Part shown: in pieces, positions 1 through 64,000 of the stretch | How the letters are laid out: each line of letters starts with the position of its first letter | How positions within the stretch are numbered: the first letter of the stretch is position 1 | Origin: an uncultured Opitutaceae bacterium | GTDB lineage: Bacteria > Verrucomicrobiota > Verrucomicrobiia > Opitutales > Opitutaceae | Reading direction: 5' to 3' | Assembly: GCA_937902925.1 (NCBI GenBank) | Contig: CALFNN010000102.1 | Coordinates: 62,001 to 126,000, forward strand | Length of the DNA: 64,000 nucleotides | Position numbers and translations under genes: made by a program | The notes under the pieces: model-generated | Databases searched by the model: none | Seen by the model: the letters and a program-made list of their open reading frames with translations, nothing else | Told to the model about the DNA's origin: nothing

Positions 1-206
1 ACGAGGCGCTGCTCCGTTCGCTCGCGGAGCAGACGAGCGGCGCGATCCTCGACGACGTGCCAACGTCGTGGCGGCGGAAACCGCCGCCGGCGCAGCTACT
101 GAGCGAGCGCCGCCAGCCGTTGTGGCACGAGCCGTGGTTTTTTGCCGTCTTGCTCGGGGTCTATGGCCTTGAGATGCTCCTGCGGCGGAAATGGCAGCTC
201 CTCTGA
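1..206 (+). CDS. C-terminal end of a membrane protein (partial)
   Basis: An open frame enters from the left edge (first full codon at base 3) and ends with TGA at 204-206, giving about 67 residues. The visible tail contains a proline/arginine-rich stretch, then one hydrophobic segment (WFFAVLLGVYGLEMLL) and a basic end (RRKWQLL). That is the usual end of a large Bat-type/glutamine-amidotransferase-like membrane protein. In planctomycetes and verrucomicrobia such genes precede DUF4159 genes, and the next gene here begins 7 bp later and is DUF4159. The family assignment rests on that context; too little sequence is present to prove it. Confidence 0.6.
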   Translation, partial: EALLRSLAEQTSGAILDDVPTSWRRKPPPAQLLSERRQPLWHEPWFFAVLLGVYGLEMLLRRKWQLL

Positions 207-213
207 TTTCCCC

Positions 214-960
214 ATGTGCCACCTTTGTCGATTTCCCACCCCGCCCGTCGAAACGCGCCGCGGCTTTTTCCGCCAGCTCGCCGGGGCGGCCGTCTCGGCC
301 GGCCTGGTCGGGACGGGGCGCGCGGCACGCGCCGCCAATGCCGGCGATCCGCCGCCGGCGGTCGCCAGTTCGGGTTGGGGCCGCATCCTCACGCCGCATC
401 CGGAGTGGGACTTTCACAACGACCGCGAGGCGCAGGTCGTCGACTTCATCCGGGAGGACCGGTCGCTCGGTGCCAACATGAGGCACGGCGTCGCGGACCC
501 CAGGAACCTGGCGAGCCTCTGCCAATATCCGTTTCTCTTTAGTTTCGACCTGACGGATATCCGGGACGCCCGGGAATGGGCGAATCTCCGCGAATACATC
601 TACCGCGGCGGGTTCCTCTACCTCGACAATTGCGTGCACGTCTCGCCCAACATCACGGCCTACCGGACGGATCACCTGACGCGGCTGACGCGGCTGCTCC
701 CGGCCTCCGAGTGGCGGCGCTTATCCGACGATCATCCGATTTACCGGACCCGCTACCCAATCAAGCCCTCGCAGCTTCCCGACGACGCCCACACGCCCGA
801 CGACCAACTCCGCGCGCTCTATGGGGTCTTCGACGACGACCGGATGGTGGCGCTCGTCAGCATGGCCCACCTCTTCTGCGGCTGGCCGGAACGTCCCTCC
901 TACGTCGAGGCGGACAAGAAACAGATGGTGAACATCTACGCCTACGCGCGGGCGCACTGA
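214..960 (+). CDS. Tat-exported DUF4159 protein, first of two paralogs
   Basis: A 248-residue protein. The ATG at 214 was chosen because it lies just after the upstream stop and gives the same N-terminus as the following paralog: a CxxC pair (MCHLC), then ETRRGFF and a hydrophobic Ala/Gly-rich stretch ending in ARAA, which reads as a twin-arginine signal. The mature part matches the DUF4159 type: a WDFHNDREAQV entry, a central REYIYRGGFLYLDNC strand-turn and an end in VNIYAYARAH. DUF4159 folds resemble a glutamine-amidotransferase/ThuA-like domain. Its biochemical role is unknown. It is probably cotranscribed with its neighbours. Confidence 0.8.
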   Translation: MCHLCRFPTPPVETRRGFFRQLAGAAVSAGLVGTGRAARAANAGDPPPAVASSGWGRILTPHPEWDFHNDREAQVVDFIREDRSLGANMRHGVADPRNLASLCQYPFLFSFDLTDIRDAREWANLREYIYRGGFLYLDNCVHVSPNITAYRTDHLTRLTRLLPASEWRRLSDDHPIYRTRYPIKPSQLPDDAHTPDDQLRALYGVFDDDRMVALVSMAHLFCGWPERPSYVEADKKQMVNIYAYARAH

Positions 961-974
961 CCGGAGTTTTCCCC

Positions 975-1736
975 GTGTGTTATCTTTGCCAGACTCCAGG
1001 ACCGCGAATTGAGACCCGCCGGGATTTTCTCGGCAAATTGCTCAGCGGCGTCGCCGTTTCCGCCGGGATCGCGGGCGCGCGCAGCGCCCGGGCGCAGGTG
1101 GCCGCGACGCCGGCGAGCCGGAGCGGCGGGTGGGCGCGGCTCGTCACGGCCAGTCCCTTCTGGTCGTTGCACGCGGAACAGGATGCCACCGTGGCGGACT
1201 TCCTCCGTCGGGAGGCCCGGCTCAAGCTCGACGCGACCGGCTATGCCGTGAATCCCGCCAGCATGGACGAACTGGCGACGTTTCCCTTCATCTTCACGAA
1301 CTCGCTGACGGCCGTGACCGATCCGGTGCAGGTGGAGAACCTCCGCGAGTATCTGCAGCGCGGGGGATTTTTCTTCATCGAGGGCTGCCTCGATCATCGC
1401 GTCAACCGCAGCTTCACGGCCTTCATGGGGAATCATCTCCGGCTCTTTGAAAAGCTGGCACCCGGCACGCAGGCGCGGCGGTTCACGCCGACGCATCCGA
1501 TCTTCCGCGCGTATTTTCCGGTGGACGAAAGCAAGCTCGCCCCGATCGAGCCCACCGCCGACGACCTGCGGTGGCAGGGCGCGCCGCAGGCGTTCTACGG
1601 CCTCTACCAGCAGGACCGCCTGATCTCGCTGATCAGCCTGCATCACCTGCAGTGCGAATGGTTCACCAAGCCCGGGAAGATCCCCGTCTGCCTGCAGCAG
1701 ATCGCCAACATCTACGTCTACGCGATGACGCGGTGA
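975..1736 (+). CDS. Tat-exported DUF4159 protein, second paralog
   Basis: A 253-residue paralog of the preceding gene, starting 14 bp after its stop. The start is taken as GTG at 975 because the N-terminus (VCYLC-QTPGPRIETRRDFL) then matches the first copy residue for residue in layout: CxxC, short proline-rich spacer, ETRR twin-arginine motif, hydrophobic segment, ARAQ cleavage-like site. The body shares REYLQRGGFFFIEGC and a terminal ANIYVYAMTR with the first copy. Any start further upstream would overlap that gene. Role unknown; DUF4159 pairs commonly accompany Bat/MoxR-type membrane operons, so envelope stress is a guess. Confidence 0.8.
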   Translation: MCYLCQTPGPRIETRRDFLGKLLSGVAVSAGIAGARSARAQVAATPASRSGGWARLVTASPFWSLHAEQDATVADFLRREARLKLDATGYAVNPASMDELATFPFIFTNSLTAVTDPVQVENLREYLQRGGFFFIEGCLDHRVNRSFTAFMGNHLRLFEKLAPGTQARRFTPTHPIFRAYFPVDESKLAPIEPTADDLRWQGAPQAFYGLYQQDRLISLISLHHLQCEWFTKPGKIPVCLQQIANIYVYAMTR

Positions 1737-1784
1737 CTTTTCGCCCCTCCGATGACGGATAGTCTGCGCCCAAACCGCACCGCA

Positions 1785-2945
1785 ATGAACAGAATGAGAT
1801 TCGCGCTGGTTTCGTCCGCCGTCCTATCACGCTCGCGTGCGTCTGCGATCGGAATCCCTTGGGCGGCGGGATTGCTTTGGCCGTGTTTGCTGCTGCTGGG
1901 TCCGGCAGCGCCGGCGCGGGCGCAGGTCCCGCCGCTGGTCGCACCGGCGCCCATGACGGCGACGCCCGTCGACACCCGCCCGATGCCCGTCAACGAGCGA
2001 CCGCAATTCGTATTTTCGCTCCTGCCGAAGGCGTTTCAGAAACGGCCGCTGCTCGACTTCAACGTGATCACGGAAATGACCGACGAAGGTAGGAAAGTGG
2101 CGCCGCCGTCGCCGGAGAACCCGGTCTACTATGTCGAGCAACCGGGAAAGTTTTTGCAGATCGGCTCCGCCCCGCCGGCCAATGAGCATGCCCCGCCGCT
2201 CGAGGTGCTCGAGCAGGCGATGCAGAAGGCGCTGGCGGCCGGAGGATATCTGGCCAAAACGCCGGCGGGGCGCCAGCCAGCGCTGATCGTGGTTTTCAAC
2301 TATGGCTCGCACAGCATCGATCCGCCGCCCACGCCGGAGGAATTTGCGAGCGACGATCCTCCCCCTCCCGCGATAACGGCGGAAGAATTGTTTCACCGGG
2401 TGATGGCGGATCCCGGGATCGCGGCCGACCTGGTCGAGCGGGCGGGGTTGATCGGCGGAGCGGCGTTTGCCGTCGAGCTGAGGAAAAAATTGGTGGAGGA
2501 GACCGAGAACATGGTCTTTAACGCGCAAGCCCGGGGTATGACCCACCTGCCGGTCTTTCCCGAATTCGCCAGTCCGCTGAGCTTGTATCTCCAAAGCGCG
2601 AAAAACAGCGAGCTCGCCCGGGAACTCGTCGAGGATGCGTTTCACAGCTGTTACTTCGTGGTCGCGTCGGCCTACGACTACGCGGCGATGGCGCACGGCC
2701 AGCGGCGGCTGCTCTGGCGGACGAAGATGACGGTGGATGCCGACGGCGTGAACATGAAGGAATCGCTGGCGCCGCTCATCGTGAGCGCCGGGCCGTATTT
2801 CGGGCGCGACATGAAGGAAGTGACGGTCCTGTCGAAGAGGATTTCGCGCGAGGGCACCGTCACGATCGGCACGCCGACGGTGGTGGAAGACAATGCTCCG
2901 GCGCCGACCGCAACCCCCGCCCCCGCGAACGCGGGGAAAAAATAG
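1785..2945 (+). CDS. secreted protein of unknown function
   Basis: A 386-residue protein. An N-terminal basic/hydrophobic leader ends in APARAQ about 47 residues in, consistent with a Sec signal peptide. The ATG at 1785 puts this leader close to the terminus; an in-frame ATG at 1752 is possible, and neither has a clear Shine-Dalgarno. The mature part has no domain I recognise. It contains a PPPTPEEFASDDPPPP low-complexity stretch and ends in a Pro/Ala/Thr-rich tail. It follows the DUF4159 pair by 48 bp and runs convergent with the sulfatase gene, with 10 bp between the stops. Confidence 0.65.
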   Translation: MNRMRFALVSSAVLSRSRASAIGIPWAAGLLWPCLLLLGPAAPARAQVPPLVAPAPMTATPVDTRPMPVNERPQFVFSLLPKAFQKRPLLDFNVITEMTDEGRKVAPPSPENPVYYVEQPGKFLQIGSAPPANEHAPPLEVLEQAMQKALAAGGYLAKTPAGRQPALIVVFNYGSHSIDPPPTPEEFASDDPPPPAITAEELFHRVMADPGIAADLVERAGLIGGAAFAVELRKKLVEETENMVFNAQARGMTHLPVFPEFASPLSLYLQSAKNSELARELVEDAFHSCYFVVASAYDYAAMAHGQRRLLWRTKMTVDADGVNMKESLAPLIVSAGPYFGRDMKEVTVLSKRISREGTVTIGTPTVVEDNAPAPTATPAPANAGKK

Positions 2946-2955
2946 ACGGACGTGG

Positions 2956-4434
2956 TTAGGCGCTGGCGCGATTCGCGGCGTGGTTCAGGGGGAACGTGTC
3001 GCCGACCGCGGTCTGCCAGCCCTGGAGGCGGCGGCGGAGGGTTGCCAGTTCCGCCGCCGCCTCGGGTGCGGCGGCCACGTTCCGTTGTTCCCACGGATCG
3101 TTGGCGAGGTCGAAGAGCTGCGTGTGGCGGTCGGGGCCGACGGCATATTCGATCAGTTTCCAGCGATCGTTTTTCACCATGCGCTGGCAGTCGCGGTAGA
3201 GGGCCTCGACGTAGGCGCGGTGCTGGGTGTGTTCGCCCCGGAGGAGCGGGAGGAGACTTCGGGCATCGAGATCGGCGGGCGAGTCAATGCCCGCGAGATC
3301 GCACAGGGTGGGAAACAAATCCCACGAATAGAGGAGCGCATCGCTGCGCTGGCCGGCGGCGATGCCCGGACCGCGCATGATCAGCGGCACGCGCACGCTG
3401 TGGTCGTAGAGGTTCTGTTTGCCGAGCAGGCCGTGCTGGCCGAGCGCGATGCCGTGGTCCGCCGTGTAGACGACGATGGTGTTGTCGGCCTGACCGGAGG
3501 CTTCCAGCGCCGCGAGGATCCGTCCAATCCCGGTGTCGACGCTTGAGACCATGCCGTAGTAGGCGGCGATTTCGCGCTGGATGCGCTGCGGCGTGCGCGG
3601 GTGGGGCGCGAGGTCCTCGTCGCGGATGTGGAGTTCGCCGTTGTCGAAGGGGTGGGCGGACGCAAAGTTCGGCGGGACCGGAATTTTGTCGGGCGGGTAG
3701 AGGTCGGCGAACCGTTTGGGCGGCGTGCGCGGGTCGTGCGGGGCGGTGAACGCCGTGTAGAGGAAAAACGGCTCGGCGCCGCGGTAGTTGTGCAGGAAGT
3801 CGATCGCGGTGTCGGCGAACAGGTCGGTCGAGAATTTCCGGGGATGGTAGACGGTGTTGTTCGCATACACTCCCGTCGGGTCGAAGTGATGCACGCGCAA
3901 CTGGTATTGGTCGGTCGTCACGCCGCGGCGGAAAATCGCCTCCCCGCCTGCGAAGGAGCGGTTGAGGCTCGCGAGATCGTTGTGCCATTTGCCGACGCAG
4001 TGCGTGTGATAGCCGGTGCGGCGCAGGTGCTGGCCGAGGGTGACGCGCTGCGGGGCGATGATGTCGTCCTTCTGGTCGGAGAGCGCGCGGAAGACCGAGC
4101 AACCGGTCATCAGGCTCGCGCGGGTTGGCACGCAGACCGCGGGGAAGTGTCCGCCCATGTCGTGAGCGTGGGTGAACGCCATGCCGCTGGCGGCGAGGCG
4201 GTCGAGACAGGGCGTCTGCACGATGGGATCGCCCAGCGCGTTGATCGCGTTGTGACGATGATCGTCGCCGACGAGCATCAGGATGTTGGGCCGGCGGGGC
4301 CGGCGTGCGATGGCGGGGGCTGCGAGGGTTTCGGCGCGGGCGGAGGAGCCGCTGCGTCCCACGGCGGCCCAGACGGCCGCGCCGGCGGCGAAGCGCAACA
4401 TATCCCGGCGGGTGAAACGGGTGCCGTCAGCCAT
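2956..4434 (-). CDS. Tat-exported sulfatase
   Basis: A 492-residue arylsulfatase-family protein. The ATG at 4434 gives an N-terminus with the twin-arginine motif TRRDML followed by an Ala-rich hydrophobic stretch. The catalytic signature CVPTRASLMTG is near residue 101: Cys101 would be converted to formylglycine, with the Pro and Arg of CxPxR present. An Asp pair in VGDDHR (about 57-58) fits metal binding, and a GQHGLLGKQNLYDHSVRVPLI segment is typical of the C-terminal half. It probably removes sulfate esters from a sugar or small molecule in the periplasm. Its neighbour is a divergently transcribed exported glycosidase-like protein, which suggests polysaccharide use. Confidence 0.88.
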   Translation of the reverse strand: MADGTRFTRRDMLRFAAGAAVWAAVGRSGSSARAETLAAPAIARRPRRPNILMLVGDDHRHNAINALGDPIVQTPCLDRLAASGMAFTHAHDMGGHFPAVCVPTRASLMTGCSVFRALSDQKDDIIAPQRVTLGQHLRRTGYHTHCVGKWHNDLASLNRSFAGGEAIFRRGVTTDQYQLRVHHFDPTGVYANNTVYHPRKFSTDLFADTAIDFLHNYRGAEPFFLYTAFTAPHDPRTPPKRFADLYPPDKIPVPPNFASAHPFDNGELHIRDEDLAPHPRTPQRIQREIAAYYGMVSSVDTGIGRILAALEASGQADNTIVVYTADHGIALGQHGLLGKQNLYDHSVRVPLIMRGPGIAAGQRSDALLYSWDLFPTLCDLAGIDSPADLDARSLLPLLRGEHTQHRAYVEALYRDCQRMVKNDRWKLIEYAVGPDRHTQLFDLANDPWEQRNVAAAPEAAAELATLRRRLQGWQTAVGDTFPLNHAANRASA

Positions 4435-4789
4435 GGCGCGACGGTGGGACCGGAGAAACCTTGCAACGTGCCGCACCAACCGGCCCCGGAATCTCCGGGC
4501 GCAGGTGGCGGGTGGCGGGGAGATTGATTCTCGGGCTCACGAACGAGGTGACCAGCATACGACAAGGTCGGATCCTTGTATGCCCGGCGACGCCGCATGA
4601 CGGTGTAGGGTTTTGCCTGACAGGTGGGCCGGCCTCACGGAGCGGGAGCGGGGTCGAACCGTCCGATCCTGCAGGGATGGAAAGATCGGCCGTTGCGTTT
4701 AGACCGTGGGGTCTGATCCTGCGGCTGTTTCCCCTCTGACGACCGTGGTCGACCGGTTTCCCGGACGCGAATCCCTTACCCCTCCTTCC
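4435..4789. other. divergent intergenic region with an operator-like inverted repeat
   Basis: This 355-bp gap separates the sulfatase (minus) from the glycosidase-like gene (plus). The only clear structure is an interrupted palindrome at 4555-4583 (see separate entry). No convincing gene or terminator was seen. Short ORFs here overlap in several frames without recognisable protein features. Confidence 0.5.
4555..4583. promoter_or_regulatory. operator-like inverted repeat between divergent genes
   Basis: The core arms ACAAGG (4562-4567) and CCTTGT (4574-4579) are separated by 6 bp. Matching outer bases GCATAC on the left and ATGC on the right extend the dyad. Its place between divergent sulfatase and glycosidase-like genes suits a shared repressor site. 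No regulator gene is adjacent, so the binding protein is unknown. Confidence 0.35.
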
Positions 4790-7519
4790 ATGAATCGACG
4801 CGATTTCCTGATCCAGACTGGCGTGGCTGCGGCCGGCTGTGCGCTCGGTGGTTTGACGAAAGGCTACGGTGCCACGCCGGCGGCAAATTCCGGCCGCGGC
4901 GTATCGATCGTGTGCGATCCGGGCGATGCGGTTGCCTCGGCGGCGCCCGCGCGCTGGGCCGTGGAGCAACTGCGCGGGGCGCTTGCGCAACGCGGCGTGG
5001 CGGTGCGCGTCTGCGCGCGGTTGGACGAGGCGGGCGCGGCGGATATTTGCGTTGTCGCGGCTGGCGGAAACTCCGTGGCGGTGCGGGACGCCGGTGTTAC
5101 GGTGTCCGCTGAGGCCGAGGCGCTCGCGCTCGCGCCGGGCCGGCTGGGGCGGCGCGACGTGCTCGTGGCGGCGGGCAGCGATGTGCGCGGACTGGTTTAC
5201 GCGCTGACCGAGCTCGCCGACGCGGTGGCGATGGGCGGCGATACTTCGGCAGTGTTGCAGCCGTCGCGCGCTGTCGCGGAGCGGCCGGCGAATCCGGTCC
5301 GGAGCGTCATGCGGATGGTCGTCTCCGAGGTGGAGGACAAGCCATGGTTCAACGACCGCGAGTTCTGGCGGCGTTATCTGTCGCTGCTCGTCACGCAGCG
5401 GTTCAACCGTTTCAACCTCGCGCTCGGCCTCGGCTACGACCGGGTGAACAATGTCACGGACACCTATTTTTATTTCGCCTATCCGTTCCTGCTGTCGGTG
5501 CCGGGCTACAACGTCCGTGCGACGAACGTTTCGGACGCCGAGCGCGACGCGAACCTGGCGATGCTACGTTTTATCAGCGACGAGGCGGCGGCGCGCGGGT
5601 TGCAGTTTCAGCTCGGCGTGTGGACGCATGCCTACACGTGGATCACGAGTCCGCGGGCGACGCACGTTATCGAAGGGCTGACGCCGCAGACGCAGGGCCC
5701 CTACAGTCGCGATGCGCTCGCGCTCGTGCTGAAGGAATGTCCGAACATCACCGGCGTGACGTTTCGCATCCACGGCGAGAGCGGAGTCGCCGAGGGGAAT
5801 TACGATCTGTGGAAGACGATCTTCGATGGCTGCGTGCGCAGCGGACGGCGCATCACGCTCGACATGCACGCGAAGGGCATGGATCAGGGAATGATCGACA
5901 CGGCGCTCGGCACGGGGCTGCCCGTCACGATCTCGCCGAAATACTGGGCCGAGCACATGGGCCTGCCTTATCACCAGGCGGCGATTCGCTCGAACGAGCT
6001 GCCGAAACGGGAGAAAGGCACGGGCCTGTATGCCCAAAGTGAGGGCGCGCGCAGTTTTCTCCGCTACGGCTACGGCGATTTGCTGAGCGAGGACCGGCGC
6101 TACGGCATCGTGCATCGGATCTGGCCGGGCACGCAGCGCGTGCTGCTGTGGGGCGACCCGGCGTTTGCGGCGTCGTATGGCCGGGCGATGAGCTTCTGCG
6201 GCAGCCTCGGCTGCGAGATTTTCGATCCGCTCTCGTTCAAGGGCCGCGAGGGTTCGGGCCTGCCGAACAACGGCGGGCGCGACGGCTACAGCGATCCGGC
6301 GATGCGGCCGGCGGGCGGGGATTTCGAAAAGTTTTCCTACACCTACCGGCTGTGGGGCCGGATGCTCTACAACCCAGATGCGGCGCCCGACACGTGGCAG
6401 CGCGAGCTGCGCCGCGATCACGGCTCCGCCGCCGGCGAGATGGAGACGGCGCTGGCGAGCGCGAGCCGCGTGCTGCCGTTGCTGACGACGGCGCACACGC
6501 CGTCGGCTTCGAACTACAGCTACTGGCCGGAGATGGGCGTGAACATGTCGGTCGTCGACGACGCGTCGCCCCGGCCCTACGGCGAAACGCCGCAGCCGCG
6601 GCGCTTCGGCACGGCGAGCCCGCTCGACCCGCAGCTCTTCGTGCGCGCGGAGGAATTTACGGACGAATTGCTGGCGGGGCGGGTGACGGGAAAATACTCG
6701 GCGGTCGAGGTCGCGCAATGGCTCGAGGATTTGGCGCAGACGGCGGCTGACAATCTGGCCGCCGCGAAGAGGAGGGTTCCCGATCGCGATGCGCCCGCGT
6801 TCCGGCGCGTCGAGGTCGACGTGACGGCGCAATTGGAATTGGGGCGGTTCTACGCCGGCGAATTTCGTGCCGCTGTGCTCTACGCCTTGTTTCTGCGCAC
6901 GGGTGACCGCACGGCGCTCGAGGCGGCGATCAAGGTTTATCGCGGAGCACGCGACGCGTGGGCGCGGCTGGCGCAGGCGACGACGGGCGTTTATCTGACC
7001 GACCTGACGTATGCGGCGGCGCCGTTCGAACGCGGACACTGGGCCGACCGGCTACCGGCGATCGAAGCGGATATCGCGCTGATGGAAAAGCAGAGGTCGG
7101 CTCCGCTTGCGAGCGCCCACGGGGTGACGCCTGCCGCGACGGCGGAGCAGGTCGCTGTGCTCGTAAGCCAGGTGATGGGCCGGCCGGAACGACCGGCGGC
7201 GGGCGTCGCGCATGTGCCGCCGAAAAAATTTCAGCGCGGGCAGAGTGTTGCGCTCGGGCTGGCGGTCGTGGGGGGAGCAAGCGCGCCGACGGCGGTAAAA
7301 CTCTATTATCGACGCACGCACCAAGCCGAGGCGTGGCGCGACGTGGCGATGGAGCGCGGTGATGGCGGTTACCGGGCGGCGATTCCGGCGGACTACACGG
7401 ATTCGCCGTTTCCGCTGGAGTATTATTTCGAGGTCACGGGCGCGTCGGGCCGGCCGACGATCTATCCCGGCCTGGGCCCGAAACTGTGCGACCAGCCGTA
7501 TTTCGTGATGCGATCGTAA
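4790..7519 (+). CDS. large Tat-exported glycoside-hydrolase-like protein
   Basis: A 909-residue protein. The ATG at 4790 gives MNRRDFLIQTGVAAAGCALGG, a typical Tat leader. Residues about 35-160 look like the alpha/beta domain that precedes GH20/GH67/GH115-type barrels (a VEQLRGAL helix, then VLVAAGSDVRGLVYALTELAD). The middle (about 180-560) reads as a TIM barrel, with repeated strand-like segments such as RFNRFNLALGL, GVTFRIHGESG and ITLDMHAKG. A helical region and a C-terminal beta domain (VKLYYRRTHQAEAW) follow. No catalytic signature of a named CAZy family was found. It probably cleaves a sugar polymer or glucuronide; substrate unknown. It is divergent from a sulfatase. Confidence 0.7.
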   Translation: MNRRDFLIQTGVAAAGCALGGLTKGYGATPAANSGRGVSIVCDPGDAVASAAPARWAVEQLRGALAQRGVAVRVCARLDEAGAADICVVAAGGNSVAVRDAGVTVSAEAEALALAPGRLGRRDVLVAAGSDVRGLVYALTELADAVAMGGDTSAVLQPSRAVAERPANPVRSVMRMVVSEVEDKPWFNDREFWRRYLSLLVTQRFNRFNLALGLGYDRVNNVTDTYFYFAYPFLLSVPGYNVRATNVSDAERDANLAMLRFISDEAAARGLQFQLGVWTHAYTWITSPRATHVIEGLTPQTQGPYSRDALALVLKECPNITGVTFRIHGESGVAEGNYDLWKTIFDGCVRSGRRITLDMHAKGMDQGMIDTALGTGLPVTISPKYWAEHMGLPYHQAAIRSNELPKREKGTGLYAQSEGARSFLRYGYGDLLSEDRRYGIVHRIWPGTQRVLLWGDPAFAASYGRAMSFCGSLGCEIFDPLSFKGREGSGLPNNGGRDGYSDPAMRPAGGDFEKFSYTYRLWGRMLYNPDAAPDTWQRELRRDHGSAAGEMETALASASRVLPLLTTAHTPSASNYSYWPEMGVNMSVVDDASPRPYGETPQPRRFGTASPLDPQLFVRAEEFTDELLAGRVTGKYSAVEVAQWLEDLAQTAADNLAAAKRRVPDRDAPAFRRVEVDVTAQLELGRFYAGEFRAAVLYALFLRTGDRTALEAAIKVYRGARDAWARLAQATTGVYLTDLTYAAAPFERGHWADRLPAIEADIALMEKQRSAPLASAHGVTPAATAEQVAVLVSQVMGRPERPAAGVAHVPPKKFQRGQSVALGLAVVGGASAPTAVKLYYRRTHQAEAWRDVAMERGDGGYRAAIPADYTDSPFPLEYYFEVTGASGRPTIYPGLGPKLCDQPYFVMRS

Positions 7520-7556
7520 GGTAGGGCGATGAGGATTTGTGGCCGGTGGCGGAGCC

Positions 7557-8555
7557 CTACGTTGTAGGCGTCGGTCGCGGCGGCCAGATCTCGGGGTTGA
7601 TGAGGGTGGCAGGGCGTTCGCCGCGGAGCGCGGCGAGGACCATTTCGGCGGCGGCGACGTGGCTGCGGCGTTTGCCTTCGTGGGTTGCAAACGCGATGTG
7701 CGGCGTCGCGACGACGAGAGGATGAATGAAGAGCGGGTGATCGGGGGCGACAGGTTCTTTCGACCAGACGTCGAGGCCGGCGCCGGCGAGGTGGCCGGAA
7801 TTGAGGGCTTGGAGCAGGGCGGTTTCGTCGATCAACGGGCCGCGGGCGGCATTGATCAGAATCGCGCCCACGGGGAGCAGGGCGAGGGCGGTGGCGTCAA
7901 TCATGCCGCGGGTCTCGGGGCCGAGTGGCGCGTGAATGGAGAGGACGCGGGACTCGCGCAGCAGGTCGGGCAGTGTTGCGCATGAGGTGACGCCGGCCTG
8001 CTGAAAGATTTCCGGTGCGACAAACGGATCGCACGCGAGCACGCGCATCCGGATGGTGCGGGCGATTTCGGCGACCCGGCGCGCAATCCGGCCGAAGCCG
8101 ACGAGGCCGAGAGTTTTGCCGGCGAGATCGAAGCCCATGGTGGCAGCGTCGTTTTTCCAGATGCCGCGCTTGGCGTGGATGTCGGCGGTGGCGATGCGGC
8201 GGGCGACCGCGAACATGAGGCCGATGGAGAATTCGGCGGTGGATTCGGTGGGGGCGTCAGGGGTGTTGAGGACGCAGATGCCGGCGGCGGTGGCGTCGGC
8301 GATGTTGACGTTGTCGTAGCCGATGCCGGTGCGGGCGACGACGCGAAGGCGGGGCGCGCGGGCGAAGGTCGCGGCGTTGCCGGGGAACAGCGAGGTCACG
8401 ATCGCAGCGTCGGCCTCGGGCAGCGTGGCCAGACGGTCGACGGCGGGCACGGGCACGACGGACGGACCGATGAGCCGGGATTGCGCCTGGAGCAGGGCGA
8501 GCGCGTCGGGGTGGAGGACGACATCGGTCCAAACGGTGGGGCGGGCGGCGGGCAT
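7557..8555 (-). CDS. D-isomer-specific 2-hydroxyacid dehydrogenase
   Basis: A 332-residue NAD(P)-dependent dehydrogenase of the phosphoglycerate dehydrogenase/glyoxylate reductase family. The Rossmann motif is GLVGFGRIA (about 150-158). The catalytic trio is visible: Arg238 in NAARG, Glu267 in SKEP, and His286 in TPHIA. The substrate loop near residue 78 reads TGIGYDNV. The ATG at 8555 was chosen over an upstream in-frame start because the protein then begins at the usual substrate-binding domain. It interconverts a 2-keto acid and a D-2-hydroxyacid in the cytoplasm. A strong palindrome lies upstream at 8702-8728 and may be its operator. Confidence 0.9.
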   Translation of the reverse strand: MPAARPTVWTDVVLHPDALALLQAQSRLIGPSVVPVPAVDRLATLPEADAAIVTSLFPGNAATFARAPRLRVVARTGIGYDNVNIADATAAGICVLNTPDAPTESTAEFSIGLMFAVARRIATADIHAKRGIWKNDAATMGFDLAGKTLGLVGFGRIARRVAEIARTIRMRVLACDPFVAPEIFQQAGVTSCATLPDLLRESRVLSIHAPLGPETRGMIDATALALLPVGAILINAARGPLIDETALLQALNSGHLAGAGLDVWSKEPVAPDHPLFIHPLVVATPHIAFATHEGKRRSHVAAAEMVLAALRGERPATLINPEIWPPRPTPTT

Positions 8556-8701
8556 GGGGCAGGGGGCGGAACGAGGAAAGGCGGCGGGGTGAGTCTTGCG
8601 GGCGGATTGGACCAAAGGCCCGAATGCGTGCAAGGCCGTTGTGGTCGCGAGGCGGAATCTTGGTGTCGCGTGCGGTGTTCCCCTGAAGAGCGGGCGAGAG
8701 T

Positions 8702-8728
8702 CGGTTGTCAACTAATAGTTGACAACCG
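8702..8728. promoter_or_regulatory. perfect 12-bp inverted repeat, probable operator
   Basis: The arms CGGTTGTCAACT (8702-8713) and AGTTGACAACCG (8717-8728) are perfectly complementary around a 3-bp spacer. It sits between the divergent 2-hydroxyacid dehydrogenase (start 8555) and the first sigma fusion (start 8816). TTGTCAAC/GTTGACAA half-sites resemble those of GntR/FCD-type repressors of organic acid genes, which would suit the dehydrogenase. There is no T tract, so it is not a terminator. Confidence 0.6.
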
Positions 8729-8770
8729 CTTCGTAAGCGATGGGAGGGCCGGGCGCGGACCAGACGATTG

Positions 8771-8801
8771 TTGTCCGGTTTTCGAATCGGTGCCTGCTAT
8801 C
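8771..8801 (+). promoter_or_regulatory. promoter-like motif of sigma fusion 1
   Basis: TTGTCCGGTTTTCG begins at 8771. The element GCTATC follows at 8796-8801, 19 bp after TTGTCC. The same arrangement occurs before all four sigma fusions. The motif starts 45 bp before the ATG at 8816. Confidence 0.6.
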
Positions 8802-8815
8802 ATGGCATCGAAACC

Positions 8816-10294
8816 ATGATCGAGGACCGCGAACTGCTCCGGCGCTATGTCGAAGACCGCTCCGAGGCGGCGTTTGCCGAGATTGTCCGTCGGCGGATCG
8901 ACCTAGTTTACTCGGTCGCGCGGCGGCAGGTCGGGGGCGACACGCACCTGGCGGAGGATGTCACGCAAAAGGTGTTTGCCGATCTGGCGCGCAAGGCGAC
9001 GGAACTGGCCGGGCGGGCGGTGCTGAGCGGCTGGCTTTACCGGAGTGCGCAGTTTGCCGCGACGGACGTAGTGCGGAGCGAGCGGCGCCGGCGGACGCGC
9101 GAACAGGAGACCCAAATCATGAATGAAACTTCCCCGGGCGCGGATGTCGCGGTGGACTGGGAACGGTTGCGCCCGCTGCTGGATCAGGCGCTGGGGGAGT
9201 TGGGCAACGCGGAACGCGATGCGGTCGCGTTGCGCTTTTTCGAGGGGCGGGCGTTTGCGGAAATCGGTCGCGCACTGGACCTCACCGAGGAGGCGGCGCG
9301 GAAGCGCGTGGAGCGGGCGCTCGACAAGCTGCACGCGCTACTGGCGCGGCGCGGGGTGACTTCGACGGCGGCGGCGCTCGGGGTCGCGCTGGCGAATCAG
9401 GCGGGAATCGCCGCGCCGGCGGGACTGGCGGCGAGCGTCACGGGGGCGGCAATGGCGGGGACGGCGGCGGGGACGGCCGGGTGGCTGGCGACTTTTATGA
9501 CCATCGGCAAACTACAGGTGGGGATCGCGAGCGCGGTCGCGGCGGCATTCGCGACGGCCTACGTGTTGCAGGGAAAAACCAATGCGGCGTTACGCGGGGA
9601 AATTGCGGCGTTCCAGGGACAGCAGTCGTCGATGGCCGCGCTGCACGCGGATAATCAGCACCTGGCGGATGTCGCCGCGGAGGTCGAGATGCTCCGCCAC
9701 GATGACGTCGAGCTGAAACAGCTCGCGGAGCGCGCGGTTGAAATCAAGAAGGCAAACGCCGAGAAAGCACGTCTGACTCAAGCCCGCACGCAAGACCTGC
9801 GCAATGCATTCGCAGATCAGATCCGCGCCGACGACCAGCGCGCACAGCAAGAGATTGATCGGATGAACCGGGAGGGCAGTAAACTCGTCGAAGAATACAA
9901 GGTGCTCTTCGACCGATCGAAAGATGTTTCGCTCTCTGCGGAGGCTAGGGCGCAGGCGGAAGCGGAGGGGAAGGCAAAGTTAGAAGAGGTCAAGCGGACG
10001 CGCGACGAGATCAGGGCGTTTTCCGAAAACACTCGCGAAGCACTCACGCAGCGCGTCGACGCGTTCCGCCGCGTCTACGGCGACGATCCGAATTCTCCGC
10101 TGGCCTCGCTTCAGATAGGAAGCGGCGGATTCGAAGTGCGCCGCGTCCCGGCCGATGGCACCTCGCCCGCTTCACCACCGGTAATTCGTGCCGGAGCCCA
10201 GCAATTTGAAGGCCAGCGGGTGCCGGTTACCAGCGAAAATCCGAATGGCAACCAACCACCAGTAGGAGAGCTGAAACTCGGCCCGAAGCCCTGA
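8816..10294 (+). CDS. ECF-type sigma factor fused to membrane segment and long coiled coil (sigma fusion 1)
   Basis: A 492-residue protein. Residues 1-175 are an ECF-like sigma factor: region 2 (AFAEIVRRRIDLVYSVARR, then DVTQKVFADLARKA) binds core polymerase and the -10 element, and region 4 (LRFFEGRAFAEIGRALDLTEEAARKRVERAL) has the helix-turn-helix for -35. Residues 178-215 are the hydrophobic, small-residue linker shared by all four paralogs. A likely membrane helix is at about 233-251. The rest is charged coiled coil (257-410), then a Pro-rich tail. ATG 8816 aligns with the other copies. The coiled coil probably acts in dimerisation or partner binding outside the sigma core. Confidence 0.85.
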   Translation: MIEDRELLRRYVEDRSEAAFAEIVRRRIDLVYSVARRQVGGDTHLAEDVTQKVFADLARKATELAGRAVLSGWLYRSAQFAATDVVRSERRRRTREQETQIMNETSPGADVAVDWERLRPLLDQALGELGNAERDAVALRFFEGRAFAEIGRALDLTEEAARKRVERALDKLHALLARRGVTSTAAALGVALANQAGIAAPAGLAASVTGAAMAGTAAGTAGWLATFMTIGKLQVGIASAVAAAFATAYVLQGKTNAALRGEIAAFQGQQSSMAALHADNQHLADVAAEVEMLRHDDVELKQLAERAVEIKKANAEKARLTQARTQDLRNAFADQIRADDQRAQQEIDRMNREGSKLVEEYKVLFDRSKDVSLSAEARAQAEAEGKAKLEEVKRTRDEIRAFSENTREALTQRVDAFRRVYGDDPNSPLASLQIGSGGFEVRRVPADGTSPASPPVIRAGAQQFEGQRVPVTSENPNGNQPPVGELKLGPKP

Positions 10295-10327
10295 GGGTGT
10301 GTTCGCGAAAAACTTCGACGCAACAGC

Positions 10328-10618
10328 ATGAAACATCGATCTACCGTTGGATTCTTCGTCGTGCTCACGGTGCTGATCGTCGCGGGTAGCGCCGGTCTTG
10401 CCTCGCAGTGGCAGCAGACGATGCTGCTGCGCGGCGAACTCGACGGCTTGCGCGACCAGGAGCGCGAATGGAAGGCGTTGAGGGTGGAAAACGAGCGGTT
10501 GCGCGCGCAGCAAATTCCGGCGGCGGAGCTGGCGGCGTTACGGGCGGATCACGTGGCGGTGGCGCGGTTGCGGGCGGAGTTGGAGGCGCTGAAGAAAGGC
10601 GCGACGCAGGGGCGTTGA
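10328..10618 (+). CDS. small membrane-anchored coiled-coil protein, companion of sigma fusion 1
   Basis: A 96-residue protein starting 34 bp after the sigma gene. One N-terminal hydrophobic segment (FFVVLTVLIVAGSAGLA, about 9-25) is followed by a charged heptad-rich helix to the end. The layout (one helix, then coiled coil) copies that of the C-terminal half of sigma fusion 1, so the two may pair through their coiled coils. That is inference; no known family was recognised. Confidence 0.65.
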   Translation: MKHRSTVGFFVVLTVLIVAGSAGLASQWQQTMLLRGELDGLRDQEREWKALRVENERLRAQQIPAAELAALRADHVAVARLRAELEALKKGATQGR

Positions 10619-10715
10619 ACTGACGGCGGGTAGGGGAAGCCGCGCGGCGGATGGGGGCGTGATTCCGGCGGGACAGGCAGAAGCAGGGAAGCCGGCGAGC
10701 GGGGCGGAAGTTTTT

Positions 10716-10746
10716 TTGCGCGGTTTTCGGGACGGCGGGTGTTAGA
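10716..10746 (+). promoter_or_regulatory. promoter-like motif of sigma fusion 2
   Basis: TTGCGCGGTTTTCGG begins at 10716 and GTTAGA lies at 10741-10746, 19 bp after TTGCGC, inside GGCGGGTGTTAGAGG. It starts 42 bp before the ATG at 10758 and leaves only about a dozen bases before the start codon, so the transcript would be nearly leaderless. Confidence 0.6.
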
Positions 10747-10757
10747 GGGAAAGCACC

Positions 10758-12500
10758 ATGACCGATGACACCGAATTACTGCGCCGCTACGCCGAGGAAA
10801 AATCGGACGACGCCTTCGCCGAACTCGTGCGGCGGCACATCGACTTCGTCTACGCCGCGGCACTGCGGCAGGCGCACGGCAACGTGCCGCTCGCGCAGGA
10901 TGTCGCGCAGGTCGTCTTCACCGACCTGGCGCGCAAGGCGGGGCGGCTGGCGCGGCACGAGGTGGTCGTCGGCTGGCTCCACACGGCGACACGGTTCGCA
11001 GCCGGGAACGCGATTCGCTCGGAAGTCCGCCGGACGGCGCGCGAGCAGGAGGCTTTCGCGATGAACGAGGCGCTGCAGGAAGCGGACGCTCCGGCCGATT
11101 GGGAGCGGTTGCAACCGGTGCTCGACGACGTGCTGGGCGAATTGAAGGAACGCGAGCGCGCGGCGATCTTGCTGCGGTTCTTCGAGAAGAAGCCGCTCGC
11201 CGAGGTCGGGGCGAAACTGTCGCTGACCGAGACGGCGGCGCGTTCCTGCGTGGACCGGGCGCTGGAAAAAATGCGCGGCCTGCTCGCGCGGCGGGGCGTG
11301 ACCTCGACGGGCGCGGCCCTCGCGGTCGCGCTCGGGAATCAGGTGAGTGTGGCGGCACCGGCGGGACTCGCGGCGAGCGTGACGGGCGCGGCACTGGCGG
11401 GCGCGGCAGGGGCCGCGGCCGGCGGCGGCGCGATCGTCGCGGTGAAGATTTTGAATTTTATGAGCACAACCAAAATAGTCAGTGGAGTCGCGGGCGTCGT
11501 GGCGTTGCTGGCCGTCGGCTCCGCCGTCTATCAGGCGAACCTCGCCCGCGTGGCGGAAGCGAGCGCGACGGCGGTCGGCACGGAACGCGACGAATTGCGC
11601 GCCAAGCTGGGCGCGGTGGAAAAACACGCGCAGCAAGCGGATGACAGCCTGGCCGCCGCGCAAAAGGAACTGGGTGAAGCACGCGCCACGGCGGCGAAAC
11701 TGGCCGAGGCTCCGCCGACGCGTCCGCCGGCCTCGCAGTCCGGCCCGGCGATGGACTACGTGCTCGAGCATCCCGAGGTGCAGCCTACTTTTGTCGCGCA
11801 GCAGGCGCTGCGCTTGAAGGCGCACTATGACCGGTTTCTCAAGGCCTCGGGACTGTCGCCGGAGCAGCAGGAGGAGTTCCTCAGCGAGATGAAGGGATTG
11901 TCGGCCGACGAGCTGGATCTCATGGCGGCGCTGCACACCCAGGGCTATGGCGTGGGAAACCTGCCGAAGGATCCGCAGGCGCAGGCCCAGTTTCAGGAGC
12001 TGTTGAACGAACATCGGCAAAACACACAAGACATGCAGGCGAAGCTGCACGCGCTGATGGGTGACGACCTCTTCAAGCGATTCGCACAATTCGCAGGCAC
12101 GATTCCCGAGCGCAACGTCGCGGACCAGGTCGCGGCGCAGCTCTACTACACCGATGCGCCGCTCACCGCGCCGCAGGCGGACCAACTGGCGCAGATCCTC
12201 GCGCAAAACCGTTACTCCGGCCAGCCGAAGCCCACGCCGACCACCACGATGAACGGAACCTTCATCACGCCGCAGGCGATGACCGGCCGCCGGGGCCAGG
12301 CAATGCAGCAGCAAGGCATGAACCTGATGGACTGGCTCGCCCCCGTGACCGACGCGGCGCTGGCGCGGGCCCAGGCGGTGCTGACGCCGGCGCAGTTCGC
12401 GGCCTTGCAGCAGATCCAGGCGCAGCAGGTGACCCAGATCCAGCTCGCCCCGCCGCCGCCGGGAGCGCCCGTCGCGCCGGCCGCCGGCGGCGCCAAGTGA
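10758..12500 (+). CDS. ECF-type sigma factor fused to membrane segment and LTxxQ-repeat domain (sigma fusion 2)
   Basis: A 580-residue protein. Residues 1-175 are the ECF sigma part (region 2 around 20-62, region 4 around 118-176). The shared linker with RRGVTST and VAAPAGLAASVTGAALAG spans 178-215. FMSTTK precedes a predicted membrane helix at about 239-258. A coiled coil (261-320) leads to a helical C-terminal domain with LSPEQ (366-370), LTAPQ (469-473) and LTPAQ (542-546). These resemble the LTxxQ motifs of Spy/CpxP-type periplasmic chaperone-sensors. The first ~210 residues align gap-free with the other three fusions. The C-terminal domain may sense envelope stress or protein partners; that role is inferred. 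Confidence 0.85.
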   Translation: MTDDTELLRRYAEEKSDDAFAELVRRHIDFVYAAALRQAHGNVPLAQDVAQVVFTDLARKAGRLARHEVVVGWLHTATRFAAGNAIRSEVRRTAREQEAFAMNEALQEADAPADWERLQPVLDDVLGELKERERAAILLRFFEKKPLAEVGAKLSLTETAARSCVDRALEKMRGLLARRGVTSTGAALAVALGNQVSVAAPAGLAASVTGAALAGAAGAAAGGGAIVAVKILNFMSTTKIVSGVAGVVALLAVGSAVYQANLARVAEASATAVGTERDELRAKLGAVEKHAQQADDSLAAAQKELGEARATAAKLAEAPPTRPPASQSGPAMDYVLEHPEVQPTFVAQQALRLKAHYDRFLKASGLSPEQQEEFLSEMKGLSADELDLMAALHTQGYGVGNLPKDPQAQAQFQELLNEHRQNTQDMQAKLHALMGDDLFKRFAQFAGTIPERNVADQVAAQLYYTDAPLTAPQADQLAQILAQNRYSGQPKPTPTTTMNGTFITPQAMTGRRGQAMQQQGMNLMDWLAPVTDAALARAQAVLTPAQFAALQQIQAQQVTQIQLAPPPPGAPVAPAAGGAK

Positions 12501-12550
12501 GGCGCGAGGATTTCGTCAGAAAACCAAAAGATCCAAAACCAGAATTCACC

Positions 12551-12790
12551 ATGATTAAATTCGAACACACCACCGTTGTCCTGCAGTTGGAGAAAAAGAA
12601 TTTTGCGGTTTCGCGCGCGGACGTTTTCCAAGGGCTTTCCCGGGAAAGCGCGGAGACCCTCGCAAAGCTCGGCGAACAGGGCTGGGAACTCGTCGCGGCT
12701 TTTCCAGTGTCGTCGGGCAGCGCCGGGTTGACCTCGTTTGCGGCGACCGACGCGGCGCTCGGGCTGCTCAAGCGCCCGAAGGCGGCGTAG
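12551..12790 (+). CDS. small DUF4177-like protein
   Basis: A 79-residue protein starting 50 bp after sigma fusion 2. It contains LAKLGEQGWELVAAFPV, the hallmark of DUF4177-type small proteins (Gly-Trp-Glu-Leu-Val after a short helix). The ATG at 12551 was preferred to an upstream in-frame start that overlaps the sigma stop. No signal peptide or membrane segment. A strong terminator follows at 12814-12841, so sigma fusion 2 and this gene look like one transcription unit. Confidence 0.7.
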   Translation: MIKFEHTTVVLQLEKKNFAVSRADVFQGLSRESAETLAKLGEQGWELVAAFPVSSGSAGLTSFAATDAALGLLKRPKAA

Positions 12791-12813
12791 GAGGCGGAAC
12801 TTCCGGTTGGGGA

Positions 12814-12841
12814 CGCCGCCTTCGCGGAAGGCGGCGTTTTT
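12814..12841 (+). terminator. Rho-independent terminator after sigma fusion 2 unit
   Basis: A 10-bp perfect stem (CGCCGCCTTC / GAAGGCGGCG) with a 3-base loop GCG is followed directly by five T residues at 12837-12841. It lies between the DUF4177-like gene and the promoter motif of sigma fusion 3, showing that the sigma genes are separate transcription units. Confidence 0.85.
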
Positions 12842-12842
12842 G

Positions 12843-12873
12843 TTGTCCGGTTTTCGCGGTGGCGGGTGATAAT
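12843..12873 (+). promoter_or_regulatory. promoter-like motif of sigma fusion 3
   Basis: TTGTCCGGTTTTCG begins at 12843 and GATAAT lies at 12868-12873, 19 bp after TTGTCC, preceded by TG as in an extended -10. The motif starts 43 bp before the ATG at 12886. It follows immediately on a terminator. Confidence 0.65.
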
Positions 12874-12885
12874 GGGTGCATGGCC

Positions 12886-14322
12886 ATGATGGACGACAGC
12901 GCGCTGCTCCACCGCTACGCCGAGGAACGCTCGGAGGAGGCGTTCGCGGAGCTCGTGCGCCGTCACATCGGCCTCGTTTACCATGCCGCGCTGCGGCAGA
13001 CGGGCGGCGACACCACGCTCGCGGAGGACGCGACGCAGGCGGTGTTCACCGATCTGGCGCGGAAGGCGCGGGTGCTGGCGCAGCGGCCGGTCATCACCGG
13101 CTGGCTTTACACGAGCACGCGTTTCGCGGCGGCGAAGGCGCGGCGCACAGAACGGCGGCGGCAAGTCCGCGAACAGGAGGCCCAGCTCATGCATGAACTC
13201 AACCAGGATACCGGCTCCGCGACGGAGTGGGAGCGGTTGCGGCCGGTGATCGACGATGCGCTCCACGCCCTCGACGAGCGCGACCGCGAGGCGGTGCTGC
13301 TGCGCTTCTTCGAGGGCCGGCCGTTTGCCGAGATCGGCGCGAAACTTTCGCTGACCGAGGACACGGCGCGGGTGCGCGTGGGCCGGGCGCTGGACAAGAT
13401 GCACGCGCGGCTGGCCCGCCGCGGGGTGACGTCGACCGCGGCGGCGCTGGCCGCGGCGCTTGCAAACCAGACGGTCGCAGCGGCGCCCGCAGGGCTGGCT
13501 GCGACGGTGACGGGGGCGGCGCTGGCGGGAGCGATGAGCGGCGCGGAGGTCGCGTGGCTCGCATTTTTCACGATGAACAAAATCAAAGCCGGGGTGGTGG
13601 GGGCGATCCTCCTCGCGGCGCTCGTGCCCGCGTTGGTCGAGGTGCGGGCGCATCAGGCGCTGAGCGACGAATTGCAAAATCTCCAGGCCGGGGAGAACGC
13701 GGCGCAGCGCGCGAACACACAGTTGATGACGGCGCTCGCCAAGGTGGGTGCGAAGAACCCGGTGGCGAACGAATCGGGTGAGCTGGCAAAGATGCGCGCC
13801 CGCGCGGCGGTGCTCCGGGCGCGACCCGAAGGCGTCGTCGAGGCGGAGATGCGGCCGCCGGCCAATGCGGGCTGGGCGACCCCGGAGGCGGCGTTCGAGA
13901 CGATGAACTGGGCGGTCACGGCCGGCGATTGGGCGACGTTCGCCAAGTCTTGGAAGTTCGAGAGGGAGAACAAGTCGGCGGCGGATGCATTTTTCGCCGG
14001 GCTCAGTCCCGAGGCACGGGAGAAATATGGCACGCCGGAGCGCGTGCTCGCGCATGCGCTGCTGGAGTCATCCTTCCCGCACGGGAGCGACTGGATGGTG
14101 GCGATGCAGGTTTACGACGTTCAAGTGGTCGACGGGCCCGCTCCGATGAAAGTGCTGATCTGGCAGCGGCTGGGCGACGGGCATGAGTTTGCCAACGCCG
14201 CCACGCTGGAACGGTCCGCCGGCGGCTGGGTCGCGGGGCAACCGGGCGTGGCGAAAATCCTGAAGATTCTGATTCCCCAGCTGGACTCGGTGTCGGGCGA
14301 ACTGCGGCCGAAACAGAAATAA
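12886..14322 (+). CDS. ECF-type sigma factor fused to membrane segment and a domain shared with the next gene (sigma fusion 3)
   Basis: A 478-residue protein counted from the ATG at 12886, which aligns MMDDSALL with MTDDTELL of the paralogs; ATGs at 12880 and 12889 are alternatives. The sigma part covers 1-175, the conserved RRGVTST...VAAPAGLAATVTGAALAG linker 178-215, and a predicted membrane helix about 233-251. A short coiled coil follows. Residues about 330-478 form a domain containing LSPEAREKYGTPERV. The downstream membrane protein carries the same motif (LPPEAREKYPTPEKM) at the same place in its fold. The domain may be NTF2-like, though I cannot confirm the fold. Probable role: a membrane-held sigma factor with a sensory or partner-binding tail. 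Confidence 0.85.
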   Translation: MMDDSALLHRYAEERSEEAFAELVRRHIGLVYHAALRQTGGDTTLAEDATQAVFTDLARKARVLAQRPVITGWLYTSTRFAAAKARRTERRRQVREQEAQLMHELNQDTGSATEWERLRPVIDDALHALDERDREAVLLRFFEGRPFAEIGAKLSLTEDTARVRVGRALDKMHARLARRGVTSTAAALAAALANQTVAAAPAGLAATVTGAALAGAMSGAEVAWLAFFTMNKIKAGVVGAILLAALVPALVEVRAHQALSDELQNLQAGENAAQRANTQLMTALAKVGAKNPVANESGELAKMRARAAVLRARPEGVVEAEMRPPANAGWATPEAAFETMNWAVTAGDWATFAKSWKFERENKSAADAFFAGLSPEAREKYGTPERVLAHALLESSFPHGSDWMVAMQVYDVQVVDGPAPMKVLIWQRLGDGHEFANAATLERSAGGWVAGQPGVAKILKILIPQLDSVSGELRPKQK

Positions 14323-14343
14323 GTCGGACAACAACGCCGAACG

Positions 14344-15150
14344 ATGATCGCGAAACTGTTCAAAATCGGACTGCCGCTGCTAGTCCTGGGGCTGGGTATC
14401 GGAGCGTATGTCCATTTCCGCAGGGCCAACGCCCGGCTGAGCCAGCAGGTCGTGGCCGCACGCGAGCGGAACGAACGGACCGCCCGCCTGCGCGAGAACA
14501 ACGAAAAATTGCGCACCATCGTGGCGCGGGCGAAAGCGGACGAGGGTGATGGGTTGCGCGCGATCCACGCGGAGGCAGCGCAAGCGCGGAACGAGGTTGC
14601 GAATTTGGAGCGCCAGGCCGGGGAACGCTACACCGCGAAGGTGGCGAAGGACGAGGCGGCAGCCGAGGCATTGCAGTCCAACCGCGCCCCGACCAAGGGC
14701 CCGATGCTCGTCGACAACTGCCGCGACGTCGGCCGCGGCTCGCCCGCCGCCGCACTCCAGACGCTGGTGTGGGCGAGCGTGAAAGGCGACGACGAGGCGG
14801 TGGCGGGCATGATTGTGCTCGACGGCAAGGCCCGGGGGCTGGTGGCCGCGCTGCTCGCGACGTTGCCGCCGGAGGCGCGGGAAAAATATCCGACCCCGGA
14901 GAAAATGGCGGCGCTCGTGCTGGCGGACATGCTGCTGAACGTCTCGACGATCCAGGTGGTGGCACAGTCGCCTCTCGACTCGCAGCGCGTCGTAGTGACG
15001 GTCGGAAACCTCTCGGGGAAGACCATCGACCTCGTGATGGCCGCCGGGCCCGACGGCTGGCAGGTGGTGACCGCCGACCGCAAGATATTCGAGCAGTTCA
15101 AAGCCAAAATCGTGGGCGCGGGTCCGCCGCCGGCGCCCGCAAAGAAGTAG
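14344..15150 (+). CDS. membrane-anchored coiled-coil protein sharing the tail domain of sigma fusion 3
   Basis: A 268-residue protein starting 21 bp after sigma fusion 3. An N-terminal membrane helix (about 8-24) is followed by a long charged coiled coil (28-115) and a globular domain (about 132-250). That domain contains LATLPPEAREKYPTPEKM, clearly paralogous to the C-terminal domain of the preceding sigma fusion. It is thus the sigma fusion without its sigma part. It could form mixed oligomers with sigma fusion 3 or compete for the same ligand; this is inference. The C-terminus is Pro/Ala/Lys-rich. Confidence 0.75.
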   Translation: MIAKLFKIGLPLLVLGLGIGAYVHFRRANARLSQQVVAARERNERTARLRENNEKLRTIVARAKADEGDGLRAIHAEAAQARNEVANLERQAGERYTAKVAKDEAAAEALQSNRAPTKGPMLVDNCRDVGRGSPAAALQTLVWASVKGDDEAVAGMIVLDGKARGLVAALLATLPPEAREKYPTPEKMAALVLADMLLNVSTIQVVAQSPLDSQRVVVTVGNLSGKTIDLVMAAGPDGWQVVTADRKIFEQFKAKIVGAGPPPAPAKK

Positions 15151-15174
15151 GTCCGCCAGGCGGCGAAGATTATT

Positions 15175-15204
15175 TTGTGCGGTTTCGGCCGCGCCGGTGT
15201 TTAG
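15175..15204 (+). promoter_or_regulatory. promoter-like motif of sigma fusion 4
   Basis: TTGTGCGGTTTCGG begins at 15175 and GTTTAG lies at 15199-15204, 18 bp after TTGTGC, within CCGGTGTTTAG. It starts 43 bp before the ATG at 15218. Confidence 0.55.
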
Positions 15205-15217
15205 CTGCTGAACACCG

Positions 15218-16504
15218 ATGACGGATGATGCCGAACTGCTGCGCCGCTACGCTGAGGAACGCTCGGAGACCGCTTTCGCGGAATTCGTGGAGCGCCGGGT
15301 CGGGCTGGTTTACGCCGCGGCATTGCGGCGGGTCAGCGGTGACGAGCACGCGGCGAAGGAGGTGGCGCAGCAGGTTTTCACGACCGTGGCCCGACGGGCC
15401 GCGGCACTCGCGCGGCACGACGCGCTCACGGGCTGGCTCTACACCGCCACGCGTAATGCCGCGGTCAATCTGCGCCGCGACGAGCAACGCCGGCGCCTGC
15501 GCGAACGTGAGGCCAGCGCGATGAACGAGCTGCTGGCGAGCCCCGCGCCGGAAGCGGACTGGGACCGGCTCCGCACCGTGATCGACGAAGCCATGGACGA
15601 GTTGGCCGGTGCGGATCGCGAGGCGGTGCTGTTGCGTTTTTTCGAGGGCCGGCCATTTGCCGAAGTCGGCGCGAAACTCCAGCTCACGGAAAATACGGCG
15701 CGGATGCGCGTCGATCGGGCACTCGACAAGCTGAGGATTCGACTCGCGCAGCGCGGCATCACATCGACGTCGGCGGCGCTCGGGGTCGTGTTGGCGAGCG
15801 AGGTGGGCGTGGCGGCGCCGGCGGGGCTGGCGGCGACGGTGACGGGCGCGGCGCTGGCGGCGGCGGCGAGCGTCGGTGGCGCCGCAGGCATCTTTGCATT
15901 TATGAGCACAACCAAAGTCGTGACGGGTGTGGTGGTCGTGATTGCAATCGGAGCGATGGGAATAGGATTCTTTCAATTCAGGAGAGCTCAGACCGTGGAC
16001 GCTACGGTTGCGTCGCGTCCACAAGCGCACGGGCAACCGGGCGCGCAGTTCGCGGCTGCGGAGGCACCGACGCCAAGTGCTCAAGCCGCAGCTCGCGAAG
16101 CGGGGAACGATGGCGCGACACCGGATGCGGCCGACGCTACTCCGCTGGGAAGGCAGCGGGAGCCGTTGTCGGGCCGCGCGGCCGCCGTCGAGACTCAAGA
16201 AACAGCGCCGGCGAGGTTCGGCCGGGAACCGATGCGAATGGCGAGTGTGTTGGGTGCAGTGCAAAAGCCCGGAGTCGTCTATTTTCCGGCGCAACAGGAT
16301 CTGACGCTGGTTCAGGCGATTGTCATTGCGGGTGGATTCGGCCGAATCGCGGATAAACACCGGGTTTCAATTCGGCGGCTCAATGCTGAAAACAAGCGTG
16401 AAACCGTCGTCATCGACATGGACGCGATCTTAAAGGGCAAGGCAGAGGACACGTGGGCGTTGCAGCCCGGCGATGTCGTGGTGGTTCCCGAAATATTGTT
16501 TTAA
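15218..16504 (+). CDS. ECF-type sigma factor fused to membrane segment and SLBB domain (sigma fusion 4)
   Basis: A 428-residue protein. The sigma part (1-175), linker (QRGITST...VAAPAGLAATVTGAALA, 178-214), FMSTTK box (228-233) and membrane helix (about 235-252) match the other fusions. A long Ala/Pro/Gln-rich spacer (257-338) leads to residues 341-428: VLGAVQKPGVVYFP, TLVQAIVIAGGF, then ALQPGDVVVVPEILF. This is a textbook SLBB (soluble-ligand-binding beta-grasp) domain as in Wza-type polysaccharide export proteins and ComEA. I infer that it couples transcription to a polysaccharide or another envelope ligand. It is the only member of the array without a companion gene downstream. Confidence 0.87.
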   Translation: MTDDAELLRRYAEERSETAFAEFVERRVGLVYAAALRRVSGDEHAAKEVAQQVFTTVARRAAALARHDALTGWLYTATRNAAVNLRRDEQRRRLREREASAMNELLASPAPEADWDRLRTVIDEAMDELAGADREAVLLRFFEGRPFAEVGAKLQLTENTARMRVDRALDKLRIRLAQRGITSTSAALGVVLASEVGVAAPAGLAATVTGAALAAAASVGGAAGIFAFMSTTKVVTGVVVVIAIGAMGIGFFQFRRAQTVDATVASRPQAHGQPGAQFAAAEAPTPSAQAAAREAGNDGATPDAADATPLGRQREPLSGRAAAVETQETAPARFGREPMRMASVLGAVQKPGVVYFPAQQDLTLVQAIVIAGGFGRIADKHRVSIRRLNAENKRETVVIDMDAILKGKAEDTWALQPGDVVVVPEILF

Positions 16505-16521
16505 CGAGGGCTTAAAGCGCG

Positions 16522-18297
16522 CTACCCCACCGCGAAGATCTCCACCGGTTCGGCGCGGCCTTTGACTCGGACGGGGCCGAGGGGGCGGAAAGTAGGAATC
16601 AGGAGAGAGGAGTCAGGACTCAGGAGACCCGAAGGCGGAGACGAGGTGCGGCGGCAGGCTGCAACCGTGGCGGCGCTGGTGACGATGTTGGTGCGATAGG
16701 CCACGGTGCGCGTGAGCGACTCGAGGCGGGAGGCGACGTTCACGCCGTCGCCGATCACGGAATAGTTGAGCCGGCGGTGGGAGCCGATGTTGCCGGCGAC
16801 GACGCGGGCGGTGTTCACGCCGACGCCGATGCCCAATGGCGGGCGGCCTTCGGCGGCGAGCTCGGCGTTGAGGCCAACGAGGGCGCGCTCCATCGCGAGC
16901 GCGGCGGCGAGGGCGCGGTCGGCGGCGTCGGACTGCGCGACGGGGGCGCCGAACAGGGCCATGATCGCATCGCCGATGAATTTGTCGATGACCCCGCCGT
17001 GCGCCTCGATCGCGGCGCTCATCCGGTCGAGGTAACGGTTGAGCAGCGTGAGGAGTTCACGCGGAGGAAGCTTCTCGCTGAGAGTGGTGAAGCCGCGAAG
17101 ATCGGAGAAAAGGATGGTCACTTCGCGTTCCTCGCCGCCAAGCGCGGCGCCACCGTCGCGCATGAGCTGCGCGGCGACCTCGGGTGAGACGTTCTTGTCG
17201 AGGAGGTCGCGGACGCGGTCGCGCTCGGCGAGCCCCTCGGACATGGCGTTGAAGGCGGTGGCGAGCTGGCCGAGCTCGTCGACGCGGTCGAGGTGGAGCC
17301 GGGTGGCGTAGTCGCCGGCGGCGACGACTCTCGTGTGGGCGGCGAGTTGCTGGACGGGCTGACTGATGCCGCGGGCGATCCAGAGGGCGGCGAGCGTCGC
17401 GACGGCGAGCGCGGCCAGCGAGATGAGCATGATGTAGTTTTCGACCTCGCGGGCAGCGGCGAGCTCGACGCTGAGCGGGCGCTGCAACACGACGGTGACG
17501 GGCGCCTCGGCGAGCATGTCCTGCGGCTTGAAGAGCGTGACGTAGCGGCCGCCGGGCAGGTCGAGTGTCTTGATGCGTTCGGGTGCGCGCAGATTGGCGA
17601 CAACCGATTGGGCAACGAGGCCGGCGGCGCTGGCGTCGAGCGTGGTGGCAAGGACACGGGGCCGGGTGACGTCGTCGATCGAGACGAACGTCACCTCAAG
17701 GCGGCTGATGTCCTTGATCTTTTCGGCGAAGGCGCGGTCGATCGGAAAGGCGAGTCCGAACCAGGCGGCGACATGCGGAATGGGTGCATAGAGCGGGACG
17801 ACGACGAGGACGTGCAGGCGGCCGTTGAGGTAGGAGAAGCCGCTGGTTTCGGGCGGGTCATCCCCGGCGTGTTCGATCAGGTATTGAAACGGGCCGACGT
17901 TTTCGTTGGCCATGGTTTCGTCGCTGTTGGCGAGGAGATCGCCCTTGGGGTCGAGGAGAGCAATGACGGGCGAGTTGATGCGCTGGGTGTAGCTGCGCAG
18001 CAGCGAGCCGAGGGTCTGCCGGTCGATCTCGGGCTTCAGCAGCAACTGGCGAACCGTGTAGTCGCCGCTCATGAGGCTGGCGTTGCCCGCGAGGTTTTCG
18101 ATGCGCTGGCGGGCGGCCTCCTGATAGACGCGCGCGCCGAGATCGAGGTTGGTGGCCGCGTGTTCGCGGGCCGTCTGGTCGTTGTAGTGGGAAACGAGTT
18201 TCTGCGTGGTGGCGAGCGCGGCGAAGATCAGCCCGAGGAGAATCACGAGCAGCCGGATGCTGAGGCGACGGAAACGGAAGAGGCGGAAGACGCTCAC
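16522..18297 (-). CDS. membrane class III adenylate/guanylate cyclase with HAMP domain
   Basis: A 591-residue protein from GTG at 18297, just downstream of the cupredoxin gene. Membrane helices at about 13-31 and 288-308 enclose a Cache-like extracytoplasmic sensor region; then comes HAMP (310-362) and a class III cyclase catalytic domain (390-550). Active-site residues are all visible: metal Asp399 (FSDLRGFT) and Asp443 (KFIGD), base-contact Lys439 and Asp517, and transition-state Asn520 and Arg524 (VNVASR). It should therefore be active, making cAMP more likely than cGMP. A 7-bp repeat at 16597-16624 adds a Ser/Pro-rich insertion near residues 553-568, close to the C-terminus. Last gene of a probable four-gene operon. 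Confidence 0.88.
   Translation of the reverse strand: MSVFRLFRFRRLSIRLLVILLGLIFAALATTQKLVSHYNDQTAREHAATNLDLGARVYQEAARQRIENLAGNASLMSGDYTVRQLLLKPEIDRQTLGSLLRSYTQRINSPVIALLDPKGDLLANSDETMANENVGPFQYLIEHAGDDPPETSGFSYLNGRLHVLVVVPLYAPIPHVAAWFGLAFPIDRAFAEKIKDISRLEVTFVSIDDVTRPRVLATTLDASAAGLVAQSVVANLRAPERIKTLDLPGGRYVTLFKPQDMLAEAPVTVVLQRPLSVELAAAREVENYIMLISLAALAVATLAALWIARGISQPVQQLAAHTRVVAAGDYATRLHLDRVDELGQLATAFNAMSEGLAERDRVRDLLDKNVSPEVAAQLMRDGGAALGGEEREVTILFSDLRGFTTLSEKLPPRELLTLLNRYLDRMSAAIEAHGGVIDKFIGDAIMALFGAPVAQSDAADRALAAALAMERALVGLNAELAAEGRPPLGIGVGVNTARVVAGNIGSHRRLNYSVIGDGVNVASRLESLTRTVAYRTNIVTSAATVAACRRTSSPPSGLLSPDSSLLIPTFRPLGPVRVKGRAEPVEIFAVG
16597..16624. repeat. heptanucleotide repeat inside the cyclase gene
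   Basis: Four consecutive 7-mers (AATCAGG, AGAGAGG, AGTCAGG, ACTCAGG) with strict 7-bp period lie within the 3' part of the cyclase coding region. They encode part of a Ser/Pro/Leu-rich insertion. A second islet with the same period occurs at 24344-24371. Confidence 0.65.
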
Positions 18298-18326
18298 GTT
18301 GTTGCGGCAGACGGCAGCGGCACCGG

Positions 18327-18971
18327 TTATTTGTAGCCGCCGCCGGATTCGACCGGACGGTGAATGCGGAGGTCGCGCTTGAGGGGCAGGGTAAAGGCGA
18401 GCGGCGCGGGCGAATCGGCGGCGATCGTGACTTCGCGAGTTGCCGGTTTGTCGAGCCGCGGCTGCCAGACCTCGGCGCGATAGTGGCCGGGCGGAACATC
18501 GGCGACGCGCGCAGCGCCGTCGTCGTCGGACTTGGCGAACAACGGCGTCTCGAGAACGACGACGTAGGCGATCATCCAATCGTGAACGTTGCAGCCGATG
18601 GCGACGACGCCGGGACGATCGAAGACGACCTTCTCCGCCATGCCGGGTTTGTAGAGGGGAAACTCGAATTTTTTCGCGTCCGACAGCGAGTAGACGTGGT
18701 GCTGCTCGGTGTCGCGGTTGGGAAAACTCACGGTCGTGCCGACGAGAACCGGCGTCACATAGGGCAGGAATTCCTGTTTTACCTGCTCGATCTCCACCGG
18801 ACGGCGCGAGGCGGCGGTGGCCGGCGCGGCGGGGTCGAGCGGAACGAGCGACACGACGGCGTCGGGCACCGGGTGGCCCCTTGCGTCGACGAGCTTGAAA
18901 TCGACGGAGGCGGCGACGGCGCGCGACCATGCGAGCAAACCGAGACAGACGAGGGCGGCGAGGCGGGACAC
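18327..18971 (-). CDS. exported cupredoxin-like (methylamine-utilization-type) protein
   Basis: A 214-residue protein with a signal peptide ending AVAA near residue 20. The type-1 copper ligand set is visible: a His in EQHHVYSL (91/92) and Cys127, His130 and Met133 in GCNVHDWM. NCBI pipelines often label this family a methylamine utilization protein, but no methylamine dehydrogenase genes are here. The C-terminal part is a Pro-rich beta domain. It probably binds copper in the periplasm as an electron carrier or copper sensor. It lies 3 bp after the barrel gene and 29 bp before the cyclase, so it may feed a redox or copper signal to the cyclase sensor domain (inference). Confidence 0.8.
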   Translation of the reverse strand: MSRLAALVCLGLLAWSRAVAASVDFKLVDARGHPVPDAVVSLVPLDPAAPATAASRRPVEIEQVKQEFLPYVTPVLVGTTVSFPNRDTEQHHVYSLSDAKKFEFPLYKPGMAEKVVFDRPGVVAIGCNVHDWMIAYVVVLETPLFAKSDDDGAARVADVPPGHYRAEVWQPRLDKPATREVTIAADSPAPLAFTLPLKRDLRIHRPVESGGGYK

Positions 18972-18974
18972 GCG

Positions 18975-19919
18975 CTAGAATTGGCGCGCGAGCGTGGCGG
19001 AGACAAGATGGTTCACGTAGCGGAGCGGCTGGCGCGTCGTGTCGCGATACTCGAAGCCGAGGGTGAAAGAGCTGGCATCGCCGAGGGCGCGGGAGAGCGC
19101 GAGTGCGCCGGTGAGTGTGCGGGCGTCGAGCGAGTAGGCGACGAATGGGCGACCGAAGGTGGCGTTAGGCACGCGCACGCGCGCGAGCGAGACAAGATCG
19201 GTTCGCGGGGGAGTGGCGTAGGAGAGGACGTCGCCGGTGCGCCAGCGGGCGGCGAACGAGAGTTGCCACGATTCGCCGAGGTCGCGGGCGAGCTCGAGGG
19301 CGGTCTCGGCGCCGGTGCGGGCGAAGACGGGAGCGCGGGCATCGTGGCGGGTCCATTCCTGCGTGACTGCGACGCGCGTCGACGGATCGAGACGCTTGCG
19401 CCACGCGAGCGTCACGCCGCCGGTGAGGCCGCTGCGGTCGGACTCGTGGGCGACCACCGCGGTGCCGGCGAATTCGGCGTTGAAGGTTGGCGCGAGCGCA
19501 CCGAGCCCGAACTTGTGCTGCCACCCGACACGCGGCCCGAGCGCGAGGGTGGCGAGGCCGTCGAAGCGGGGCCAGGCTTCGGCCGCGACACCGCCGCCGA
19601 ACAGCAAAGCGTCGTTGCGAGCGAAACCGAGACGGTGGGTGACTTCGACGCTGGCGCGCAGCTCGAGGCCGGAGATTTTATCGGAGCTGCGATCGGCGTT
19701 GGTGACGTTGTCGTTCCAGGTGGCGGTGGTCGTGAGGTTCGGCGCCCAGCCGGCGGGGAGGGCGGCGCGGCCGGGGCGGGCCGAGATCAACGCGATGAGG
19801 ACGGGGAGGGCTGCAATGCAGGCGAAGGAGAGCGGGAACCGAGGGCGGTGGCGGACAACCGCCCCCACCGGTCGGCGGTCGGAGACCGTCGGGAAAACAT
19901 GCACGACGCCTGTGCTCAC
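18975..19919 (-). CDS. probable outer-membrane beta-barrel protein
   Basis: A 314-residue protein from GTG at 19919, whose GTGA overlaps the stop of tesA and suggests translational coupling. A later GTG start is possible because the hydrophobic leader (FACIAALPVLIALISA, cleavage after RAA) begins about 27 residues in. The mature part is rich in alternating hydrophobic strands with Gly/Arg/Thr (TTTATWNDNVTNADRSSDK, GVTLAWRKRLDPSTR) and ends in LARQF, the terminal aromatic needed by the BAM machinery. Function unknown. Barrel plus cupredoxin plus cyclase hints at metal or redox exchange across the outer membrane. Confidence 0.7.
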   Translation of the reverse strand: MSTGVVHVFPTVSDRRPVGAVVRHRPRFPLSFACIAALPVLIALISARPGRAALPAGWAPNLTTTATWNDNVTNADRSSDKISGLELRASVEVTHRLGFARNDALLFGGGVAAEAWPRFDGLATLALGPRVGWQHKFGLGALAPTFNAEFAGTAVVAHESDRSGLTGGVTLAWRKRLDPSTRVAVTQEWTRHDARAPVFARTGAETALELARDLGESWQLSFAARWRTGDVLSYATPPRTDLVSLARVRVPNATFGRPFVAYSLDARTLTGALALSRALGDASSFTLGFEYRDTTRQPLRYVNHLVSATLARQF

Positions 19920-20545
19920 AGCAGGGGCCGGAGAATTTTCCACACGTTGTCCGCGACGATGGCGTGGCCTGCGGCGGTCGGGTGGATGCCGTCGCGCTGA
20001 TTCAACTCCGGCACGCCGCCGACGCCCGCGAGGAGGAACGGGACGAGAGTGAGGTTGTTCTTCGCGGCGAGCGCGGGATAAACCGCGTCGAAATCGCGGA
20101 CGTAGCCTTCGCCGAGCTCGGGCGGCATCTGCATGCCGGCGAGGACGATCTTGGCGGCGGGATATTTCGCGCGCACGCGATCGATGATGCCCTGGAGATT
20201 CTGGCGGGACACGGCGGGCTCGATGCCGCGCAGGCCGTCGTTGCCGCCGAGGGCGAGGACGAAAATGTCGACGGACTGTTGCAGCACCCAATCGACGCGC
20301 CGCAAGCCGCCGGCGGTCGTCTCGCCGCTGAGGCCGGCGTTGACGACACGCCAAGACAGGTGGGCGTCGGCGATTTTTTTCTGAATTAGCGCGGGAAAGG
20401 CTTCCGCGTTCGGATTGTCGAGGCCGTGCCCCGCGGTGAGGCTGTCGCCGAAAAACAGGATCGTCCGCGGTGCGGCGCCGGCGTGCAGCGACAAGAGCGC
20501 GGCGACCGAGCAGAGCAGAATCAGTTGACGAAAGCGGGCGCCCAT
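19916..20545 (-). CDS. tesA: TesA-type arylesterase/lysophospholipase
   Basis: A 209-residue SGNH hydrolase with a signal peptide (to about residue 25). Catalytic blocks are intact: GDSL with Ser35, Gly74 in NAGLSGETT, GGND with Asn102, and DGIH with Asp185/His188. It acts in the periplasm on thioesters, lysophospholipids or aryl esters. It is divergent from ybbA, the same arrangement as tesA-ybbA-ybbP in E. coli, which supports the name. Its stop overlaps the start of the outer-membrane barrel gene. Confidence 0.9.
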   Translation of the reverse strand: MGARFRQLILLCSVAALLSLHAGAAPRTILFFGDSLTAGHGLDNPNAEAFPALIQKKIADAHLSWRVVNAGLSGETTAGGLRRVDWVLQQSVDIFVLALGGNDGLRGIEPAVSRQNLQGIIDRVRAKYPAAKIVLAGMQMPPELGEGYVRDFDAVYPALAAKNNLTLVPFLLAGVGGVPELNQRDGIHPTAAGHAIVADNVWKILRPLL

Positions 20546-20610
20546 GGGGAAAAACGACCACTTAAACTAGCTTTCGTGCCCTTTCATGTGTTTTGTGACC
20601 GGCTTCATGT

Positions 20611-21303
<693 letters not shown>

Positions 21304-21322
21304 TACCGCCGAAAAAAAGGTC

Positions 21323-21762
21323 TGCCCACGGAACACACAGAAGAGGAGAATCATGAGCGGCCTAATCCACGAGGAAGAAACCTTTCAGATCCTGGGGGCG
21401 TGCTTCGAGGTGTATAAAGACAAAGGGTGCGGGTTTCTTGAGGGGGTCTTTCGGGAATGTTTGGCGATTGAATTTGAATTGAGGGGTATTCCCGCCCAAG
21501 CACAGGTCCCAATGCGCCTCGAATACAAAGGGCAGCAACTCAAGCAGAGTTATATCGCCGATTTTATATGTTTTGGTAAGGTGATCGTTGAACTGAAGGC
21601 GGTGTCCAAGCTTGCGGACGAGCATCGCGCCCAGATTCAAAACTATCTCAACGCGACCGGCCTTCGGGTCGGCCTGTTGGTGAATTTCGGGCACTTCCCG
21701 AAAGTGGAGCACGAACGTTTCGTGCTCTGATTCTTCCGTGTATTCGGTGTGTTCCGTGGGCA
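21323..21762. mobile_element. 440-bp repeat-bounded element carrying a GxxExxY gene
   Basis: TGCCCACGGAACACAC at 21323-21338 is repeated in exact inverse at 21747-21762, giving perfect 16-bp terminal inverted repeats around one gene. The interior is visibly richer in A/T than its surroundings. It splits ybbA from ybbP, which are normally adjacent, and ends 4 bp before the permease ATG. No target duplication and no transposase are seen, so it would have to move in trans or by another route. Confidence 0.65.
21353..21730 (+). CDS. GxxExxY protein, PD-(D/E)XK nuclease-like
   Basis: A 125-residue protein with the family signature GFLEGVFRECL (Gly-x-x-Glu pattern) and YIADFICFGKVIVELKAV, whose Asp and Glu-x-Lys fit a PD-(D/E)XK nuclease core. 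The GxxExxY family (TIGR04256) is widespread and scattered, with no established function. The gene fills a 440-bp unit with perfect inverted terminal repeats, has AT-richer codon use than its neighbours, and interrupts the conserved ybbA-ybbP pair, all of which point to transfer. Confidence 0.85.
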   Translation: MSGLIHEEETFQILGACFEVYKDKGCGFLEGVFRECLAIEFELRGIPAQAQVPMRLEYKGQQLKQSYIADFICFGKVIVELKAVSKLADEHRAQIQNYLNATGLRVGLLVNFGHFPKVEHERFVL

Positions 21763-21766
21763 CTTC

Positions 21767-24295
21767 ATGAACTTCATCCTCCAAATGGCCTGGCGGGATT
21801 CGCGGGCGTCGCGGCGGCGGCTGGCGTTTGTGTCGCTCTCCGTCGTGCTCGGGATCGCCGCGCTCGTCGGGATCGCGTCGATCGGCGACAACCTCAAGCG
21901 CGCCGTCGAGGACCAGACCAAGTCGCTCCTGGGCGCCGACCTCACGGTGACGTCGGCGCAGGCGTTTCCCGAGAGGACGATGGCGTATTTCCGCTCGCTC
22001 GGCGGCGAGATCGCACGCGAGGACTCGTTCGGCACGACCATCAGTTTCCCGACGCGCGGCAATGCGCGCTGGCGCGGGCAAGTGCGGGCGCTCGAGGGGA
22101 ATTTTCCGTTTTACGGCGATCTGGTGACCGAACCGGCCGGGGCGATGAAAAAACTTTCCGAGGGCAACAATGCGGTGGTCGAAGACAGTCTGCTCGTGCA
22201 GTTCGGGGTGCAGATCGGCGACGAGGTGTCGGTTGGCAAGGCGACGCTGAAGATCGTGGGCGCGCTGAAAAAAATCCCGGGTGAGCCGGAGGCGGTCGCG
22301 ATGCTCGCGCCGCGGGTTTACATGTCGCTGGCGTCGCTGGCGGCGACCGATCTCCTGAAGGTGGACCGCTTCGCGCGGCACCGGGTGCATTTCAAACTGC
22401 CGCCGGGGCGCGACCCCGAGCTCCTGGTGAAGGAACTGCGGGAGAAATTCCGCAACCAGCGGCTGCGCTTCGAGACGGTCGAGCAGCGCAAGCAACAGCT
22501 CGGCGACACGCTGAAGGACGTGTTTTCGTTCATGAGCCTGGTGGGATTCGTGGCGCTGTTTCTCGGCGCCGTGGGCGTGGCGAGCGCAATGCATGTCTAC
22601 GTGCGGCAGAAAATCATGACGGTGGCGACGCTGCGGTGCCTGGGCGCGTCGGCGCGGACGGGTTTTTCCATCTATCTCGTTCAGGCGGTCTGCATCGGTC
22701 TCCTCGGCGTATTGCTCGGCACGGCGCTGGGGTTGAGCGTGCAGGCGGCGCTGCCGCGGGTGCTGAAGGATTTCCTGCCCTTTCAAGTCGCGTTTTTCAT
22801 CTCGTGGCCGGCGGTGGCCAAGGGCGCGGCGGCGGGGCTGGTGATCTGCGTGCTCTTCACGCTGCTGCCGCTGCTGGCGGTGCGACGGGTGTCGCCGCTG
22901 CTGGCGATCCGGTCCGCGCAGAGCGAGGAAAGCGTCGGGCACGATCCGCTGCGGGTCGGGCTGATCGTCGCGATCGTCGTGGCGATTTTCGGTTTCGCGG
23001 TGCTGCAGACCGGACACTGGCTGCCGGGGCTGGCGTTCACCGTGGCCATCGCCGTGAGCTTCGGCGTGCTGGCCGGAGTGGCGCAACTCGTCGTGCTGGC
23101 CGCGAAGCACCTGTTGCCGCGCAAGCCGCTGCCGTATGTCTGGCGGCAGGGCCTGGCCAATCTCCACCGGCCGAACAACCGCACGCTGCTGCTGCTGCTC
23201 GCGCTCGGGCTGGCGACGTCGTTGATGATGACGCTGCTGCTGACGCGCGCGACGCTGCTCGGGAAACTCGAAAGCATCGGCGGCGGCACGCGGCCGAACC
23301 TGATGTTTTTCGACATCCAGGACGACCAGATCGACCGCTTCGACGCCATCGTGAAGGCCAACGAGGTTCCGTTGCTCGCCCAGGCGCCGATCATCACGAT
23401 GAAGATCGCGGCGCTCAAGGGTCACCCTGTCGACACGCTGCTGCAGGAAGGCCACGCGGGCATCCCCGCGTGGACGCTCACGCGCGAATATCGCTCCACG
23501 TATCGCGGCGACCTGGCGGAGACGGAGAAGATCACCGCGGGAAAATTCGTCGCGCGAGTCACGCCGGGCGAGCCGCGCGTGCCGATTTCAATGGAGGAGG
23601 GGCTGGCGGGCGACCTGCAGCTTGGGCTGGGTGACGAGGTGAAGTTCGACGTGTCGGGCGTGCCGGTCACGGCCTATGTGGCGAGTTTGCGCAAAGTCCA
23701 GTGGCAGCGGGTCGCGCCGAATTTCTTCGTCGTGTTTCCGCTGGGCGTGCTCGAGCCGGCGCCGAAGACGTTCGTCGCGGCGGTGCGGGTGGCGACGACG
23801 GGAGACAGCGGGCGATTGCAGCAGGCCGTGGCGAAGGAGATGCCGAGCGTGTCGTCGATCGACCTGTCGCTCATCATGCAGACGATCGACGGCGTTTTCT
23901 CGAAAGTGGCGTTCGCGATTTCGTTCCTCGCGTTGTTCACGGTGGTGACGGGAGTGATCGTGCTGGTGGGCGCGATCCTGACCGGCCGGCTGCAGCGGAT
24001 CCGGGAGTCGGTGTTGTTGCGGACGCTCGGCGCGACGCGGAGCCAGCTCCGCCAGATCCTGCTGGTGGAATATGTCGTGCTCGGCGTGTTGTCGGCGGTC
24101 ACGGGCGGGCTGCTCTCGATCGGGTCGACGGCGCTGGTCGCGAAATACCGGTTCGACGCCACGGTGGTGGTGCCGCCGCTGGTCCTGCTGGGATCGGTTG
24201 CCGCGGCGGTGGCGATCACGGTCATCACCGGGCTGGTCACGAACCGGGGCGTGGCAAATCACCCGCCGCTCGAGGTGCTGCGGCAGGAGACGTAG
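21767..24295 (+). CDS. ybbP: FtsX-family ABC permease, YbbP type
   Basis: An 842-residue permease from the ATG at 21767. One N-terminal membrane helix, a large extracytoplasmic domain and FtsX domains with three-helix clusters near residues 250-390 and again at the C-terminus give the duplicated MacB/YbbP layout. A further helix pair lies between about 395 and 450. With YbbA it should form a mechanotransmission-type ABC complex acting on envelope lipids or proteins. It begins 4 bp beyond the right terminal repeat of the inserted element, so its translation start region has partly been replaced by element sequence. Confidence 0.88.
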   Translation: MNFILQMAWRDSRASRRRLAFVSLSVVLGIAALVGIASIGDNLKRAVEDQTKSLLGADLTVTSAQAFPERTMAYFRSLGGEIAREDSFGTTISFPTRGNARWRGQVRALEGNFPFYGDLVTEPAGAMKKLSEGNNAVVEDSLLVQFGVQIGDEVSVGKATLKIVGALKKIPGEPEAVAMLAPRVYMSLASLAATDLLKVDRFARHRVHFKLPPGRDPELLVKELREKFRNQRLRFETVEQRKQQLGDTLKDVFSFMSLVGFVALFLGAVGVASAMHVYVRQKIMTVATLRCLGASARTGFSIYLVQAVCIGLLGVLLGTALGLSVQAALPRVLKDFLPFQVAFFISWPAVAKGAAAGLVICVLFTLLPLLAVRRVSPLLAIRSAQSEESVGHDPLRVGLIVAIVVAIFGFAVLQTGHWLPGLAFTVAIAVSFGVLAGVAQLVVLAAKHLLPRKPLPYVWRQGLANLHRPNNRTLLLLLALGLATSLMMTLLLTRATLLGKLESIGGGTRPNLMFFDIQDDQIDRFDAIVKANEVPLLAQAPIITMKIAALKGHPVDTLLQEGHAGIPAWTLTREYRSTYRGDLAETEKITAGKFVARVTPGEPRVPISMEEGLAGDLQLGLGDEVKFDVSGVPVTAYVASLRKVQWQRVAPNFFVVFPLGVLEPAPKTFVAAVRVATTGDSGRLQQAVAKEMPSVSSIDLSLIMQTIDGVFSKVAFAISFLALFTVVTGVIVLVGAILTGRLQRIRESVLLRTLGATRSQLRQILLVEYVVLGVLSAVTGGLLSIGSTALVAKYRFDATVVVPPLVLLGSVAAAVAITVITGLVTNRGVANHPPLEVLRQET

Positions 24296-24343
24296 GGTCG
24301 AGGTGACGAGAGAGAAGAGCCGGACGGTTGGTCCGGTTTGGAC

Positions 24344-24371
24344 TTGTCACGCGTCATTGGTCACTGGTCAC
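24344..24371. repeat. heptanucleotide repeat upstream of slyD-like gene
   Basis: Four 7-mers TTGTCAC, GCGTCAT, TGGTCAC, TGGTCAC with exact 7-bp period end 9 bp before the ATG at 24381. This resembles the short tandemly repeated heptamers known from other bacteria. A related islet lies at 16597-16624. Confidence 0.65.
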
Positions 24372-24380
24372 TTTCCGGCC

Positions 24381-24854
24381 ATGCCACGCGTCGTCAGTTT
24401 CCACTACGTCCTGCGCGACCCGACCGGTCGGGTGATCGATACGTCGGCGGGAGGCGAGCCGGTCGTTTACCTGGAAGGAGCGGGCCAGATCATCGAGGGA
24501 CTCGACGCGCAACTGCGCGCGGCCGGGGCCGGAGAAAAGCCGCGCGTGCAGGTGGCCGCGGGCCAGGCGTATGGCGAGCGCGATCCGGCGCAGGTGCAGC
24601 GGGTGAAGCGCGCGCTGCTGCCGATCGAGGGGGAGTTGCGGGTCGGCGAGACGTTTCAGGCGGGCGAGGATCGTTACGCGCCGGTCGTGAAAGTGCTGGC
24701 ACTCGAGGGCGACGACGTGCTGCTTGACGCCAACCACCCGCTCGCGGGGGTCGACCTGACGTTTGACGTGGAAATTGTCGCCGTGCGGGCGCCGACCGCC
24801 GAGGAGCTCCGTCACGGCCATGCGCATGGCAAGGAAGGTGGCTGTGAAACGTGA
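24381..24854 (+). CDS. slyD: SlyD-type FKBP peptidyl-prolyl isomerase
   Basis: A 157-residue protein with the FKBP half-domains VSFHYVLRDPTGRVIDTS and LLDANHPLAGVDLTFDVEIVAVR separated by an insert-in-flap chaperone segment, as in SlyD. The short C-terminal tail HGHAHGKEGGC can bind metal ions, again as in SlyD. Acts as a cytoplasmic prolyl isomerase/chaperone. The ATG at 24381 follows directly on a heptamer repeat, so its ribosome-binding region is atypical. Confidence 0.88.
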   Translation: MPRVVSFHYVLRDPTGRVIDTSAGGEPVVYLEGAGQIIEGLDAQLRAAGAGEKPRVQVAAGQAYGERDPAQVQRVKRALLPIEGELRVGETFQAGEDRYAPVVKVLALEGDDVLLDANHPLAGVDLTFDVEIVAVRAPTAEELRHGHAHGKEGGCET

Positions 24855-24947
24855 AGGCGTTTCCCGGCGGCGGCATGCCAGCCGGCGGCGGGCCGGCGAA
24901 ATTTTGTCGTTTGCGCCGTGGCGGCTTTGCATGAAATTTCGTGCTTC

Positions 24948-25685
24948 ATGAAAGCCCTCGGCATCGACATCGGCGGGTCCGCACTCAAGGGCGCGCCCGT
25001 GGAAACGCGAACAGGCCGGCAACTCGCGGAACGCCATCGCGTCGCGACACCGACGCAGCTCACGCCGGCGGAGATGGCGCGGGCGGTGGCGGAGATCGCG
25101 GGGCATTTCCGGTGGCGCGGTCCGATCGGCATCGGGTTTCCCGGAGTCGTTCACGGCTCGCGCATCCTCACCTCGGCGAACCTGCATCCGAAGTTCATCG
25201 GTTGCGACGGTGGAAAACTTTTTGCGAAAGCAGCGGGCGGTCCGGTCGCGCTGACCAACGATGCCGCGGCCGCCGGCCTGGCCGAGATGAAATTTGGCGC
25301 CGGGCGCAACTTTGCGGGCAAGGCGCTCCTGCTGACGCTGGGCACGGGGGTGGGCTCCGCGCTGTTTTACCGCGGCACGCTCATTCCCTGCGAACTCGGG
25401 CACCTGCCGTGGAAGCACGGTCGCGACGCCGAAAAACACGTGGCCGCGTCGGTGCGCGAAAAGAAAAACCTGGCGTGGGATCACTGGGGGCGGCGGCTCG
25501 GAAAATACCTCCGGGTTCTCGAAGCGATTCTCTGGCCCGAGTTGATCATCATCGGGGGCGGGGTCAGCGCGAAGCACCGCAAGTTTTTCAAATACCTCAA
25601 GCCGCGGGCGCGGCTGGTGCCGGCGGAATTCCTCAATGGGGCCGGGATCGTCGGGGCGGCGTTGTGGGCGGAGGAAAATTCGTAG
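24948..25685 (+). CDS. ROK-family polyphosphate glucokinase-like protein
   Basis: A 245-residue kinase with phosphate-1 motif [11 protein letters not shown] at the N-terminus, [33 protein letters not shown] and [13 protein letters not shown]. Its short length and [20 protein letters not shown] run match polyphosphate/ATP glucokinases of actinobacterial type rather than the longer zinc-binding ROK repressors. It should phosphorylate glucose in the cytoplasm. ATG 24948 was chosen over the ATG at 24931, which is out of frame. Confidence 0.82.
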
Positions 25686-25717
25686 TTCCGGTGCGGCCCG
25701 CGCGCGGCAGCCCGCAA

Positions 25718-25779
25718 TTCGTCGCAGACTTGGTCGCACTAGACCGTCGTTCGTCGCACTCTGGCGTCGATTGGTCGCA
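25718..25779. promoter_or_regulatory. LytTR-type direct repeats upstream of the kinase operon
   Basis: Four TT(C/G)GTCGCA repeats lie at 25718-25726, 25730-25738, 25750-25758 and 25771-25779, with spacings of 12, 20 and 21 bp. They sit 40-100 bp before the LytS-type kinase ATG. Two 9-bp direct repeats about two helical turns apart are the usual binding pattern of LytTR response regulators, and this operon encodes one, so autoregulation is likely. Confidence 0.65.
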
Positions 25780-25820
25780 GGTCGGGCTTTATCCGCTTGA
25801 ACCGCGTCGATGACAGGCGG

Positions 25821-26918
25821 ATGAACGCATCCGTCGCCGCCATGGAAAACCGCTGGATCAAGATCGCCGCAGTGATCGCCGGGTGGGCGTTTGTGGGGCT
25901 CGTGCTTTCGCTCGAGATCTATTTCAACAATCGCGCCGGGATGGACATGGCGCGGGTGGATTTCTGGGAGGTGGCGGTGCCGCAGTTTGGCCGGGCGGCG
26001 ATGTGGGCGTTGATGGCGCCGCTGATCCTGCGGCTGCGCGACAAGCTGCCGTTGAACCGCGGCCGGTGGGCTGGCGGCATCTCGTTTCATCTGGCGATGA
26101 GCTTCGTTGTCATGGCGACCTATTATCTGGGACGAATGCTGGCCTACGGAATTTTTTGGGACGAGCCGCTGGGCGATTTCTGGGCTTCGTCGCTGAAGGG
26201 GTTCTACGGTCGGAACATCATCGACATGGCGTATTACTGGGCGGTGATTGGCTTTGGCTACAGCCTGGAGATCTACCGGCGCTACAAAAACGAGGAGCTC
26301 CGGGCGGCCCAGCTTGAGACGCGGCTGATCGAGACCGAGCTGAAGGCGCTGCGCGAGCAACTGCGCCCGCATTTCCTCTTCAACACGATGAACACGATCG
26401 CGGTGCTCGTGCGGGAGGGCAAAAACGACGCCGCGGTGTCGCTCATCGCGCGGCTCAGCTCGCTGTTGCGGATGTCGCTCGACAACACGCGCGTGCAGGA
26501 AGTCACGCTGCGACAGGAGATGGATTTTCTGGGGCGCTACATCGAGATCCAGCAGATGCGTTTTTCCGACCGGCTGAGCGTCAACGTCGACATCGAGCCG
26601 GCGGCGATGGAGGCGCGGATTCCCAACCTGCTCCTCCAGCCGATCGTCGAAAACGCCATCCTCCACGGTGTGGTGCCCAAGGCGGGCCCGGGCTGCGTCG
26701 AGGTGCGCGGCCACGTCGAGGCCGGGACGCTGCACCTCGAGGTGAGCGACGACGGTCCCGGTCTCGGCGACGGGAATCTTCGCGCCAAGGAGGGCGTGGG
26801 CCTGACCAACACCCGCGAACGCCTGGCCAAAATTTACGGCGCCCACGGGCAGCTTTCGCTCCGCAGCGAACCCGGCCGCGGCGTCTCCGTGCAAATCATC
26901 CTGCCCTGTCGAACATGA
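25821..26918 (+). CDS. LytS-type membrane sensor histidine kinase
   Basis: A 365-residue kinase. Four hydrophobic segments in the first ~155 residues form the membrane sensor domain. The histidine box LRPHFLFNTMNTI (His184) belongs to the His_kinase family PF06580. A HATPase domain follows, with VENAILHGVV (N box), SDDGPGLG and GVGLTNTRERL (G boxes). The ATG at 25821 gives a short N-terminus before the first helix; TTG 25797 is also in frame. Its stop overlaps the response regulator start by 4 bp (ATGA), so the two are coupled. Confidence 0.9.
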   Translation: MNASVAAMENRWIKIAAVIAGWAFVGLVLSLEIYFNNRAGMDMARVDFWEVAVPQFGRAAMWALMAPLILRLRDKLPLNRGRWAGGISFHLAMSFVVMATYYLGRMLAYGIFWDEPLGDFWASSLKGFYGRNIIDMAYYWAVIGFGYSLEIYRRYKNEELRAAQLETRLIETELKALREQLRPHFLFNTMNTIAVLVREGKNDAAVSLIARLSSLLRMSLDNTRVQEVTLRQEMDFLGRYIEIQQMRFSDRLSVNVDIEPAAMEARIPNLLLQPIVENAILHGVVPKAGPGCVEVRGHVEAGTLHLEVSDDGPGLGDGNLRAKEGVGLTNTRERLAKIYGAHGQLSLRSEPGRGVSVQIILPCRT

Positions 26919-27745
26919 AAACGAACACCGCTCCCGCCATCCCGTCTCCGCGCATCCGCACCATCATCGTCGACGACGAGCCGACGGCGCGGCGCGGCGT
27001 GCGCCTTTTGCTCGAGCGCGACAGCGGCGTCGACATCGTCGGCGAAGCGTCGGGCGGCGCGGAGGCCGCCGCCTTGATGAAACGCGAGAAGCCGGACCTG
27101 GCGTTCCTCGACGTGCAGATGCCCGGCTGCGACGGGTTCGAGGCGCTGACACAGGTGGGCGCGGAGGCCGCGCCGGCCGTGGTGTTCGTGACCGCCTACG
27201 ACGAGCACGCGCTGCACGCCTTCGAGGTGAACGCCGTCGACTACCTGCTCAAACCCTACGACGACACGCGGTTTTCCGCCGCCCTCCAGCGGGCCAAGGC
27301 CGAGGTTCGACTGCGACAGTCCGATTCGGTGAACAGCCGGCTCTCGCAACTCCTCGATTATCTCCAGCAGAACGGCGAGCGGCCGGCGGATCCCGCCAGG
27401 GGCGAGGCCGCGGGCGACCGCATCCTGCTCAAGTCGTCGGGCGAAATTTTTTTCCTGAAGGCGGACGAGATCGACTGGATCGAGGCGGAGGGCGACTACA
27501 TGAAGTTTCATGTGGGCGGCCGGTCGCACCTGATGCGCGAGACGATGGCGCGACTGGAAGCGCGGCTCGATCCCAAGCGCTTCATCCGCATCCACCGTTC
27601 GACGATCGTGAACATCGACCGGCTGCGGAAACTCAGCCCGTCGTTCGCCGGCGAATATGCGGTCGTGCTGCATGACGGCACGAAATTGAAGCTGAGTCGC
27701 GGCTATCACGAGCGCATCGCGGAGCTGATGAAACGCGCGCGGTAA
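26915..27745 (+). CDS. LytTR-family response regulator
   Basis: A 276-residue regulator. The receiver domain (14-130) has the acidic pair Asp20/Asp21, phospho-acceptor Asp66 in AFLDVQMPGCDG and Lys in LLKPY. The C-terminal LytTR DNA-binding domain covers about 165-272 (ILLKSSGEIFFLKADEI, RIHRSTIVNIDRLRKL). It is the partner of the preceding LytS kinase. TT(C/G)GTCGCA direct repeats upstream of its own operon, of the TonB receptor and of the MacAB-like exporter are its probable targets within this window. Confidence 0.92.
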   Translation: MKTNTAPAIPSPRIRTIIVDDEPTARRGVRLLLERDSGVDIVGEASGGAEAAALMKREKPDLAFLDVQMPGCDGFEALTQVGAEAAPAVVFVTAYDEHALHAFEVNAVDYLLKPYDDTRFSAALQRAKAEVRLRQSDSVNSRLSQLLDYLQQNGERPADPARGEAAGDRILLKSSGEIFFLKADEIDWIEAEGDYMKFHVGGRSHLMRETMARLEARLDPKRFIRIHRSTIVNIDRLRKLSPSFAGEYAVVLHDGTKLKLSRGYHERIAELMKRAR

Positions 27746-28128
27746 CCGGCGGGGCCATCGGCGTCGCACGGGGCCGGAGATTGTTCCGGGCAAAGCTCGG
27801 GCGTCCCAAATGCGGGACAGCCGGGGGCCGCGACGGCCCGGCCGCACGGTGACAGATCGGTGGCGCGGTGTGCCGGGCGGCGAGTGACGCGATTGCGCCG
27901 GCGATTGGGGATTGAGCGTGTTTGATTCGCTGTTCGTCGCGCGGAAAACGCGGGTCGCCGCGGCGGGCGACGCAGAATTGGTCGCACAAATCAGCCCGTC
28001 TGGCGCACCGCCCGGCGCGATGGTCGCAATGGCGTTGAGCGCGGTGGGGCGTCGGCGGTTTGTGTCATAACAAAGAAACAGTAATCGCGCCGCGCGAGCG
28101 GCCGCTGCTTCCGAAACCTGACACCAAC
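27746..28128. other. intergenic region before the TonB receptor
   Basis: This 383-bp gap holds a GGGCCG-CGA-CGGCCC hairpin near 27825-27840 without a T run, possibly the end of the kinase operon, and three LytTR-type repeats at 27978-28028. Downstream, CATAAC (28066-28071) is a possible -10 element. No gene was seen. Confidence 0.5.
27978..28028. promoter_or_regulatory. triple LytTR-type repeat upstream of the TonB receptor
   Basis: TTGGTCGCA (27978-27986), TCTGGCGCA (27999-28007) and ATGGTCGCA (28020-28028) recur with an exact 21-bp period. The last copy ends about 100 bp before the receptor ATG and 37 bp before a CATAAC -10 candidate, a good position for an activator. Confidence 0.7.
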
Positions 28129-31100
28129 ATGAAATACCCATCACTGTTCCCGTTTGTGAAATTGTTGCGCGCCGCCTGCGGTGGCGGCGCGTTCCTGCTG
28201 GCCGGCGCGTTGTCCGTGCCTGGCCAGACTCCGGCTGCGCCGGCGCCGGAGACCGCGCAGAAACTCGAGGCGTTTGTCGTCACCGGGTCCTACCTTCCGG
28301 TTTCCGGGGAAGTCACGGCGAGCCCGGTCGTCACGATCGAACGATCCCAGATCGGCCAGACGGGCACGACGGACGCGCTCCGCCTGTTGAAACAAATGAC
28401 GCCGGTCTTTACGGGCAACGGCAACGCCGGCAACGAAGTCGACAACGGCGGCTATGGCGAATCCTACGTCGCGCTGCGCAACCTGACGACCCTCGTCCTC
28501 CTCAACGGCCGCCGGTTGAACAATTCGCCGTTCAGCTCGAACACGTCCGCCGCGTCCACGCCCACCGTCGATCTCAACACGATCCCGATGGGCATGATCG
28601 AGCGGATCGAAATCCTGAAGGACAGCGCGTCGACGATCTACGGTTCCGACGCGATCGGCGGCGTGATCAACGTGATCCTCCGCAAGAATTATAACGGCGC
28701 CGAGTTCGGCACGCGTTACGGCACCGACCAGCATGGCGACTACAAGACGAAGGAGGCCTGGGTGATCGCGGGCTCGGCCCAGCCGGGCTCTTCGCTCACC
28801 ATCGGAGCCCAGTATTTCGAGAACAACGCCCTCGGCACGCTGGCGCGGCCGCTCTCGATCCTCAACCCGTCTGACCTGGCAGCGCTCGGCCAGAATCCCT
28901 CCGTGCTGCCGAGCTACATGAGTTCGTCGTTCGCGGGGCGGAATGGCAACTTCATCATCGCCGGTTCCCCGCTCGCCGTCGGCGCGCCCGGTTACAACGC
29001 GGCCATCAAATCGCTTCCGGCCAAGACGAGCCCCACCGCCGCCCCGATCACGACGGCGCAGCTGCAGGCTCTCGGCTACTACATCCCGATAACCGACACA
29101 CCGCTGTCCAAGGCGGCGGGCAACTCCGCGACCATCCTGAACACGGCGCTCTACAACAACGCCCTCATCCTGCCGAACCAGCGGGAGCAGGCCTTCGCCA
29201 CGGGCGAAAAGGAGCTGGCCGGAAAGAGCGCGGTGCTTTTCGGCGATTTCCTTTACTCGAAGACCGTCAACGGCGGCAGCAGCCTGGCGCCGGCGCCGCT
29301 CTCCAGCGTGGCGGGGGTGAATCTCGCGATCCCGGCGAACAACCCCTACAACCTGTTCGGCATCCCGCTCGGCGTCGGCGGCGCAGCCGGCGCGCCCGGC
29401 CTGCGCTCGCGTCTGGTCGATATCGGCAATCGTTCCAGTGACAACACGGTCGACACCTTCCGGATGGTCATCGGGTTCCGCGGTGAAATCAACGACCGCT
29501 GGAACTGGGAGACCGCGCTGAACTACGACCGGGCGACCGGCGAACAGCACGTGTTCGGCGGCGCCAACGGCGCCGTGATGAACCAGGAACTCATCCCGCA
29601 GCTTACTGCCCAGGGCGGCTACACCTACGACACGCAAGGCCGGCCGCTGTCGGTCTATGTCGACAAGCAGGGCAACAACGTGCCGGTCTATGACTGGTTC
29701 GGCGTCGGCGGGACCAACGCGCAGTCGACGGTCGATGCCCTCCGGACCACGCTCTTCAAGGCGGCCCAGATCGATCAGCGCAGTGTCGACTTCCGCGTGA
29801 CCGGGCGGCCGTTCGAGCTGCCCGCGGGCGACATCGCGATGGCCGTCGGCGGCGAGGCGCGCCGCGAGCGTCTTTCCAGCCAGGCGGACAGCAACTACAC
29901 GACCGGCCTCGCCCTCGGCTACAACGCGTCGAACAGCTTCGACAGCGGCAAGCGCAGCACCCGCGCGGGCTTCCTGGAATTGAACATCCCGCTCACGTCG
30001 CCGAAGAACGGCGTGCCGTTCGCGCACCGCGCCGACATCACCGCTGCGGTCCGCTACGAGCACATCACGCCCGGCGGCAACGCCACGACCCCGAAGTTCG
30101 GGCTGCACTGGCTGCCGGTCGACGAGCAGTTCGTGGTGCGCGGCACGTATTCGAAGGGCTTCATCGCGCCGTCCATCTTCGCGCTCTTCGGCCCGCCCAG
30201 CCAGAACTCGCCGACGCTCACCCTGCCGGAAGGCAACGGCCAGACCAGCACGGGCGGCGCCACGGGGCGCAACGTGACCGGACAATTCATCAGCCAGGAC
30301 ACGGAGCTCAGCAACCCGGGTCTGCTGGCCTCGCATTCGGAATCCTATACCGCGGGCGTCGTTTACTCGCCGAAACAGGTCAAGGGACTGACGTTCTCGG
30401 CGGACTACTATCACATCAAGCAGGACAAAGTCGGCGGGTTCGACTACACGTTCATCGCGGGCGACCTCAACGCGAAGGGTTCGGGCTCCGTCTATGCGCC
30501 GACTTTCCGGTTCGTCGACGGGTCACGGCTCACGACCACGGCGGCGAACCAGGTTACCTCGACGAATTTCGGCATCCTCAGCGTCGTCTACAACCCGGTC
30601 GGCGACCAGTGGACGGATGGCGTCGACCTGGCGGCGAACTACCAGTTCCGGACGGAACGCCTTGGGTTCTTTGACGTGGGGGCGGACGCGACGACCGTTT
30701 TCAACTTCATGGCGCGCACCAGCCCGACCGCCGAATACTACCAGTATGCCCGGAACTTCACCGATTCCGCCAACGGCAAGGGCAACCAGCAGGGCGTCAT
30801 CCCCAGCTATGCGCTCCGCACGCACCTGAATTACGCGCTGCACGATTTCCATGCCTCGCTCCAGGTGAACTATCTCCCGGCGCTCAACGCTCCCGGCACG
30901 GCGTTCGGCGGACCCCCGGGCACGACGAACACGCAGCGTGCCGACGGCAAGGCCTACACGATCCCGAGCTACGCCACGGCGAATCTCTCGGCCAGCTATC
31001 CGCTCGGCAACCTGCTCGGCCGCGAGTGGGGCAAGGGCCTGACGGTTTCCGCGGGCGTGACCAACCTGTTCAACAAAGCCGCCCCCTTTGTCCCGGGTGG

Positions 31101-31194
31101 CGGCAGCGGCGGCGGCACCGAGGCCAACACCGCGAAATACGCCTACGACATCATCGGCCGCTTCACCTTCGTCGAACTGAAGAAAGAGTTCTGA
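28129..31194 (+). CDS. TonB-dependent outer-membrane receptor
   Basis: A 1021-residue receptor from the ATG at 28129. The signal peptide (KLLRAACGGGAFLLAGALSVPGQ) is followed by a TonB-box-like segment (LEAFVVTGS). The plug domain has TLVLLNGRRLNN, IPMGMIERIEILKDSASTIYGSDAIGGVINVILRK, then a large barrel ending in FTFVELKKEF with a terminal Phe. Such receptors import large or scarce nutrients using TonB energy. The absence of SusD suggests a Proteobacteria-like or Opitutaceae-type receptor. LytTR repeats lie upstream and a strong terminator follows. Confidence 0.93.
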   Translation: MKYPSLFPFVKLLRAACGGGAFLLAGALSVPGQTPAAPAPETAQKLEAFVVTGSYLPVSGEVTASPVVTIERSQIGQTGTTDALRLLKQMTPVFTGNGNAGNEVDNGGYGESYVALRNLTTLVLLNGRRLNNSPFSSNTSAASTPTVDLNTIPMGMIERIEILKDSASTIYGSDAIGGVINVILRKNYNGAEFGTRYGTDQHGDYKTKEAWVIAGSAQPGSSLTIGAQYFENNALGTLARPLSILNPSDLAALGQNPSVLPSYMSSSFAGRNGNFIIAGSPLAVGAPGYNAAIKSLPAKTSPTAAPITTAQLQALGYYIPITDTPLSKAAGNSATILNTALYNNALILPNQREQAFATGEKELAGKSAVLFGDFLYSKTVNGGSSLAPAPLSSVAGVNLAIPANNPYNLFGIPLGVGGAAGAPGLRSRLVDIGNRSSDNTVDTFRMVIGFRGEINDRWNWETALNYDRATGEQHVFGGANGAVMNQELIPQLTAQGGYTYDTQGRPLSVYVDKQGNNVPVYDWFGVGGTNAQSTVDALRTTLFKAAQIDQRSVDFRVTGRPFELPAGDIAMAVGGEARRERLSSQADSNYTTGLALGYNASNSFDSGKRSTRAGFLELNIPLTSPKNGVPFAHRADITAAVRYEHITPGGNATTPKFGLHWLPVDEQFVVRGTYSKGFIAPSIFALFGPPSQNSPTLTLPEGNGQTSTGGATGRNVTGQFISQDTELSNPGLLASHSESYTAGVVYSPKQVKGLTFSADYYHIKQDKVGGFDYTFIAGDLNAKGSGSVYAPTFRFVDGSRLTTTAANQVTSTNFGILSVVYNPVGDQWTDGVDLAANYQFRTERLGFFDVGADATTVFNFMARTSPTAEYYQYARNFTDSANGKGNQQGVIPSYALRTHLNYALHDFHASLQVNYLPALNAPGTAFGGPPGTTNTQRADGKAYTIPSYATANLSASYPLGNLLGREWGKGLTVSAGVTNLFNKAAPFVPGGGSGGGTEANTAKYAYDIIGRFTFVELKKEF

Positions 31195-31231
31195 GTCGCG
31201 CGTTCGTTGCGAACGCCCGCCGATCCGCCAC

Positions 31232-31265
31232 CGGGCGCGCCGCTGCACACGGCGCGCCCGTTTTT
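31232..31265 (+). terminator. Rho-independent terminator of the TonB receptor gene
   Basis: A perfect 11-bp stem CGGGCGCGCCG / CGGCGCGCCCG with a 7-base loop is followed immediately by five T residues (31261-31265). Confidence 0.9.
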
Positions 31266-31288
31266 GTGCCAGGCGGCCGCAGGCCGCC

Positions 31289-31319
31289 CCGCTCATCAAT
31301 CGTGCGGTCCGCTCATCAA
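31289..31319. repeat. direct repeat CCGCTCATCAA x2, operator-like
   Basis: CCGCTCATCAA occurs at 31289-31299 and again at 31309-31319, a 20-bp period, between the TonB terminator and the LytTR repeats. The two-turn spacing suggests a dimeric regulator site. Confidence 0.4.
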
Positions 31320-31408
31320 AGTTCGGTGTAACTTTTCCGGCAGGGGGGTGTTGTAAACGCATGCCCGCGCTTCCACCCGCCGTCGTTTCGACCCCCGGCT
31401 CCGGCCGC

Positions 31409-31438
31409 TTCGTCGCACCGACGGGGGGCTTGGTCGCA
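31409..31438. promoter_or_regulatory. LytTR-type repeat pair upstream of the MacA/MacB operon
   Basis: TTCGTCGCA (31409-31417) and TTGGTCGCA (31430-31438) are exactly 21 bp apart. They match the repeats found before the LytS/LytTR operon and the TonB receptor, and lie 150 bp before the periplasmic adaptor start. Confidence 0.68.
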
Positions 31439-31587
31439 AACGCGTTTTCTTTTCCGCGGGCCGCCGCTTTCTCCGCTCTCGTTCGTAGTTATCAGTTGTG
31501 TTGTGTGGCCGGGTCGTTGTGGGCCCGGCCACATTTATTTGGCGCGAATGGGACACGCACAGCTTGCCTAACCGGCATTCTCTTCCC

Positions 31588-32988
31588 ATGAACACCGTTT
31601 TGACTTCCCAACTGACGTCTATGAACCCTGCCCCTGTTGCACCCAAATCCGTCCCGGCCGTCTCCGCACCGCGGAAAAAATCCCGGACGGCGTGGTGGAT
31701 CCTCGGCGGCGGGGCGTTGGTTGCGCTCCTTGCCGTCGGGGCGTATTACCGCAGCAAGCAGGCGGCGAACGGGGAGCCGATCACGACGGACAAGGCCATC
31801 GTCAAGACGATCACCCAGATCGTCACCGCCACCGGCAAGGTGCAGCCCGAGACCGAGGTGAAAATCGCGCCCGAGGTCGCCGGCGAAATCACCGAGTTGC
31901 CGTTCAAGGAGGGCGACAACGTGAAGAAGGGTGACCTGCTCGTGAAGATCAAGCCCGACTATTATCAGGCCCAGCTCGAGCAGGCGGAGGCCAATCTGAC
32001 GGCGATGAAGGCGAGTGCCGTCCAGGCCAAGGCGCAGCTCCTGAAGGCGGAGGACGACCTCAAGCGCAACCAGGACCTGTTCGCGCAGAAACTCGTTTCG
32101 GATTCCGATTTTTTGACCGCCAAGACCAACGTCGAGGTGGCGCAGGCCAACTACGATAATTTCCTGGCGCAAATCCGCCGCACCGAGGGATCGCTCAGCC
32201 AGGCGCAGGACCAGTTGTCCAAGACCGCCCTCTATGCCCCGATGGACGGCACCGTCAGCTCGTTGAGCAACGAGGTGGGCGAGCGGGTCGCCGGCACCGG
32301 CTCCTACGGCGGGGCCGAGATCATGCGCGTGGCGGACCTCAGCAACATGGAGCTTCGCGTCCAGGTGAACGAAAACGACATCGTCAACGTGAAGATCGGC
32401 GACCGCGCCGTCATCAACATCGATGCCTATCCGGGGCGCAAGTTCACCGGCAAGGTCACCGAGATCGGCTCCTCCGCGCAAAGTAGCGGCGGCAGCTCGC
32501 AGGCCACGGCCGATGTCACCAATTTTCTCGTCAAGATCCGGGTGGCCGATCGCGACGTGCGGCTTCGGCCCGGCATGAGCGCGACCACCGACATCGAGAC
32601 GCAGACCGTCGAGAACGTCGTCGCGGTGCCGATCCAGAGCGTGACGGTCCGGGCCGAGGGCGGCCTCAACACCGATGAATTCCAGAAAAAGAAGGCCAAG
32701 GACGCCGAGAACAAGTCTGGCGCCACCCTCGACGTTGCCGCCGAAAAGGAAGCCGCGCGGCGCGACCGCGAAAAGCTCCAGCGCGTGATTTTCCTCAAGG
32801 TCGGACCGATCGTGAAGATGCAAAAAGTCGAGACCGGCATCGCCGACAACACCCACATCGAGGTGAAAAGCGGGGTGAAGCCCGGCGACGAGGTCGTCTC
32901 CGGCAGCTACGCGGAGATCAGCCGCAAGCTGAAGGACGGCATGAAAGTCCGGATTGAAGTGCCGAAGAAGGACGACGAGAAGAAATGA
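31588..32988 (+). CDS. macA: MacA/HlyD-type periplasmic adaptor of an efflux system
   Basis: A 466-residue membrane fusion protein. The ATG at 31588 (or 31621) precedes a short cytoplasmic N-terminus and one membrane helix ([19 protein letters not shown]). The barrel-sandwich lipoyl halves ([31 protein letters not shown] and [13 protein letters not shown]) flank a coiled-coil hairpin of about 110 residues. A beta-barrel and a membrane-proximal domain follow. It should link the inner-membrane ABC complex encoded next to an outer-membrane channel. No TolC-like gene is in the window. First gene of a four-gene operon. Confidence 0.88.
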
Positions 32989-33004
32989 GCCCCGCGCCCG
33001 GACC

Positions 33005-33742
<738 letters not shown>

Positions 33743-33754
33743 GATCGGGTGACC

Positions 33755-35005
33755 ATGACCCGCATCGTCTACGAGTTCACGGAATCGCTCCGGATCGCCT
33801 TTGCGCAAATCCGGGCGAACAAGCTGCGCTCGGTGCTGACCGCCCTCGGGGTGATCATCGGCATCGTGGCGGTCACGCTGATGGGCACGGCGATCAACGG
33901 CATCGATATCGGGTTTCAAAACAGCCTGGCGATGCTGGGCGAGGATGTGCTCTACGTCCAGAAATGGCCGTGGCACAACGTCGACGACTGGTGGAACTAC
34001 CAGAATCGCCCGCCGTTTCGCGTCGAGATGGCCGACGCGCTCAACCGGATCATCGACACCACCCCGAACAGCCTCCTGGCCGTCGCCGTGCCGGTCGCCG
34101 GGCGTGGCGGCTCGGTCAAGGCGGGGGAGAATAGCGTGAGTGGCGTCAGCATCATCGGCACGACCGCCGACTATTCCCGCATCGTCACGGCCGAGGTGGC
34201 GACAGGGCGGCTGTTCAACGAGATCGAATCCACGGCGGGCCGGCCGGTTTGCGTGCTCGGCTCCTCGGTCGCCGATTCGCTGTTTCCGGGGCGACCGGCC
34301 CTGGATCAGACGGTCCAGATTCGCGGCCAGAATCTGCTGGTTATCGGAGTGCTGGCGAAACAGGGCGATTTTCTCGGGATCCAAAGTTTCGACAACCAGA
34401 TGCTCCTGCCGCTCAATGCCCTCAGAAAATCCTTCGGCTCGCGGATCGGCATCGAGTTGCGTGTGAAGGCGAAGGACAAAACCAAGCTCGCTGCCGCCAC
34501 CGAGGAGCTGATTGGTGCGATGCGCCGGGTGCGCGGGCAGCTGCCGGGCGAGCGCGACAATTTTTCCGTCAACCAGCAGGAGGTTTTCAAGGCGCAGCTC
34601 GACCCGATCAAGTCGGTCATCGCGATCGCCGGCCTGTTTATCACCGGGCTGGCGCTGTTTGTCGGGGCCATCGGGATCATGAACATCACCTTCGTGAGCG
34701 TGAAGGAACGCACGAAGGAGATCGGCACCCGCAAGGCCCTCGGCGCGCGCCGCCGCACGATCCTGCTGCAGTTCCTCATCGAGGCCGTCTCGATCTGCCT
34801 GATCGGCGGGGCGGCGGGGCTGGCCATCACGTATGCCACCTGTCTGGCGATCCAGCATGCCATGCCGGCGTTGCCGGTGGAGTTTTCCGTCGCGCTGATC
34901 CTGATCAGCATGGTCGTTTCCATCGCCACCGGCATCGTATCGGGTTTCGCCCCCGCTTGGGGCGCCTCACGGCTCGATCCCGTGGTCGCGTTACGCTACG
35001 AGTGA
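33755..35005 (+). CDS. MacB-type ABC permease, first of two
   Basis: A 416-residue FtsX/MacB permease. The N-terminal helix follows FAQIRANKLRSVLTALGVIIGIVAV, then comes a large periplasmic domain (about 45-270), and three C-terminal helices include TFVSVKERTKEIGTRKALGARRRTI, the coupling segment typical of MacB. ATG 33755 is preferred to GTG 33749. The next gene encodes a second, divergent permease, so the complex is probably a heterodimer. Confidence 0.9.
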   Translation: MTRIVYEFTESLRIAFAQIRANKLRSVLTALGVIIGIVAVTLMGTAINGIDIGFQNSLAMLGEDVLYVQKWPWHNVDDWWNYQNRPPFRVEMADALNRIIDTTPNSLLAVAVPVAGRGGSVKAGENSVSGVSIIGTTADYSRIVTAEVATGRLFNEIESTAGRPVCVLGSSVADSLFPGRPALDQTVQIRGQNLLVIGVLAKQGDFLGIQSFDNQMLLPLNALRKSFGSRIGIELRVKAKDKTKLAAATEELIGAMRRVRGQLPGERDNFSVNQQEVFKAQLDPIKSVIAIAGLFITGLALFVGAIGIMNITFVSVKERTKEIGTRKALGARRRTILLQFLIEAVSICLIGGAAGLAITYATCLAIQHAMPALPVEFSVALILISMVVSIATGIVSGFAPAWGASRLDPVVALRYE

Positions 35006-35014
35006 TCTTGCGCC

Positions 35015-36256
35015 ATGCTGCTTCGCGAAATTCTCCGGATGGCGCTGAGTTCGCTGGGGGTGAACAAGCTCCGCTCGATCCTCACGATGGCGGGCATCAC
35101 CATCGGCGTGTTTTCGGTGATCGGCGTGATGACGACGGTTTCCGCGCTGCGCGGCTCGATCGAGTCGGGGCTCAGCTTTCTCGGGTCGAATATGTTCCAG
35201 TTCTCGAAATACCCGACCGGGATCACGCTCGACGGCAACAACCGGCGGCGGATCGACCAGCGCAAGAACATCACGCTCGACCAGGCGCAGCGCTATCAAA
35301 AGCTGATGGAGGACTACACCGACGTCGTCTGCCTGAAGGCCTTTTACCGCAACGGCGCGGTGCAGGCGATCTATGGCAACCACAAGACGGAGCCGGATAT
35401 CCAGTTCGTCGGCTCCAACGAGCATTTTCTGGCGGCCAATCAGTTCTCCATCGGGATCGGCCGGAATTTTACCGCGGCGGACACCGACCTGGGCCGGCCC
35501 ATCATCATCATCGGCCAGGAGATCGTGCAGAAGCTTTTCCCGTCGGAGTCGCCGCTCGACAAGCTCATCAAGCTCGGCGGCCGCACCTACACGGTCGTGG
35601 GCACGCTGGCGGAAAAGGGCAGCGCCTTCGGCCAGAGCGAGGATGATCTCGCGGTGGTTCCGATCACGCGCTTCCTGTCGGACTTCGGCAGCGCCAACGC
35701 CAGCCTCAATATCGCCACCCAGGCCCCGGCGCAGGAACGTTACAACGAGACGGTCGACCACGCCATCACCGCGATGCGGATCGTGCGGGGGCTCCGTCCC
35801 GAGGACGAAAACGATTTCGAGCTTTATTCCAACGACTCGTTGATCGCGGCCTTTGCCAAGGTGGCGGACGCGGTGCGGGCCGGCGCGTTGGTGATCAGCG
35901 GCATCGCGCTGCTGGCGGCGAGCGTCGGCATCATGAACATCATGCTCGTGAGCGTGACGGAGCGGACGAAGGAGATCGGCATTCGCAAGTCCATTGGCGC
36001 GCGGAAGGTCAGCATCCTCATGCAGTTTTTGATCGAGGCCGTGGTGATCTCCCTGCTGGGCGGCCTGGCGGGCATCCTGTTCGGCGTGCTCGCGGGGAAC
36101 GGGCTGGCGCTCATGATGAAGGCCTCGATCGTCTTCCCGTGGGACTGGGCCGCAATCGGCCTGATTGTCTGCACGGTCATCGGCGTCGGCGCCGGCCTTT
36201 ACCCGGCGTTGAAGGCCGCGGGGCTCGACCCGATCGAATCGCTGCGCTACGAGTAA
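35015..36256 (+). CDS. MacB-type ABC permease, second of two
   Basis: A 413-residue paralog of the preceding permease with the same layout: N-terminal helix after LGVNKLRSILTMAGITIGVFSV, periplasmic domain, and C-terminal helices with MLVSVTERTKEIGIRKSIGARKVSI. It starts 9 bp after the first permease and ends 7 bp from the convergent kinase gene. One ATPase serving two different permeases is consistent with an asymmetric exporter. Confidence 0.9.
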   Translation: MLLREILRMALSSLGVNKLRSILTMAGITIGVFSVIGVMTTVSALRGSIESGLSFLGSNMFQFSKYPTGITLDGNNRRRIDQRKNITLDQAQRYQKLMEDYTDVVCLKAFYRNGAVQAIYGNHKTEPDIQFVGSNEHFLAANQFSIGIGRNFTAADTDLGRPIIIIGQEIVQKLFPSESPLDKLIKLGGRTYTVVGTLAEKGSAFGQSEDDLAVVPITRFLSDFGSANASLNIATQAPAQERYNETVDHAITAMRIVRGLRPEDENDFELYSNDSLIAAFAKVADAVRAGALVISGIALLAASVGIMNIMLVSVTERTKEIGIRKSIGARKVSILMQFLIEAVVISLLGGLAGILFGVLAGNGLALMMKASIVFPWDWAAIGLIVCTVIGVGAGLYPALKAAGLDPIESLRYE

Positions 36257-36263
36257 CGGGATT

Positions 36264-37487
36264 TTATCCGCGCCGGATTTCCGAGCCCTGGAAGCGGATC
36301 TGGATGCGGAAGACTTTTTTGATCCGGCATTTGATCTCGCCGGTTGCGAGATCGATCCGCTCCGGCACCTCGATCCGGTGGAGATCCACCACGGCGTGGT
36401 AGCCCCGCTCGGAGAAGACGTCGATCAGCATCGCGAGCGCCAGCGGGTCGTCGAGCACCGCATCCTCGGTGTTGATGTGGGCGACGCCGGAAATCGCGTG
36501 CCGCAGCACGATCGGGATCATCTTTTTCTCGATGAACGCCGTGACTTTCGCGAACAGTTCCCCGTTCTCCAGTTCGTAGCTGTCGAGCCGCTTCACCATT
36601 TCCTGGCGGGCGTGGACGATGATCTCACTGGCCACCGGCACGCCGCGCAGCCGGTCCACCGTCCGCGGGTCGAGCTCGAGGGTGCTCTGGTATTCGAGTT
36701 CCCGGAGGATGTTCTGCTCGACTTCCTCGAGGGTTCCCTGGGCATTGATGAAGTGGTAGTGGAATTTTTCCTTGAGCGACTGGAGGGCGTCCCACGTCTG
36801 CTCCTTGAAAACCATGTAGCGGCGCCGCGCGAGGGCCTCGTCGTGGTCGGTGGGGCGGTCCTCGCGGAGCTCGCCGATGCCGGAGCGCCGGACCTCCTCG
36901 TTATGCGCCAGCGTCTCCCGGCCGCGCTTCAACTGGCGCGCGATCGACTCCTTCTCGTCGACGAACAGCACCATGATGTGAATCGTGGGCTGGCGGAAAT
37001 GGATGCTGAGTGGAGTCCGGTAGAACTCGCGCCGCAGCTGGTGCATTTTGTCCACGAGCAGCTTCAAGCACTCGACCTGGACGTTGGTGCGGGGGAAACC
37101 GTCGAGGATGACACCGTCTTGATATTCCTTCCGGAGCAGCTGGCGCAGCAGCAGACTCACGACCTCGCGGTCGCCGACCATGTTGCCGGCGTCCTTGAGC
37201 GAGCGGGCCTCGGGGGAGTCGAGGAGCGCGCTGATGACAATGGGCTGGCAGGTCAGCCCGCGGGTCTTGGTGATGAATGCGGTGTTGGTGCCCTTGCCGG
37301 CGCCAGGGGCGCCGCCCAGCAGGATGATTTCCTTGGGGAACCGCAGGTTTTCGCGACCGAAGTCCTCCTCGAGTCCCTGCCAGACGGAACCAAAGATCAA
37401 CTGGGCGTCCTTGATCTCGAGATCGCTGAGTTTGCCTGCCACCGGTGCGGGCGGCGAGAGGGGTGGGGTCGTGGCGGTCGAGGGCAT
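36264..37487 (-). CDS. extended nucleoside monophosphate (adenylate-type) kinase
   Basis: A 407-residue protein, about twice the length of a usual adenylate kinase. The P-loop is LLGGAPGAGKGTNT (about 57-70). GVILDGFPRTNVQVECL (126-141) is the NMP-binding/Walker B-like block, and FVDEKESIARQLKRGRET the Arg-containing lid region. The C-terminal ~150 residues (after about 250) form an extra helical/beta domain of unknown role. ATG 37487 was chosen as the last start before the conserved core. It is probably cytosolic, transferring phosphate between ATP and a nucleoside monophosphate; the extension may add regulation. Confidence 0.78.
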   Translation of the reverse strand: MPSTATTPPLSPPAPVAGKLSDLEIKDAQLIFGSVWQGLEEDFGRENLRFPKEIILLGGAPGAGKGTNTAFITKTRGLTCQPIVISALLDSPEARSLKDAGNMVGDREVVSLLLRQLLRKEYQDGVILDGFPRTNVQVECLKLLVDKMHQLRREFYRTPLSIHFRQPTIHIMVLFVDEKESIARQLKRGRETLAHNEEVRRSGIGELREDRPTDHDEALARRRYMVFKEQTWDALQSLKEKFHYHFINAQGTLEEVEQNILRELEYQSTLELDPRTVDRLRGVPVASEIIVHARQEMVKRLDSYELENGELFAKVTAFIEKKMIPIVLRHAISGVAHINTEDAVLDDPLALAMLIDVFSERGYHAVVDLHRIEVPERIDLATGEIKCRIKKVFRIQIRFQGSEIRRG

Positions 37488-37821
37488 GGCTGGCTGGATG
37501 AGGGAGGGCCTAGAGGGTTTACGGGGGCGATTCGACACAAGAAAATTCCACCAGTCCGGCGCCGGCCAGGTTTGGCGGGCCGGCGGGGCCTGAAGGCGGC
37601 GCCGACGCCCGGCGTGAGCGGGAGGTGGCAGGCGGTGGTCGCGACGGTTGGGCGCAATCGACCCATCTGATCCCGCCTGGTTCACCGGCGCGCGGCCGAC
37701 TCTCGGCGGTTTTCGCGGGCTGGCGCCCGCCTCGGTCCCGGTTGGTCTGATTCCGGTGACAATTTCCGGCGCATGGGGAATTTTCTTCAATCGATACGCC
37801 GTCGGCATTGGCCGGGCGTCG

Positions 37822-37848
37822 CTTCGGCGCGATTTTTCGGCGCCGAAG
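37822..37848 (+). promoter_or_regulatory. hairpin 1 of the regulator leader
   Basis: The arms CTTCGGCGC (37822-37830) and GCGCCGAAG (37840-37848) are perfectly complementary around a 9-base loop containing TTTTT. Confidence 0.45.
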
Positions 37849-37900
37849 AATTTGTAGATTTTGCGGCGGAACCCGTTTGCGACCCACTGGTCAAACCGCG

Positions 37901-37937
37901 CAACAATTCGAGCGGGCCTAGCCCGCAGGATTGTTAA
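37901..37937 (+). promoter_or_regulatory. hairpin 2 of the regulator leader
   Basis: The outer arms AACAAT and ATTGTT bracket the inner arms GCGGGC and GCCCGC around the loop CTA, forming an interrupted stem of 12 pairs. Confidence 0.45.
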
Positions 37938-37952
37938 GTTGAAGCTGGACCT

Positions 37953-37985
37953 GGCGGGGTCGCGCAAGCGGCCCCGCCTTGTTTT
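37953..37985 (+). terminator. terminator-like hairpin 50 bp before the response regulator gene
   Basis: The 10-bp stem GGCGGGGTCG / CGGCCCCGCC (one G-T pair), with a 6-base loop, is followed by TTGTTTTT. It precedes the regulator ATG at 38035. It could stop transcription from upstream, or act as an attenuator if the promoter lies before it. Confidence 0.6.
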
Positions 37986-38034
37986 TGGCATTTCTCTCCC
38001 GGCGGCATTCGTCACACTCGGCTCCCCACCTCCC

Positions 38035-39369
38035 ATGCGCATCCTTATCGTCGACGATGAGTCCGGCATCCGGAAGACCACCCGCATCGCGGTGGAAACC
38101 GCCGGCCACGGGGTGGTGGAGGCGCCCAATGCCCTCCGCGCGCTCAAGGCGGCGGACGAGGAAACGTTCGACGCGTGCTTCCTCGACTTGAAGCTGGGTG
38201 CCGACGACGGGCTCGAGGTCTTGGCCAAGCTGCTCAAGATCCAGCCGGCGCTCGCGGTCGTGATGTTTACCGCCTACGCCAACATCGCGACCGCCGTCGA
38301 GGCGATGCGCCGGGGGGCGTTCGACTTCATTCCCAAGCCCTTTACGCCCGACCAGATCCGCGGCGTCCTCGCCAAGGTCGAGAAGAAACTCGCGCTGGAA
38401 ACCCGCGTGCGCTCCCTCGAGAGCGAACTCGCCCGGGAGTCCCCGCCGGTCGATCTCGAATCGACCGAGCCCGTCACCCGGCGCGCGCTGCAGATTGCAT
38501 TCAAGGCCGCTGAATCGCCCGCCACCATCCTCATCCTCGGTCCGAGCGGCACGGGCAAGAGCGTCCTTGCCCGGGAAATCCACAAACGCGGGGCGCAGCG
38601 CGACGCGGCCTTCGTCACGGTGAGCTGCCCGAGCCTGTCGCGCGAACTGCTCGAGAGCGACCTTTTCGGTCACGTGAAGGGCTCGTTCACCGGCGCCGTG
38701 GCCGACACCCTCGGCAAGGTGGCGGCGGCCGACGGGGGCACGCTGTTCCTCGACGAGATCGGTGAAATGCCGCCGGAGTTGCAGCCGAAGCTGCTCCGCC
38801 TCCTCCAGGAGCGCGAGTATGAGCGGGTCGGTGAGGCCAAGCCGCGGCGCGCCAACGTCCGGGTGATCGCGGCGACCAACCGGCCGCTCGCCGACGAGGT
38901 GAAGGCGGGGCGGTTCCGCGAGGATCTGTTTTACCGGCTGAACGTGATCTCGGTGGCCCTGCCGGGTCTGCATGAGCGTCCCGCCGACCTCGCGCGGTTT
39001 GCCGAGGGTTACCGGAAATTCTTTGCGGCCCGCCTGGGCAAGAAGGTCACGACGCTTTCGCCCGCGGTCACCGGCGCCTTCGCCGGCTATCCCTGGCCGG
39101 GCAATTTGCGCGAATTGCGCAACGTGATCGAGCGGGCGGTGATCCTGGCGGGGGGCGAGACGATCGAATTGTGCGATTTGCCCGAAGAGTTCGGGTCGAA
39201 ACCGGACCCTTCCATCGCGGTCGGTGCGCGTGTCACGATCGATGCCCTCGAAGCCGAACACATCCGCCGCATCCTTGCCACGGCGCGCAACCTCGAAGAG
39301 GCGGCGCGGACGCTGGGTATCGACCCGGCCACCCTCTACCGCAAACGACAAAAACTCGGTCTCCTCTAG
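38035..39369 (+). CDS. sigma-54-dependent response regulator, AlgB/NtrC type
   Basis: A 444-residue regulator. The receiver domain (1-120) has Asp7/Asp8 and phospho-acceptor Asp51 (CFLDLKLG). The AAA+ domain has Walker A GPSGTGKS (169-176), the sigma-54 contact loop as GSFTGA (216-221; one step from the usual GAFTGA) and Walker [11 protein letters not shown]. The C-terminal Fis-type helix-turn-helix ends in [21 protein letters not shown]. Followed 13 bp later by its histidine kinase, the AlgB/KinB gene order. It should activate sigma-54 promoters when phosphorylated. Confidence 0.92.
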
Positions 39370-39382
39370 GCGGTTTTCCGCG

Positions 39383-41167
39383 ATGTTGCGCACCCGCCTC
39401 TACCTCGGCCTGTTGCCGCTCTTCCTGATCCTCGTGGGCACGGGCGTCTACGCCATCCACGAGAGCCGGTATCTCGCGGGCTCGCTGCAACGGGATCTCG
39501 TCAACAACTACCACGCCATCTTCGCCCTGCAGCAGATGCGCGACTCCGCACGGTTGATGAACAGCGCGCTGACCGCCCTGCCGCGCGCCGATGCGCGCGG
39601 CCTCTTCGAGGAGCAGCGCAGCGCCTTCCAGCGGGCGCTGGTCGACCAGTCGGCCTCCTCGGCCGGTTCGCCGCGGGCGACCCTGGTCTCTGCCTTGGAC
39701 GACGCGTTTCGAAAGTTTTCCTCGGATGGCGAGAAATACTTCAACCCGGGCGGCGTCGGCTCGCTGGCCGAATTCAGGGCGGCACCGGCGTCGGGGTTGG
39801 CGGTGATCGCGGCGATCGACATCCTGACCCAGCGCGATGCCAAGGCGGCGCAACAAATCGCGGCGCGGATCGAGCAGCAGGCGGCGAATACCGAACGCGT
39901 GCTGGTTCTCGCGATCGTGGGTGCGCTCGTGCTCTCGGTGTTCGTGTCGTGGCGGCTGGCCGCCTCGCTGCTCGGCCCAATCAAGGCCGTGACGGCATCG
40001 GCCGTGGCGGTCGGCGAGGGCGATCTGGATCGCGAGGTGCCCGAGCAATCCCGCGACGAACTCGGCCAGCTGGCGCACGCGTTCAACACCATGTCCGCCA
40101 AGCTCCGCGCCTACCGGGAGGCGACCGTGGCAAAAGTCCTGCGCACGCAGCGCACCATGGAGGCCACGCTCACCTCCGCGCCGGACCCGGTCTTCGTCGT
40201 CGACCGCGACGGCACCCACGCCGTCCGCAATCCCGCCGCCGAGGTGCTCGCCGCCACGCCGTCCTTTGCGGCGGGCTTCCCACCCGTGCTGGCCGAGCCG
40301 CTGGCCGCCGTCCTCGACACGGGCGAACACTACCTGCCGACCGATTACAGCCGGGTTGTCACCCTGCGCGTCGGCCGGGAAGACCGGCACTACCTGCCGC
40401 GCATCCTCGCCATCGGCGACAAGCTCACCGAGTTCAAGGGCGCGGCGGTCATCCTGCAGGACGTGACCAAATTCCGCCTGCTCGACGACGTGAAGACGAA
40501 TCTCGTCGGCACAGTGAGCCATGAACTCAAGACGCCGCTGACCAGCCTCCGCATGGCGGTGTATCTGCTGCTCGAACAAAAGCTCGAGGGCCTGACGCCC
40601 ACGCAGCGCGATCTCCTCGAGACCGCGCGCGACGACGCCGATCGCCTGCTGCGGATTCTCGAAAACCTGCTCGACCTCGCGCGGCTGGAAGCAGGCGCCT
40701 CGTCGCTCGACCGCCGGGAGGTCGAGATTGCCGCGCTGCTTGACGACGTTGCGCGGGAGGCTCGGGCCTTTATCGAGCCCGCGGGCCACACGCTCGTGCT
40801 CGAAGTGCCACCATCGCTTGGGTCCGCGCGACTCGCGCTCGATCCGGAGAGGGTCCGGCATGTGTTCATGAACCTGCTGACGAACGCCTCGAAGTATTCG
40901 CCCGCCGGGGGTGCGATCACGCTGAGCGCCTCCGCGGAACCCGGCTTTGTGCGGTTCGCGGTGCGCGATCAGGGTCACGGCATTCCCAGCGAGAGTGTGG
41001 CGCGGGTCTTCGACCGTTTCTACCGGGCGCCGGGTCAGGAGCGGCGGCCCGGCGCGGGTCTGGGCCTGGCCATTGCGCGCGAGATCGTGGTCGCCCACGG
41101 CGGCAGCATCGCGTGCGCGAGCGAGATCGGTCGCGGCACGGAGTTTCATTTTCTGCTGCCGGGCTGA
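39383..41167 (+). CDS. membrane histidine kinase with HAMP and PAS domains, KinB type
   Basis: A 594-residue kinase. Helices at about 7-25 and 172-192 flank a helical periplasmic sensor domain. HAMP (about 193-245) leads to a PAS-like domain (about 258-365) and HisKA with VGTVSHELKTPLTSL, the phospho-acceptor His. The HATPase part has NLLTNASKYSP (N), VRDQGHGIP (G1) and GAGLGLAIAREIV (G2). It directly follows the AlgB-like regulator, so the two form one two-component system, probably sensing an envelope signal. Confidence 0.92.
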   Translation: MLRTRLYLGLLPLFLILVGTGVYAIHESRYLAGSLQRDLVNNYHAIFALQQMRDSARLMNSALTALPRADARGLFEEQRSAFQRALVDQSASSAGSPRATLVSALDDAFRKFSSDGEKYFNPGGVGSLAEFRAAPASGLAVIAAIDILTQRDAKAAQQIAARIEQQAANTERVLVLAIVGALVLSVFVSWRLAASLLGPIKAVTASAVAVGEGDLDREVPEQSRDELGQLAHAFNTMSAKLRAYREATVAKVLRTQRTMEATLTSAPDPVFVVDRDGTHAVRNPAAEVLAATPSFAAGFPPVLAEPLAAVLDTGEHYLPTDYSRVVTLRVGREDRHYLPRILAIGDKLTEFKGAAVILQDVTKFRLLDDVKTNLVGTVSHELKTPLTSLRMAVYLLLEQKLEGLTPTQRDLLETARDDADRLLRILENLLDLARLEAGASSLDRREVEIAALLDDVAREARAFIEPAGHTLVLEVPPSLGSARLALDPERVRHVFMNLLTNASKYSPAGGAITLSASAEPGFVRFAVRDQGHGIPSESVARVFDRFYRAPGQERRPGAGLGLAIAREIVVAHGGSIACASEIGRGTEFHFLLPG

Positions 41168-41339
41168 AGCCGATCCGATCGGCGTGATGGGATTTTTTTT
41201 CATAATCGGTCCGGCGCGCGGAGCCGCGTGGGGAATCGTGGGTCTGTGGCAGTGATCGCCCAACGGTCTCGCGGACCGTCATCGCCGGCGCCGAATGCCA
41301 CGGTGGCCCCGTCGCTCTCGCGGCGGGTAACCAAGGAGC

Positions 41340-41370
41340 GCCGGCGGCCTCGCCCTGCGAGGCTGCCGGC
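41340..41370. repeat. long hairpin upstream of the yqjD-like gene
   Basis: The arms GCCGGCGGCCTCGC (41340-41353) and GCGAGGCTGCCGGC (41357-41370) pair over 14 bp with one G-T pair and a 3-base loop. No T run follows, so it is not a classical terminator. It resembles an intergenic REP-type palindrome or an mRNA-stabilising hairpin. It lies 68 bp before the next start codon. Confidence 0.5.
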
Positions 41371-41437
41371 GGACCGCACCGATTCCCCCCGCGATCTCCG
41401 ATTCCACCCACAACCATAATCCTCAAATCTCACGACC

Positions 41438-41758
41438 ATGAAAAATCGCACTGATGGCACCACGACCGCTGAAACTCCCGAAGAACTCCTCGCGCACATG
41501 TCGCGCCTGATGGAAGAGGCGGAAAGCATGCTCGTCGGCCCCGTGGCTGAACAGACGGGCGGCCGTTTCCAGGAACTCAAGGCCCGGCTCGATGCGGCCC
41601 AGACCCGGCTTGCGTCGCTCTACGGCGACGCCCGGAAGAAAGTTGTCGATGGCGCCAAATTCACCGACGAAACCATCCGTTCGCATCCTTATGAGTCGCT
41701 CGCCGTCGCGCTCGGCGTCGGCGTGCTTCTCGGGGCGCTGCTGCGGCGCAACGCATAG
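41438..41758 (+). CDS. YqjD/ElaB-type (DUF883) membrane-anchored protein
   Basis: A 106-residue protein with a long amphipathic helix and the C-terminal block RSHPYESLAVALGVGVLLGALLRRN, the hallmark DUF883 membrane tail. In E. coli YqjD associates with ribosomes at the membrane in stationary phase. First of three tightly spaced genes matching the yqjD-yqjE-yqjK order. Confidence 0.88.
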   Translation: MKNRTDGTTTAETPEELLAHMSRLMEEAESMLVGPVAEQTGGRFQELKARLDAAQTRLASLYGDARKKVVDGAKFTDETIRSHPYESLAVALGVGVLLGALLRRNA

Positions 41759-41770
41759 CGGCCCGCGGTC

Positions 41771-42160
41771 ATGGAAACGCGCCCCTCTGCCCCGCCGGGT
41801 TTGCTCGGCTCTTTCCGCCTGCTCGCCAGCGGCGTCCTGGGTTCGATCCAGGACCGGCTGGAATTGCTGGCGGTCGAGTTACACGAGGAAAAATTCCGGC
41901 TGGTGCAGGTTTTCCTCTGGATCAGCGCGGTCGTGTTCACCGCCATGCTGGCTGTCACGTTTGCGAGCCTCACGGTCGTCTATCTCTTCTGGACCAGCGC
42001 GCGGCTCGCCGTGCTCGGTGGCCTGACGGCACTCTACACCGGGGCGCTCGTGGTCATCATGGTGACGTTTCGCCGTTATCTCGCCCGCCAGCCGCGACCG
42101 TTTGCGGCGACACTGGGCGAGTTGCGGCAGGACCGCGCATGTATCCGGGCGGAGAGCTGA
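41771..42160 (+). CDS. YqjE-type holin-like membrane protein
   Basis: A 129-residue protein of the phage-holin/YqjE family. An amphipathic segment (SIQDRLELLAVELHEEKFRLVQ) leads to two membrane helices, then a basic end. It starts 12 bp after the DUF883 gene. Role unknown, probably stress-related membrane remodelling. Confidence 0.85.
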   Translation: METRPSAPPGLLGSFRLLASGVLGSIQDRLELLAVELHEEKFRLVQVFLWISAVVFTAMLAVTFASLTVVYLFWTSARLAVLGGLTALYTGALVVIMVTFRRYLARQPRPFAATLGELRQDRACIRAES

Positions 42161-42441
42161 TCGCGCTGGGCCGGAGCAAGGCCGTCTTGCGCCGCCGCAT
42201 CACGGTGCGGCGCTGGCAATGCGTCGATGCGGCGACCAGCGCTTCGCGTTCGCTGGCGTGGGTCGACCGCCTGCTCGCCGGCTGGCGGCGGATTTCCCCC
42301 TTGGTGAAACTGGCCGCGGTGCCGCTGGTGTTCCGGTTCCGGCGCCCGCTGGTTCGGCGAACCCGCCGGCTCGCCACGGCGATGCGGTGGCTGCCGTTTG
42401 TGCTCGAGGTGGCGCGCACCGTGCGTGCGGCGTGGCTCTAG
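42139..42441 (+). CDS. small basic YqjK-like protein
   Basis: A 100-residue Arg-rich protein starting 22 bp inside the end of the YqjE-like gene. Position and make-up (basic helix, short hydrophobic PLVKLAAVPLVF, basic helix) match YqjK, third gene of the yqjDEK operon. The sequence is weakly conserved, so the assignment rests mainly on order and pattern. Confidence 0.6.
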   Translation: MYPGGELIALGRSKAVLRRRITVRRWQCVDAATSASRSLAWVDRLLAGWRRISPLVKLAAVPLVFRFRRPLVRRTRRLATAMRWLPFVLEVARTVRAAWL

Positions 42442-42452
42442 CGGTCTTCCGC

Positions 42453-42860
42453 TCAGCCGGCAAGTCCGCGTTCAACCCCCGGGCGCTCGCGGACACTGGG
42501 CGTGGCGGCGCCGAACGGGGCGATGCTTTCGGTCGTTGGGCGGCAGCCCGGCAGCGTGGCGAGCACGAGTTGCTGCAGGCGCGTGACGGATAGCCGCAGC
42601 TTCCATTCGCGACGCAGCCGTCCGCTGTTGGCCGGATGATAGTGAAACTCGGCCACCTCGGCCGAAAACCCGGCGGTGCTGGCCAGCCGGCCCGTGGCGC
42701 GAATCAACTCGAGGTCGGCCTCGAAATAATCGCGTCGCAAGGCGAGAAGTAACCGCAGCCGGCGCGCCCACGGGTAGAGGCAGTCATCCAGGACCCGGCG
42801 TTCGAAATCTTCCGGGCGCACACGGCGCCGCTCGCAATAGAGCGCGGCCAGGGTCTTCAT
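42453..42860 (-). CDS. conserved protein of unknown function
   Basis: A 135-residue protein, convergent with the yqjK-like gene and downstream of an ECF sigma gene on the same strand. It has mixed helices (DDCLYPWARRLRLLLALRRDYFEADLELI, then RLSVTRLQQLVLATLPG) and no signal peptide. Its balanced composition, unlike that of shadow frames, supports a real gene. No family recognised. Confidence 0.55.
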   Translation of the reverse strand: MKTLAALYCERRRVRPEDFERRVLDDCLYPWARRLRLLLALRRDYFEADLELIRATGRLASTAGFSAEVAEFHYHPANSGRLRREWKLRLSVTRLQQLVLATLPGCRPTTESIAPFGAATPSVRERPGVERGLAG

Positions 42861-43004
42861 CGGGGTGGGGTGTCATCGAGATGAACGATCCGGTGGCTCT
42901 CTGTCACCAGCAAAAGCCGTGGCCGCCGCTGCGGTGGACCGGTGCGTGGGCGCCGGGAAGTGGCGGCGCCATCCGCGGGGACGGCGCCCGCCACAGGCGC
43001 TGGC

Positions 43005-43760
43005 TCAAGCGCAAAGGATTTCAATTCCGCCGGCAGGTGGGCGGATCGGGCCGAACCACGCCTCGGGCCGCGCCTCCGGGCCGAATTCCGGGCACGCCTC
43101 CGCCAGAAGCGCCCGGAGGTTTTCGCGCGCGCGCGCGATGCGGCTTTTCACGGTGCCGACGCCGATGCCCAGCTCGCGGGCGATTTCGCCATACGAGTGA
43201 TTCAGGGAATTGCGCAGGACGAGAATCGTGCGGGGTCCATCGCCGAGCCGGTGCATGCAAGCGTCGACGAGCCGGGAGAATTCTTCCGCGGCCGCATCGC
43301 GTGCCGGGCCGGCGGCATCCGTGGCAGCCAGTTCCGCGAACGTGCCGCGCTCGTTGGCGCGCAGGGGACTGTCGAGGGAGACCGTCGCGTGGCGGTGGCG
43401 CCGGACATAATACGAGTAGCGGTTGCGGGCCAGATTGAGGGCGATGCGGTGCAGCCAGGTGGCGAGCGACGCGTCGCCCCGGAAACGGGCGAGGCCGCGG
43501 TGGGCGCGGATGAACGTGTCCTGGGCGACCTCCTCGGCGTCGGCGTGGTTGCGCAACACCGCGAGCCCGACGGCAAACATCCGGCCGCGATGGCGCGCCA
43601 CGATTTCGTCGAAGGCGGCCTCGTCCCCTGCCGTGAAACGGCGCACGAGACCGGCGTCGTGCTGTGCTTCCCGGCGCGACGCGATGGCGCGATCCGAGCG
43701 ATCGGCCCGGCTGCGCATGGATTGATTGAAGGAAGCGGATAGATCAGCGGGAGAGATCAT
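43005..43760 (-). CDS. ECF RNA polymerase sigma factor
   Basis: A 251-residue RpoE-type sigma factor. Region 2 has DEIVARHRGRMFAVGLAVLRNHADAEEVAQDTFIRAHRGL and region 4 has RTILVLRNSLNHSYGEIARELGIGVGTVKSRIARAREN. No membrane segment, unlike the fusions at 8.8-16.5 kb. No anti-sigma gene is adjacent; the following same-strand gene is an unknown small protein. The ATG at 43718 is an alternative start. Confidence 0.9.
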   Translation of the reverse strand: MISPADLSASFNQSMRSRADRSDRAIASRREAQHDAGLVRRFTAGDEAAFDEIVARHRGRMFAVGLAVLRNHADAEEVAQDTFIRAHRGLARFRGDASLATWLHRIALNLARNRYSYYVRRHRHATVSLDSPLRANERGTFAELAATDAAGPARDAAAEEFSRLVDACMHRLGDGPRTILVLRNSLNHSYGEIARELGIGVGTVKSRIARARENLRALLAEACPEFGPEARPEAWFGPIRPPAGGIEILCA

Positions 43761-44119
43761 GCGCCCAGTTTAGTCGTGCGAGACTCCAGCGGACATGGGG
43801 TCTGGGCCTACGCGGACTTAGTCCGAATAGGCCGGGGGGCCGGACGGCGGGCACGGCGGGCGCATGAAGATATTCGTGAGGCGTGTCTTGCGTGACGGTT
43901 TCCACCGTCGGGAATCACGCGTCATGGGGCGCAAAGGAGTGCGGCGCCCCCGGCGGAGAACGGCCGCGTTTTGTTACACGCCGGCGCAGGCGGTGGGTTA
44001 CGATACTCCAAAAGGTAGGTGAGCGCCCCATATCGGCGCGCCTGGCACGGCTGGATTGCCGCGCCAAGCCATGGCGGCGCCCCGGCCGGCGAGAGTCGCC
44101 CGCGAACGAGGCGCGGGAG
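43761..44119. other. intergenic region upstream of the ECF sigma gene
   Basis: This 359-bp gap holds short dyads (CGGAC-TTA-GTCCG near 43815; ACGGT/ACCGT near 43895) and a 52-codon basic ORF from 43864 that I do not accept as a gene. Nothing else is supported. Confidence 0.4.
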
Positions 44120-46741
44120 CTACGTTTTCTTCGCGATGACCTGCGGGGTTCGCTCCATCTGTCCGCGGGTCACGCCAAGCTGATTCAGCAGCTTCAATTC
44201 ACGCCAGAGGTCGGCGCCGGCGATCTCGCCGCGGAGCAGCTGCCCGTAGCGCGTGAGCGTGCGGGCGACTTCTTCGGCGGACTCGTTCACGAATTCCACG
44301 CGGAAGCTGCGTGCGCCGAGTTCGAGCAGGCGCATGACGTATTCCGCGCCGGTCTGCGCGCGGTTGTTGAAGACCGTGTTCCGGCAGCCGGCGTCGGCCT
44401 TGAGCGGCAGCTCGGCGCCGACGCGATCACGCAGGGCGACGCGGTGCGTGTCGCAGGGCCGCCCGCAGTCGCGGTAGTCCTTGCCCGTCGAGAGAAACGC
44501 GCAGAACACGCAATGCTCCATATGAAACATCGGCATGTGCTGGTGCACCGTGATGTCGAACCACGCGCCCGGGGCGGATTGCAGCAGGGCCTCGAGCTGT
44601 GCGATGTTGAGATCGTAACTGGCGGTGACGCGCTCGAGTCCGTAGCGGCGCAGGAAGTAGTCGGCCGTCCACGGATTCGCGACGTTGAGCGAGAAGTCGC
44701 CGCGCTTGCGGTCGGCGGCGAAGAACGCGAGGTGGTCGTAGTTGCGGACGAGGTAGCCGTCCGCATCGCAGGAGCGGACCTGCTTGAGGATCCAGTCCTC
44801 GCCGGGTTTGAAGATGCGCGGCGGAGCGACCCAGATGGAAGAGGGAGAAAGCTGAGCGACTGGCGCCGAGGGCGGGGAATCCTGAAGCTGGCGGAAACGG
44901 CTGACCGCTTCGCGATAGTGTTTGGGATTCTCGAATTCGCAGTAAATCGTGCGGGCACCGGCCGACCAAGCGGCGTCGAGTTGCTCGAGCAGCCGGATGA
45001 CGGCGATGAGTTCGGGTGGCCGGGTGCCATCTTCGTTCCGGGGCTTAAATTCCGGGTTCCGGTATTCGTGGGTCGTCCAGCGCTGCGGTGCGGCGCGGAG
45101 GCGTTCGAGTTCGGCGGTGGCGTCGCGGCGGAGCCGGTTGAGTTCGCTGACGGGCGCGATCACGTCGCCCTCGAGGTAGGATTTCAGCTCGCCGAGCTGG
45201 AACGGCGTGCCGCCGAGGCGGCCGAGTTGTTCGCGGAGGCGGTCGCCGGTGAGCGGCTGTTTCGTGGCGGCCGCCAGCGGGACGGTAGACTCCAGTTTTA
45301 CGACGTGGCCGCGGCCGTCGTTTGCGATGAGCGTGAGCGGCGCGCCGGCGCGGCCGTGGACTTCGAGCGCGATGGGGCGCTGGAAGCGGACCTGGTCGCC
45401 CTCGAACGACGCACGGACCTTGCGGTCAAGGGCGGGATCGTTGGTTTTCCAGACGAGCTGGCCGTTGCGGACGCGACGCCAGTCGATGTCACCGTGACCG
45501 AAACGGAGCGTCGTATCGGGACCGCGCGTGTCGACTTGGTAGACCCGGCCGCCCTCCTCGCGTTCGTCGGGATGGCCGGCGTCGAAGACGATGCCGTCAC
45601 CGGGCTTGAGCGGGGCCGCGAGGCGGAGAGTGACGGATTCGTTGGCGACATGGGCGACTTCGCCGAGAAAAACGCCGCGCTTGGTGCCGAAGCGCGCGTG
45701 GGCGAGTTTTTGGTTGTCGATGCCGCGGAACCAGCCGGTGAAGAGGCCGCGGGAAAAACTCATCTCGAGTTCGTAGCGGGCCGCGGCGGGATCGAAGGCG
45801 GGAGGATTTGCCGGCGGGTTCGCGAACCCACGGCGGTTGGGGACGGCCGCCGCCACCTCCAGCATGACTTTGTCGAGGGCCTGACGGTAAACGCGCGTGA
45901 TGCTGGCGACGTATTCCGGGGATTTGAGCCGGCCCTCGATCTTGAGCGACGCGATGCCGGCCCGGACGAGATCGGGAAGGACCTCGAGGCCGGAGAGATC
46001 CTGCGGACTGAGGAGGTAACGGCGGTCGCCGAGATCGACCTGCCGGCCATCGGCAATGAGATCGTAGGGCAGGCGGCAGGCTTGGGCGCATTCGCCGCGG
46101 TTGGCGGAGCGGCCGCCGAGCGACTCGCTGGTGAGGCACTGGCCGGAATAGGCAACGCAGAGGGCGCCATGGACGAAGACCTCCAAGGGGAGTGACGTGT
46201 GCCCTGCGACGGGCGACGAACCGGTGGATGGCGGCGAGGCGTTGATCTTCGCGATGTCGTCGAGCGAGTTTTCGCGGGCGAGGACGACAAGCTGGACGCC
46301 GAGTTCACGGGCGAAGTCAACGCCGGCGGCGCTCGTGATCGTCATCTGCGTGGAGCCGTGGATGGGGAAGTCGGGCGAGAGCGCGCGGATGAGGCGGCAC
46401 AGGCCGACGTCCTGCACGATCGCGGCGTCGGCGCCGGAGGCGACGATACTGCGGGCGTAGTCTTCGGCGGCGGCGAGTTCGTCGGCGAAGACAAGGGTGT
46501 TGAACGTGACGTAGCCCTTCACACCGCGACGATGGAGAAACTCCATGAGTGCGGGCAGGTCGGCCTGCGTGAAGTTTTTCGCGCGCATCCGGGCGTTGAA
46601 GCGCTCGAGGCCGAAGTAGATCGCGTCGGCGCCGTTCTCGACGGCGGCGCGCGCGCATTCCCAGTCGCCGGCGGGCGAGAGAAGCTCCGGGCGACGCAGC
46701 GGCGCTGCGGGCCGGGCGGACGGTTCGACTTCGGCGGACAT
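44120..46741 (-). CDS. rlhA: U32-family protein, RlhA type
   Basis: An 873-residue U32 peptidase-family protein. The N-terminal barrel has LLSPAGDWECARAAVENGADAIYFG and YVTFNTLVFADEL. The U32 signature region has EVFVHGALCVAYSGQCLTSESLGGRSANRGECAQACRLPY with clustered cysteines. The C-terminal half contains further U32/DUF3656-like segments and Cys-rich MEHCVFCAFLSTGKDYRDCGRPC. In E. coli RlhA hydroxylates C2501 of 23S rRNA, and U32 proteins generally act on RNA or prenyl cofactors rather than as proteases. This one is longer than E. coli RlhA (about 650 residues). Confidence 0.82.
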   Translation of the reverse strand: MSAEVEPSARPAAPLRRPELLSPAGDWECARAAVENGADAIYFGLERFNARMRAKNFTQADLPALMEFLHRRGVKGYVTFNTLVFADELAAAEDYARSIVASGADAAIVQDVGLCRLIRALSPDFPIHGSTQMTITSAAGVDFARELGVQLVVLARENSLDDIAKINASPPSTGSSPVAGHTSLPLEVFVHGALCVAYSGQCLTSESLGGRSANRGECAQACRLPYDLIADGRQVDLGDRRYLLSPQDLSGLEVLPDLVRAGIASLKIEGRLKSPEYVASITRVYRQALDKVMLEVAAAVPNRRGFANPPANPPAFDPAAARYELEMSFSRGLFTGWFRGIDNQKLAHARFGTKRGVFLGEVAHVANESVTLRLAAPLKPGDGIVFDAGHPDEREEGGRVYQVDTRGPDTTLRFGHGDIDWRRVRNGQLVWKTNDPALDRKVRASFEGDQVRFQRPIALEVHGRAGAPLTLIANDGRGHVVKLESTVPLAAATKQPLTGDRLREQLGRLGGTPFQLGELKSYLEGDVIAPVSELNRLRRDATAELERLRAAPQRWTTHEYRNPEFKPRNEDGTRPPELIAVIRLLEQLDAAWSAGARTIYCEFENPKHYREAVSRFRQLQDSPPSAPVAQLSPSSIWVAPPRIFKPGEDWILKQVRSCDADGYLVRNYDHLAFFAADRKRGDFSLNVANPWTADYFLRRYGLERVTASYDLNIAQLEALLQSAPGAWFDITVHQHMPMFHMEHCVFCAFLSTGKDYRDCGRPCDTHRVALRDRVGAELPLKADAGCRNTVFNNRAQTGAEYVMRLLELGARSFRVEFVNESAEEVARTLTRYGQLLRGEIAGADLWRELKLLNQLGVTRGQMERTPQVIAKKT

Positions 46742-46809
46742 CGGAAAAGGTTAACGCCCACCGGTCGTCCGGTGCAAGCTGGCCGGGGCGATCGCGGGCC
46801 GGCGGGGAT

Positions 46810-47748
46810 TTATTTTTCCGGCGGAACCGGCGGGACGGACGTCGGAATCTCGGGGCGGATCGAGAGCGCGGTTTCGGTCGGGAAATCGCGCGGGACGGGG
46901 TAGGTGACCGGGCGGTGCGCGAGCCATTGCAGAGCGCGGATCATGATGGTCTGCACCCCGGCGCACCGCAGGGCGGGCGGTTGCACGTCGTCTTTCCACA
47001 CGTGGCCGAAGGTGGCGTTGTAGATGCGGCCCTTGCCATAGGTGACGACCCACTCGGTCGGCCAGTTCATCTTGGTGCGTGGGTCAAAGCCATAGGAGAG
47101 CACGGTGAGATTGTTGGCCGGGCCGCGCGCGTAGTAATAAACCTCGAGGTGCGGGGTCTTCCATTTCCCGGGCAGGCCGGCATGGATCGGATGCTCGCCG
47201 AGATTGGTGATGACGGTATCGGCCTGCGGACCGTGCCCGGTGCCGAGACCCTCGCCGGCGGGGATGCGCACGAGTTTTTCGTCCGGGTCGATCGCAATGG
47301 CCCAGCCGAAATCCTTTTTCCGCCAGCCGAGGCCGATCATGTCGTTGTAGGCGGGCCAGGCCGGAAATGCATTGTTGGCGGAATGGTAGTCGAACATGCC
47401 GCCGCCGCCGGCGACGTAGTCTTCGAATGCCCGCTGCACGTCCTTGGGCCACGACGGACCGCCGTTGATGTCGTTGCAGGTCTGGAGCACGACATCGTAG
47501 TCCTTGAAGCGCGGTCGCCAGGTGTCCCATCCTGGCGCGCTGGAAGTCGGCGGGGCGGTGGAGACGTCGAGGTCGAAGAGGCCGGTGGGTTGAAGGATGC
47601 CGAGGAGCAGGCCGGTGTTGTAACGCCAGTTGTGGTTGCTGAAGCCGTCGACGATGAGGACCTTGATTTTTGGTGATGGAAGTTCGGCGGCGCACGTGAA
47701 AAACGGCAGCGCCGAGAAGAGAAGCAGGCTGGCGGGGAGGCGTTTCAT
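46810..47748 (-). CDS. exported ThuA-domain protein
   Basis: A 312-residue protein from the ATG at 47748 with a signal peptide ending TCAA. The ThuA-like (trehalose-utilization, glutamine-amidotransferase-fold) domain has IKVLIVDGFSNHNWRYNT, DVVLQTCNDINGG, a catalytic-nucleophile-free GGGGMFDYHSANNAFPAW and KGRIYNATFGHVWKDD. Such proteins are common in Planctomycetes/Verrucomicrobia and linked to sugar metabolism without a proven reaction. The C-terminus is Pro-rich. Confidence 0.82.
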   Translation of the reverse strand: MKRLPASLLLFSALPFFTCAAELPSPKIKVLIVDGFSNHNWRYNTGLLLGILQPTGLFDLDVSTAPPTSSAPGWDTWRPRFKDYDVVLQTCNDINGGPSWPKDVQRAFEDYVAGGGGMFDYHSANNAFPAWPAYNDMIGLGWRKKDFGWAIAIDPDEKLVRIPAGEGLGTGHGPQADTVITNLGEHPIHAGLPGKWKTPHLEVYYYARGPANNLTVLSYGFDPRTKMNWPTEWVVTYGKGRIYNATFGHVWKDDVQPPALRCAGVQTIMIRALQWLAHRPVTYPVPRDFPTETALSIRPEIPTSVPPVPPEK

Positions 47749-47821
47749 CGGGCGGCTTCGAGATTGCACGAAGGGCGGGGCACAGGTCGAGAACGACGGA
47801 CGGAATTCGCCGCTGGCGAAG

Positions 47822-48721
47822 TCAGGTCGTCACAATATCGCCAGCGCGAATGTGTTCGCGCAGGAACGTGAGAAACTGTTCGCCGCCCCGGCTTTGGTAA
47901 CGCTGGAGGTGACGGATGACCACCAGTTCGCGGGTCAGTGCGGCGCCGGTGAGCCGGAGATACGTGAGGGTGTCCCGATCCTCGGGCTGACGCGCGACCT
48001 GTGGCAGGATCGAAATACCGAGGCCCATCGCGACGAGGAGCTTGAGGGTGGCGACTTGGGCGCAGCGATAGCCGACCTTGGGGACGAAATTGTGGTCGCC
48101 GAAGAATTCGCGGATCTGAAGGGCGAGGGTGCTCGAGTCGCCCATCGTGATGAAGGTCTCCTCCGCGAGGTCGTTTACGTTGATATCAGCCCGGCTGGCG
48201 AACGGGTGCTTCTTCGCGACGACCAGCAAGAGGGGTTCGGTCAGGAGTGGCTCGATCGAGATGCGATGGTCCTTGACCGGCAGCGGGACGATCGCGAGGT
48301 CCAGGTCGCCCTCGACGACCTCGCGGACCAGATCGCTGCGGAAATCCTCCCGGGCGTCGACCTGCAGATTGGGATAACGCTCGCGACAGCGCGCGATGAG
48401 CGGCACGAGCAAATAGGGCATGATAGTCTGAACCGCGCCGACCGTGATGCGCCGATCAAGGGAGGGATGGTCGCTGAGTTCTTTCGTGGCGTTGTCGACT
48501 TCGAACAGGATTCGGCGGGCGCGTTCGAGAAAGGTGGTGCCGGCTTCAGTCAGGACGGCCTTGCGACCCAGGCGATGGAACAACTTGTGGCCGACCTCCC
48601 GCTCCAGATTTAGGATCTGTTGGCTGAGCGACGGTTGCGTGATATGGCTGCGTTCGGCGGCACGGGTAAAATTGCCTGTATCGGAGACGGCGACGAAGTA
48701 GCGAAGTTGATCCAGTTCCAT
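47822..48721 (-). CDS. LysR-family transcriptional regulator
   Basis: A 299-residue regulator from ATG 48721. The winged helix has MELDQLRYFVAVSDTGNFTRAAERSHITQPSLSQQILNLEREVGHKLFHR, and a periplasmic-binding-like effector domain follows. The early part resembles OxyR-type members, but I do not see the redox Cys pair of OxyR at the expected place. A T-N11-A palindrome lies in the divergent promoter region (48757-48769), which it should bind. Divergent target: a 60-residue membrane protein. Confidence 0.9.
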   Translation of the reverse strand: MELDQLRYFVAVSDTGNFTRAAERSHITQPSLSQQILNLEREVGHKLFHRLGRKAVLTEAGTTFLERARRILFEVDNATKELSDHPSLDRRITVGAVQTIMPYLLVPLIARCRERYPNLQVDAREDFRSDLVREVVEGDLDLAIVPLPVKDHRISIEPLLTEPLLLVVAKKHPFASRADINVNDLAEETFITMGDSSTLALQIREFFGDHNFVPKVGYRCAQVATLKLLVAMGLGISILPQVARQPEDRDTLTYLRLTGAALTRELVVIRHLQRYQSRGGEQFLTFLREHIRAGDIVTT

Positions 48722-48756
48722 AGCCAACGCCAATGAAATAGATAGGTAAGTGCGAT

Positions 48757-48769
48757 TTCAACTATTGAA
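48757..48769. promoter_or_regulatory. LysR-type binding box
   Basis: TTCAA-CTA-TTGAA is a perfect 5-bp dyad with the T-N11-A form typical of LysR sites. It sits 36 bp before the LysR gene start and overlaps the -35 zone of the divergent gene. Confidence 0.65.
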
Positions 48770-48779
48770 TGATGTGCCG

Positions 48780-48785
48780 TATAAT
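48780..48785 (+). promoter_or_regulatory. -10 element of the small membrane protein gene
   Basis: A consensus TATAAT lies at 48780-48785, and the LysR box occupies the -35 region with 17-bp spacing. Transcription would start near 48792, 43 bp before the ATG at 48835. Confidence 0.65.
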
Positions 48786-48834
48786 AGGCCCGTCGAACCT
48801 GTCATGGGTGCGACAAACGAAAGACAAATACATC

Positions 48835-49017
48835 ATGAAGAATAACATCATCGCTACAACGGTTCTCCTCGGCGTTCTCGCTGCTGCCGTTAAATTGCTT
48901 TCTGTCCGTTCCCCGGTCAGTGTGGATTCCGTCGTCGGCTACGGCTGCATTTTGATGCTGCTGGGGCTCGCGGCCATGGAATACCGCATTACCTGGAAAC
49001 AGCTCTTCGGCCGCTAA
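48835..49017 (+). CDS. 60-residue membrane protein
   Basis: Starts MKNNIIATTVLLG and has two hydrophobic segments (about 5-20 and 33-50) with a short charged end (YRITWKQLFGR). It has its own promoter (TATAAT) with an overlapping LysR box and a strong terminator, so it is a monocistronic gene under LysR control. Base use is AT-richer than the surroundings. No family recognised. Confidence 0.72.
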   Translation: MKNNIIATTVLLGVLAAAVKLLSVRSPVSVDSVVGYGCILMLLGLAAMEYRITWKQLFGR

Positions 49018-49046
49018 GCTAAAGCCGAAGAAGAAACCCTGCAACA

Positions 49047-49075
49047 GGGGCCCGGAGCAATCCGGGCCCCTTTTT
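49047..49075 (+). terminator. Rho-independent terminator of the small membrane protein gene
   Basis: A perfect 10-bp stem GGGGCCCGGA / TCCGGGCCCC with a GCAA tetraloop is followed by five T residues at 49071-49075. Confidence 0.93.
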
Positions 49076-49120
49076 ATTGCCCGCGTGACAGCAGGCGGGA
49101 TCCGGGCGAAAGTATTTTGT

Positions 49121-49139
49121 CGGGTCCAAGACAAACCCG
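49121..49139. promoter_or_regulatory. dyad just before the ECF sigma start
   Basis: CGGGT-N9-ACCCG lies 8 bp before the ATG at 49147, after TATTTTGT. It may be an autoregulatory or translation-control hairpin. Weak evidence. Confidence 0.3.
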
Positions 49140-49146
49140 GCGGGCC

Positions 49147-49701
49147 ATGACGCTATTGAGGCAAACAACGCCAGACTCCGAACGCATGGAGGATGCCCTT
49201 AACGATGACTCTTGGAAGACTTGGTTTCAGCTCAACGGCCCGAAGCTGCTGCTTTGCGCCCGCCAGTGGACTCGATCGCAAGCCGACGCAGAGGACGTCG
49301 TGCAGGAGGCTTTTGTCCGTTTTTGGCGGCACCAACGGCGGCTGCCCGGAAACCCAATGGCGCTCCTGGTCACATCCGTGCGCCGCTCGGCGTTGGATCT
49401 TGGCCGCCGGGAATCGCGCCGGCTGGCGCGCGAGGAACGCGCGGGGGCGGGCGATCCGGAGTGCGATTCATTGTTTGTCGCATCGGCCGGTGACGCCGGG
49501 CGCCATGAGGCCGTCGAATCGGCGCTGTGGCGGCTGCCTGATGAACAACGTGAAGTCATCGTCCTCAAGATCTGGGGCGAACTTACCTTCGAGCAGATTG
49601 CCACCCAGTTGGGAATCTCACCCAATACCGCCGCTTCACGTCACCGGTATGCGCTTGTCGCGCTCCGTCGTGAACTGACCGCCGCCGACTGCCATGGATG
49701 A
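49147..49701 (+). CDS. ECF RNA polymerase sigma factor
   Basis: A 184-residue ECF sigma factor from the ATG at 49147. Region 2 (WTRSQADAEDVVQEAFVRFWRHQRRL) and region 4 (LPDEQREVIVLKIWGELTFEQIATQLGISPNTAASRHRYAL) are clear. Its end overlaps the next gene by 8 bp; that gene encodes a membrane protein that is probably its anti-sigma factor. Confidence 0.92.
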   Translation: MTLLRQTTPDSERMEDALNDDSWKTWFQLNGPKLLLCARQWTRSQADAEDVVQEAFVRFWRHQRRLPGNPMALLVTSVRRSALDLGRRESRRLAREERAGAGDPECDSLFVASAGDAGRHEAVESALWRLPDEQREVIVLKIWGELTFEQIATQLGISPNTAASRHRYALVALRRELTAADCHG

Positions 49702-50164
49702 CGATCTCACGCAATTCGAGGCCGAGTTGAAGCGATTGCGGCCAGCGCCACTGCCGCGCGGGTTGGTTGCCCGGCTGGAGGCGGAACTGGCCCCGGTCGG
49801 CCGGCGAACTTCGCCGGCCTGGTGGCTTTGGGCGGGAGTGCTGCCAGTGGCAGCCGCGTTTGCCGTCATGATTGTCCTTGCCGCCAACTCCGACGGCACA
49901 CGCACTCCAAGCCCGGCGGCGCGGAAGAACGCCGCCGCCTTGGTGGCGCCCGCACCAGCGGCGTTCAAACCCATCGCCGCCGAGAATCTCCTCTACGCAA
50001 CGCAAGACGAGGGACTGGTCACGCTCGCCGACGGCACGCCCGCGCGCCGTGAGCGGCTGAGTTACGTCGACACGATCACATGGAGGAATCCCCGCACCAA
50101 CGCCTCCGTGCACTGGAGCGTGCCGCGCGAGGAAGTGCGCGTTGTGCCCGTTAATTTTCAGTAA
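49694..50164 (+). CDS. probable membrane anti-sigma factor
   Basis: A 156-residue protein. A short cytoplasmic N-terminal domain (about 1-38) is followed by one membrane helix (WWLWAGVLPVAAAFAVMIVLAA) and a small periplasmic part. The overlap with the sigma gene and this topology are classic for anti-sigma factors. No zinc (HxxxCxxC) motif was seen, so it is not a ZAS type. Confidence 0.7.
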   Translation: MDDDLTQFEAELKRLRPAPLPRGLVARLEAELAPVGRRTSPAWWLWAGVLPVAAAFAVMIVLAANSDGTRTPSPAARKNAAALVAPAPAAFKPIAAENLLYATQDEGLVTLADGTPARRERLSYVDTITWRNPRTNASVHWSVPREEVRVVPVNFQ

Positions 50165-50187
50165 CCCGAAATCAACCCTCCGCCACC

Positions 50188-51276
50188 ATGCACTATTCAT
50201 TCCACCGTTTTGCGTCGTTGATCGTTCTAGCTCTTGCGCTGCCGGCGTCACGCGCCGCGGATGAAGCCAAGCCGCCCGCAAAGGAGGAAACCAAATCGAT
50301 CCGCATGCCTTCAAGCCGGGAAGAAGGCGCACCTGACGCGGGCGGGATGAGGATCGAGCGCCGGTTTGGACCGGGCCGCCCCGCCGACACGGGAGAGAAG
50401 GAAACGGTGACCTTCCTCGGAGTTGAAACCGGCCCGATTTCGCCGACGCTCACCGCGCAGCTCGGCTTGGCCGAGGGCACCGGGCTCGTGGTGACGCACG
50501 TCGTGCCCGACAGTCCCGCCGCCGGGGTGCTCAAGGAGCACGATATCCTGCTGAAATTGGATGATCAGGTTCTGATCGAGCAGCGACAACTGGCCGTGCT
50601 CGTGCGCAACCACCACGAAGGCGATGAAGTCGCGTTGACGTATTTGCGCGGCGGCAAACAGGCGGTCACCAAGGTGAAGCTCGCAAAACATGAGGTGCCG
50701 AAAATGGCGATGCAGTTCAATCAGCCGGGCCCGGGCATGAATGCGGGTGGAGGCGGATTTGGCGGGATTTTTGCCGGGGGCGGACTCGACGAGGCGAAAA
50801 CGATTCCGGGCGGGGCACAGAATTCGGAGATGTTCCGGCGGATGCTCCCGATGATGAAGGGCGTCAACACGCCCGGCGTCCGGCGCTTCACGTATGCGAC
50901 GGGCAATGGCCCCGGCCAGGGACCGCGTGAGCGCGACATCAGTGTGACCGTGAATACCGGCAACAGCCATCTGGTGCTCGATGACGACCAGGGTTCGCTC
51001 GAGCTCACGATCAAAGAGGGGAAGAAGGATCTCGTCGCGAAGAGTCCCAAAGGGGAGCAGGTCTTCGCCGGCCCCGTGAATACACCGGAGGAACGCCGCG
51101 CGCTGCCTCCGGAAGTGCGCAAACGGCTCGAGGGCCTCGAAGACTCGACGCAGTTTAGCTTCCAGCCCGGTGACGACTTCAAGACCGAAACCAGGATTGT
51201 GCGCCCGCGCGCCCAGGGCATCGCGATGCCGCCGGGCGAGGCCGGGCCGGTGGAGCGCCGGCCGGTCGTGTTTTAG
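50188..51276 (+). CDS. exported PDZ-domain protein
   Basis: A 362-residue protein with a signal peptide (to about residue 24). A PDZ domain covers about 72-165: FLGVETGPISPTLTAQLGLAEGTGLVVTHVVPDSPAAGVLKEHDILLKLDDQVLI. There is no protease domain. The C-terminal part is Gly/Pro/Met-rich and charged. Third gene of the sigma/anti-sigma operon; it may bind protein C-termini in the periplasm as part of the stress response. Confidence 0.85.
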   Translation: MHYSFHRFASLIVLALALPASRAADEAKPPAKEETKSIRMPSSREEGAPDAGGMRIERRFGPGRPADTGEKETVTFLGVETGPISPTLTAQLGLAEGTGLVVTHVVPDSPAAGVLKEHDILLKLDDQVLIEQRQLAVLVRNHHEGDEVALTYLRGGKQAVTKVKLAKHEVPKMAMQFNQPGPGMNAGGGGFGGIFAGGGLDEAKTIPGGAQNSEMFRRMLPMMKGVNTPGVRRFTYATGNGPGQGPRERDISVTVNTGNSHLVLDDDQGSLELTIKEGKKDLVAKSPKGEQVFAGPVNTPEERRALPPEVRKRLEGLEDSTQFSFQPGDDFKTETRIVRPRAQGIAMPPGEAGPVERRPVVF

Positions 51277-51307
51277 GATTCCGCCAAATTTCGGCGGGGC
51301 GGCGCAC

Positions 51308-51853
51308 TCACATCAGCGGCGGCGGCTCCTGCGAGAGGTCCTCGACGGGAGCGCGTTTCATGACGGCCGCGGTGATCAGGGAAGTGATCATGCCGAAAAC
51401 CACCGCGCCCAGGAAGCCGTTGATGACCTGCCGCACGGCCGTGTTCGTCGTGCGCAGTTCCTCGAGTTTTTTGTCGATCTGCGCGTCGGGCGCTCCCATG
51501 CGCTCCATGAACGATTTCGTCCAGTCCATCGTCACCTCGTTGAAATTCGGATTGATGACGCCAAAGTAGAGCGCGTTAAAAATCACGCCGAACAACGCGG
51601 CAAAAAGCACGGTGAAGAAACCCGCCTGCCAGGCCTGGCCATAGGTGAAGCCGTTCGGACCGTGCGGTTCGCGCGCTTTCTTGGTTCCCAGCACGATGCC
51701 GCCGATGGTGATCGCCAATCCGACAGGAAACGCAACGAGGAGCGCGGTGCCGAGTTTCTCCGGATCGCTCCAAAACCCCATGATATGGAGCCCGAGGGTG
51801 AGGACCGCGTTGGCGAACGTCATGCCGACGCCATAGATGAGGTAAGTTTTCAT
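51308..51853 (-). CDS. DUF4199-family membrane protein
   Basis: A 181-residue protein with four membrane segments (about 5-25, 38-58, 80-101, 143-163) and the DUF4199 run GFTYGQAWQAGFFTVLFAALFGVIFNALYFGVINP. Common in Bacteroidetes and Opitutaceae, function unknown. It is convergent with the PDZ gene; a short CCGCC/GGCGG dyad lies between the stops. Confidence 0.85.
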   Translation of the reverse strand: MKTYLIYGVGMTFANAVLTLGLHIMGFWSDPEKLGTALLVAFPVGLAITIGGIVLGTKKAREPHGPNGFTYGQAWQAGFFTVLFAALFGVIFNALYFGVINPNFNEVTMDWTKSFMERMGAPDAQIDKKLEELRTTNTAVRQVINGFLGAVVFGMITSLITAAVMKRAPVEDLSQEPPPLM

Positions 51854-51947
51854 GGCGCCGGCAGCATGGTTGCCTGTCGCGCGAAAAACAATGCTCCCTT
51901 GACGGCCGGGCGGTCCGCGGGATGAACGGCGCCGCGCGGCGCGCGGC

Positions 51948-52751
51948 TCAGCGGCGGTTGTCGCCGTCGATCAGGCGGCCGAGGCCGCCCAACACGGAAC
52001 CCTCCTCGCGATCGCCCCGGCCGGTTTGTGGCGCGGCGGCGATGACGCGGCCGGCGAGACGCGAGAACGGCAGCGATTGCAGCCAGATTTTTCCCGGGCC
52101 GCGCAGCGTGGCGAAAAACAACCCCTCGCCGCCGAACAACGCATTCTTGATGCCACCGACGAACTGGATGTCGTAGTCGACCGTCGGCTGAAAGGCGGTG
52201 ATGCAGCCGGTGTCGACCTTGAGCACCTCGCCGGGCGCCAGCGTGCGTTCGTAGAGCGCGCCGCCGGCGTAGATGAAGACGAGTCCGTCGCCCTTCAAGC
52301 GCTCCAGGATGAATCCCTCGCCGCCAAACAGGCCGGTGCCGAGGCGCTTTTGAAACGCGATGTCGATCGTCACTCCCTTGGCGGCACAGAGGAAGGATTC
52401 TTTCTGCGAGATCAATTCGCCGCCGAGTTCGCGCAGGCTGACCGGGATGATCCGGCCGGGGATCGGCGCGCCGAAGGCAACGCGGCGTTTCCCGGTCGAC
52501 TGGTTTTGATACGCGGTCATGAACAGCGACTCGTGCATCAGCAGGCGTTTGCCGGCACCGAGCAACGAGCCCATGAGGCCCGAGTGCTGCACGGAGCCAT
52601 CGCCGAGGATGGTCTCCATCGCGATGCCGTCGTCCATGAACATCATCGCGCCGGCCTCGGCGACCACGGCTTCGCCGGGATCGAGCTCGACCTCGACGAA
52701 CTGGGTTTCGTTACCGCGGATTTCGAAATCAACCTCAGGCATGGAATTCAT
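51948..52751 (-). CDS. AIM24/TIGR00266-family protein
   Basis: A 267-residue protein from the ATG at 52751. Repeated short beta blocks such as EVELDPGEAVVAEAGAMMFMDDGI, GLFGGEGFILERLKGDGLVFIYAGG and ALFGGEGLFFATLRGPGKIWLQSLP are typical of this family, related to tryptophan-RNA-binding attenuator-like folds and mitochondrial AIM24. Function in bacteria unknown; a role at the envelope is a guess. No signal peptide. Confidence 0.87.
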   Translation of the reverse strand: MNSMPEVDFEIRGNETQFVEVELDPGEAVVAEAGAMMFMDDGIAMETILGDGSVQHSGLMGSLLGAGKRLLMHESLFMTAYQNQSTGKRRVAFGAPIPGRIIPVSLRELGGELISQKESFLCAAKGVTIDIAFQKRLGTGLFGGEGFILERLKGDGLVFIYAGGALYERTLAPGEVLKVDTGCITAFQPTVDYDIQFVGGIKNALFGGEGLFFATLRGPGKIWLQSLPFSRLAGRVIAAAPQTGRGDREEGSVLGGLGRLIDGDNRR

Positions 52752-52848
52752 GGGCGTGAAAATTGTCGGGCGATACAAGCGCGGGCAACACGGAGGTGAT
52801 TCGAAAACGGCATGGCGTTTCCACCGCGGGAAATGCGGACCGCGCCAT

Positions 52849-53094
52849 TCAGGCGGCGCGCTTTTCCACGGCGGTCGTCTCGCCGCCAGTTGCAGGCGGG
52901 AAGTCCACCACGGCGGCAATCGGCCGGAGTTCGCGGAAGGCGGGAGGAGCGTAGTCGCCCGCCGCGATGAGAAGCACAAAGGTGCTGGCCGTGAAGGCGA
53001 AGAGCGCGAGGGCTTGCGTGTCGAGGGCAACGCCGAGGACGAACGCGGCTAGGGCGAGGGTGGCGAGGCGGGAGAGGAAGGCGATGAGTTTCAT
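52849..53094 (-). CDS. small membrane protein of unknown function
   Basis: An 81-residue protein with two hydrophobic segments (about 4-22 and 29-45), then a Pro-rich soluble tail. It lies between the AIM24-like gene and the phosphodiesterase gene, same strand. No family recognised; the leucine/alanine-rich membrane pattern supports a real gene. Confidence 0.5.
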   Translation of the reverse strand: MKLIAFLSRLATLALAAFVLGVALDTQALALFAFTASTFVLLIAAGDYAPPAFRELRPIAAVVDFPPATGGETTAVEKRAA

Positions 53095-53228
53095 GGCGGG
53101 AACGTGTTGCAGGCAATGATGAGTTGCGCGGAGAACACGCCGCCGGATGAAAAGTTACAGCGGCCGACCCGGTCTTTTGACGGACGGCGTCGACGCGGGA
53201 CGAACGGTGCGGAACGGCAGCACGCGGG

Positions 53229-54458
53229 CTAGGGACGCATGACACCCTGCACGAGGCGGTCGTCGCCGTCGTTCGGGGCGGGCTTCAAGTGCAGTGCGGC
53301 GCAGAGGAGATTGTAGACATTGACGTTCTCCACCTCGGGCAGCTCGACGCCACGGCGGAACGAGGGGCCGTTGGCGATGAAGATGCCGTGCATCGATGGA
53401 AACGCCGGATCGTAACCGTGATCGCCGCGATTAAAGGTGTCGCGATAGGCATTGAACCGGCTGCGAAAATAAATCTCCCAACCTTCCTCCGGCACGACCC
53501 AGACCGGCGGATTGCGCGGGTTGTCGGTGACGTGAAAGCGCGCTGGCAGATCCTCGACGCGATACGCCCTGGCGTGGCGCAGCGGTGCGAGCGCTTGGAC
53601 GAGCGACGAGACGTCGCCGGTCAGCGGGCGGAGCCCAGCGACCGGCCCTTCAAAGTCGAGCTGGACATCCGCCGGCTTGATGCAGTCGTCGAGCAGGACG
53701 ATGCGCTCGGTGCTGATCGGCGTCATGCCGTGGTCGGAAACGATCACCAGATTTGCGGCGATACCCTCGGCCTTCAGCCGGTCGGCAATCATCCCGATGC
53801 GTCCGTCCTGGAGCTTGATCGCGGCGGTCAGCTCGGGCGAGTCCGGGCCGTATTTATGGCCGATCGAATTTGTTTCCTCGAGGTAGAACGTGATCATGGC
53901 CGGCCGCTGGTCCGAGGGCAGGTGCAGCCAGGCGAAAAGGTCGTTGAACCGTTGTTCAAAGGTCACCTTCGGATCGTAAGTTCGCCAGAACGTCGGGCGT
54001 TCGCCGGCGATCTTCGCCTCCGAGCCCACCCAGAACGACGAGGCGCTCTTGAGCCCCTGCTTGTTGGCGGTCGCCCAGATCGGCTCGCCGCCCCACCATC
54101 GTGAGTCCTGCACCGAGGCGCTGCGATTGTAGTGGAAGAGTTCGCCGAGGCCTGGATCGAAGAATTCGTTGTTGATGATCCCGTGGTGCGACGGGTAGAG
54201 GCCGGTCGCGATCGAGTAGTGGTTGGGAAAAGTATTCGACGGGAAAACAGGAATGAGGCCGCGGGCCGAGACGCCTTCGCGGGCCAGCCGGCGGAGGTTC
54301 GGTGACTCGCCGGGATGAAGGGCACAGTAGTCCCAGCGGAACGCGTCGAGCGAGATCAGGATGAGCGGGGGCGGGGCGGGCTGGCCGAAGGACCCCGCGC
54401 AACCGGAAAAAATGGCGGCGGACGCGGCGAGCAGGAGGAGGAACGTCAGTCGTTTCAT
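53229..54458 (-). CDS. nucleotide pyrophosphatase/phosphodiesterase-type lipoprotein
   Basis: A 409-residue protein from the ATG at 54458. A lipobox-like FSGC (Cys about 19) after a short hydrophobic leader indicates a lipoprotein. The alkaline-phosphatase-fold NPP domain has LISLDAFRWDY (metal Asp), SNTFPNHYSIATGLYP with catalytic Thr, VSDHGMTP and a Gly-Asp-His (GDHGYDP) metal site. It should hydrolyse phosphodiester or pyrophosphate bonds of nucleotides or lipids in the periplasm. Its start overlaps the Smr gene by 4 bp. Confidence 0.9.
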   Translation of the reverse strand: MKRLTFLLLLAASAAIFSGCAGSFGQPAPPPLILISLDAFRWDYCALHPGESPNLRRLAREGVSARGLIPVFPSNTFPNHYSIATGLYPSHHGIINNEFFDPGLGELFHYNRSASVQDSRWWGGEPIWATANKQGLKSASSFWVGSEAKIAGERPTFWRTYDPKVTFEQRFNDLFAWLHLPSDQRPAMITFYLEETNSIGHKYGPDSPELTAAIKLQDGRIGMIADRLKAEGIAANLVIVSDHGMTPISTERIVLLDDCIKPADVQLDFEGPVAGLRPLTGDVSSLVQALAPLRHARAYRVEDLPARFHVTDNPRNPPVWVVPEEGWEIYFRSRFNAYRDTFNRGDHGYDPAFPSMHGIFIANGPSFRRGVELPEVENVNVYNLLCAALHLKPAPNDGDDRLVQGVMRP

Positions 54459-54742
54459 TGGCGCAAGGTGACGAGAGTGGCGCCCCACGAGCCGGAGTTT
54501 TCGTCGCCCAGTCGATATGAACCGACCAGCGGCGAACGCTGGAGCAGGGCGTGGACCGTGGTGCGGAGTGCGCCGGTGCCCTTGCCGTGGATGAGGCGCA
54601 CTTCCCGCAGGTGGCGCGCGGCGCATTCGGCCAGATAGGCAGGGATCAGCTCCCCGAGGTCGTCCGGCCGGAAGGTGTGTAGATCGAGCTCCCCGGTGAT
54701 CGGGAGTGACACGGGCGCGTCGTCGGGTGGCTCGGGCGCCAT
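54455..54742 (-). CDS. Smr-domain protein
   Basis: A 95-residue protein made of one Smr domain: GELDLHTFRPDDL, then LREVRLIHGKGTGALRTTVHALL, then the terminal RLGDENSGSWGATLVTL. LDLH and HGKGTG are the conserved blocks. Stand-alone Smr proteins are linked to nuclease or DNA-repair roles. Overlaps the phosphodiesterase gene (ATGA), so the two are co-transcribed. Confidence 0.88.
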   Translation of the reverse strand: MAPEPPDDAPVSLPITGELDLHTFRPDDLGELIPAYLAECAARHLREVRLIHGKGTGALRTTVHALLQRSPLVGSYRLGDENSGSWGATLVTLRQ

Positions 54743-54753
54743 GCGGATCGAAT

Positions 54754-55155
54754 CTACGGGAGATTGTCGGCGAAACCGTTGTCGGGAGTGTTTGGCCCGG
54801 GTTTTGCGGCTTTCGGTGCGGGTGCTTCGACCGGACTGGCCACTGACGCGACGGGGGCGATCAGCGCCGGGCTTGTGGCGGGCGGAAGGGCCGGCGGTGG
54901 CGGATAGGGGGGAAACGTGGTCGGCGGAGGCGGCGGCGCGGGTTTCTTGTGTTCGTCCTCCTCCAGCGCGCGTTTGAATTCCTCCTCGACGCCAGCGGCG
55001 GCCTTCTTGAATTCCCGGATCGATTTACCCAGCCCGCGGGCGAAGTCCGGCAGTTTTTCGCCGCCGAAGAGCACCAACACGATGACAAACACGAGCAACA
55101 TCTCGGGACCGGCGAGATCCCCGATGAATGCCAAGGCGGGCGGAAACAGGAACAT
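54754..55155 (-). CDS. tatA: TatA/TatB-type twin-arginine translocase subunit
   Basis: A 133-residue protein from the ATG at 55155. The N-terminal membrane helix (MLLVFVIVLVLFGG) is followed by the invariant hinge FGGEKLPDFARGLGKSIREFKKA, an amphipathic helix and a Pro/Ala-rich tail longer than usual. It forms the channel of the Tat pathway, which several exported proteins here need (DUF4159 pair, sulfatase, glycosidase-like protein). Single gene; tatC is not in the window. Confidence 0.9.
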   Translation of the reverse strand: MFLFPPALAFIGDLAGPEMLLVFVIVLVLFGGEKLPDFARGLGKSIREFKKAAAGVEEEFKRALEEDEHKKPAPPPPPTTFPPYPPPPALPPATSPALIAPVASVASPVEAPAPKAAKPGPNTPDNGFADNLP

Positions 55156-55204
55156 GGTCAAATGTGACTCAGGTTTTCGAAAAAGGTAGCACGAAATCTG
55201 CGGT

Positions 55205-56125
55205 TCAGCGGACGCCCACGCTGACGGCGAATTTCTCGGTTGCGCCGGGCGGCACCAAGTGCAAGCCGAGCTTGTGCTCGGCGGCATTGGCCGGGCCCAT
55301 CCAAGGCTCGACGCAATAAAATGGGGAATCGTCGGCTTGGGTCCAAGTGACGAATGCCGCCTCGGGTGGGGGGATCTTTTCCGGGCCAAGGCGCACGGTG
55401 ACGTCGCCGGGGCGGCCTTTCTCGCCGAAAACGACCTCATTGCCGCGCAGGGCGGTGTGAAACGTGTCGACTAGCGCAGGGTTCGCGAGGCTTTCATCGG
55501 TCTGGAGTTTGGGGCCGGTGACGAGGTGACCGGTGGCGTCCTGCTTGAGACGTTTGGCCGCGGGAATGCGAATCAGGTAATCGCTTCGGGTCGTGCCTTC
55601 GCTCCATGGCACGGTGAAATAAAAATGGTGTCCCGCGCTCCAGGGGAGCGGTTCGCGGCCGAGATTGGTGAGGGAGAATTCGCAGGACAGGCCGAGCGTG
55701 TCGAAGCGATACGTGACGGTGAACTCGTAGTCGTAGGGATAACAGGCCCGAGCCTCCTCGCCCGGCACGAATTCGGCGACAAAGCCCCGGGTGTCGATCC
55801 GGGTGACCTTGAATTCGCCCTGACGGGCGATGCCGTGGATGGGAATGGGGCGGCGCACGCCATCGGCCGCGCGCCAAAAATGAATGTCGCCGCGGTCGAA
55901 GGTGCGGCCGTTGAAAGGAAACAGGATCGGGTTGCCTCCGCGCACCTTGGCGATCTCGGCGAAGTCGGCGTTTTCGGGCCAGTAAAGGACGTCGCGCACG
56001 GAGCCGTCACCCAGCGTGATGTTCCAATTCACGAGGCGCGCGCCTTTTTCCGGCAGGGCCAGGAAGGTGGACTGGCCGACGCGCCAGCGGGTGAGCGTAT
56101 GCCCGAGGTAGGAGATTTTTTCCAT
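55205..56125 (-). CDS. aldose-1-epimerase/mutarotase-family protein
   Basis: A 306-residue galactose-mutarotase-fold protein from the ATG at 56125. Characteristic segments include GARLVNWNI, GGNPILFPFNGR, PIPIHGIARQGEF (with the conserved His), WSAGHHFYFTVPW and FYCVEPWMGPANA. The HG and Glu-Pro-Trp elements fit the active site that interconverts sugar anomers. Cytoplasmic. Upstream of tatA on the same strand with a 49-bp gap. Confidence 0.87.
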   Translation of the reverse strand: MEKISYLGHTLTRWRVGQSTFLALPEKGARLVNWNITLGDGSVRDVLYWPENADFAEIAKVRGGNPILFPFNGRTFDRGDIHFWRAADGVRRPIPIHGIARQGEFKVTRIDTRGFVAEFVPGEEARACYPYDYEFTVTYRFDTLGLSCEFSLTNLGREPLPWSAGHHFYFTVPWSEGTTRSDYLIRIPAAKRLKQDATGHLVTGPKLQTDESLANPALVDTFHTALRGNEVVFGEKGRPGDVTVRLGPEKIPPPEAAFVTWTQADDSPFYCVEPWMGPANAAEHKLGLHLVPPGATEKFAVSVGVR

Positions 56126-56278
56126 GGCCGGACGGGAAGCAAACCGCGGACCCGGGGCGGTTGAAAACAAAAATCGAAGCGAAATCGTCGGGACCGGCGG
56201 CCTTCACGTGGAAACAAGGCGGGCTTCTTCCATGCGCCGCGAGCTTGCCCCGCGGAACTGGTCCGCTACCATCGCGGC

Positions 56279-57691
56279 ATGTGGCGCCGTTTCCTGCTTT
56301 CCGGTTTGCTGGCTGTCGCGGTTGCGTTCGGTGCGGACGGCGGTGCGCCGGCGAAGAAGGCGCGGGTCGTCGTGATCCCGGTGCGTGACGAAATCGCGTC
56401 GCCGGAGCTTTTCATCCTGCGGCGCGGGTTGAAGGATGCCCAGGCGGAGAAAGCCGACGTCGTCGTGCTCGACATCAAGACGCCCGGCGGCGCGCTCGAC
56501 ACGACCTTCGACATCATGGAGGCGCTCGGAAAATTTCCCGGCAAGACGATCGCCTATGTCAACAACGAGGCCATGTCGGCGGGGGCGTTCATCTCGGCGA
56601 TGACCGACGAGATCTGGTTTGCGCCGGACGGCATCATTGGAGCCGCCGCGCCCGTGCAATCGACGGGACAAGACGTGGACGCGACGATGAAGTTGAAAAT
56701 CACCAGTTACCTGAAGGCCCGGATGCGCGCGATCAGCGAGGGCAAGGGCTACCGTGGCGCGGTAATCTCCGCGATGATCGACTCGGACTACGAGTTGAAG
56801 ATCGGCGACAAAGTCCTGAAGGGGAAAGGGGAACTGCTTTCGCTGACGGCGAGCGAGGCGGGCAAGACCTACGGCGATCCGCCCGAGGCGTTGCTCTCGG
56901 CCGGCGTGGCGAAGGATCTGCCGGCATTGCTCGCGAAAAAATTCGGCCCGGACGGTTACACCTTGCAGCGGCTCGAGGTCACGTGGTCGGAGCGGCTGGC
57001 AGTATTGCTCAACCAGATGGCGCCGGTGCTGCTCGGCCTCGGCATGCTGGCGCTTTTCATTGAATTCAAGACGCCGGGCTTCGGCGTGTTTGGTGTCACC
57101 GGCATCGCGCTGCTGGTCATTGTCTTTCTGTCGAATTACGTCGCCGGACTTTCGGGCCATGAGCCGATGCTGTTCTTTGCGCTCGGCGTGCTGCTCGTCG
57201 CGCTCGAGTTGATGTTTTGGCACACCGCTGGATTTCTCGGCGTGGCGGGCGTCGTTTTGATGATGCTGTCGCTGCTCTGGTCGATGGCGGATTTGTGGCC
57301 GAACGAGCCGATCAGCGTCGCGTGGTCGGCGGATGCGTTTGTGCGGCCGATGCTGAATCTCGGCTCCGGCCTCGCGATCGCGATCGTGCTGTTCGTGGCG
57401 CTGCTGCGATTCATGCCGAAGGGCTGGGTGTGGGACCGGCTCGTGGTGCAGTCGACGAGCGGCGGCGTGGCGCAGGTCGCGGGCGCCGCGGCTGACACGG
57501 CGAGCGAACTGGCCGCGCTGATCGGCCGGCGCGGTGTGACGGTGACCGCGCTGCGGCCGGGCGGGCAGGTGGAGATCGGGGAGCGCCGCTACGAGGCGAA
57601 GGTCGAGGTCGGCGCGATCGATCGCGGCGCGGCGATCACGGTGACGGGCTGTTCGGATTTCGCGCTCGTCGTGGAAAGGGCGGCCACATGA
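56279..57691 (+). CDS. NfeD-type membrane serine protease (ClpP-like domain)
   Basis: A 470-residue protein with a signal peptide/helix at the N-terminus. A ClpP/SppA-like protease domain (about 30-190) includes NNEAMSAGAFISAMTDEIW with the nucleophile Ser. Six or so membrane helices (about 240-380) and a C-terminal NfeD OB-fold domain (VEIGERRYEAKVEVGAIDRGA) follow. It heads the nfeD-nfeD-floA cluster, and its stop overlaps the next gene. The family cleaves stomatin/flotillin partners. Confidence 0.9.
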   Translation: MWRRFLLSGLLAVAVAFGADGGAPAKKARVVVIPVRDEIASPELFILRRGLKDAQAEKADVVVLDIKTPGGALDTTFDIMEALGKFPGKTIAYVNNEAMSAGAFISAMTDEIWFAPDGIIGAAAPVQSTGQDVDATMKLKITSYLKARMRAISEGKGYRGAVISAMIDSDYELKIGDKVLKGKGELLSLTASEAGKTYGDPPEALLSAGVAKDLPALLAKKFGPDGYTLQRLEVTWSERLAVLLNQMAPVLLGLGMLALFIEFKTPGFGVFGVTGIALLVIVFLSNYVAGLSGHEPMLFFALGVLLVALELMFWHTAGFLGVAGVVLMMLSLLWSMADLWPNEPISVAWSADAFVRPMLNLGSGLAIAIVLFVALLRFMPKGWVWDRLVVQSTSGGVAQVAGAAADTASELAALIGRRGVTVTALRPGGQVEIGERRYEAKVEVGAIDRGAAITVTGCSDFALVVERAAT

Positions 57692-58152
57692 ATTTGATCG
57701 TTCTGCTGTTTGTCCTCGGACTCGTGTTCCTGTTCTTCGAAGTGTTCACTCCCGGGCCCGTGTTCGGGATTCTTGGCGGGGCGACGCTGACAAGTGGCAT
57801 CGTGGTCGCGGCGACGGACTACGGGGCAACGGGCGGAGCGATCGCGGGGATCGTCGCGCTTGCGGCTGTGGGCGCGACGCTCTACGCCGAGCTCGGCTGG
57901 CTGCCAAAGACGCGGTTCGCCCAGCGATTTTCCGTGCGGGGCACGAGTGGCGACACCATCAAACAGCAAGACGTCGGAGCCGGGGTGGTGGGCAAGTCCG
58001 CCGAGGCGCTCACCACGCTCGCACCGAGCGGCTACGTAAGCGTCGAAGGGCGCCGCTACGAGGCGTTCTGCCAGAGTGGGCACGCGGCGCGCGGCACGCA
58101 GCTGCGCGTGACCGGGCTCGACAATTTCCGTCTCATCGTCACCAAAGCCTGA
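57688..58152 (+). CDS. short NfeD-family membrane protein
   Basis: A 154-residue protein overlapping the long NfeD gene by 4 bp (ATGA). Three hydrophobic segments in the first ~70 residues are followed by an NfeD OB-fold ([28 protein letters not shown]). It works with FloA, encoded 7 bp downstream. Confidence 0.9.
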
Positions 58153-58159
58153 AACCCTC

Positions 58160-59161
58160 ATGAATCTGCTCACCATTGTCCTCATCATCGGCGGCGTCAT
58201 TGGCCTCGTCATCCTCGCGCTGATCTTCTCCTTCATCAGCGTCTGGGTTAAGGCCTTTCTCAACGGCGCCCGGGTCGGCATCGTCAACCTGGTCGGCATG
58301 CGCTTTGGTGGCGTGCCCTACAGCCTGGTGGTCGACGCCCGCATCACCGCGGTGAAGGCCGGCATCACGCTGACGACCGACGAAATCGCCGCGCATTTCC
58401 TCGCCGGCGGCAACGTCATCCCGACGGTGCAGGCGCTCATCGCCGCGAACAAGGCCGGCATCAAGCTCGACTGGCGCACCGCGTGCGCGATCGATCTTGC
58501 GACAAAGGGTTCCGAGAAATCCGTCGCCGAGGCGGTGCGCACATCCGTCGACCCGAAGGTCATCGACTGCCCCAACGCCGCGAGCGGCCGCTCGACGATC
58601 GACGGCGTCGCCAAGGATGGCATCCAGGTGAAGGTGAAGGCGCGCGTCACGGTGCGCACGCACATCGACCGGTTCGTCGGCGGCGCGAAGGAGGAGACGA
58701 TCATCGCGCGCGTGGGCGAGGGCATTGTGTCGACCATCGGCGCGGCGGAAACCTACAAGCACGTGCTCGAGGCGCCGGACAGCATTTCCAAAACCGTGCT
58801 CGCGCGCGGCCTCGACGTGGGCTCGGCGTTTGAAATCCTCTCGATCGACATCGCGGACGTGGATGTCGGGGAGAATGTCGGTGCGAAACTCCAGCAGGCG
58901 CAGGCCGAGGCGAACAAGAGCATTGCGCAGGCGCAGGCGGAAATCCGCCGCGCGGCCGCGGTGGCCGTCGAGCAGGAAATGAAGGCGCGCGTGCAGGAGA
59001 TGCAGGCGAAGGTCGTCGAGGCGCAGGCGCAGGTGCCGCTGGCGATGGCCGAAGCGTTTCGCAGCGGCCGGCTCGGCGTGATGGATTACTACCGGATGGA
59101 GAACATCCAGGCCGATACGGGGATGCGGTCGTCGATCGCGCATCCCGAGGGCAAGAAGTAA
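58160..59161 (+). CDS. floA: flotillin-like protein FloA
   Basis: A 333-residue protein. The N-terminal membrane hairpin ([31 protein letters not shown]) is followed by a PHB/SPFH domain ([29 protein letters not shown] and [23 protein letters not shown]) and an Ala/Gln/Glu-rich coiled coil ([19 protein letters not shown]) ending in [16 protein letters not shown]. Length and order match Bacillus YqfA/FloA. It organises functional membrane microdomains. Confidence 0.94.
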
Positions 59162-59172
59162 GCCGGCCGGCG

Positions 59173-59781
59173 ATGACCTGGATTTTCGACCATTTTGGCC
59201 TCGTGGTGTTCGTCTTTGTCGCGTTCTCGTTTTTGCGCGCGATGATGCGGGCGTCCCGGCTCAGTTCCGAGCACAAGGCGCAAGGCGACGAGACGGAAGA
59301 GCAGAAGCGGGTGCGCGAGATTCAGGAGCGGATCCGCCGCAAGGTGGCCGAGCGCAGGGGTGGTGGCGCGGGGAATTCCCCGCCACCCCCGGTCCTGGCC
59401 GAGGCGCGTGGGCTGCTCCGCCCCTCCCCGGTGCCGCCCCTGGATCCATTTGGCGGCCCGATGCGGCGGTTGCTCGTCGAACTCGAACGCAAGGCCGAGG
59501 CGCCGCCGGTGGCGTCCGCGGCGCCGACGCCGGGGGAAGCGGCAATCCTCGAGCGGCAGCGGCGATTGGGGGAACAGCTTCGGGCGCTCGAGGAAGCGCG
59601 CGTGCTGGCGCAACGTCGCGCCGCCGAGGTCACCGCCGCCGCAACGATTGAGGCCGAATCCGCGATGGGTGTGCGCACGGCCGCGCGGGAAGCGTTGCTG
59701 GCGGACTTGAGCGATCCGGCGGGGTTACGACGGGCGTTCCTCTTGCGCGAGGTGCTCGGCGCGCCAGTCGGGCTGAGATAG
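59173..59781 (+). CDS. membrane-anchored coiled-coil protein of unknown function
   Basis: A 202-residue protein starting 11 bp after floA. One N-terminal membrane helix (about 8-24), then charged and Pro-rich linkers and a long Ala/Arg/Glu helix. No family recognised. Its position in the nfeD-floA cluster (as yqfB in Bacillus) suggests a flotillin partner. Convergent with the RodZ-like gene, 8 bp between stops. Confidence 0.6.
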   Translation: MTWIFDHFGLVVFVFVAFSFLRAMMRASRLSSEHKAQGDETEEQKRVREIQERIRRKVAERRGGGAGNSPPPPVLAEARGLLRPSPVPPLDPFGGPMRRLLVELERKAEAPPVASAAPTPGEAAILERQRRLGEQLRALEEARVLAQRRAAEVTAAATIEAESAMGVRTAAREALLADLSDPAGLRRAFLLREVLGAPVGLR

Positions 59782-59789
59782 GTGAACGC

Positions 59790-60632
59790 TCAGCGCAATT
59801 CGAACGCTCCCGCCCCGGTGATGTTGTAGGGCGGCGCACTGGGGATGAATTGCTGACCAGCGAAGTCGACCTGAACGTTTTCCCTGGCCGACGCGCTGAT
59901 GTAAACAGGTCCGTTCTTCACGAAGGTGGCAGTCTCGCCGCGGTTCAGCGTCTTTGCCGGCAATAGGACGGCCCCGTAAGATGCCTCGGGTGTCGCGGCG
60001 TTGGGGATTTTTTCCCAAACTTGGACCCGCACCACATCCCGGGCCGTGATCACGGCTTGGTTGTCGGGGGCCGGGCGGGCGGTCGCCGCGACAGGGTTCG
60101 CCGGCGGAGTGACAGCCGGCGAACGATCGCCGCCGACAAGCGACTTCAGAATCCAGATCGCCACCAGGAGAACCACGGCGATGCCGCCCCATTTCACGTA
60201 TTTGAAAATGAGCGCGGGGTCGGGTCCGGTCGGGAGGGACGTGCCGCTGCGCGGGTAGCGCGGCTGGGCCCGTGCGGGTTCGGTCGCGGCGGGCTCGTCT
60301 TCCGGCGGTGCGGCGCGATCGCTGGGCTCACCGGCGGTCGCGACCGAAATGTCCATGCGACCGTAGATCTCGCGGCTCGGCTGGCGCGGGCGCGGCTCGG
60401 CGCGACCAAGGGCGGCGTAGTCGTTGAGAATGCGCTCGGCGGGCAGCCGGAGAAAAATCGCGTAGCTGCGCAAAAATCCGCGCGTGTAGATTTCGGTGAG
60501 GCCGATGTCGAAATGGTTGCTCTCGAATTTCTGCAGGTAATCGCCGCGGATCTTGGTGGCCTCGGCGGCCTCGCGGATGGAGATGCCCTTTTTCTTGCGC
60601 GCTTCCTCGAATCGTTCGCCGATTGTCTGCAT
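59790..60632 (-). CDS. rodZ: RodZ-like helix-turn-helix membrane protein
   Basis: A 280-residue protein. An N-terminal HTH_25/XRE-type domain (TIGERFEEARKKKGISIREAAEATKIRGDYLQKFESNHFDI, then YTRGFLRSYAIFLRLPAERIL) leads to a Pro-rich linker, a single membrane helix (about 147-163) and a C-terminal DUF4115-like beta domain. This is the RodZ layout; RodZ links MreB to the cell-wall synthesis machinery. It lies just downstream of ftsK. Confidence 0.85.
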   Translation of the reverse strand: MQTIGERFEEARKKKGISIREAAEATKIRGDYLQKFESNHFDIGLTEIYTRGFLRSYAIFLRLPAERILNDYAALGRAEPRPRQPSREIYGRMDISVATAGEPSDRAAPPEDEPAATEPARAQPRYPRSGTSLPTGPDPALIFKYVKWGGIAVVLLVAIWILKSLVGGDRSPAVTPPANPVAATARPAPDNQAVITARDVVRVQVWEKIPNAATPEASYGAVLLPAKTLNRGETATFVKNGPVYISASARENVQVDFAGQQFIPSAPPYNITGAGAFELR

Positions 60633-60737
60633 GGGGGTGAGTTAGGGGTAAAAACGGATGGAGGGAAGGAGTAATTCGGCCGCGCGCCATCGGGGGCGAT
60701 GCGCGGGGCGCGCGCCGGAAAAAATGGAACCGGGCGG

Positions 60738-63248
60738 TTACAGCGAATCCAAGTCCACGAGAATCTCGCGCGGGCTCGAGCCGTTTTCCGGGCCGACAAT
60801 GCCTTTTTCCTCCATGATTTCCATGACGCGTGCGGCGCGGTTGTAGCCGATGCGCAGCCGGCGCTGAAGCATCGAGGTGCTGGCGCGGCGCGTGGACTTG
60901 AGCACGTCGAGCGCCTGCTGATAGAGTTCCTCGTCGTCGCCGAGGTCGCCATCATCGCCCTCGTCATCGCCCTCCTCGTCGTCCTCTTTCGCGGCCCGGT
61001 CGATCTGGGCCTGCACATGCGACGCGTAAACCGGGGGGCCGTTTTTCTTGAGGAACTCGACCACGGTCGTGATCTCATCATCCGATACGAACGCCCCTTG
61101 GGCGCGCACCAGCTTCGACGTGCCGGGGGGCGTGAACAGCATGTCACCGCGGCCGATCAGTGTCTCGGCGCCCTTGCCATCGAGGATGGTGCGCGAGTCG
61201 ACCTGCGAGGCGACCTGGAACGCGATGCGCGAGGGAAGATTCGCCTTGATGACGCCGGTGATGACATTCACCGACGGACGTTGGGTCGCGATGATAAGAT
61301 GGATGCCGGCGGCGCGGGCGAGTTGCGCGAGGCGGGCGATGTTGGTCTCGATCTCGGCCGGCGCGACCATCATGAGGTCCGCGAGTTCGTCCATGACGAC
61401 GACGATGTAGGGCAGGCGGTCGGGAATCTCGAGGTCGTCGGCGAGCGGATCGACGCCGGTGAGCGCACCCTGCGTTTCGGCGGGGGGTGTTTCGGGCTTG
61501 GGGGTTTTCTTGCGCGCGTTAAAGCTGGTGATGTTGCGGACGTTTTCCTTCGCGAAAATCTGGTAGCGTTGCTCCATCTCGCTCAGCAGCCACTTGAGCG
61601 CACCGGGCACCTTCTTTGCCTCGGTGAGAACCGGGATCAGCATGTGCGGAAGCGAATTGAAGATTTTCAACTCGACCACCTTCGGGTCCACCATGATGAG
61701 GCGCACGTCCTTGGGGCTCTTCGAGTAGAGGATCGACGCGATGATGGCGTTGATGCAGACGGATTTTCCCGAACCGGTGGCGCCCGCGATCAGCAGGTGC
61801 GGCATCTTCGTGAGGTCGGAGACGAGCGGCTTGCCCGAGACATCCTTGCCGAGCGCGATGGGCAGCTCGGCCTTGGCGCCCGCCCAATCCTCGCTTTCGA
61901 GAATGCCACGCAGGCCGACGGCCGTCGCGTGCTGGTTGGGCACCTCGACACCCACCGCCGCCTTGCCCGGAATCGGCGCGAGGATGCGGACGGATTGCGC
62001 CTTCATGCCGAGTGCGATGTTCTTATCGAGGCCGGAAATTTTTTCGACGCGCACGCCGGCGGCCGGCACGACCTCGTAGCGGGTGATGACCGGGCCGACA
62101 TGAATTTCGCCGAGCGTCACCTCGACGCCGAATTCGCCGAGGATGCGCAGGAGGTTTTCGGCGTTCGTGCGGTGCTCCGCCTCGCTGTTGCCGGCCGCAG
62201 GTCCGGACTGCTCCTTCAAAATGGTAAGCGGGGGAAACTGGTAGTTGGCGTCGTCGCTTTGCGGCAGCGTGACCTGTTTCGCTTTCTTCGGCTCCTCGGG
62301 TTTGACGATGTTGAGCTCCACTTGGGCCGGGGGCTTCTTTTCGGAGGCGGTTTCGCCGGCCGGGGACTTGCCGAGCTTGAGCGCGGGAGCGGTTTTGGGT
62401 TCGACCTTCGGCGGGGGCGCGGCAACGGGCGCCGGCTCCGCCGGCCGCGTCGCGGCGGGTTTGGCGAGGGGATCCTCGGTGGTTTTCGGGACGAACGTTT
62501 TCTTGCCGGTCGGCCCGACCGGTGCCGATGGCGCGGTCGTGCCCGGTCCGCTGGCGGGGCTGGCGCTGGCGGCGACCACCACGGCAGCGGCTTTCAGTTT
62601 TGCCTTGGCTTCTTTTTCCTTCTGGCGCTTCGCGGCTGCTTCCGCCCGACGCTGGGCGCGTTCCGCGCGCCAGCCGCTGAAATTCGTGACCATTTTTTCA
62701 ATTTCCGAACCGATGTCCTTCATCAGGACAAAGAGCATGCTCGAGACATAAACCGTGCCCATCAGCAGGCCGGCGCCAAACGCCCCGAGCGGAGCCTTGA
62801 GGCCGCTTTGATAGACGAAGTGGCCGAGCAGACCGCCCGGACCCTGCGGAAACCAGTCGCTTTCCTTGAAGTTTTCGAACATCGCCGCCACGCCGGCGAA
62901 CGTGACGATGCACAGGAGCATCGCGATGAACCGGGCCGTCGTGAGGTGCTTCGAACTGCGCACCGAATAGACCAGCCAGACGAGGAGGAATATTGGCACC
63001 AGCCATGCCGCCCACCCGAACGTGACGAACGAGATCCAGGAAACGTTGGCGCCCCAGCCGCCCGCGATATTGTTGCCGGTTGGACTGGTCGTCAGGTGGG
63101 AGGTCTGGCTCGGCTTGTAATCGAAGAACGCGACGCTCAACCACGTGCCCAGCATGAAGCAACCGACGGCGGAGAGCCAATTCGGACGGTAACGTGGCGC
63201 TTGGAAAGACGGGCCGTCGTTTGAGTTTGAAGTCTCGGACTTGGGCAT
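60738..63248 (-). CDS. ftsK: DNA translocase FtsK
   Basis: An 836-residue protein. Four N-terminal membrane helices (first ~190 residues) and a Pro/Ala/Lys-rich linker are followed by alpha/beta motor domains. Walker A is GATGSGKS near residues 485-493, Walker B the IVVVMDELADLM block. The C-terminal winged-helix gamma domain (YQQALDVLKSTRRASTSMLQRRLRIGYNRAARVMEIMEEKGIVGP) reads KOPS sequences. It pumps chromosome ends through the septum at division. The linker is shorter than in E. coli, as in many non-enteric FtsK/SpoIIIE proteins. Confidence 0.95.
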   Translation of the reverse strand: MPKSETSNSNDGPSFQAPRYRPNWLSAVGCFMLGTWLSVAFFDYKPSQTSHLTTSPTGNNIAGGWGANVSWISFVTFGWAAWLVPIFLLVWLVYSVRSSKHLTTARFIAMLLCIVTFAGVAAMFENFKESDWFPQGPGGLLGHFVYQSGLKAPLGAFGAGLLMGTVYVSSMLFVLMKDIGSEIEKMVTNFSGWRAERAQRRAEAAAKRQKEKEAKAKLKAAAVVVAASASPASGPGTTAPSAPVGPTGKKTFVPKTTEDPLAKPAATRPAEPAPVAAPPPKVEPKTAPALKLGKSPAGETASEKKPPAQVELNIVKPEEPKKAKQVTLPQSDDANYQFPPLTILKEQSGPAAGNSEAEHRTNAENLLRILGEFGVEVTLGEIHVGPVITRYEVVPAAGVRVEKISGLDKNIALGMKAQSVRILAPIPGKAAVGVEVPNQHATAVGLRGILESEDWAGAKAELPIALGKDVSGKPLVSDLTKMPHLLIAGATGSGKSVCINAIIASILYSKSPKDVRLIMVDPKVVELKIFNSLPHMLIPVLTEAKKVPGALKWLLSEMEQRYQIFAKENVRNITSFNARKKTPKPETPPAETQGALTGVDPLADDLEIPDRLPYIVVVMDELADLMMVAPAEIETNIARLAQLARAAGIHLIIATQRPSVNVITGVIKANLPSRIAFQVASQVDSRTILDGKGAETLIGRGDMLFTPPGTSKLVRAQGAFVSDDEITTVVEFLKKNGPPVYASHVQAQIDRAAKEDDEEGDDEGDDGDLGDDEELYQQALDVLKSTRRASTSMLQRRLRIGYNRAARVMEIMEEKGIVGPENGSSPREILVDLDSL

Positions 63249-63349
63249 TTGTGTGGGCCGGCTAAATTTCTGCGGATATCAGGCTAACAAGACACGCGGT
63301 CAAATGTAAACACCCCCGCACCCTTTTCACAAAAAACTCGTCAAACCCG

Positions 63350-64000
63350 ATGCGCGAGCTCCTTCGATTCCACCCGCTTTATCAAGAACGCGTCTGGGGT
63401 GGGCGCGCGCTCGAATCGGTGCTGGGTCGCGAGCTGCCGCCGGCGCAGCCCATCGGCGAAAGCTGGGAAGTCGTCGACCGTCCCGAGGCCCAGTCGGTGG
63501 TGCATGGCGGGGCCCACAACGGTCTTTCGCTGGGTGCCGTGCTGGCGAAATACGGGCCCGACGTCATGGGCCCGAAATGGCCCGCCGGAAAGCCATTTCC
63601 CCTTCTCGTGAAGTGGCTGGACTGCCGGGAGCGACTCAGCCTGCAGGTGCATCCGCCGGCGGCGGTCGCGGCGGGGCTGGGGGGCGAGCCCAAAACGGAA
63701 AACTGGTATATCGCGCAGACGGCGCCGGACGCGCGGCTCATCGTCGGCCTCAAGCGCGGGGTCACCCGGGCGCAATTCGAGCGCGCGATCGCGGACAATA
63801 CCGTGGAGGACTGCGTGCATCATTTCCGGGTCGCGGCGGGCGACTCGATCCTGGTTCACAGTGGTCAGGTCCACGCGATCGACGCGGGCAACCTCATCCT
63901 CGAAATCCAGCAGAACTCCGATACGACTTACCGGGTCTACGACTGGGGCCGCGTGGGGCTGGACGGCCAACCGCGCCAGCTCCACGTCGCGCAATCGCTG
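63350..64000 (+). CDS. manA: class I mannose-6-phosphate isomerase (partial, cut by window end)
   Basis: The first 217 residues are present. ERVWGG, then LLVKWLDCRERLSLQVHPP with metal-ligand His in the QVHP motif, and AGDSILVHSGQVHAIDAGNLILEIQQNSDTTYRVYDWGR are the conserved blocks of the short ManA type. It interconverts mannose-6-phosphate and fructose-6-phosphate using zinc. The ATG at 63350 follows a 100-bp gap shared with the divergent ftsK start. The C-terminus lies outside the window. Confidence 0.92.
   Translation, partial: MRELLRFHPLYQERVWGGRALESVLGRELPPAQPIGESWEVVDRPEAQSVVHGGAHNGLSLGAVLAKYGPDVMGPKWPAGKPFPLLVKWLDCRERLSLQVHPPAAVAAGLGGEPKTENWYIAQTAPDARLIVGLKRGVTRAQFERAIADNTVEDCVHHFRVAAGDSILVHSGQVHAIDAGNLILEIQQNSDTTYRVYDWGRVGLDGQPRQLHVAQSL

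Follow-up and report, generated by a model that had tools for sequence, protein, structure and literature searches.

The window analysed here is a stretch of 64,000 nucleotides on a contig (C102) from an uncultured Opitutaceae bacterium. It harbors an array of four forward-strand genes, sigA to sigD, each encoding an ECF sigma core followed by a linker, a predicted transmembrane (TM) segment and a tail. The genes and their accompanying features are listed below in window coordinates.

8771..8799, + strand: promoter-like element of sigA, TTGTCCGGTTT-N16-TA (exact pattern match, C102:70771-70799)
8816..10294, + strand: sigA, ECF sigma, linker, TM and coiled-coil tail, 492 aa (Pfam/NCBIfam sigma regions; TM ~233-251)
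9497..9499, + strand: junction Met of sigA, ATG, candidate internal start (codon signature)
10328..10618, + strand: small stand-alone TM and coiled-coil gene 3' of sigA, 96 aa (blastp)
10716..10745, + strand: promoter-like element of sigB, TTGCGCGGTTT-N16-TAG (pattern match with two mismatches)
10758..12500, + strand: sigB, ECF sigma, linker, TM and helical LTxxQ-like tail, 580 aa (Pfam/NCBIfam; structure model)
11460..11462, + strand: junction Met of sigB, ATGAGCACAACC (codon signature)
12551..12790, + strand: small ORF 3' of sigB, no TM (weak similarity to DUF4177, E 1.9e-4, under the Pfam cut-off)
12843..12871, + strand: promoter-like element of sigC, TTGTCCGGTTT-N16-TA (pattern match)
12886..14322, + strand: sigC, ECF sigma, linker, TM and NTF2-like tail, about 478 aa (Pfam/NCBIfam; blastp; starts at 12880 and 12886 are both possible)
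13573..13575, + strand: junction Met of sigC (codon signature)
14344..15150, + strand: stand-alone TM, coiled-coil and NTF2-like protein, 268 aa (blastp to the sigC tail; AlphaFold2)
15175..15203, + strand: promoter-like element of sigD, TTGTGCGGTTT-N16-TA (pattern match)
15218..16504, + strand: sigD, ECF sigma, linker, TM and SLBB tail, 428 aa (Pfam SLBB_2, E 5e-8)
15902..15904, + strand: junction Met of sigD, ATGAGCACAACC (codon signature)

Pfam analysis revealed Sigma70_r2 and Sigma70_r4 in all four proteins, the r2 match of sigB lying slightly under the cut-off (23.2 vs 24 bits), and TIGR02937 matched with E-values of 5.6e-17 to 3.1e-20. Members of the family possess region 2 and region 4 without region 3, the organization of ECF (group 4) sigma70 factors, and the ECF regions are intact in every family copy scanned. 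The model of sigB resembles region 2 of sigmaE, with a Z-score of 12.3 and an RMSD of 2.1 over 93 residues, and a structure search showed that the sigma head also resembles SigW. In alignment A2, the four rows run without mutual indel to about residue 215 and share Arg-Gly at residues 179-180, which bears out the single ECF core described in the initial annotation. A hydrophobic segment follows each core, starting at residues 233-240 (19-residue Kyte-Doolittle mean of 1.76-2.5). Among 71 family members, its mean is 1.86, compared to 0.84 for the best window of the sigma core, and a TM segment is predicted at the equivalent position in 62. By sequence, the linker is Ala/Gly-rich and conserved, and leads into one predicted TM helix that continues into a coiled coil. 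Pfam recognized no anti-sigma domain in the linker of the members scanned and no zinc finger among 24 members, and alignment A2 contains neither an invariant Cys or His nor a nearly invariant Cys. Altogether, the sigma domains and the hydrophobic segment support the earlier prediction that an ECF sigma and a membrane segment are joined in a single polypeptide.

The four tails differ from one another, as had been noted. Pfam searches of the C-terminal parts gave no name for those of sigA to sigC, including the coiled-coil tail of sigA. The tail of sigB, previously read as an LTxxQ domain, is predicted to be all-helical and carries LTxxQ-like motifs, but has no match to the Pfam LTXXQ family; it was modelled as helices at residues 329-483 with high pLDDT, and a fold search using the full model gave matches that covered the sigma part alone. 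The sigC tail indeed recurs in the protein encoded directly after it, 14344-15150 (blastp E 3e-10, 34% identity), whose AlphaFold2 model (pLDDT 84) also has NTF2-like matches. For this shared domain, the NTF2-like similarity is modest (Foldseek best match 3k7c, probability 0.99, E 0.024; VIA, Z 7.7, RMSD 3.4 over 97 residues). The SLBB assignment of sigD is upheld by its SLBB_2 match. Elsewhere in the family, Pfam identified TonB_C (E 8.5e-17 and 1.1e-8) and ExbD (E 2.9e-8) tails. TonB_C, ExbD and SLBB domains are normally periplasmic, and a transmembrane topology therefore fits. Membrane-organising NfeD/flotillin domains are also present among the family tails.

A survey of genomes extended the pattern of conserved core and variable tails beyond the array: this genome encodes 25 family members, compared to 0-7 in other Opitutaceae; the contig scan for relatives used a single family protein as query. 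On the sigma-core tree, 25 changes of tail class are required (minimum 10, shuffled mean 41), and well-supported branches alone require at least four changes for the helical class and at least three for the NTF2-like class. These counts support the interchangeable tails proposed earlier. The accompanying proposal of duplication needs revision: on the same tree, sigA to sigD are not mutual closest relatives, which rules out recent tandem duplication of one another and marks them as old paralogues. Matches of profile A2 in Limnoglobus roseus, a planctomycete, extend through the linker and hydrophobic segment, to position 246-255 of 261. WD40-like repeats are present in one relative (L106), and Pfam found none in the family members scanned.

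A stand-alone anchor-plus-tail gene follows 15 of the 25 sigma genes. The product of 10328..10618 matches fused anchor/coiled-coil segments with a best E-value of 2e-11 (blastp), and such stand-alone relatives start directly with the same hydrophobic helix. With so few residues before the TM helix, these partner proteins cannot hold a sigma factor from the cytoplasm.

The element TTGTnCGGTTT-N16-TA lies upstream of at least 22 of the 25 family genes, and in 37 of 46 relatives it scores beyond the null's 99th percentile. In the 6-Mb genome, all 11 strict sites (reversed control, 0) and all 13 sites with at most one mismatch are at these sigma genes; two differently built patterns likewise placed 10/10 sites at family genes, with controls at 0. 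Motif discovery by EM scored 453, against 228-249 for shuffles, and in the genomes of relatives 18 of 30 strict sites are directly upstream of such sigma genes. Matches with two mismatches off the sigma genes are not commoner than in the reversed control (29), and the 14 checked lie mostly inside long open frames, so they were rejected as further targets; weaker targets may have escaped detection. As the element is nearly absent elsewhere in the genome, the main genes activated by the family appear to be its own. Moreover, the -35 variant covaries perfectly with one residue of the sigma4.2 recognition helix, which is Arg in 51/51 genes with a CGGTTT promoter and Gln in 9/9 with a GGATT promoter; on the tree this takes two changes, compared to 8.6 on average in shuffles. 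Each sigma therefore probably reads its own promoter.

TM-ECF fusions are already known in other groups, with which we compared the family by described features and domain searches. Like ECF52, and ECF48 and ECF53 with it, the family combines an ECF sigma, a TM segment and an outer domain in one protein, with one or more TM helices C-terminal to the sigma, here a single predicted helix (62/71). However, ECF48/52/53 are confined to Actinobacteria and carry a zinc-finger anti-sigma domain, which was not found here, whereas the present family has 25 paralogues, one shared promoter and partner genes. In the ECF52 protein SCO4117 of Streptomyces, removal of the C-terminal TM part activates its own transcription, a positive autoregulation (PMC5826349). 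IutY of Pseudomonas putida (ECF243) is likewise a single membrane protein that acts as both sigma and regulator, and its release depends on Prc and RseP (PMC5411451), but its periplasmic part is FecR-like and works with a TonB-dependent receptor, whereas Pfam gave no FecR match here. The planctomycete ECF01-Gob/ECF57 proteins with WD40 tails share a homologous sigma core, linker and TM and also form large paralogous sets, yet differ in their tails and lack the TTGTnCGGTTT element; the two conserved Cys that link sigma2 and sigma4 in ECF57/ECF01-Gob (PMC8999054) are absent from alignment A2. As in the canonical operon of an ECF sigma and a membrane anti-sigma, the promoter is probably autoregulated and a gene for a membrane protein follows directly, but that protein, as noted above, is unable to hold the sigma on the cytoplasmic side.

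We propose, with moderate confidence, that these are one-piece TM sigma factors freed by proteolysis, as for IutY, and directed mainly at their own genes. Each would be bitopic, with a cytoplasmic sigma2-sigma4 head, the linker, one TM helix and a variable tail outside the inner membrane. The resting head would be tethered at the membrane and inactive, until tail damage, tail binding or the loss of a partner triggers a proteolysis that frees it. The partner would be the co-transcribed stand-alone anchor-plus-tail protein and perhaps also the same tail, made separately from an internal start. The promoter of each gene, TTGTnCGGTTT-N16-TA or the TGTCGGATT variant, would be recognized by its own region 4.2; most members would have one common specificity and might cross-activate paralogues. 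Transcription of the family genes would then replace the consumed sensor and raise the levels of the envelope tails. We infer this route to DNA from IutY and ECF52; the genome encodes an M50 site-2 protease (C103:26611), though such proteases are near-universal.

The sigma might instead be active while tethered, its membrane-bound head recruiting RNA polymerase to promoters close to the membrane and its tail modulating it by conformation, without proteolysis. The lack of a recognized anti-sigma domain or zinc finger in the linker and the conformational action of ECF41-type extensions (PMC8999054) favor this; we nevertheless consider it unlikely, as proteolysis releases, or is believed to release, the two TM-fused ECFs characterised or proposed, IutY and SCO4117. 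Still less probable is a hydrophobic segment buried in a soluble protein whose tails serve as cytoplasmic interaction modules, as suggested for the WD40-type planctomycete ECFs: no part of the sigma core comes close to the hydrophobicity of the segment, stand-alone relatives begin at the same helix, and the TonB_C, ExbD and SLBB tails are normally periplasmic. Planctomycete relatives with similar linkers do carry WD40 tails, a proposed protein-interaction class (PMC8999054), but Tuwongella ECFs were recovered in detergent-soluble fractions (PMC8567305). That the upstream element is a conserved leader or duplicated DNA rather than a promoter appears very improbable, since it has -35/-10 spacing, covaries with the recognition helix and persists between paralogues of 40-60% protein identity and across genera, although the flanks differ completely.

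The conserved Met before the anchor raises a further question, whether it is a working internal start, so that each gene yields two products, the sigma fusion and the anchor plus tail on its own; the latter would be the main envelope product, tune the tethered sigma and resemble the stand-alone partners. At codons -4..-1 and +2..+5 of this Met, GC3 is depressed with Z-scores of -8.2 and -5.6 in this genome and -8.4 and -5.3 in relatives, values that overstate independence because family members are related. GC3 is under expectation in 54 of 57 genes with the junction Met, compared to no dip in 13 genes without it (0.85 vs 0.81 expected). The preceding Phe codon is TTT in 20 and TTC in 3 cases (272 TTT and 509 TTC elsewhere), and local structure is weaker than in synonymous shuffles (Z +0.88; control 0.18). 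A Shine-Dalgarno start was ruled out (2/57), but the genome's real starts carry a bias of the same kind, with a Shine-Dalgarno in just 4/96. On the other hand, other families of Verrucomicrobiota show the codon signal weakly, and a similar bias could stem from pausing, an internal promoter or some other element acting at the RNA level. In Limnoglobus, the planctomycete tested, the dip is not focused on the Met, and an extension of the signature to Planctomycetes was rejected on that basis. We rate the internal start at close to even chances, and the tail may additionally be made as a separate product. Such a product had been named as evidence against the fusion; a start-like signature is indeed seen, yet the frame runs through and the sequence is conserved, and so a separate tail would not refute the fusion.

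If the proposed one-piece architecture is correct, a single polypeptide would be sigma factor, anti-sigma factor and sensor, with swappable outer parts spanning energy-transduction (TonB, ExbD), export (SLBB) and membrane-organising (NfeD/flotillin) domains. More tentatively, about 22 paralogous TM sigmas with one common promoter specificity could form a closed, self-addressed network whose sole strong sites are their own promoters, with each ORF giving the fusion and an internally started free tail. This would be a replace-on-damage system: when proteolysis removes an envelope protein, the sigma thereby set free would induce that protein and its relatives anew. With the shared promoter and the one-residue covariation, specificity and cross-talk could readily be tested across a large set of paralogous sigmas. 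Moreover, the start-like signature within the sigma genes makes it more likely that bacteria pack a sensor and a free sensor in one frame, an arrangement that standard annotation would overlook.

The window carries four fused sigma genes in a row, each encoding an ECF sigma core, a linker, a predicted transmembrane (TM) anchor and a variable tail, along with two neighbors:

8816-10294 (+), fused sigma gene sigA
10758-12500 (+), fused sigma gene sigB
~12886-14322 (+), fused sigma gene sigC
14344-15150, stand-alone anchor-plus-tail gene after sigC
15218-16504 (+), fused sigma gene sigD
16522-18297 (-), convergent gene; by sequence inspection its product resembles a class III nucleotide cyclase, bound to the membrane and containing a HAMP-like part

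The four genes are as the initial annotation described them. ECF regions 2 and 4 are present in the four sigmas, which align without indels up to about residue 215, with Arg-Gly at residues 179-180 in every copy. The hydrophobic segment starts at residue 233-240 and leads into four mutually unrelated tails. In the structure model of sigB, regions 2 and 4 are modelled with confidence and agree with known ECFs; they are followed by a continuous helix (241-313) and a helical tail (329-483); the low pTM of 0.46 makes the domain arrangement uninformative.

Using sigB as a query, 25 genes with a full sigma core and linker were found in the source genome (a 6.0-Mb draft, 95% complete), a count reproduced by a linker-plus-TM profile. 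At E <= 1e-6, this profile detected one to seven copies in 15 of 24 other Opitutaceae genera; 13 other families in the same order gave no match. In a phylum-wide sample, 13 of 241 genomes match at E <= 1e-10, two further families among them. Named relatives belong to Opitutaceae and other Verrucomicrobiota, the nearest being from an Opitutaceae MAG (79% identity). The window spans positions 62001-126000 of contig C102 (G000:C102). This contig carries ten of the 25 genes, arranged as two arrays: the four of the window, and another six at 39.7-52.4 kb. Contig C55 has five more. Sequence inspection placed an apparent MoxR-type ATPase operon next to the end of the second array (stretch L135 of C102, 16628-18588). 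What remains of the start of another fused sigma, 42 residues at G000:C70:67298-67423 in the source genome, lies just 5' of a stand-alone helical-tail gene (stretch L145, 4536-5393) and is apparently a decayed copy.

Clustering of 71 family members yielded 20 tail classes. Those classes that have at least two members, 11 in all, require 25 changes on the sigma tree, compared to a minimum of 10 and a shuffled value of 41; thus the tails are inherited as well as exchanged. Of the proposed duplication and tail swapping, the exchange of tails is borne out by these changes, but the window's four sigmas form no clade, which rules out recent tandem duplication among them and shows that the family is old.

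Pfam identified TonB_C in the tails of the fused members L011 and L014, ExbD in that of L020 and SLBB in that of sigD, in addition to weak matches to NfeD (L015) and DUF4878 (L006). As cell-envelope domains, TonB_C, ExbD, SLBB and NfeD support a predicted outer-facing tail. The TonB C-terminal and ExbD domains fused to the ECF sigmas L011, L014 and L020 are parts of energy-transduction systems. L015, whose NfeD-like tail is multi-TM, is followed by a flotillin (SPFH) gene (Band_7, E 3.7e-33; stretch L141 of contig C80, 1389-4323), and sequence inspection alone indicated a similar gene after L163 and L184, two relatives from other genera sharing the tail class of L015.

Fifteen of the 25 fused genes are followed by a same-strand partner gene, at spacings from a few-base overlap to ~45 nt, as called by one simple script alone. 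Its product begins with a TM helix that leads into a coiled coil and, in most cases, a tail. Many of these tails are homologous to the tail of the adjacent fused gene, the others to another family tail.

Homologous tail pairs of fused and partner genes
L018 / L140_13: 39%, E 5e-43
L017 / L137_2: E 1e-45
sigC / 14344-15150: E 3e-10

The 14344-15150 model (pLDDT 84) has a long helix, a coiled coil and an NTF2-like domain; Foldseek matched 3k7c at a probability of 0.99 but an E of 0.024, with a VIA Z of 7.7. Because only a few residues precede the helix in the predicted partner proteins, these cannot be classical anti-sigma factors, and could act only in or outside the membrane. Stand-alone anchor-plus-helical-tail genes without an adjacent sigma also occur at L149 (contig C17, 5634-7922), L150 (contig C50, 4184-5239) and L141 (10195-11118).

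Most family genes share a promoter-like element, TTGTnCGGTTT-N16-TA. Upstream alignment of the 25 genes of the source genome gave this motif an EM score of 453, compared to 228-249 for shuffles. The pattern TTGTNCGGTTTN{15,17}TA has 11 distinct genomic sites, all at fused sigma genes and 9-17 nt upstream of the start, and 0 sites in the reversed control. Fixed spacing with one mismatch placed 13/13 sites at fused sigma genes; background sites appear once two mismatches are allowed. Two other patterns, including a GGCG element, gave 10/10 at such genes (controls 0). Across 22 Opitutaceae genomes, 18 of 30 strict sites lie directly upstream of fused sigma genes. The position-weight score is above the null's 99th percentile in 37 of 46 relatives, and variants were seen in other Verrucomicrobiota. 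As the end of the element almost abuts the start codon, the predicted leaders of these mRNAs must be very short. The fused member L019 has no proximal element; a two-mismatch site lies instead 5' of the preceding same-strand gene L140_3 (stretch L140 of contig C103, 3586-4429), which has no Pfam match and may be an additional target of the sigma family.

Two promoter classes were distinguished. Counted from printed recognition helices, the A-A-R-x-R motif in region 4.2 carries Arg at its third position in 51/51 genes of the TGTnCGGTTT class, and Gln there in 9/9 of the TGTC(G/T)GATT class. Promoter class changes only twice on the sigma tree (shuffled mean 8.6, minimum 6). Such covariation is the expected mark of a sigma directly recognizing its gene's own promoter; it also implies that the majority of paralogues would have a common specificity and might activate each other.

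A methionine just before the anchor, present in 57 of 71 fused genes, bears a start-like signature. Synonymous third positions show a strong AT bias in the four preceding codons (Z -8.2 in the source genome, -8.4 in relatives) and in codons +2 to +5 after it (-5.6 and -5.3), values that overstate the independent evidence because family members share ancestry; the flanks are near expectation. The stronger argument is the contrast with the 13 genes without this Met, which have no bias (0.85 observed, 0.81 expected), whereas 54 of the 57 genes with it are biased in the same direction. The pattern is absent from other internal Met codons. At the real starts of 96 other genes of the source genome, early codons are likewise AT-biased and Shine-Dalgarno sequences nearly absent. 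The bias could also stem from a promoter within the gene or from some other RNA element, but the simplest reading is translation initiation inside the ORF, which would yield a tail protein resembling those encoded by the stand-alone genes.

A second conserved Met lies at about codon 103 (9119-9121 in the window, and equivalents), between sigma2 and sigma4. The preceding R-E-Q-E-A is written GAA CAG GAG GC, with GAA for the first Glu and GAG for the second in 38/46 each; their joint choice occurs in 28/37 there and 36/132 elsewhere (Fisher 1.8e-7). This context contains AGGAGG, which resembles a Shine-Dalgarno sequence, a feature scarcely used in the source genome; it could mark a further internal start or a pause site, or reflect an effect of codon context.

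TM-fused ECFs are already known. The family is assigned here to none of ECF48/52/53, IutY and ECF57, because we found in it neither the zinc finger of the first, nor the FecR part of IutY, nor the WD40 tail with conserved cysteines of ECF57; it shares the core, linker and anchor with planctomycete ECFs. New relative to the open-access literature searched, which is no proof of novelty, are the family of self-addressed promoters and its covariation with the sigmas, the pairing of fused genes with tail genes, the range of tails and the start-like signature. An M50 protease, expected in almost any bacterium, is present in the source genome.

Our working model takes over the proteolytic release of the sigma head from IutY (PMC5411451); such release was also proposed for ECF52 (PMC5826349). 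The tethered sigma would be inactive, while its tail and the partner tails would monitor the envelope; proteolysis would then set the sigma head free, and the freed head would re-induce the family genes.

Follow-up and report, generated by a model that had tools for sequence, protein, structure and literature searches.

Related C-terminal domains in an ECF sigma fusion and the membrane protein encoded next to it in an uncultured Opitutaceae bacterium

As a rule, a separate anti-sigma protein holds an ECF sigma factor in check. The window, a stretch of 64,000 nucleotides from an uncultured Opitutaceae bacterium, harbors ECF sigma factors fused to a predicted membrane helix, and sigma fusion 3 (F3) is followed by a gene for a second membrane protein whose C-terminal domain resembles its own. 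Are the two domains related, how old is the pair, and does the second protein take part in control of the sigma factor?

Layout of sigma fusion 3 and its partner gene

F3 starts with ATG at 12880 or GTG at 12859, upstream of the range covered by an earlier note on this DNA, and stops at 14322. It matched Pfam Sigma70_r2, r4 and r4_2 above the curated cut-offs (PF04542, 27.9 bits, cut-off 24; PF08281, 44.9 bits, cut-off 25.7) and also TIGR02937 (72.5 bits, cut-off 42.9, E = 3e-20); with Sigma70 regions 2 and 4, F3 qualifies as an ECF sigma factor. The partner gene begins 21 bp 3' of F3 on the same strand. The features of both genes are:

12880..14322, + strand: sigma fusion 3 (F3), 480 aa; ECF sigma regions 2 and 4, membrane helix, coiled coil, NTF2-like tail
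13588..13644, + strand: F3 membrane helix (predicted), approximately aa 237-255; mean Kyte-Doolittle value of 2.31 across 19 residues
13645..13863, + strand: helical/coiled-coil stretch of F3; helix in a low-confidence model, marginal score against the partner coiled-coil model
13864..14265, + strand: NTF2-like tail domain of F3, about aa 329-462, about 130 residues; from BLASTP, free-only profile and VIA
14344..15150, + strand: partner protein, 268 aa; short N-terminus, membrane helix, coiled coil, NTF2-like domain
14356..14415, + strand: partner membrane helix (predicted), approximately aa 5-24; hydropathy 1.92
14416..14682, + strand: partner coiled coil, aa 25-113; modelled as a single long helix spanning 2-113
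14725..15114, + strand: partner NTF2-like domain, aa 128-257; block-wise pLDDT of 86-93 for aa 121-200; from VIA and Foldseek

A scan covering one promoter type revealed neither a promoter-like nor a + strand terminator-like site in 12500-16700; hence, F3 and the partner gene are probably co-transcribed. The partner matched no Pfam family within E 0.05 and no NCBIfam family within E 1; DivIC and TetR_C_6, the sole Pfam matches (E > 0.3), were rejected. Plasmid records gave no match for the protein or the DNA.

Similarity, predicted fold and topology of the two proteins

BLASTP aligned residues 329-417 of F3 with residues 128-216 of the partner (34% over 89 aa, ungapped, E = 6e-11), and the local score of the two tails was 111 as compared to a maximum of 52 across 2000 shuffles. 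With a 15-residue motif masked on both sides, a score of 49 was retained, which was equalled by 1 of 2000 shuffles; the similarity therefore extends past the motif, though it is much weaker there. Comparison of a profile of 22 free proteins with one of 10 fused tails gave a probability of 99.95 (E = 1.4e-38, 243 columns), and a model built from the free proteins only recovered the F3 tail at E = 3e-22. Coincidence of a short motif is ruled out by BLASTP, profile-profile comparison and masked shuffles. The earlier note had claimed a shared C-terminal domain behind a membrane helix and a coiled coil, and the claim held: both motifs are present, and the similarity is not confined to the short motif, the outcome which the note itself had set against its claim.

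A strongly hydrophobic segment leads into a helical stretch in both F3 and the partner. Against the partner model, the membrane-helix/coiled-coil part of F3 scored 19.7 bits, a value matched by 3 of 300 heptad-permuted controls, and its sequence homology to the partner appears marginal. Among the 60 other fusions left after filtering, 46 beat all 20 of their own permuted controls in this part (mean 29.1 vs 5.5 bits).

The AF2 model of the partner (mean pLDDT 77.6) revealed an alpha+beta domain after a helix reaching residue 113, with pLDDT 86-93 over residues 121-200. Its best Foldseek match was the NTF2-like structure 3k7c (prob 0.99, E = 0.011), and the VIA rows listed were mostly NTF2-like or cystatin-like entries, with Z up to 7.2. 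The F3 tail was modelled with low confidence (pLDDT 61.9); its order of elements is similar to that of the partner, and VIA gave a Z of 8.4 to 3k7c. The VIA values sit near a level that the tool itself describes as common, and the models of partner and F3 tail cannot be counted as independent, because the alignment used for the F3 tail included partner sequences. A DUF4878 match in one relative (E = 9e-4) was below cut-off. According to these models, both tails likely adopt the fold of the NTF2-like superfamily.

A C-terminal membrane segment (Kyte-Doolittle value at least 1.5) located after an RRGV motif was predicted for 89 of the 115 unique fusions. Charge bias favoured an N-in/C-out orientation in 53 of these 89 and opposed it in 14; for the partners, the corresponding numbers were 46 and 10 of 67. 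The Ala-rich segment before the membrane helix of the fusions is itself fairly hydrophobic (at least 1.6 in 29/89) and, if it were inserted, the tail would be cytoplasmic. The TonB_C, ExbD and SLBB domains carried by some fusions are found on the periplasmic side in known systems. The partner has only few residues before its membrane helix and no anti-sigma match in Pfam or NCBIfam. If the N-in topology is right, so short an N-terminus means that the partner cannot be a classical cytoplasmic anti-sigma factor.

Distribution and history of the gene pair

F3 is accompanied by other sigma fusions in the window:

8813..10294, + strand: sigma fusion 1; sigma, membrane helix, coiled coil; no NTF2-like domain found
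10328..10618, + strand: protein of 96 aa with membrane helix and coiled coil, directly 3' of sigma fusion 1
10758..12500, + strand: sigma fusion 2; no free protein of the partner family found 3' of it
12551-12790: small ORF between fusions 2 and 3; DUF4177-like match, E = 1.9e-4, below cut-off
15218..16504, + strand: sigma fusion 4; sigma, membrane helix, SLBB domain (PF22461, E = 5e-8; PF10531, E = 1.5e-7)

The product of 10328..10618 matched the partner profile over positions 3-93 (E = 1.3e-18) with 76.8 bits, as compared to a maximum of 39.1 in 200 heptad-permuted controls; judged by this profile, it is a member of the partner family without the NTF2-like domain. The SLBB end of sigma fusion 4 resembles polysaccharide export proteins (TIGR03027, E = 5.7e-13, below cut-off). 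The genome as a whole (G000) contains 72 matches to the sigma70-ECF model TIGR02937, 60 of them over cut-off, with arrays of fusions on contigs C102 and C55, and 14 matches to the partner at E ≤ 10. These 14 include the partner of a second pair 31 kb upstream; this second partner (C102:44961-45746) is 40% identical to that of F3.

Furthermore, two fusions of this genome (L015:5024-6586 and L015:11676-13739, on C102) combine an ECF sigma factor and a membrane helix with a TonB_C domain (E = 1.3e-8 and 2.4e-16), and both are followed by an NTF2-type partner. A sigma factor of this kind might contact outer-membrane receptors directly. Another fusion (L021:5887-7551, on C80) has an ExbD-like tail (E = 7.7e-8) and is also followed by an NTF2-type partner.

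Profile A1 of the partner found matches in 79 of 200 genomes of the family, representing 30 of 49 genera. In a sample of the phylum, 19 of 194 genomes matched, outside the family weakly and over the helix/coiled coil only (best E = 8.4e-6). The earlier note had proposed a search for homologous pairs elsewhere, and such pairs were indeed found: among the loci returned by the search, upstream DNA was long enough for 46 free homologues, of which 37 sit directly 3' of an ECF sigma fusion, and three further free proteins had too little upstream DNA. This is the less biased count; a count of 64/79 includes regions chosen for their pair-like look, and all loci together gave 67/86 plus the 3 short ones. 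The order of fusion and partner is preserved over many genera despite sequences diverged to 30-40%, and the partners are intact. At one locus (L106:719-5066, G194:C2), the entire sigma-partner pair occurs twice in tandem.

An NTF2-like tail is present in 8 of the 37 upstream fusions and lacking in 29; pairing of two NTF2-like domains thus cannot be the general mechanism. The fusions scanned (n = 23) carried a TonB_C tail in five cases and an ExbD or an SLBB tail in one case each.

One genome, G132, encodes a single frame of 611 aa with the order sigma-TM-NTF2-NTF2, the only frame covering both domains among 252 family genomes searched. Its domain 1 nests in the fused tails of a second lineage of pairs, lineage II (support 99/85), and its domain 2 in the partners of that lineage (99/97). 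In G423, which belongs to the same genus, the pair is split into two genes separated by 10 bp, which match domains 1 and 2 of G132 at 49% and 42% identity. A fused version of two proteins hints at joint function, the Rosetta-stone idea, and G132 may be taken as a clue of this type, from one case, that both domains work together. The mixed oligomers proposed by the earlier note gain indirect support from this single chain and from the conserved gene order.

We consider it fairly probable, from sequence comparisons, that fusion and partner form a conserved two-gene membrane signalling module of Opitutaceae-like Verrucomicrobiota, a two-subunit periplasmic sensor which would hold or release the sigma domain. 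The partner might instead act as a decoy, competing with the fusion for a periplasmic ligand or protein and setting a threshold by titration, without binding the fusion. The related domains of F3 and its partner and the operon-like arrangement would suit such a role, but most of the upstream fusions have no such domain to compete with, and in G132 a single protein contains the two domains in a 1:1 ratio, an arrangement of little use to a decoy; we regard this role as rather unlikely.

The history of the domains was analyzed in a main tree of 82 tail domains, which included 40 of 64 other free rows; a second tree including the G132 domains contained 14 hand-picked other free rows, and the AU test 12. 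The trees are unrooted and contain many weak forks. The eight F3-type fused tails form one group (99/91), together with one probably broken fusion: L112_1686, labelled free, falls inside the fused clade, and its match carries a stop. The eight F3-type partners sit together inside another group of nine (100/99). F3 and G006 are sisters in both groups, fused tail with fused tail and partner with partner; these mirrored relations show the pair to be old and inherited as a unit. In the second lineage, which comprises ten other pairs, fused tails and partners are sister groups (100/99); on this tree, it is a separate event. For a third set of fused tails (L019, L083, L125), no partner was found 3' of the fusions. 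A single clade of all 23 fused tails was rejected (AU p = 0.0083; the constraint was run after earlier trees had been seen), so the NTF2-like domain has changed place between fusion and free gene repeatedly. Since partners are widely spread, the domain may have been gained on the fusion.

Distances among fused tails and among partners were correlated over 18 pairs (Mantel r = 0.88), and within the lineages at 0.54 (p = 0.009) and 0.55 (p = 0.0009). In these 18 pairs, the own partner was never the best-scoring one within its lineage, which gives no sign of local conversion; in the F3 lineage, it ranked 3 to 8 of 8 partners. Mirrored trees would also follow from plain co-inheritance of neighbours. 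Tails and partners could be relics of repeated local duplication in the sigma-fusion arrays, co-inherited and functionally uncoupled. The sigma fusions are clustered and multiplied, as the TIGR02937 matches in G000 and the tandem pair copies illustrate; however, duplication alone does not readily account for an order kept over many genera with intact partners, for two groups which predate the multiplication of pairs, or for the single chain of G132, and we judge this explanation no likelier than a decoy.

Not every partner adjoins a sigma factor. No sigma gene was found upstream of 9 of the 46 free homologues, and at three loci (L018, L071, L130) the free gene lies directly 3' of a multi-helix membrane protein of one and the same type, with a shared type of C-terminal sequence. 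At all three, the partner-type protein (at L018, L018:5369-6163) occurs without a sigma gene; at L018, an ABC ATPase gene is near, and the multi-helix protein has no Pfam match. Hence, the partner can function in the absence of a sigma fusion. Target genes of ECF sigma factors may be located beside the ECF genes, and the main job of the partner could be unrelated to sigma control, for example as a transporter accessory or envelope protein regulated by the sigma factor. This is very unlikely, since the majority of copies lie next to sigma fusions and have a helix and coiled coil of the type found in these fusions.

It is extremely unlikely that the free gene arose recently from F3 by deletion, or that F3 arose recently when a sigma gene was fused to the free gene, as their adjacency and common layout might suggest: for both, the counterpart in another genome is a closer relative than the neighbouring gene, and the mirrored groups and own-partner ranks contradict recent loss of the sigma part. 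The description of the next gene as the fusion minus its sigma part is thus apt for the domain layout of this pair but fails as history, the partner being nearest to other partners and not to the F3 tail. The suggested intermediate in building or losing fusions fits the family in a broader sense, with the domain on the fusion in three separate groups and both domains in one chain in a single genome; F3 and its neighbour, which fall into separate mirrored groups, are not themselves such an intermediate.

Known systems and a possible mechanism

In ECF41 and ECF56, a C-terminal SnoaL_2 (NTF2-like) extension contacts the sigma core, and the co-transcribed partner RsfG of the ECF56 factor SigG1 binds SigG1 and has no conserved Pfam domains, according to the portions of the literature covered (PMC3426412, PMC7730460). 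The likeness lies in an ECF sigma factor with a C-terminal NTF2-superfamily domain and, for SigG1, a partner gene. The covered text of these reports mentions no membrane segment and does not describe RsfG as a copy of the extension, whereas in the present fusions sigma4 and tail are separated by a predicted membrane helix and coiled coil, and the partner domain is related to the F3 tail. The ECF41 motifs NPDKL (tail) and GPWLPEP-type (sigma2-sigma4 linker) were each found in 0 of 115 unique fusions.

IutY (ECF243) is a membrane-fused ECF sigma factor released by Prc and RseP, and ECF48, ECF52 and ECF53 are membrane-fused with a zinc-finger type anti-sigma part, as stated in the covered portion of PMC8999054. 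They share the C-terminal membrane segment, predicted here, with the present fusions; they differ in their fused anti-sigma part, and that portion describes no second-gene copy of a periplasmic domain. The pattern HxxxCxxC after residue 150 occurred in 1 of 115 fusions here. RsgI also combines an NTF2-like domain with a membrane protein controlling a sigma factor (RsgI9 NTF2, PDB 7sjy, Z 6.5 and 7.2); it differs as an anti-sigma protein separate from its sigma factor, which is of another class, in the parts covered of PMC12203970 and PMC10575876. A lineage-wide expansion of ECF sigma factors with extra domains is likewise reported for Planctomycetes; these bear WD40 repeats, and the covered part of the description includes no such partner (PMC8567305).

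The nearest kinds in this partially covered literature are the SnoaL_2-type ECFs (ECF41, ECF56) and the membrane-fused ECFs (IutY, ECF48/52/53). The present fusions lack the two ECF41 motifs and have the NTF2-like domain beyond a predicted membrane helix, and we regard them as a variant within known kinds. Within the same partial coverage, no published description of this pair or of sigma-TonB_C fusions was found.

How might a two-subunit sensor operate? Gene A would encode an ECF sigma factor that a single helix anchors in the inner membrane, followed by a coiled coil and a case-specific periplasmic domain, which may be NTF2-like, TonB_C, ExbD-like, SLBB or none recognised. Gene B would provide a membrane-helix/coiled-coil protein, usually with an NTF2-like domain, and both proteins would be oriented N-in/C-out. 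The NTF2-like fold often dimerises. Fusion and partner may pair via helix and coiled coil and, in F3-type pairs, also via their NTF2-like domains. A periplasmic signal would then alter the complex such that the sigma domain is freed or repositioned. By analogy with IutY, the simplest route of release would be regulated intramembrane proteolysis of the fusion; the partner would act as a gate for sigma release or for access of the sigma domain to RNA polymerase.

Tentatively, these pairs may be viewed as lineage-specific two-subunit transmembrane sigma receptors; we hold this wider view to be possible, not probable. An exchangeable periplasmic sensor on the ECF sigma factor would be combined with a common NTF2-bearing co-receptor paired by helix and coiled coil, sensor domains would be traded between the chains, and the heteromer, not an anti-sigma factor, would control sigma release. 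Sensor and sigma factor would here be united in a single membrane protein, and what the adjacent gene encodes resembles the sensor and not an anti-sigma factor. The many paralogous pairs, which include split, single-chain and tail-less versions, would allow testing how sensor domains are acquired and lost by sigma fusions, and whether transcription can be switched across the membrane when related periplasmic domains pair.
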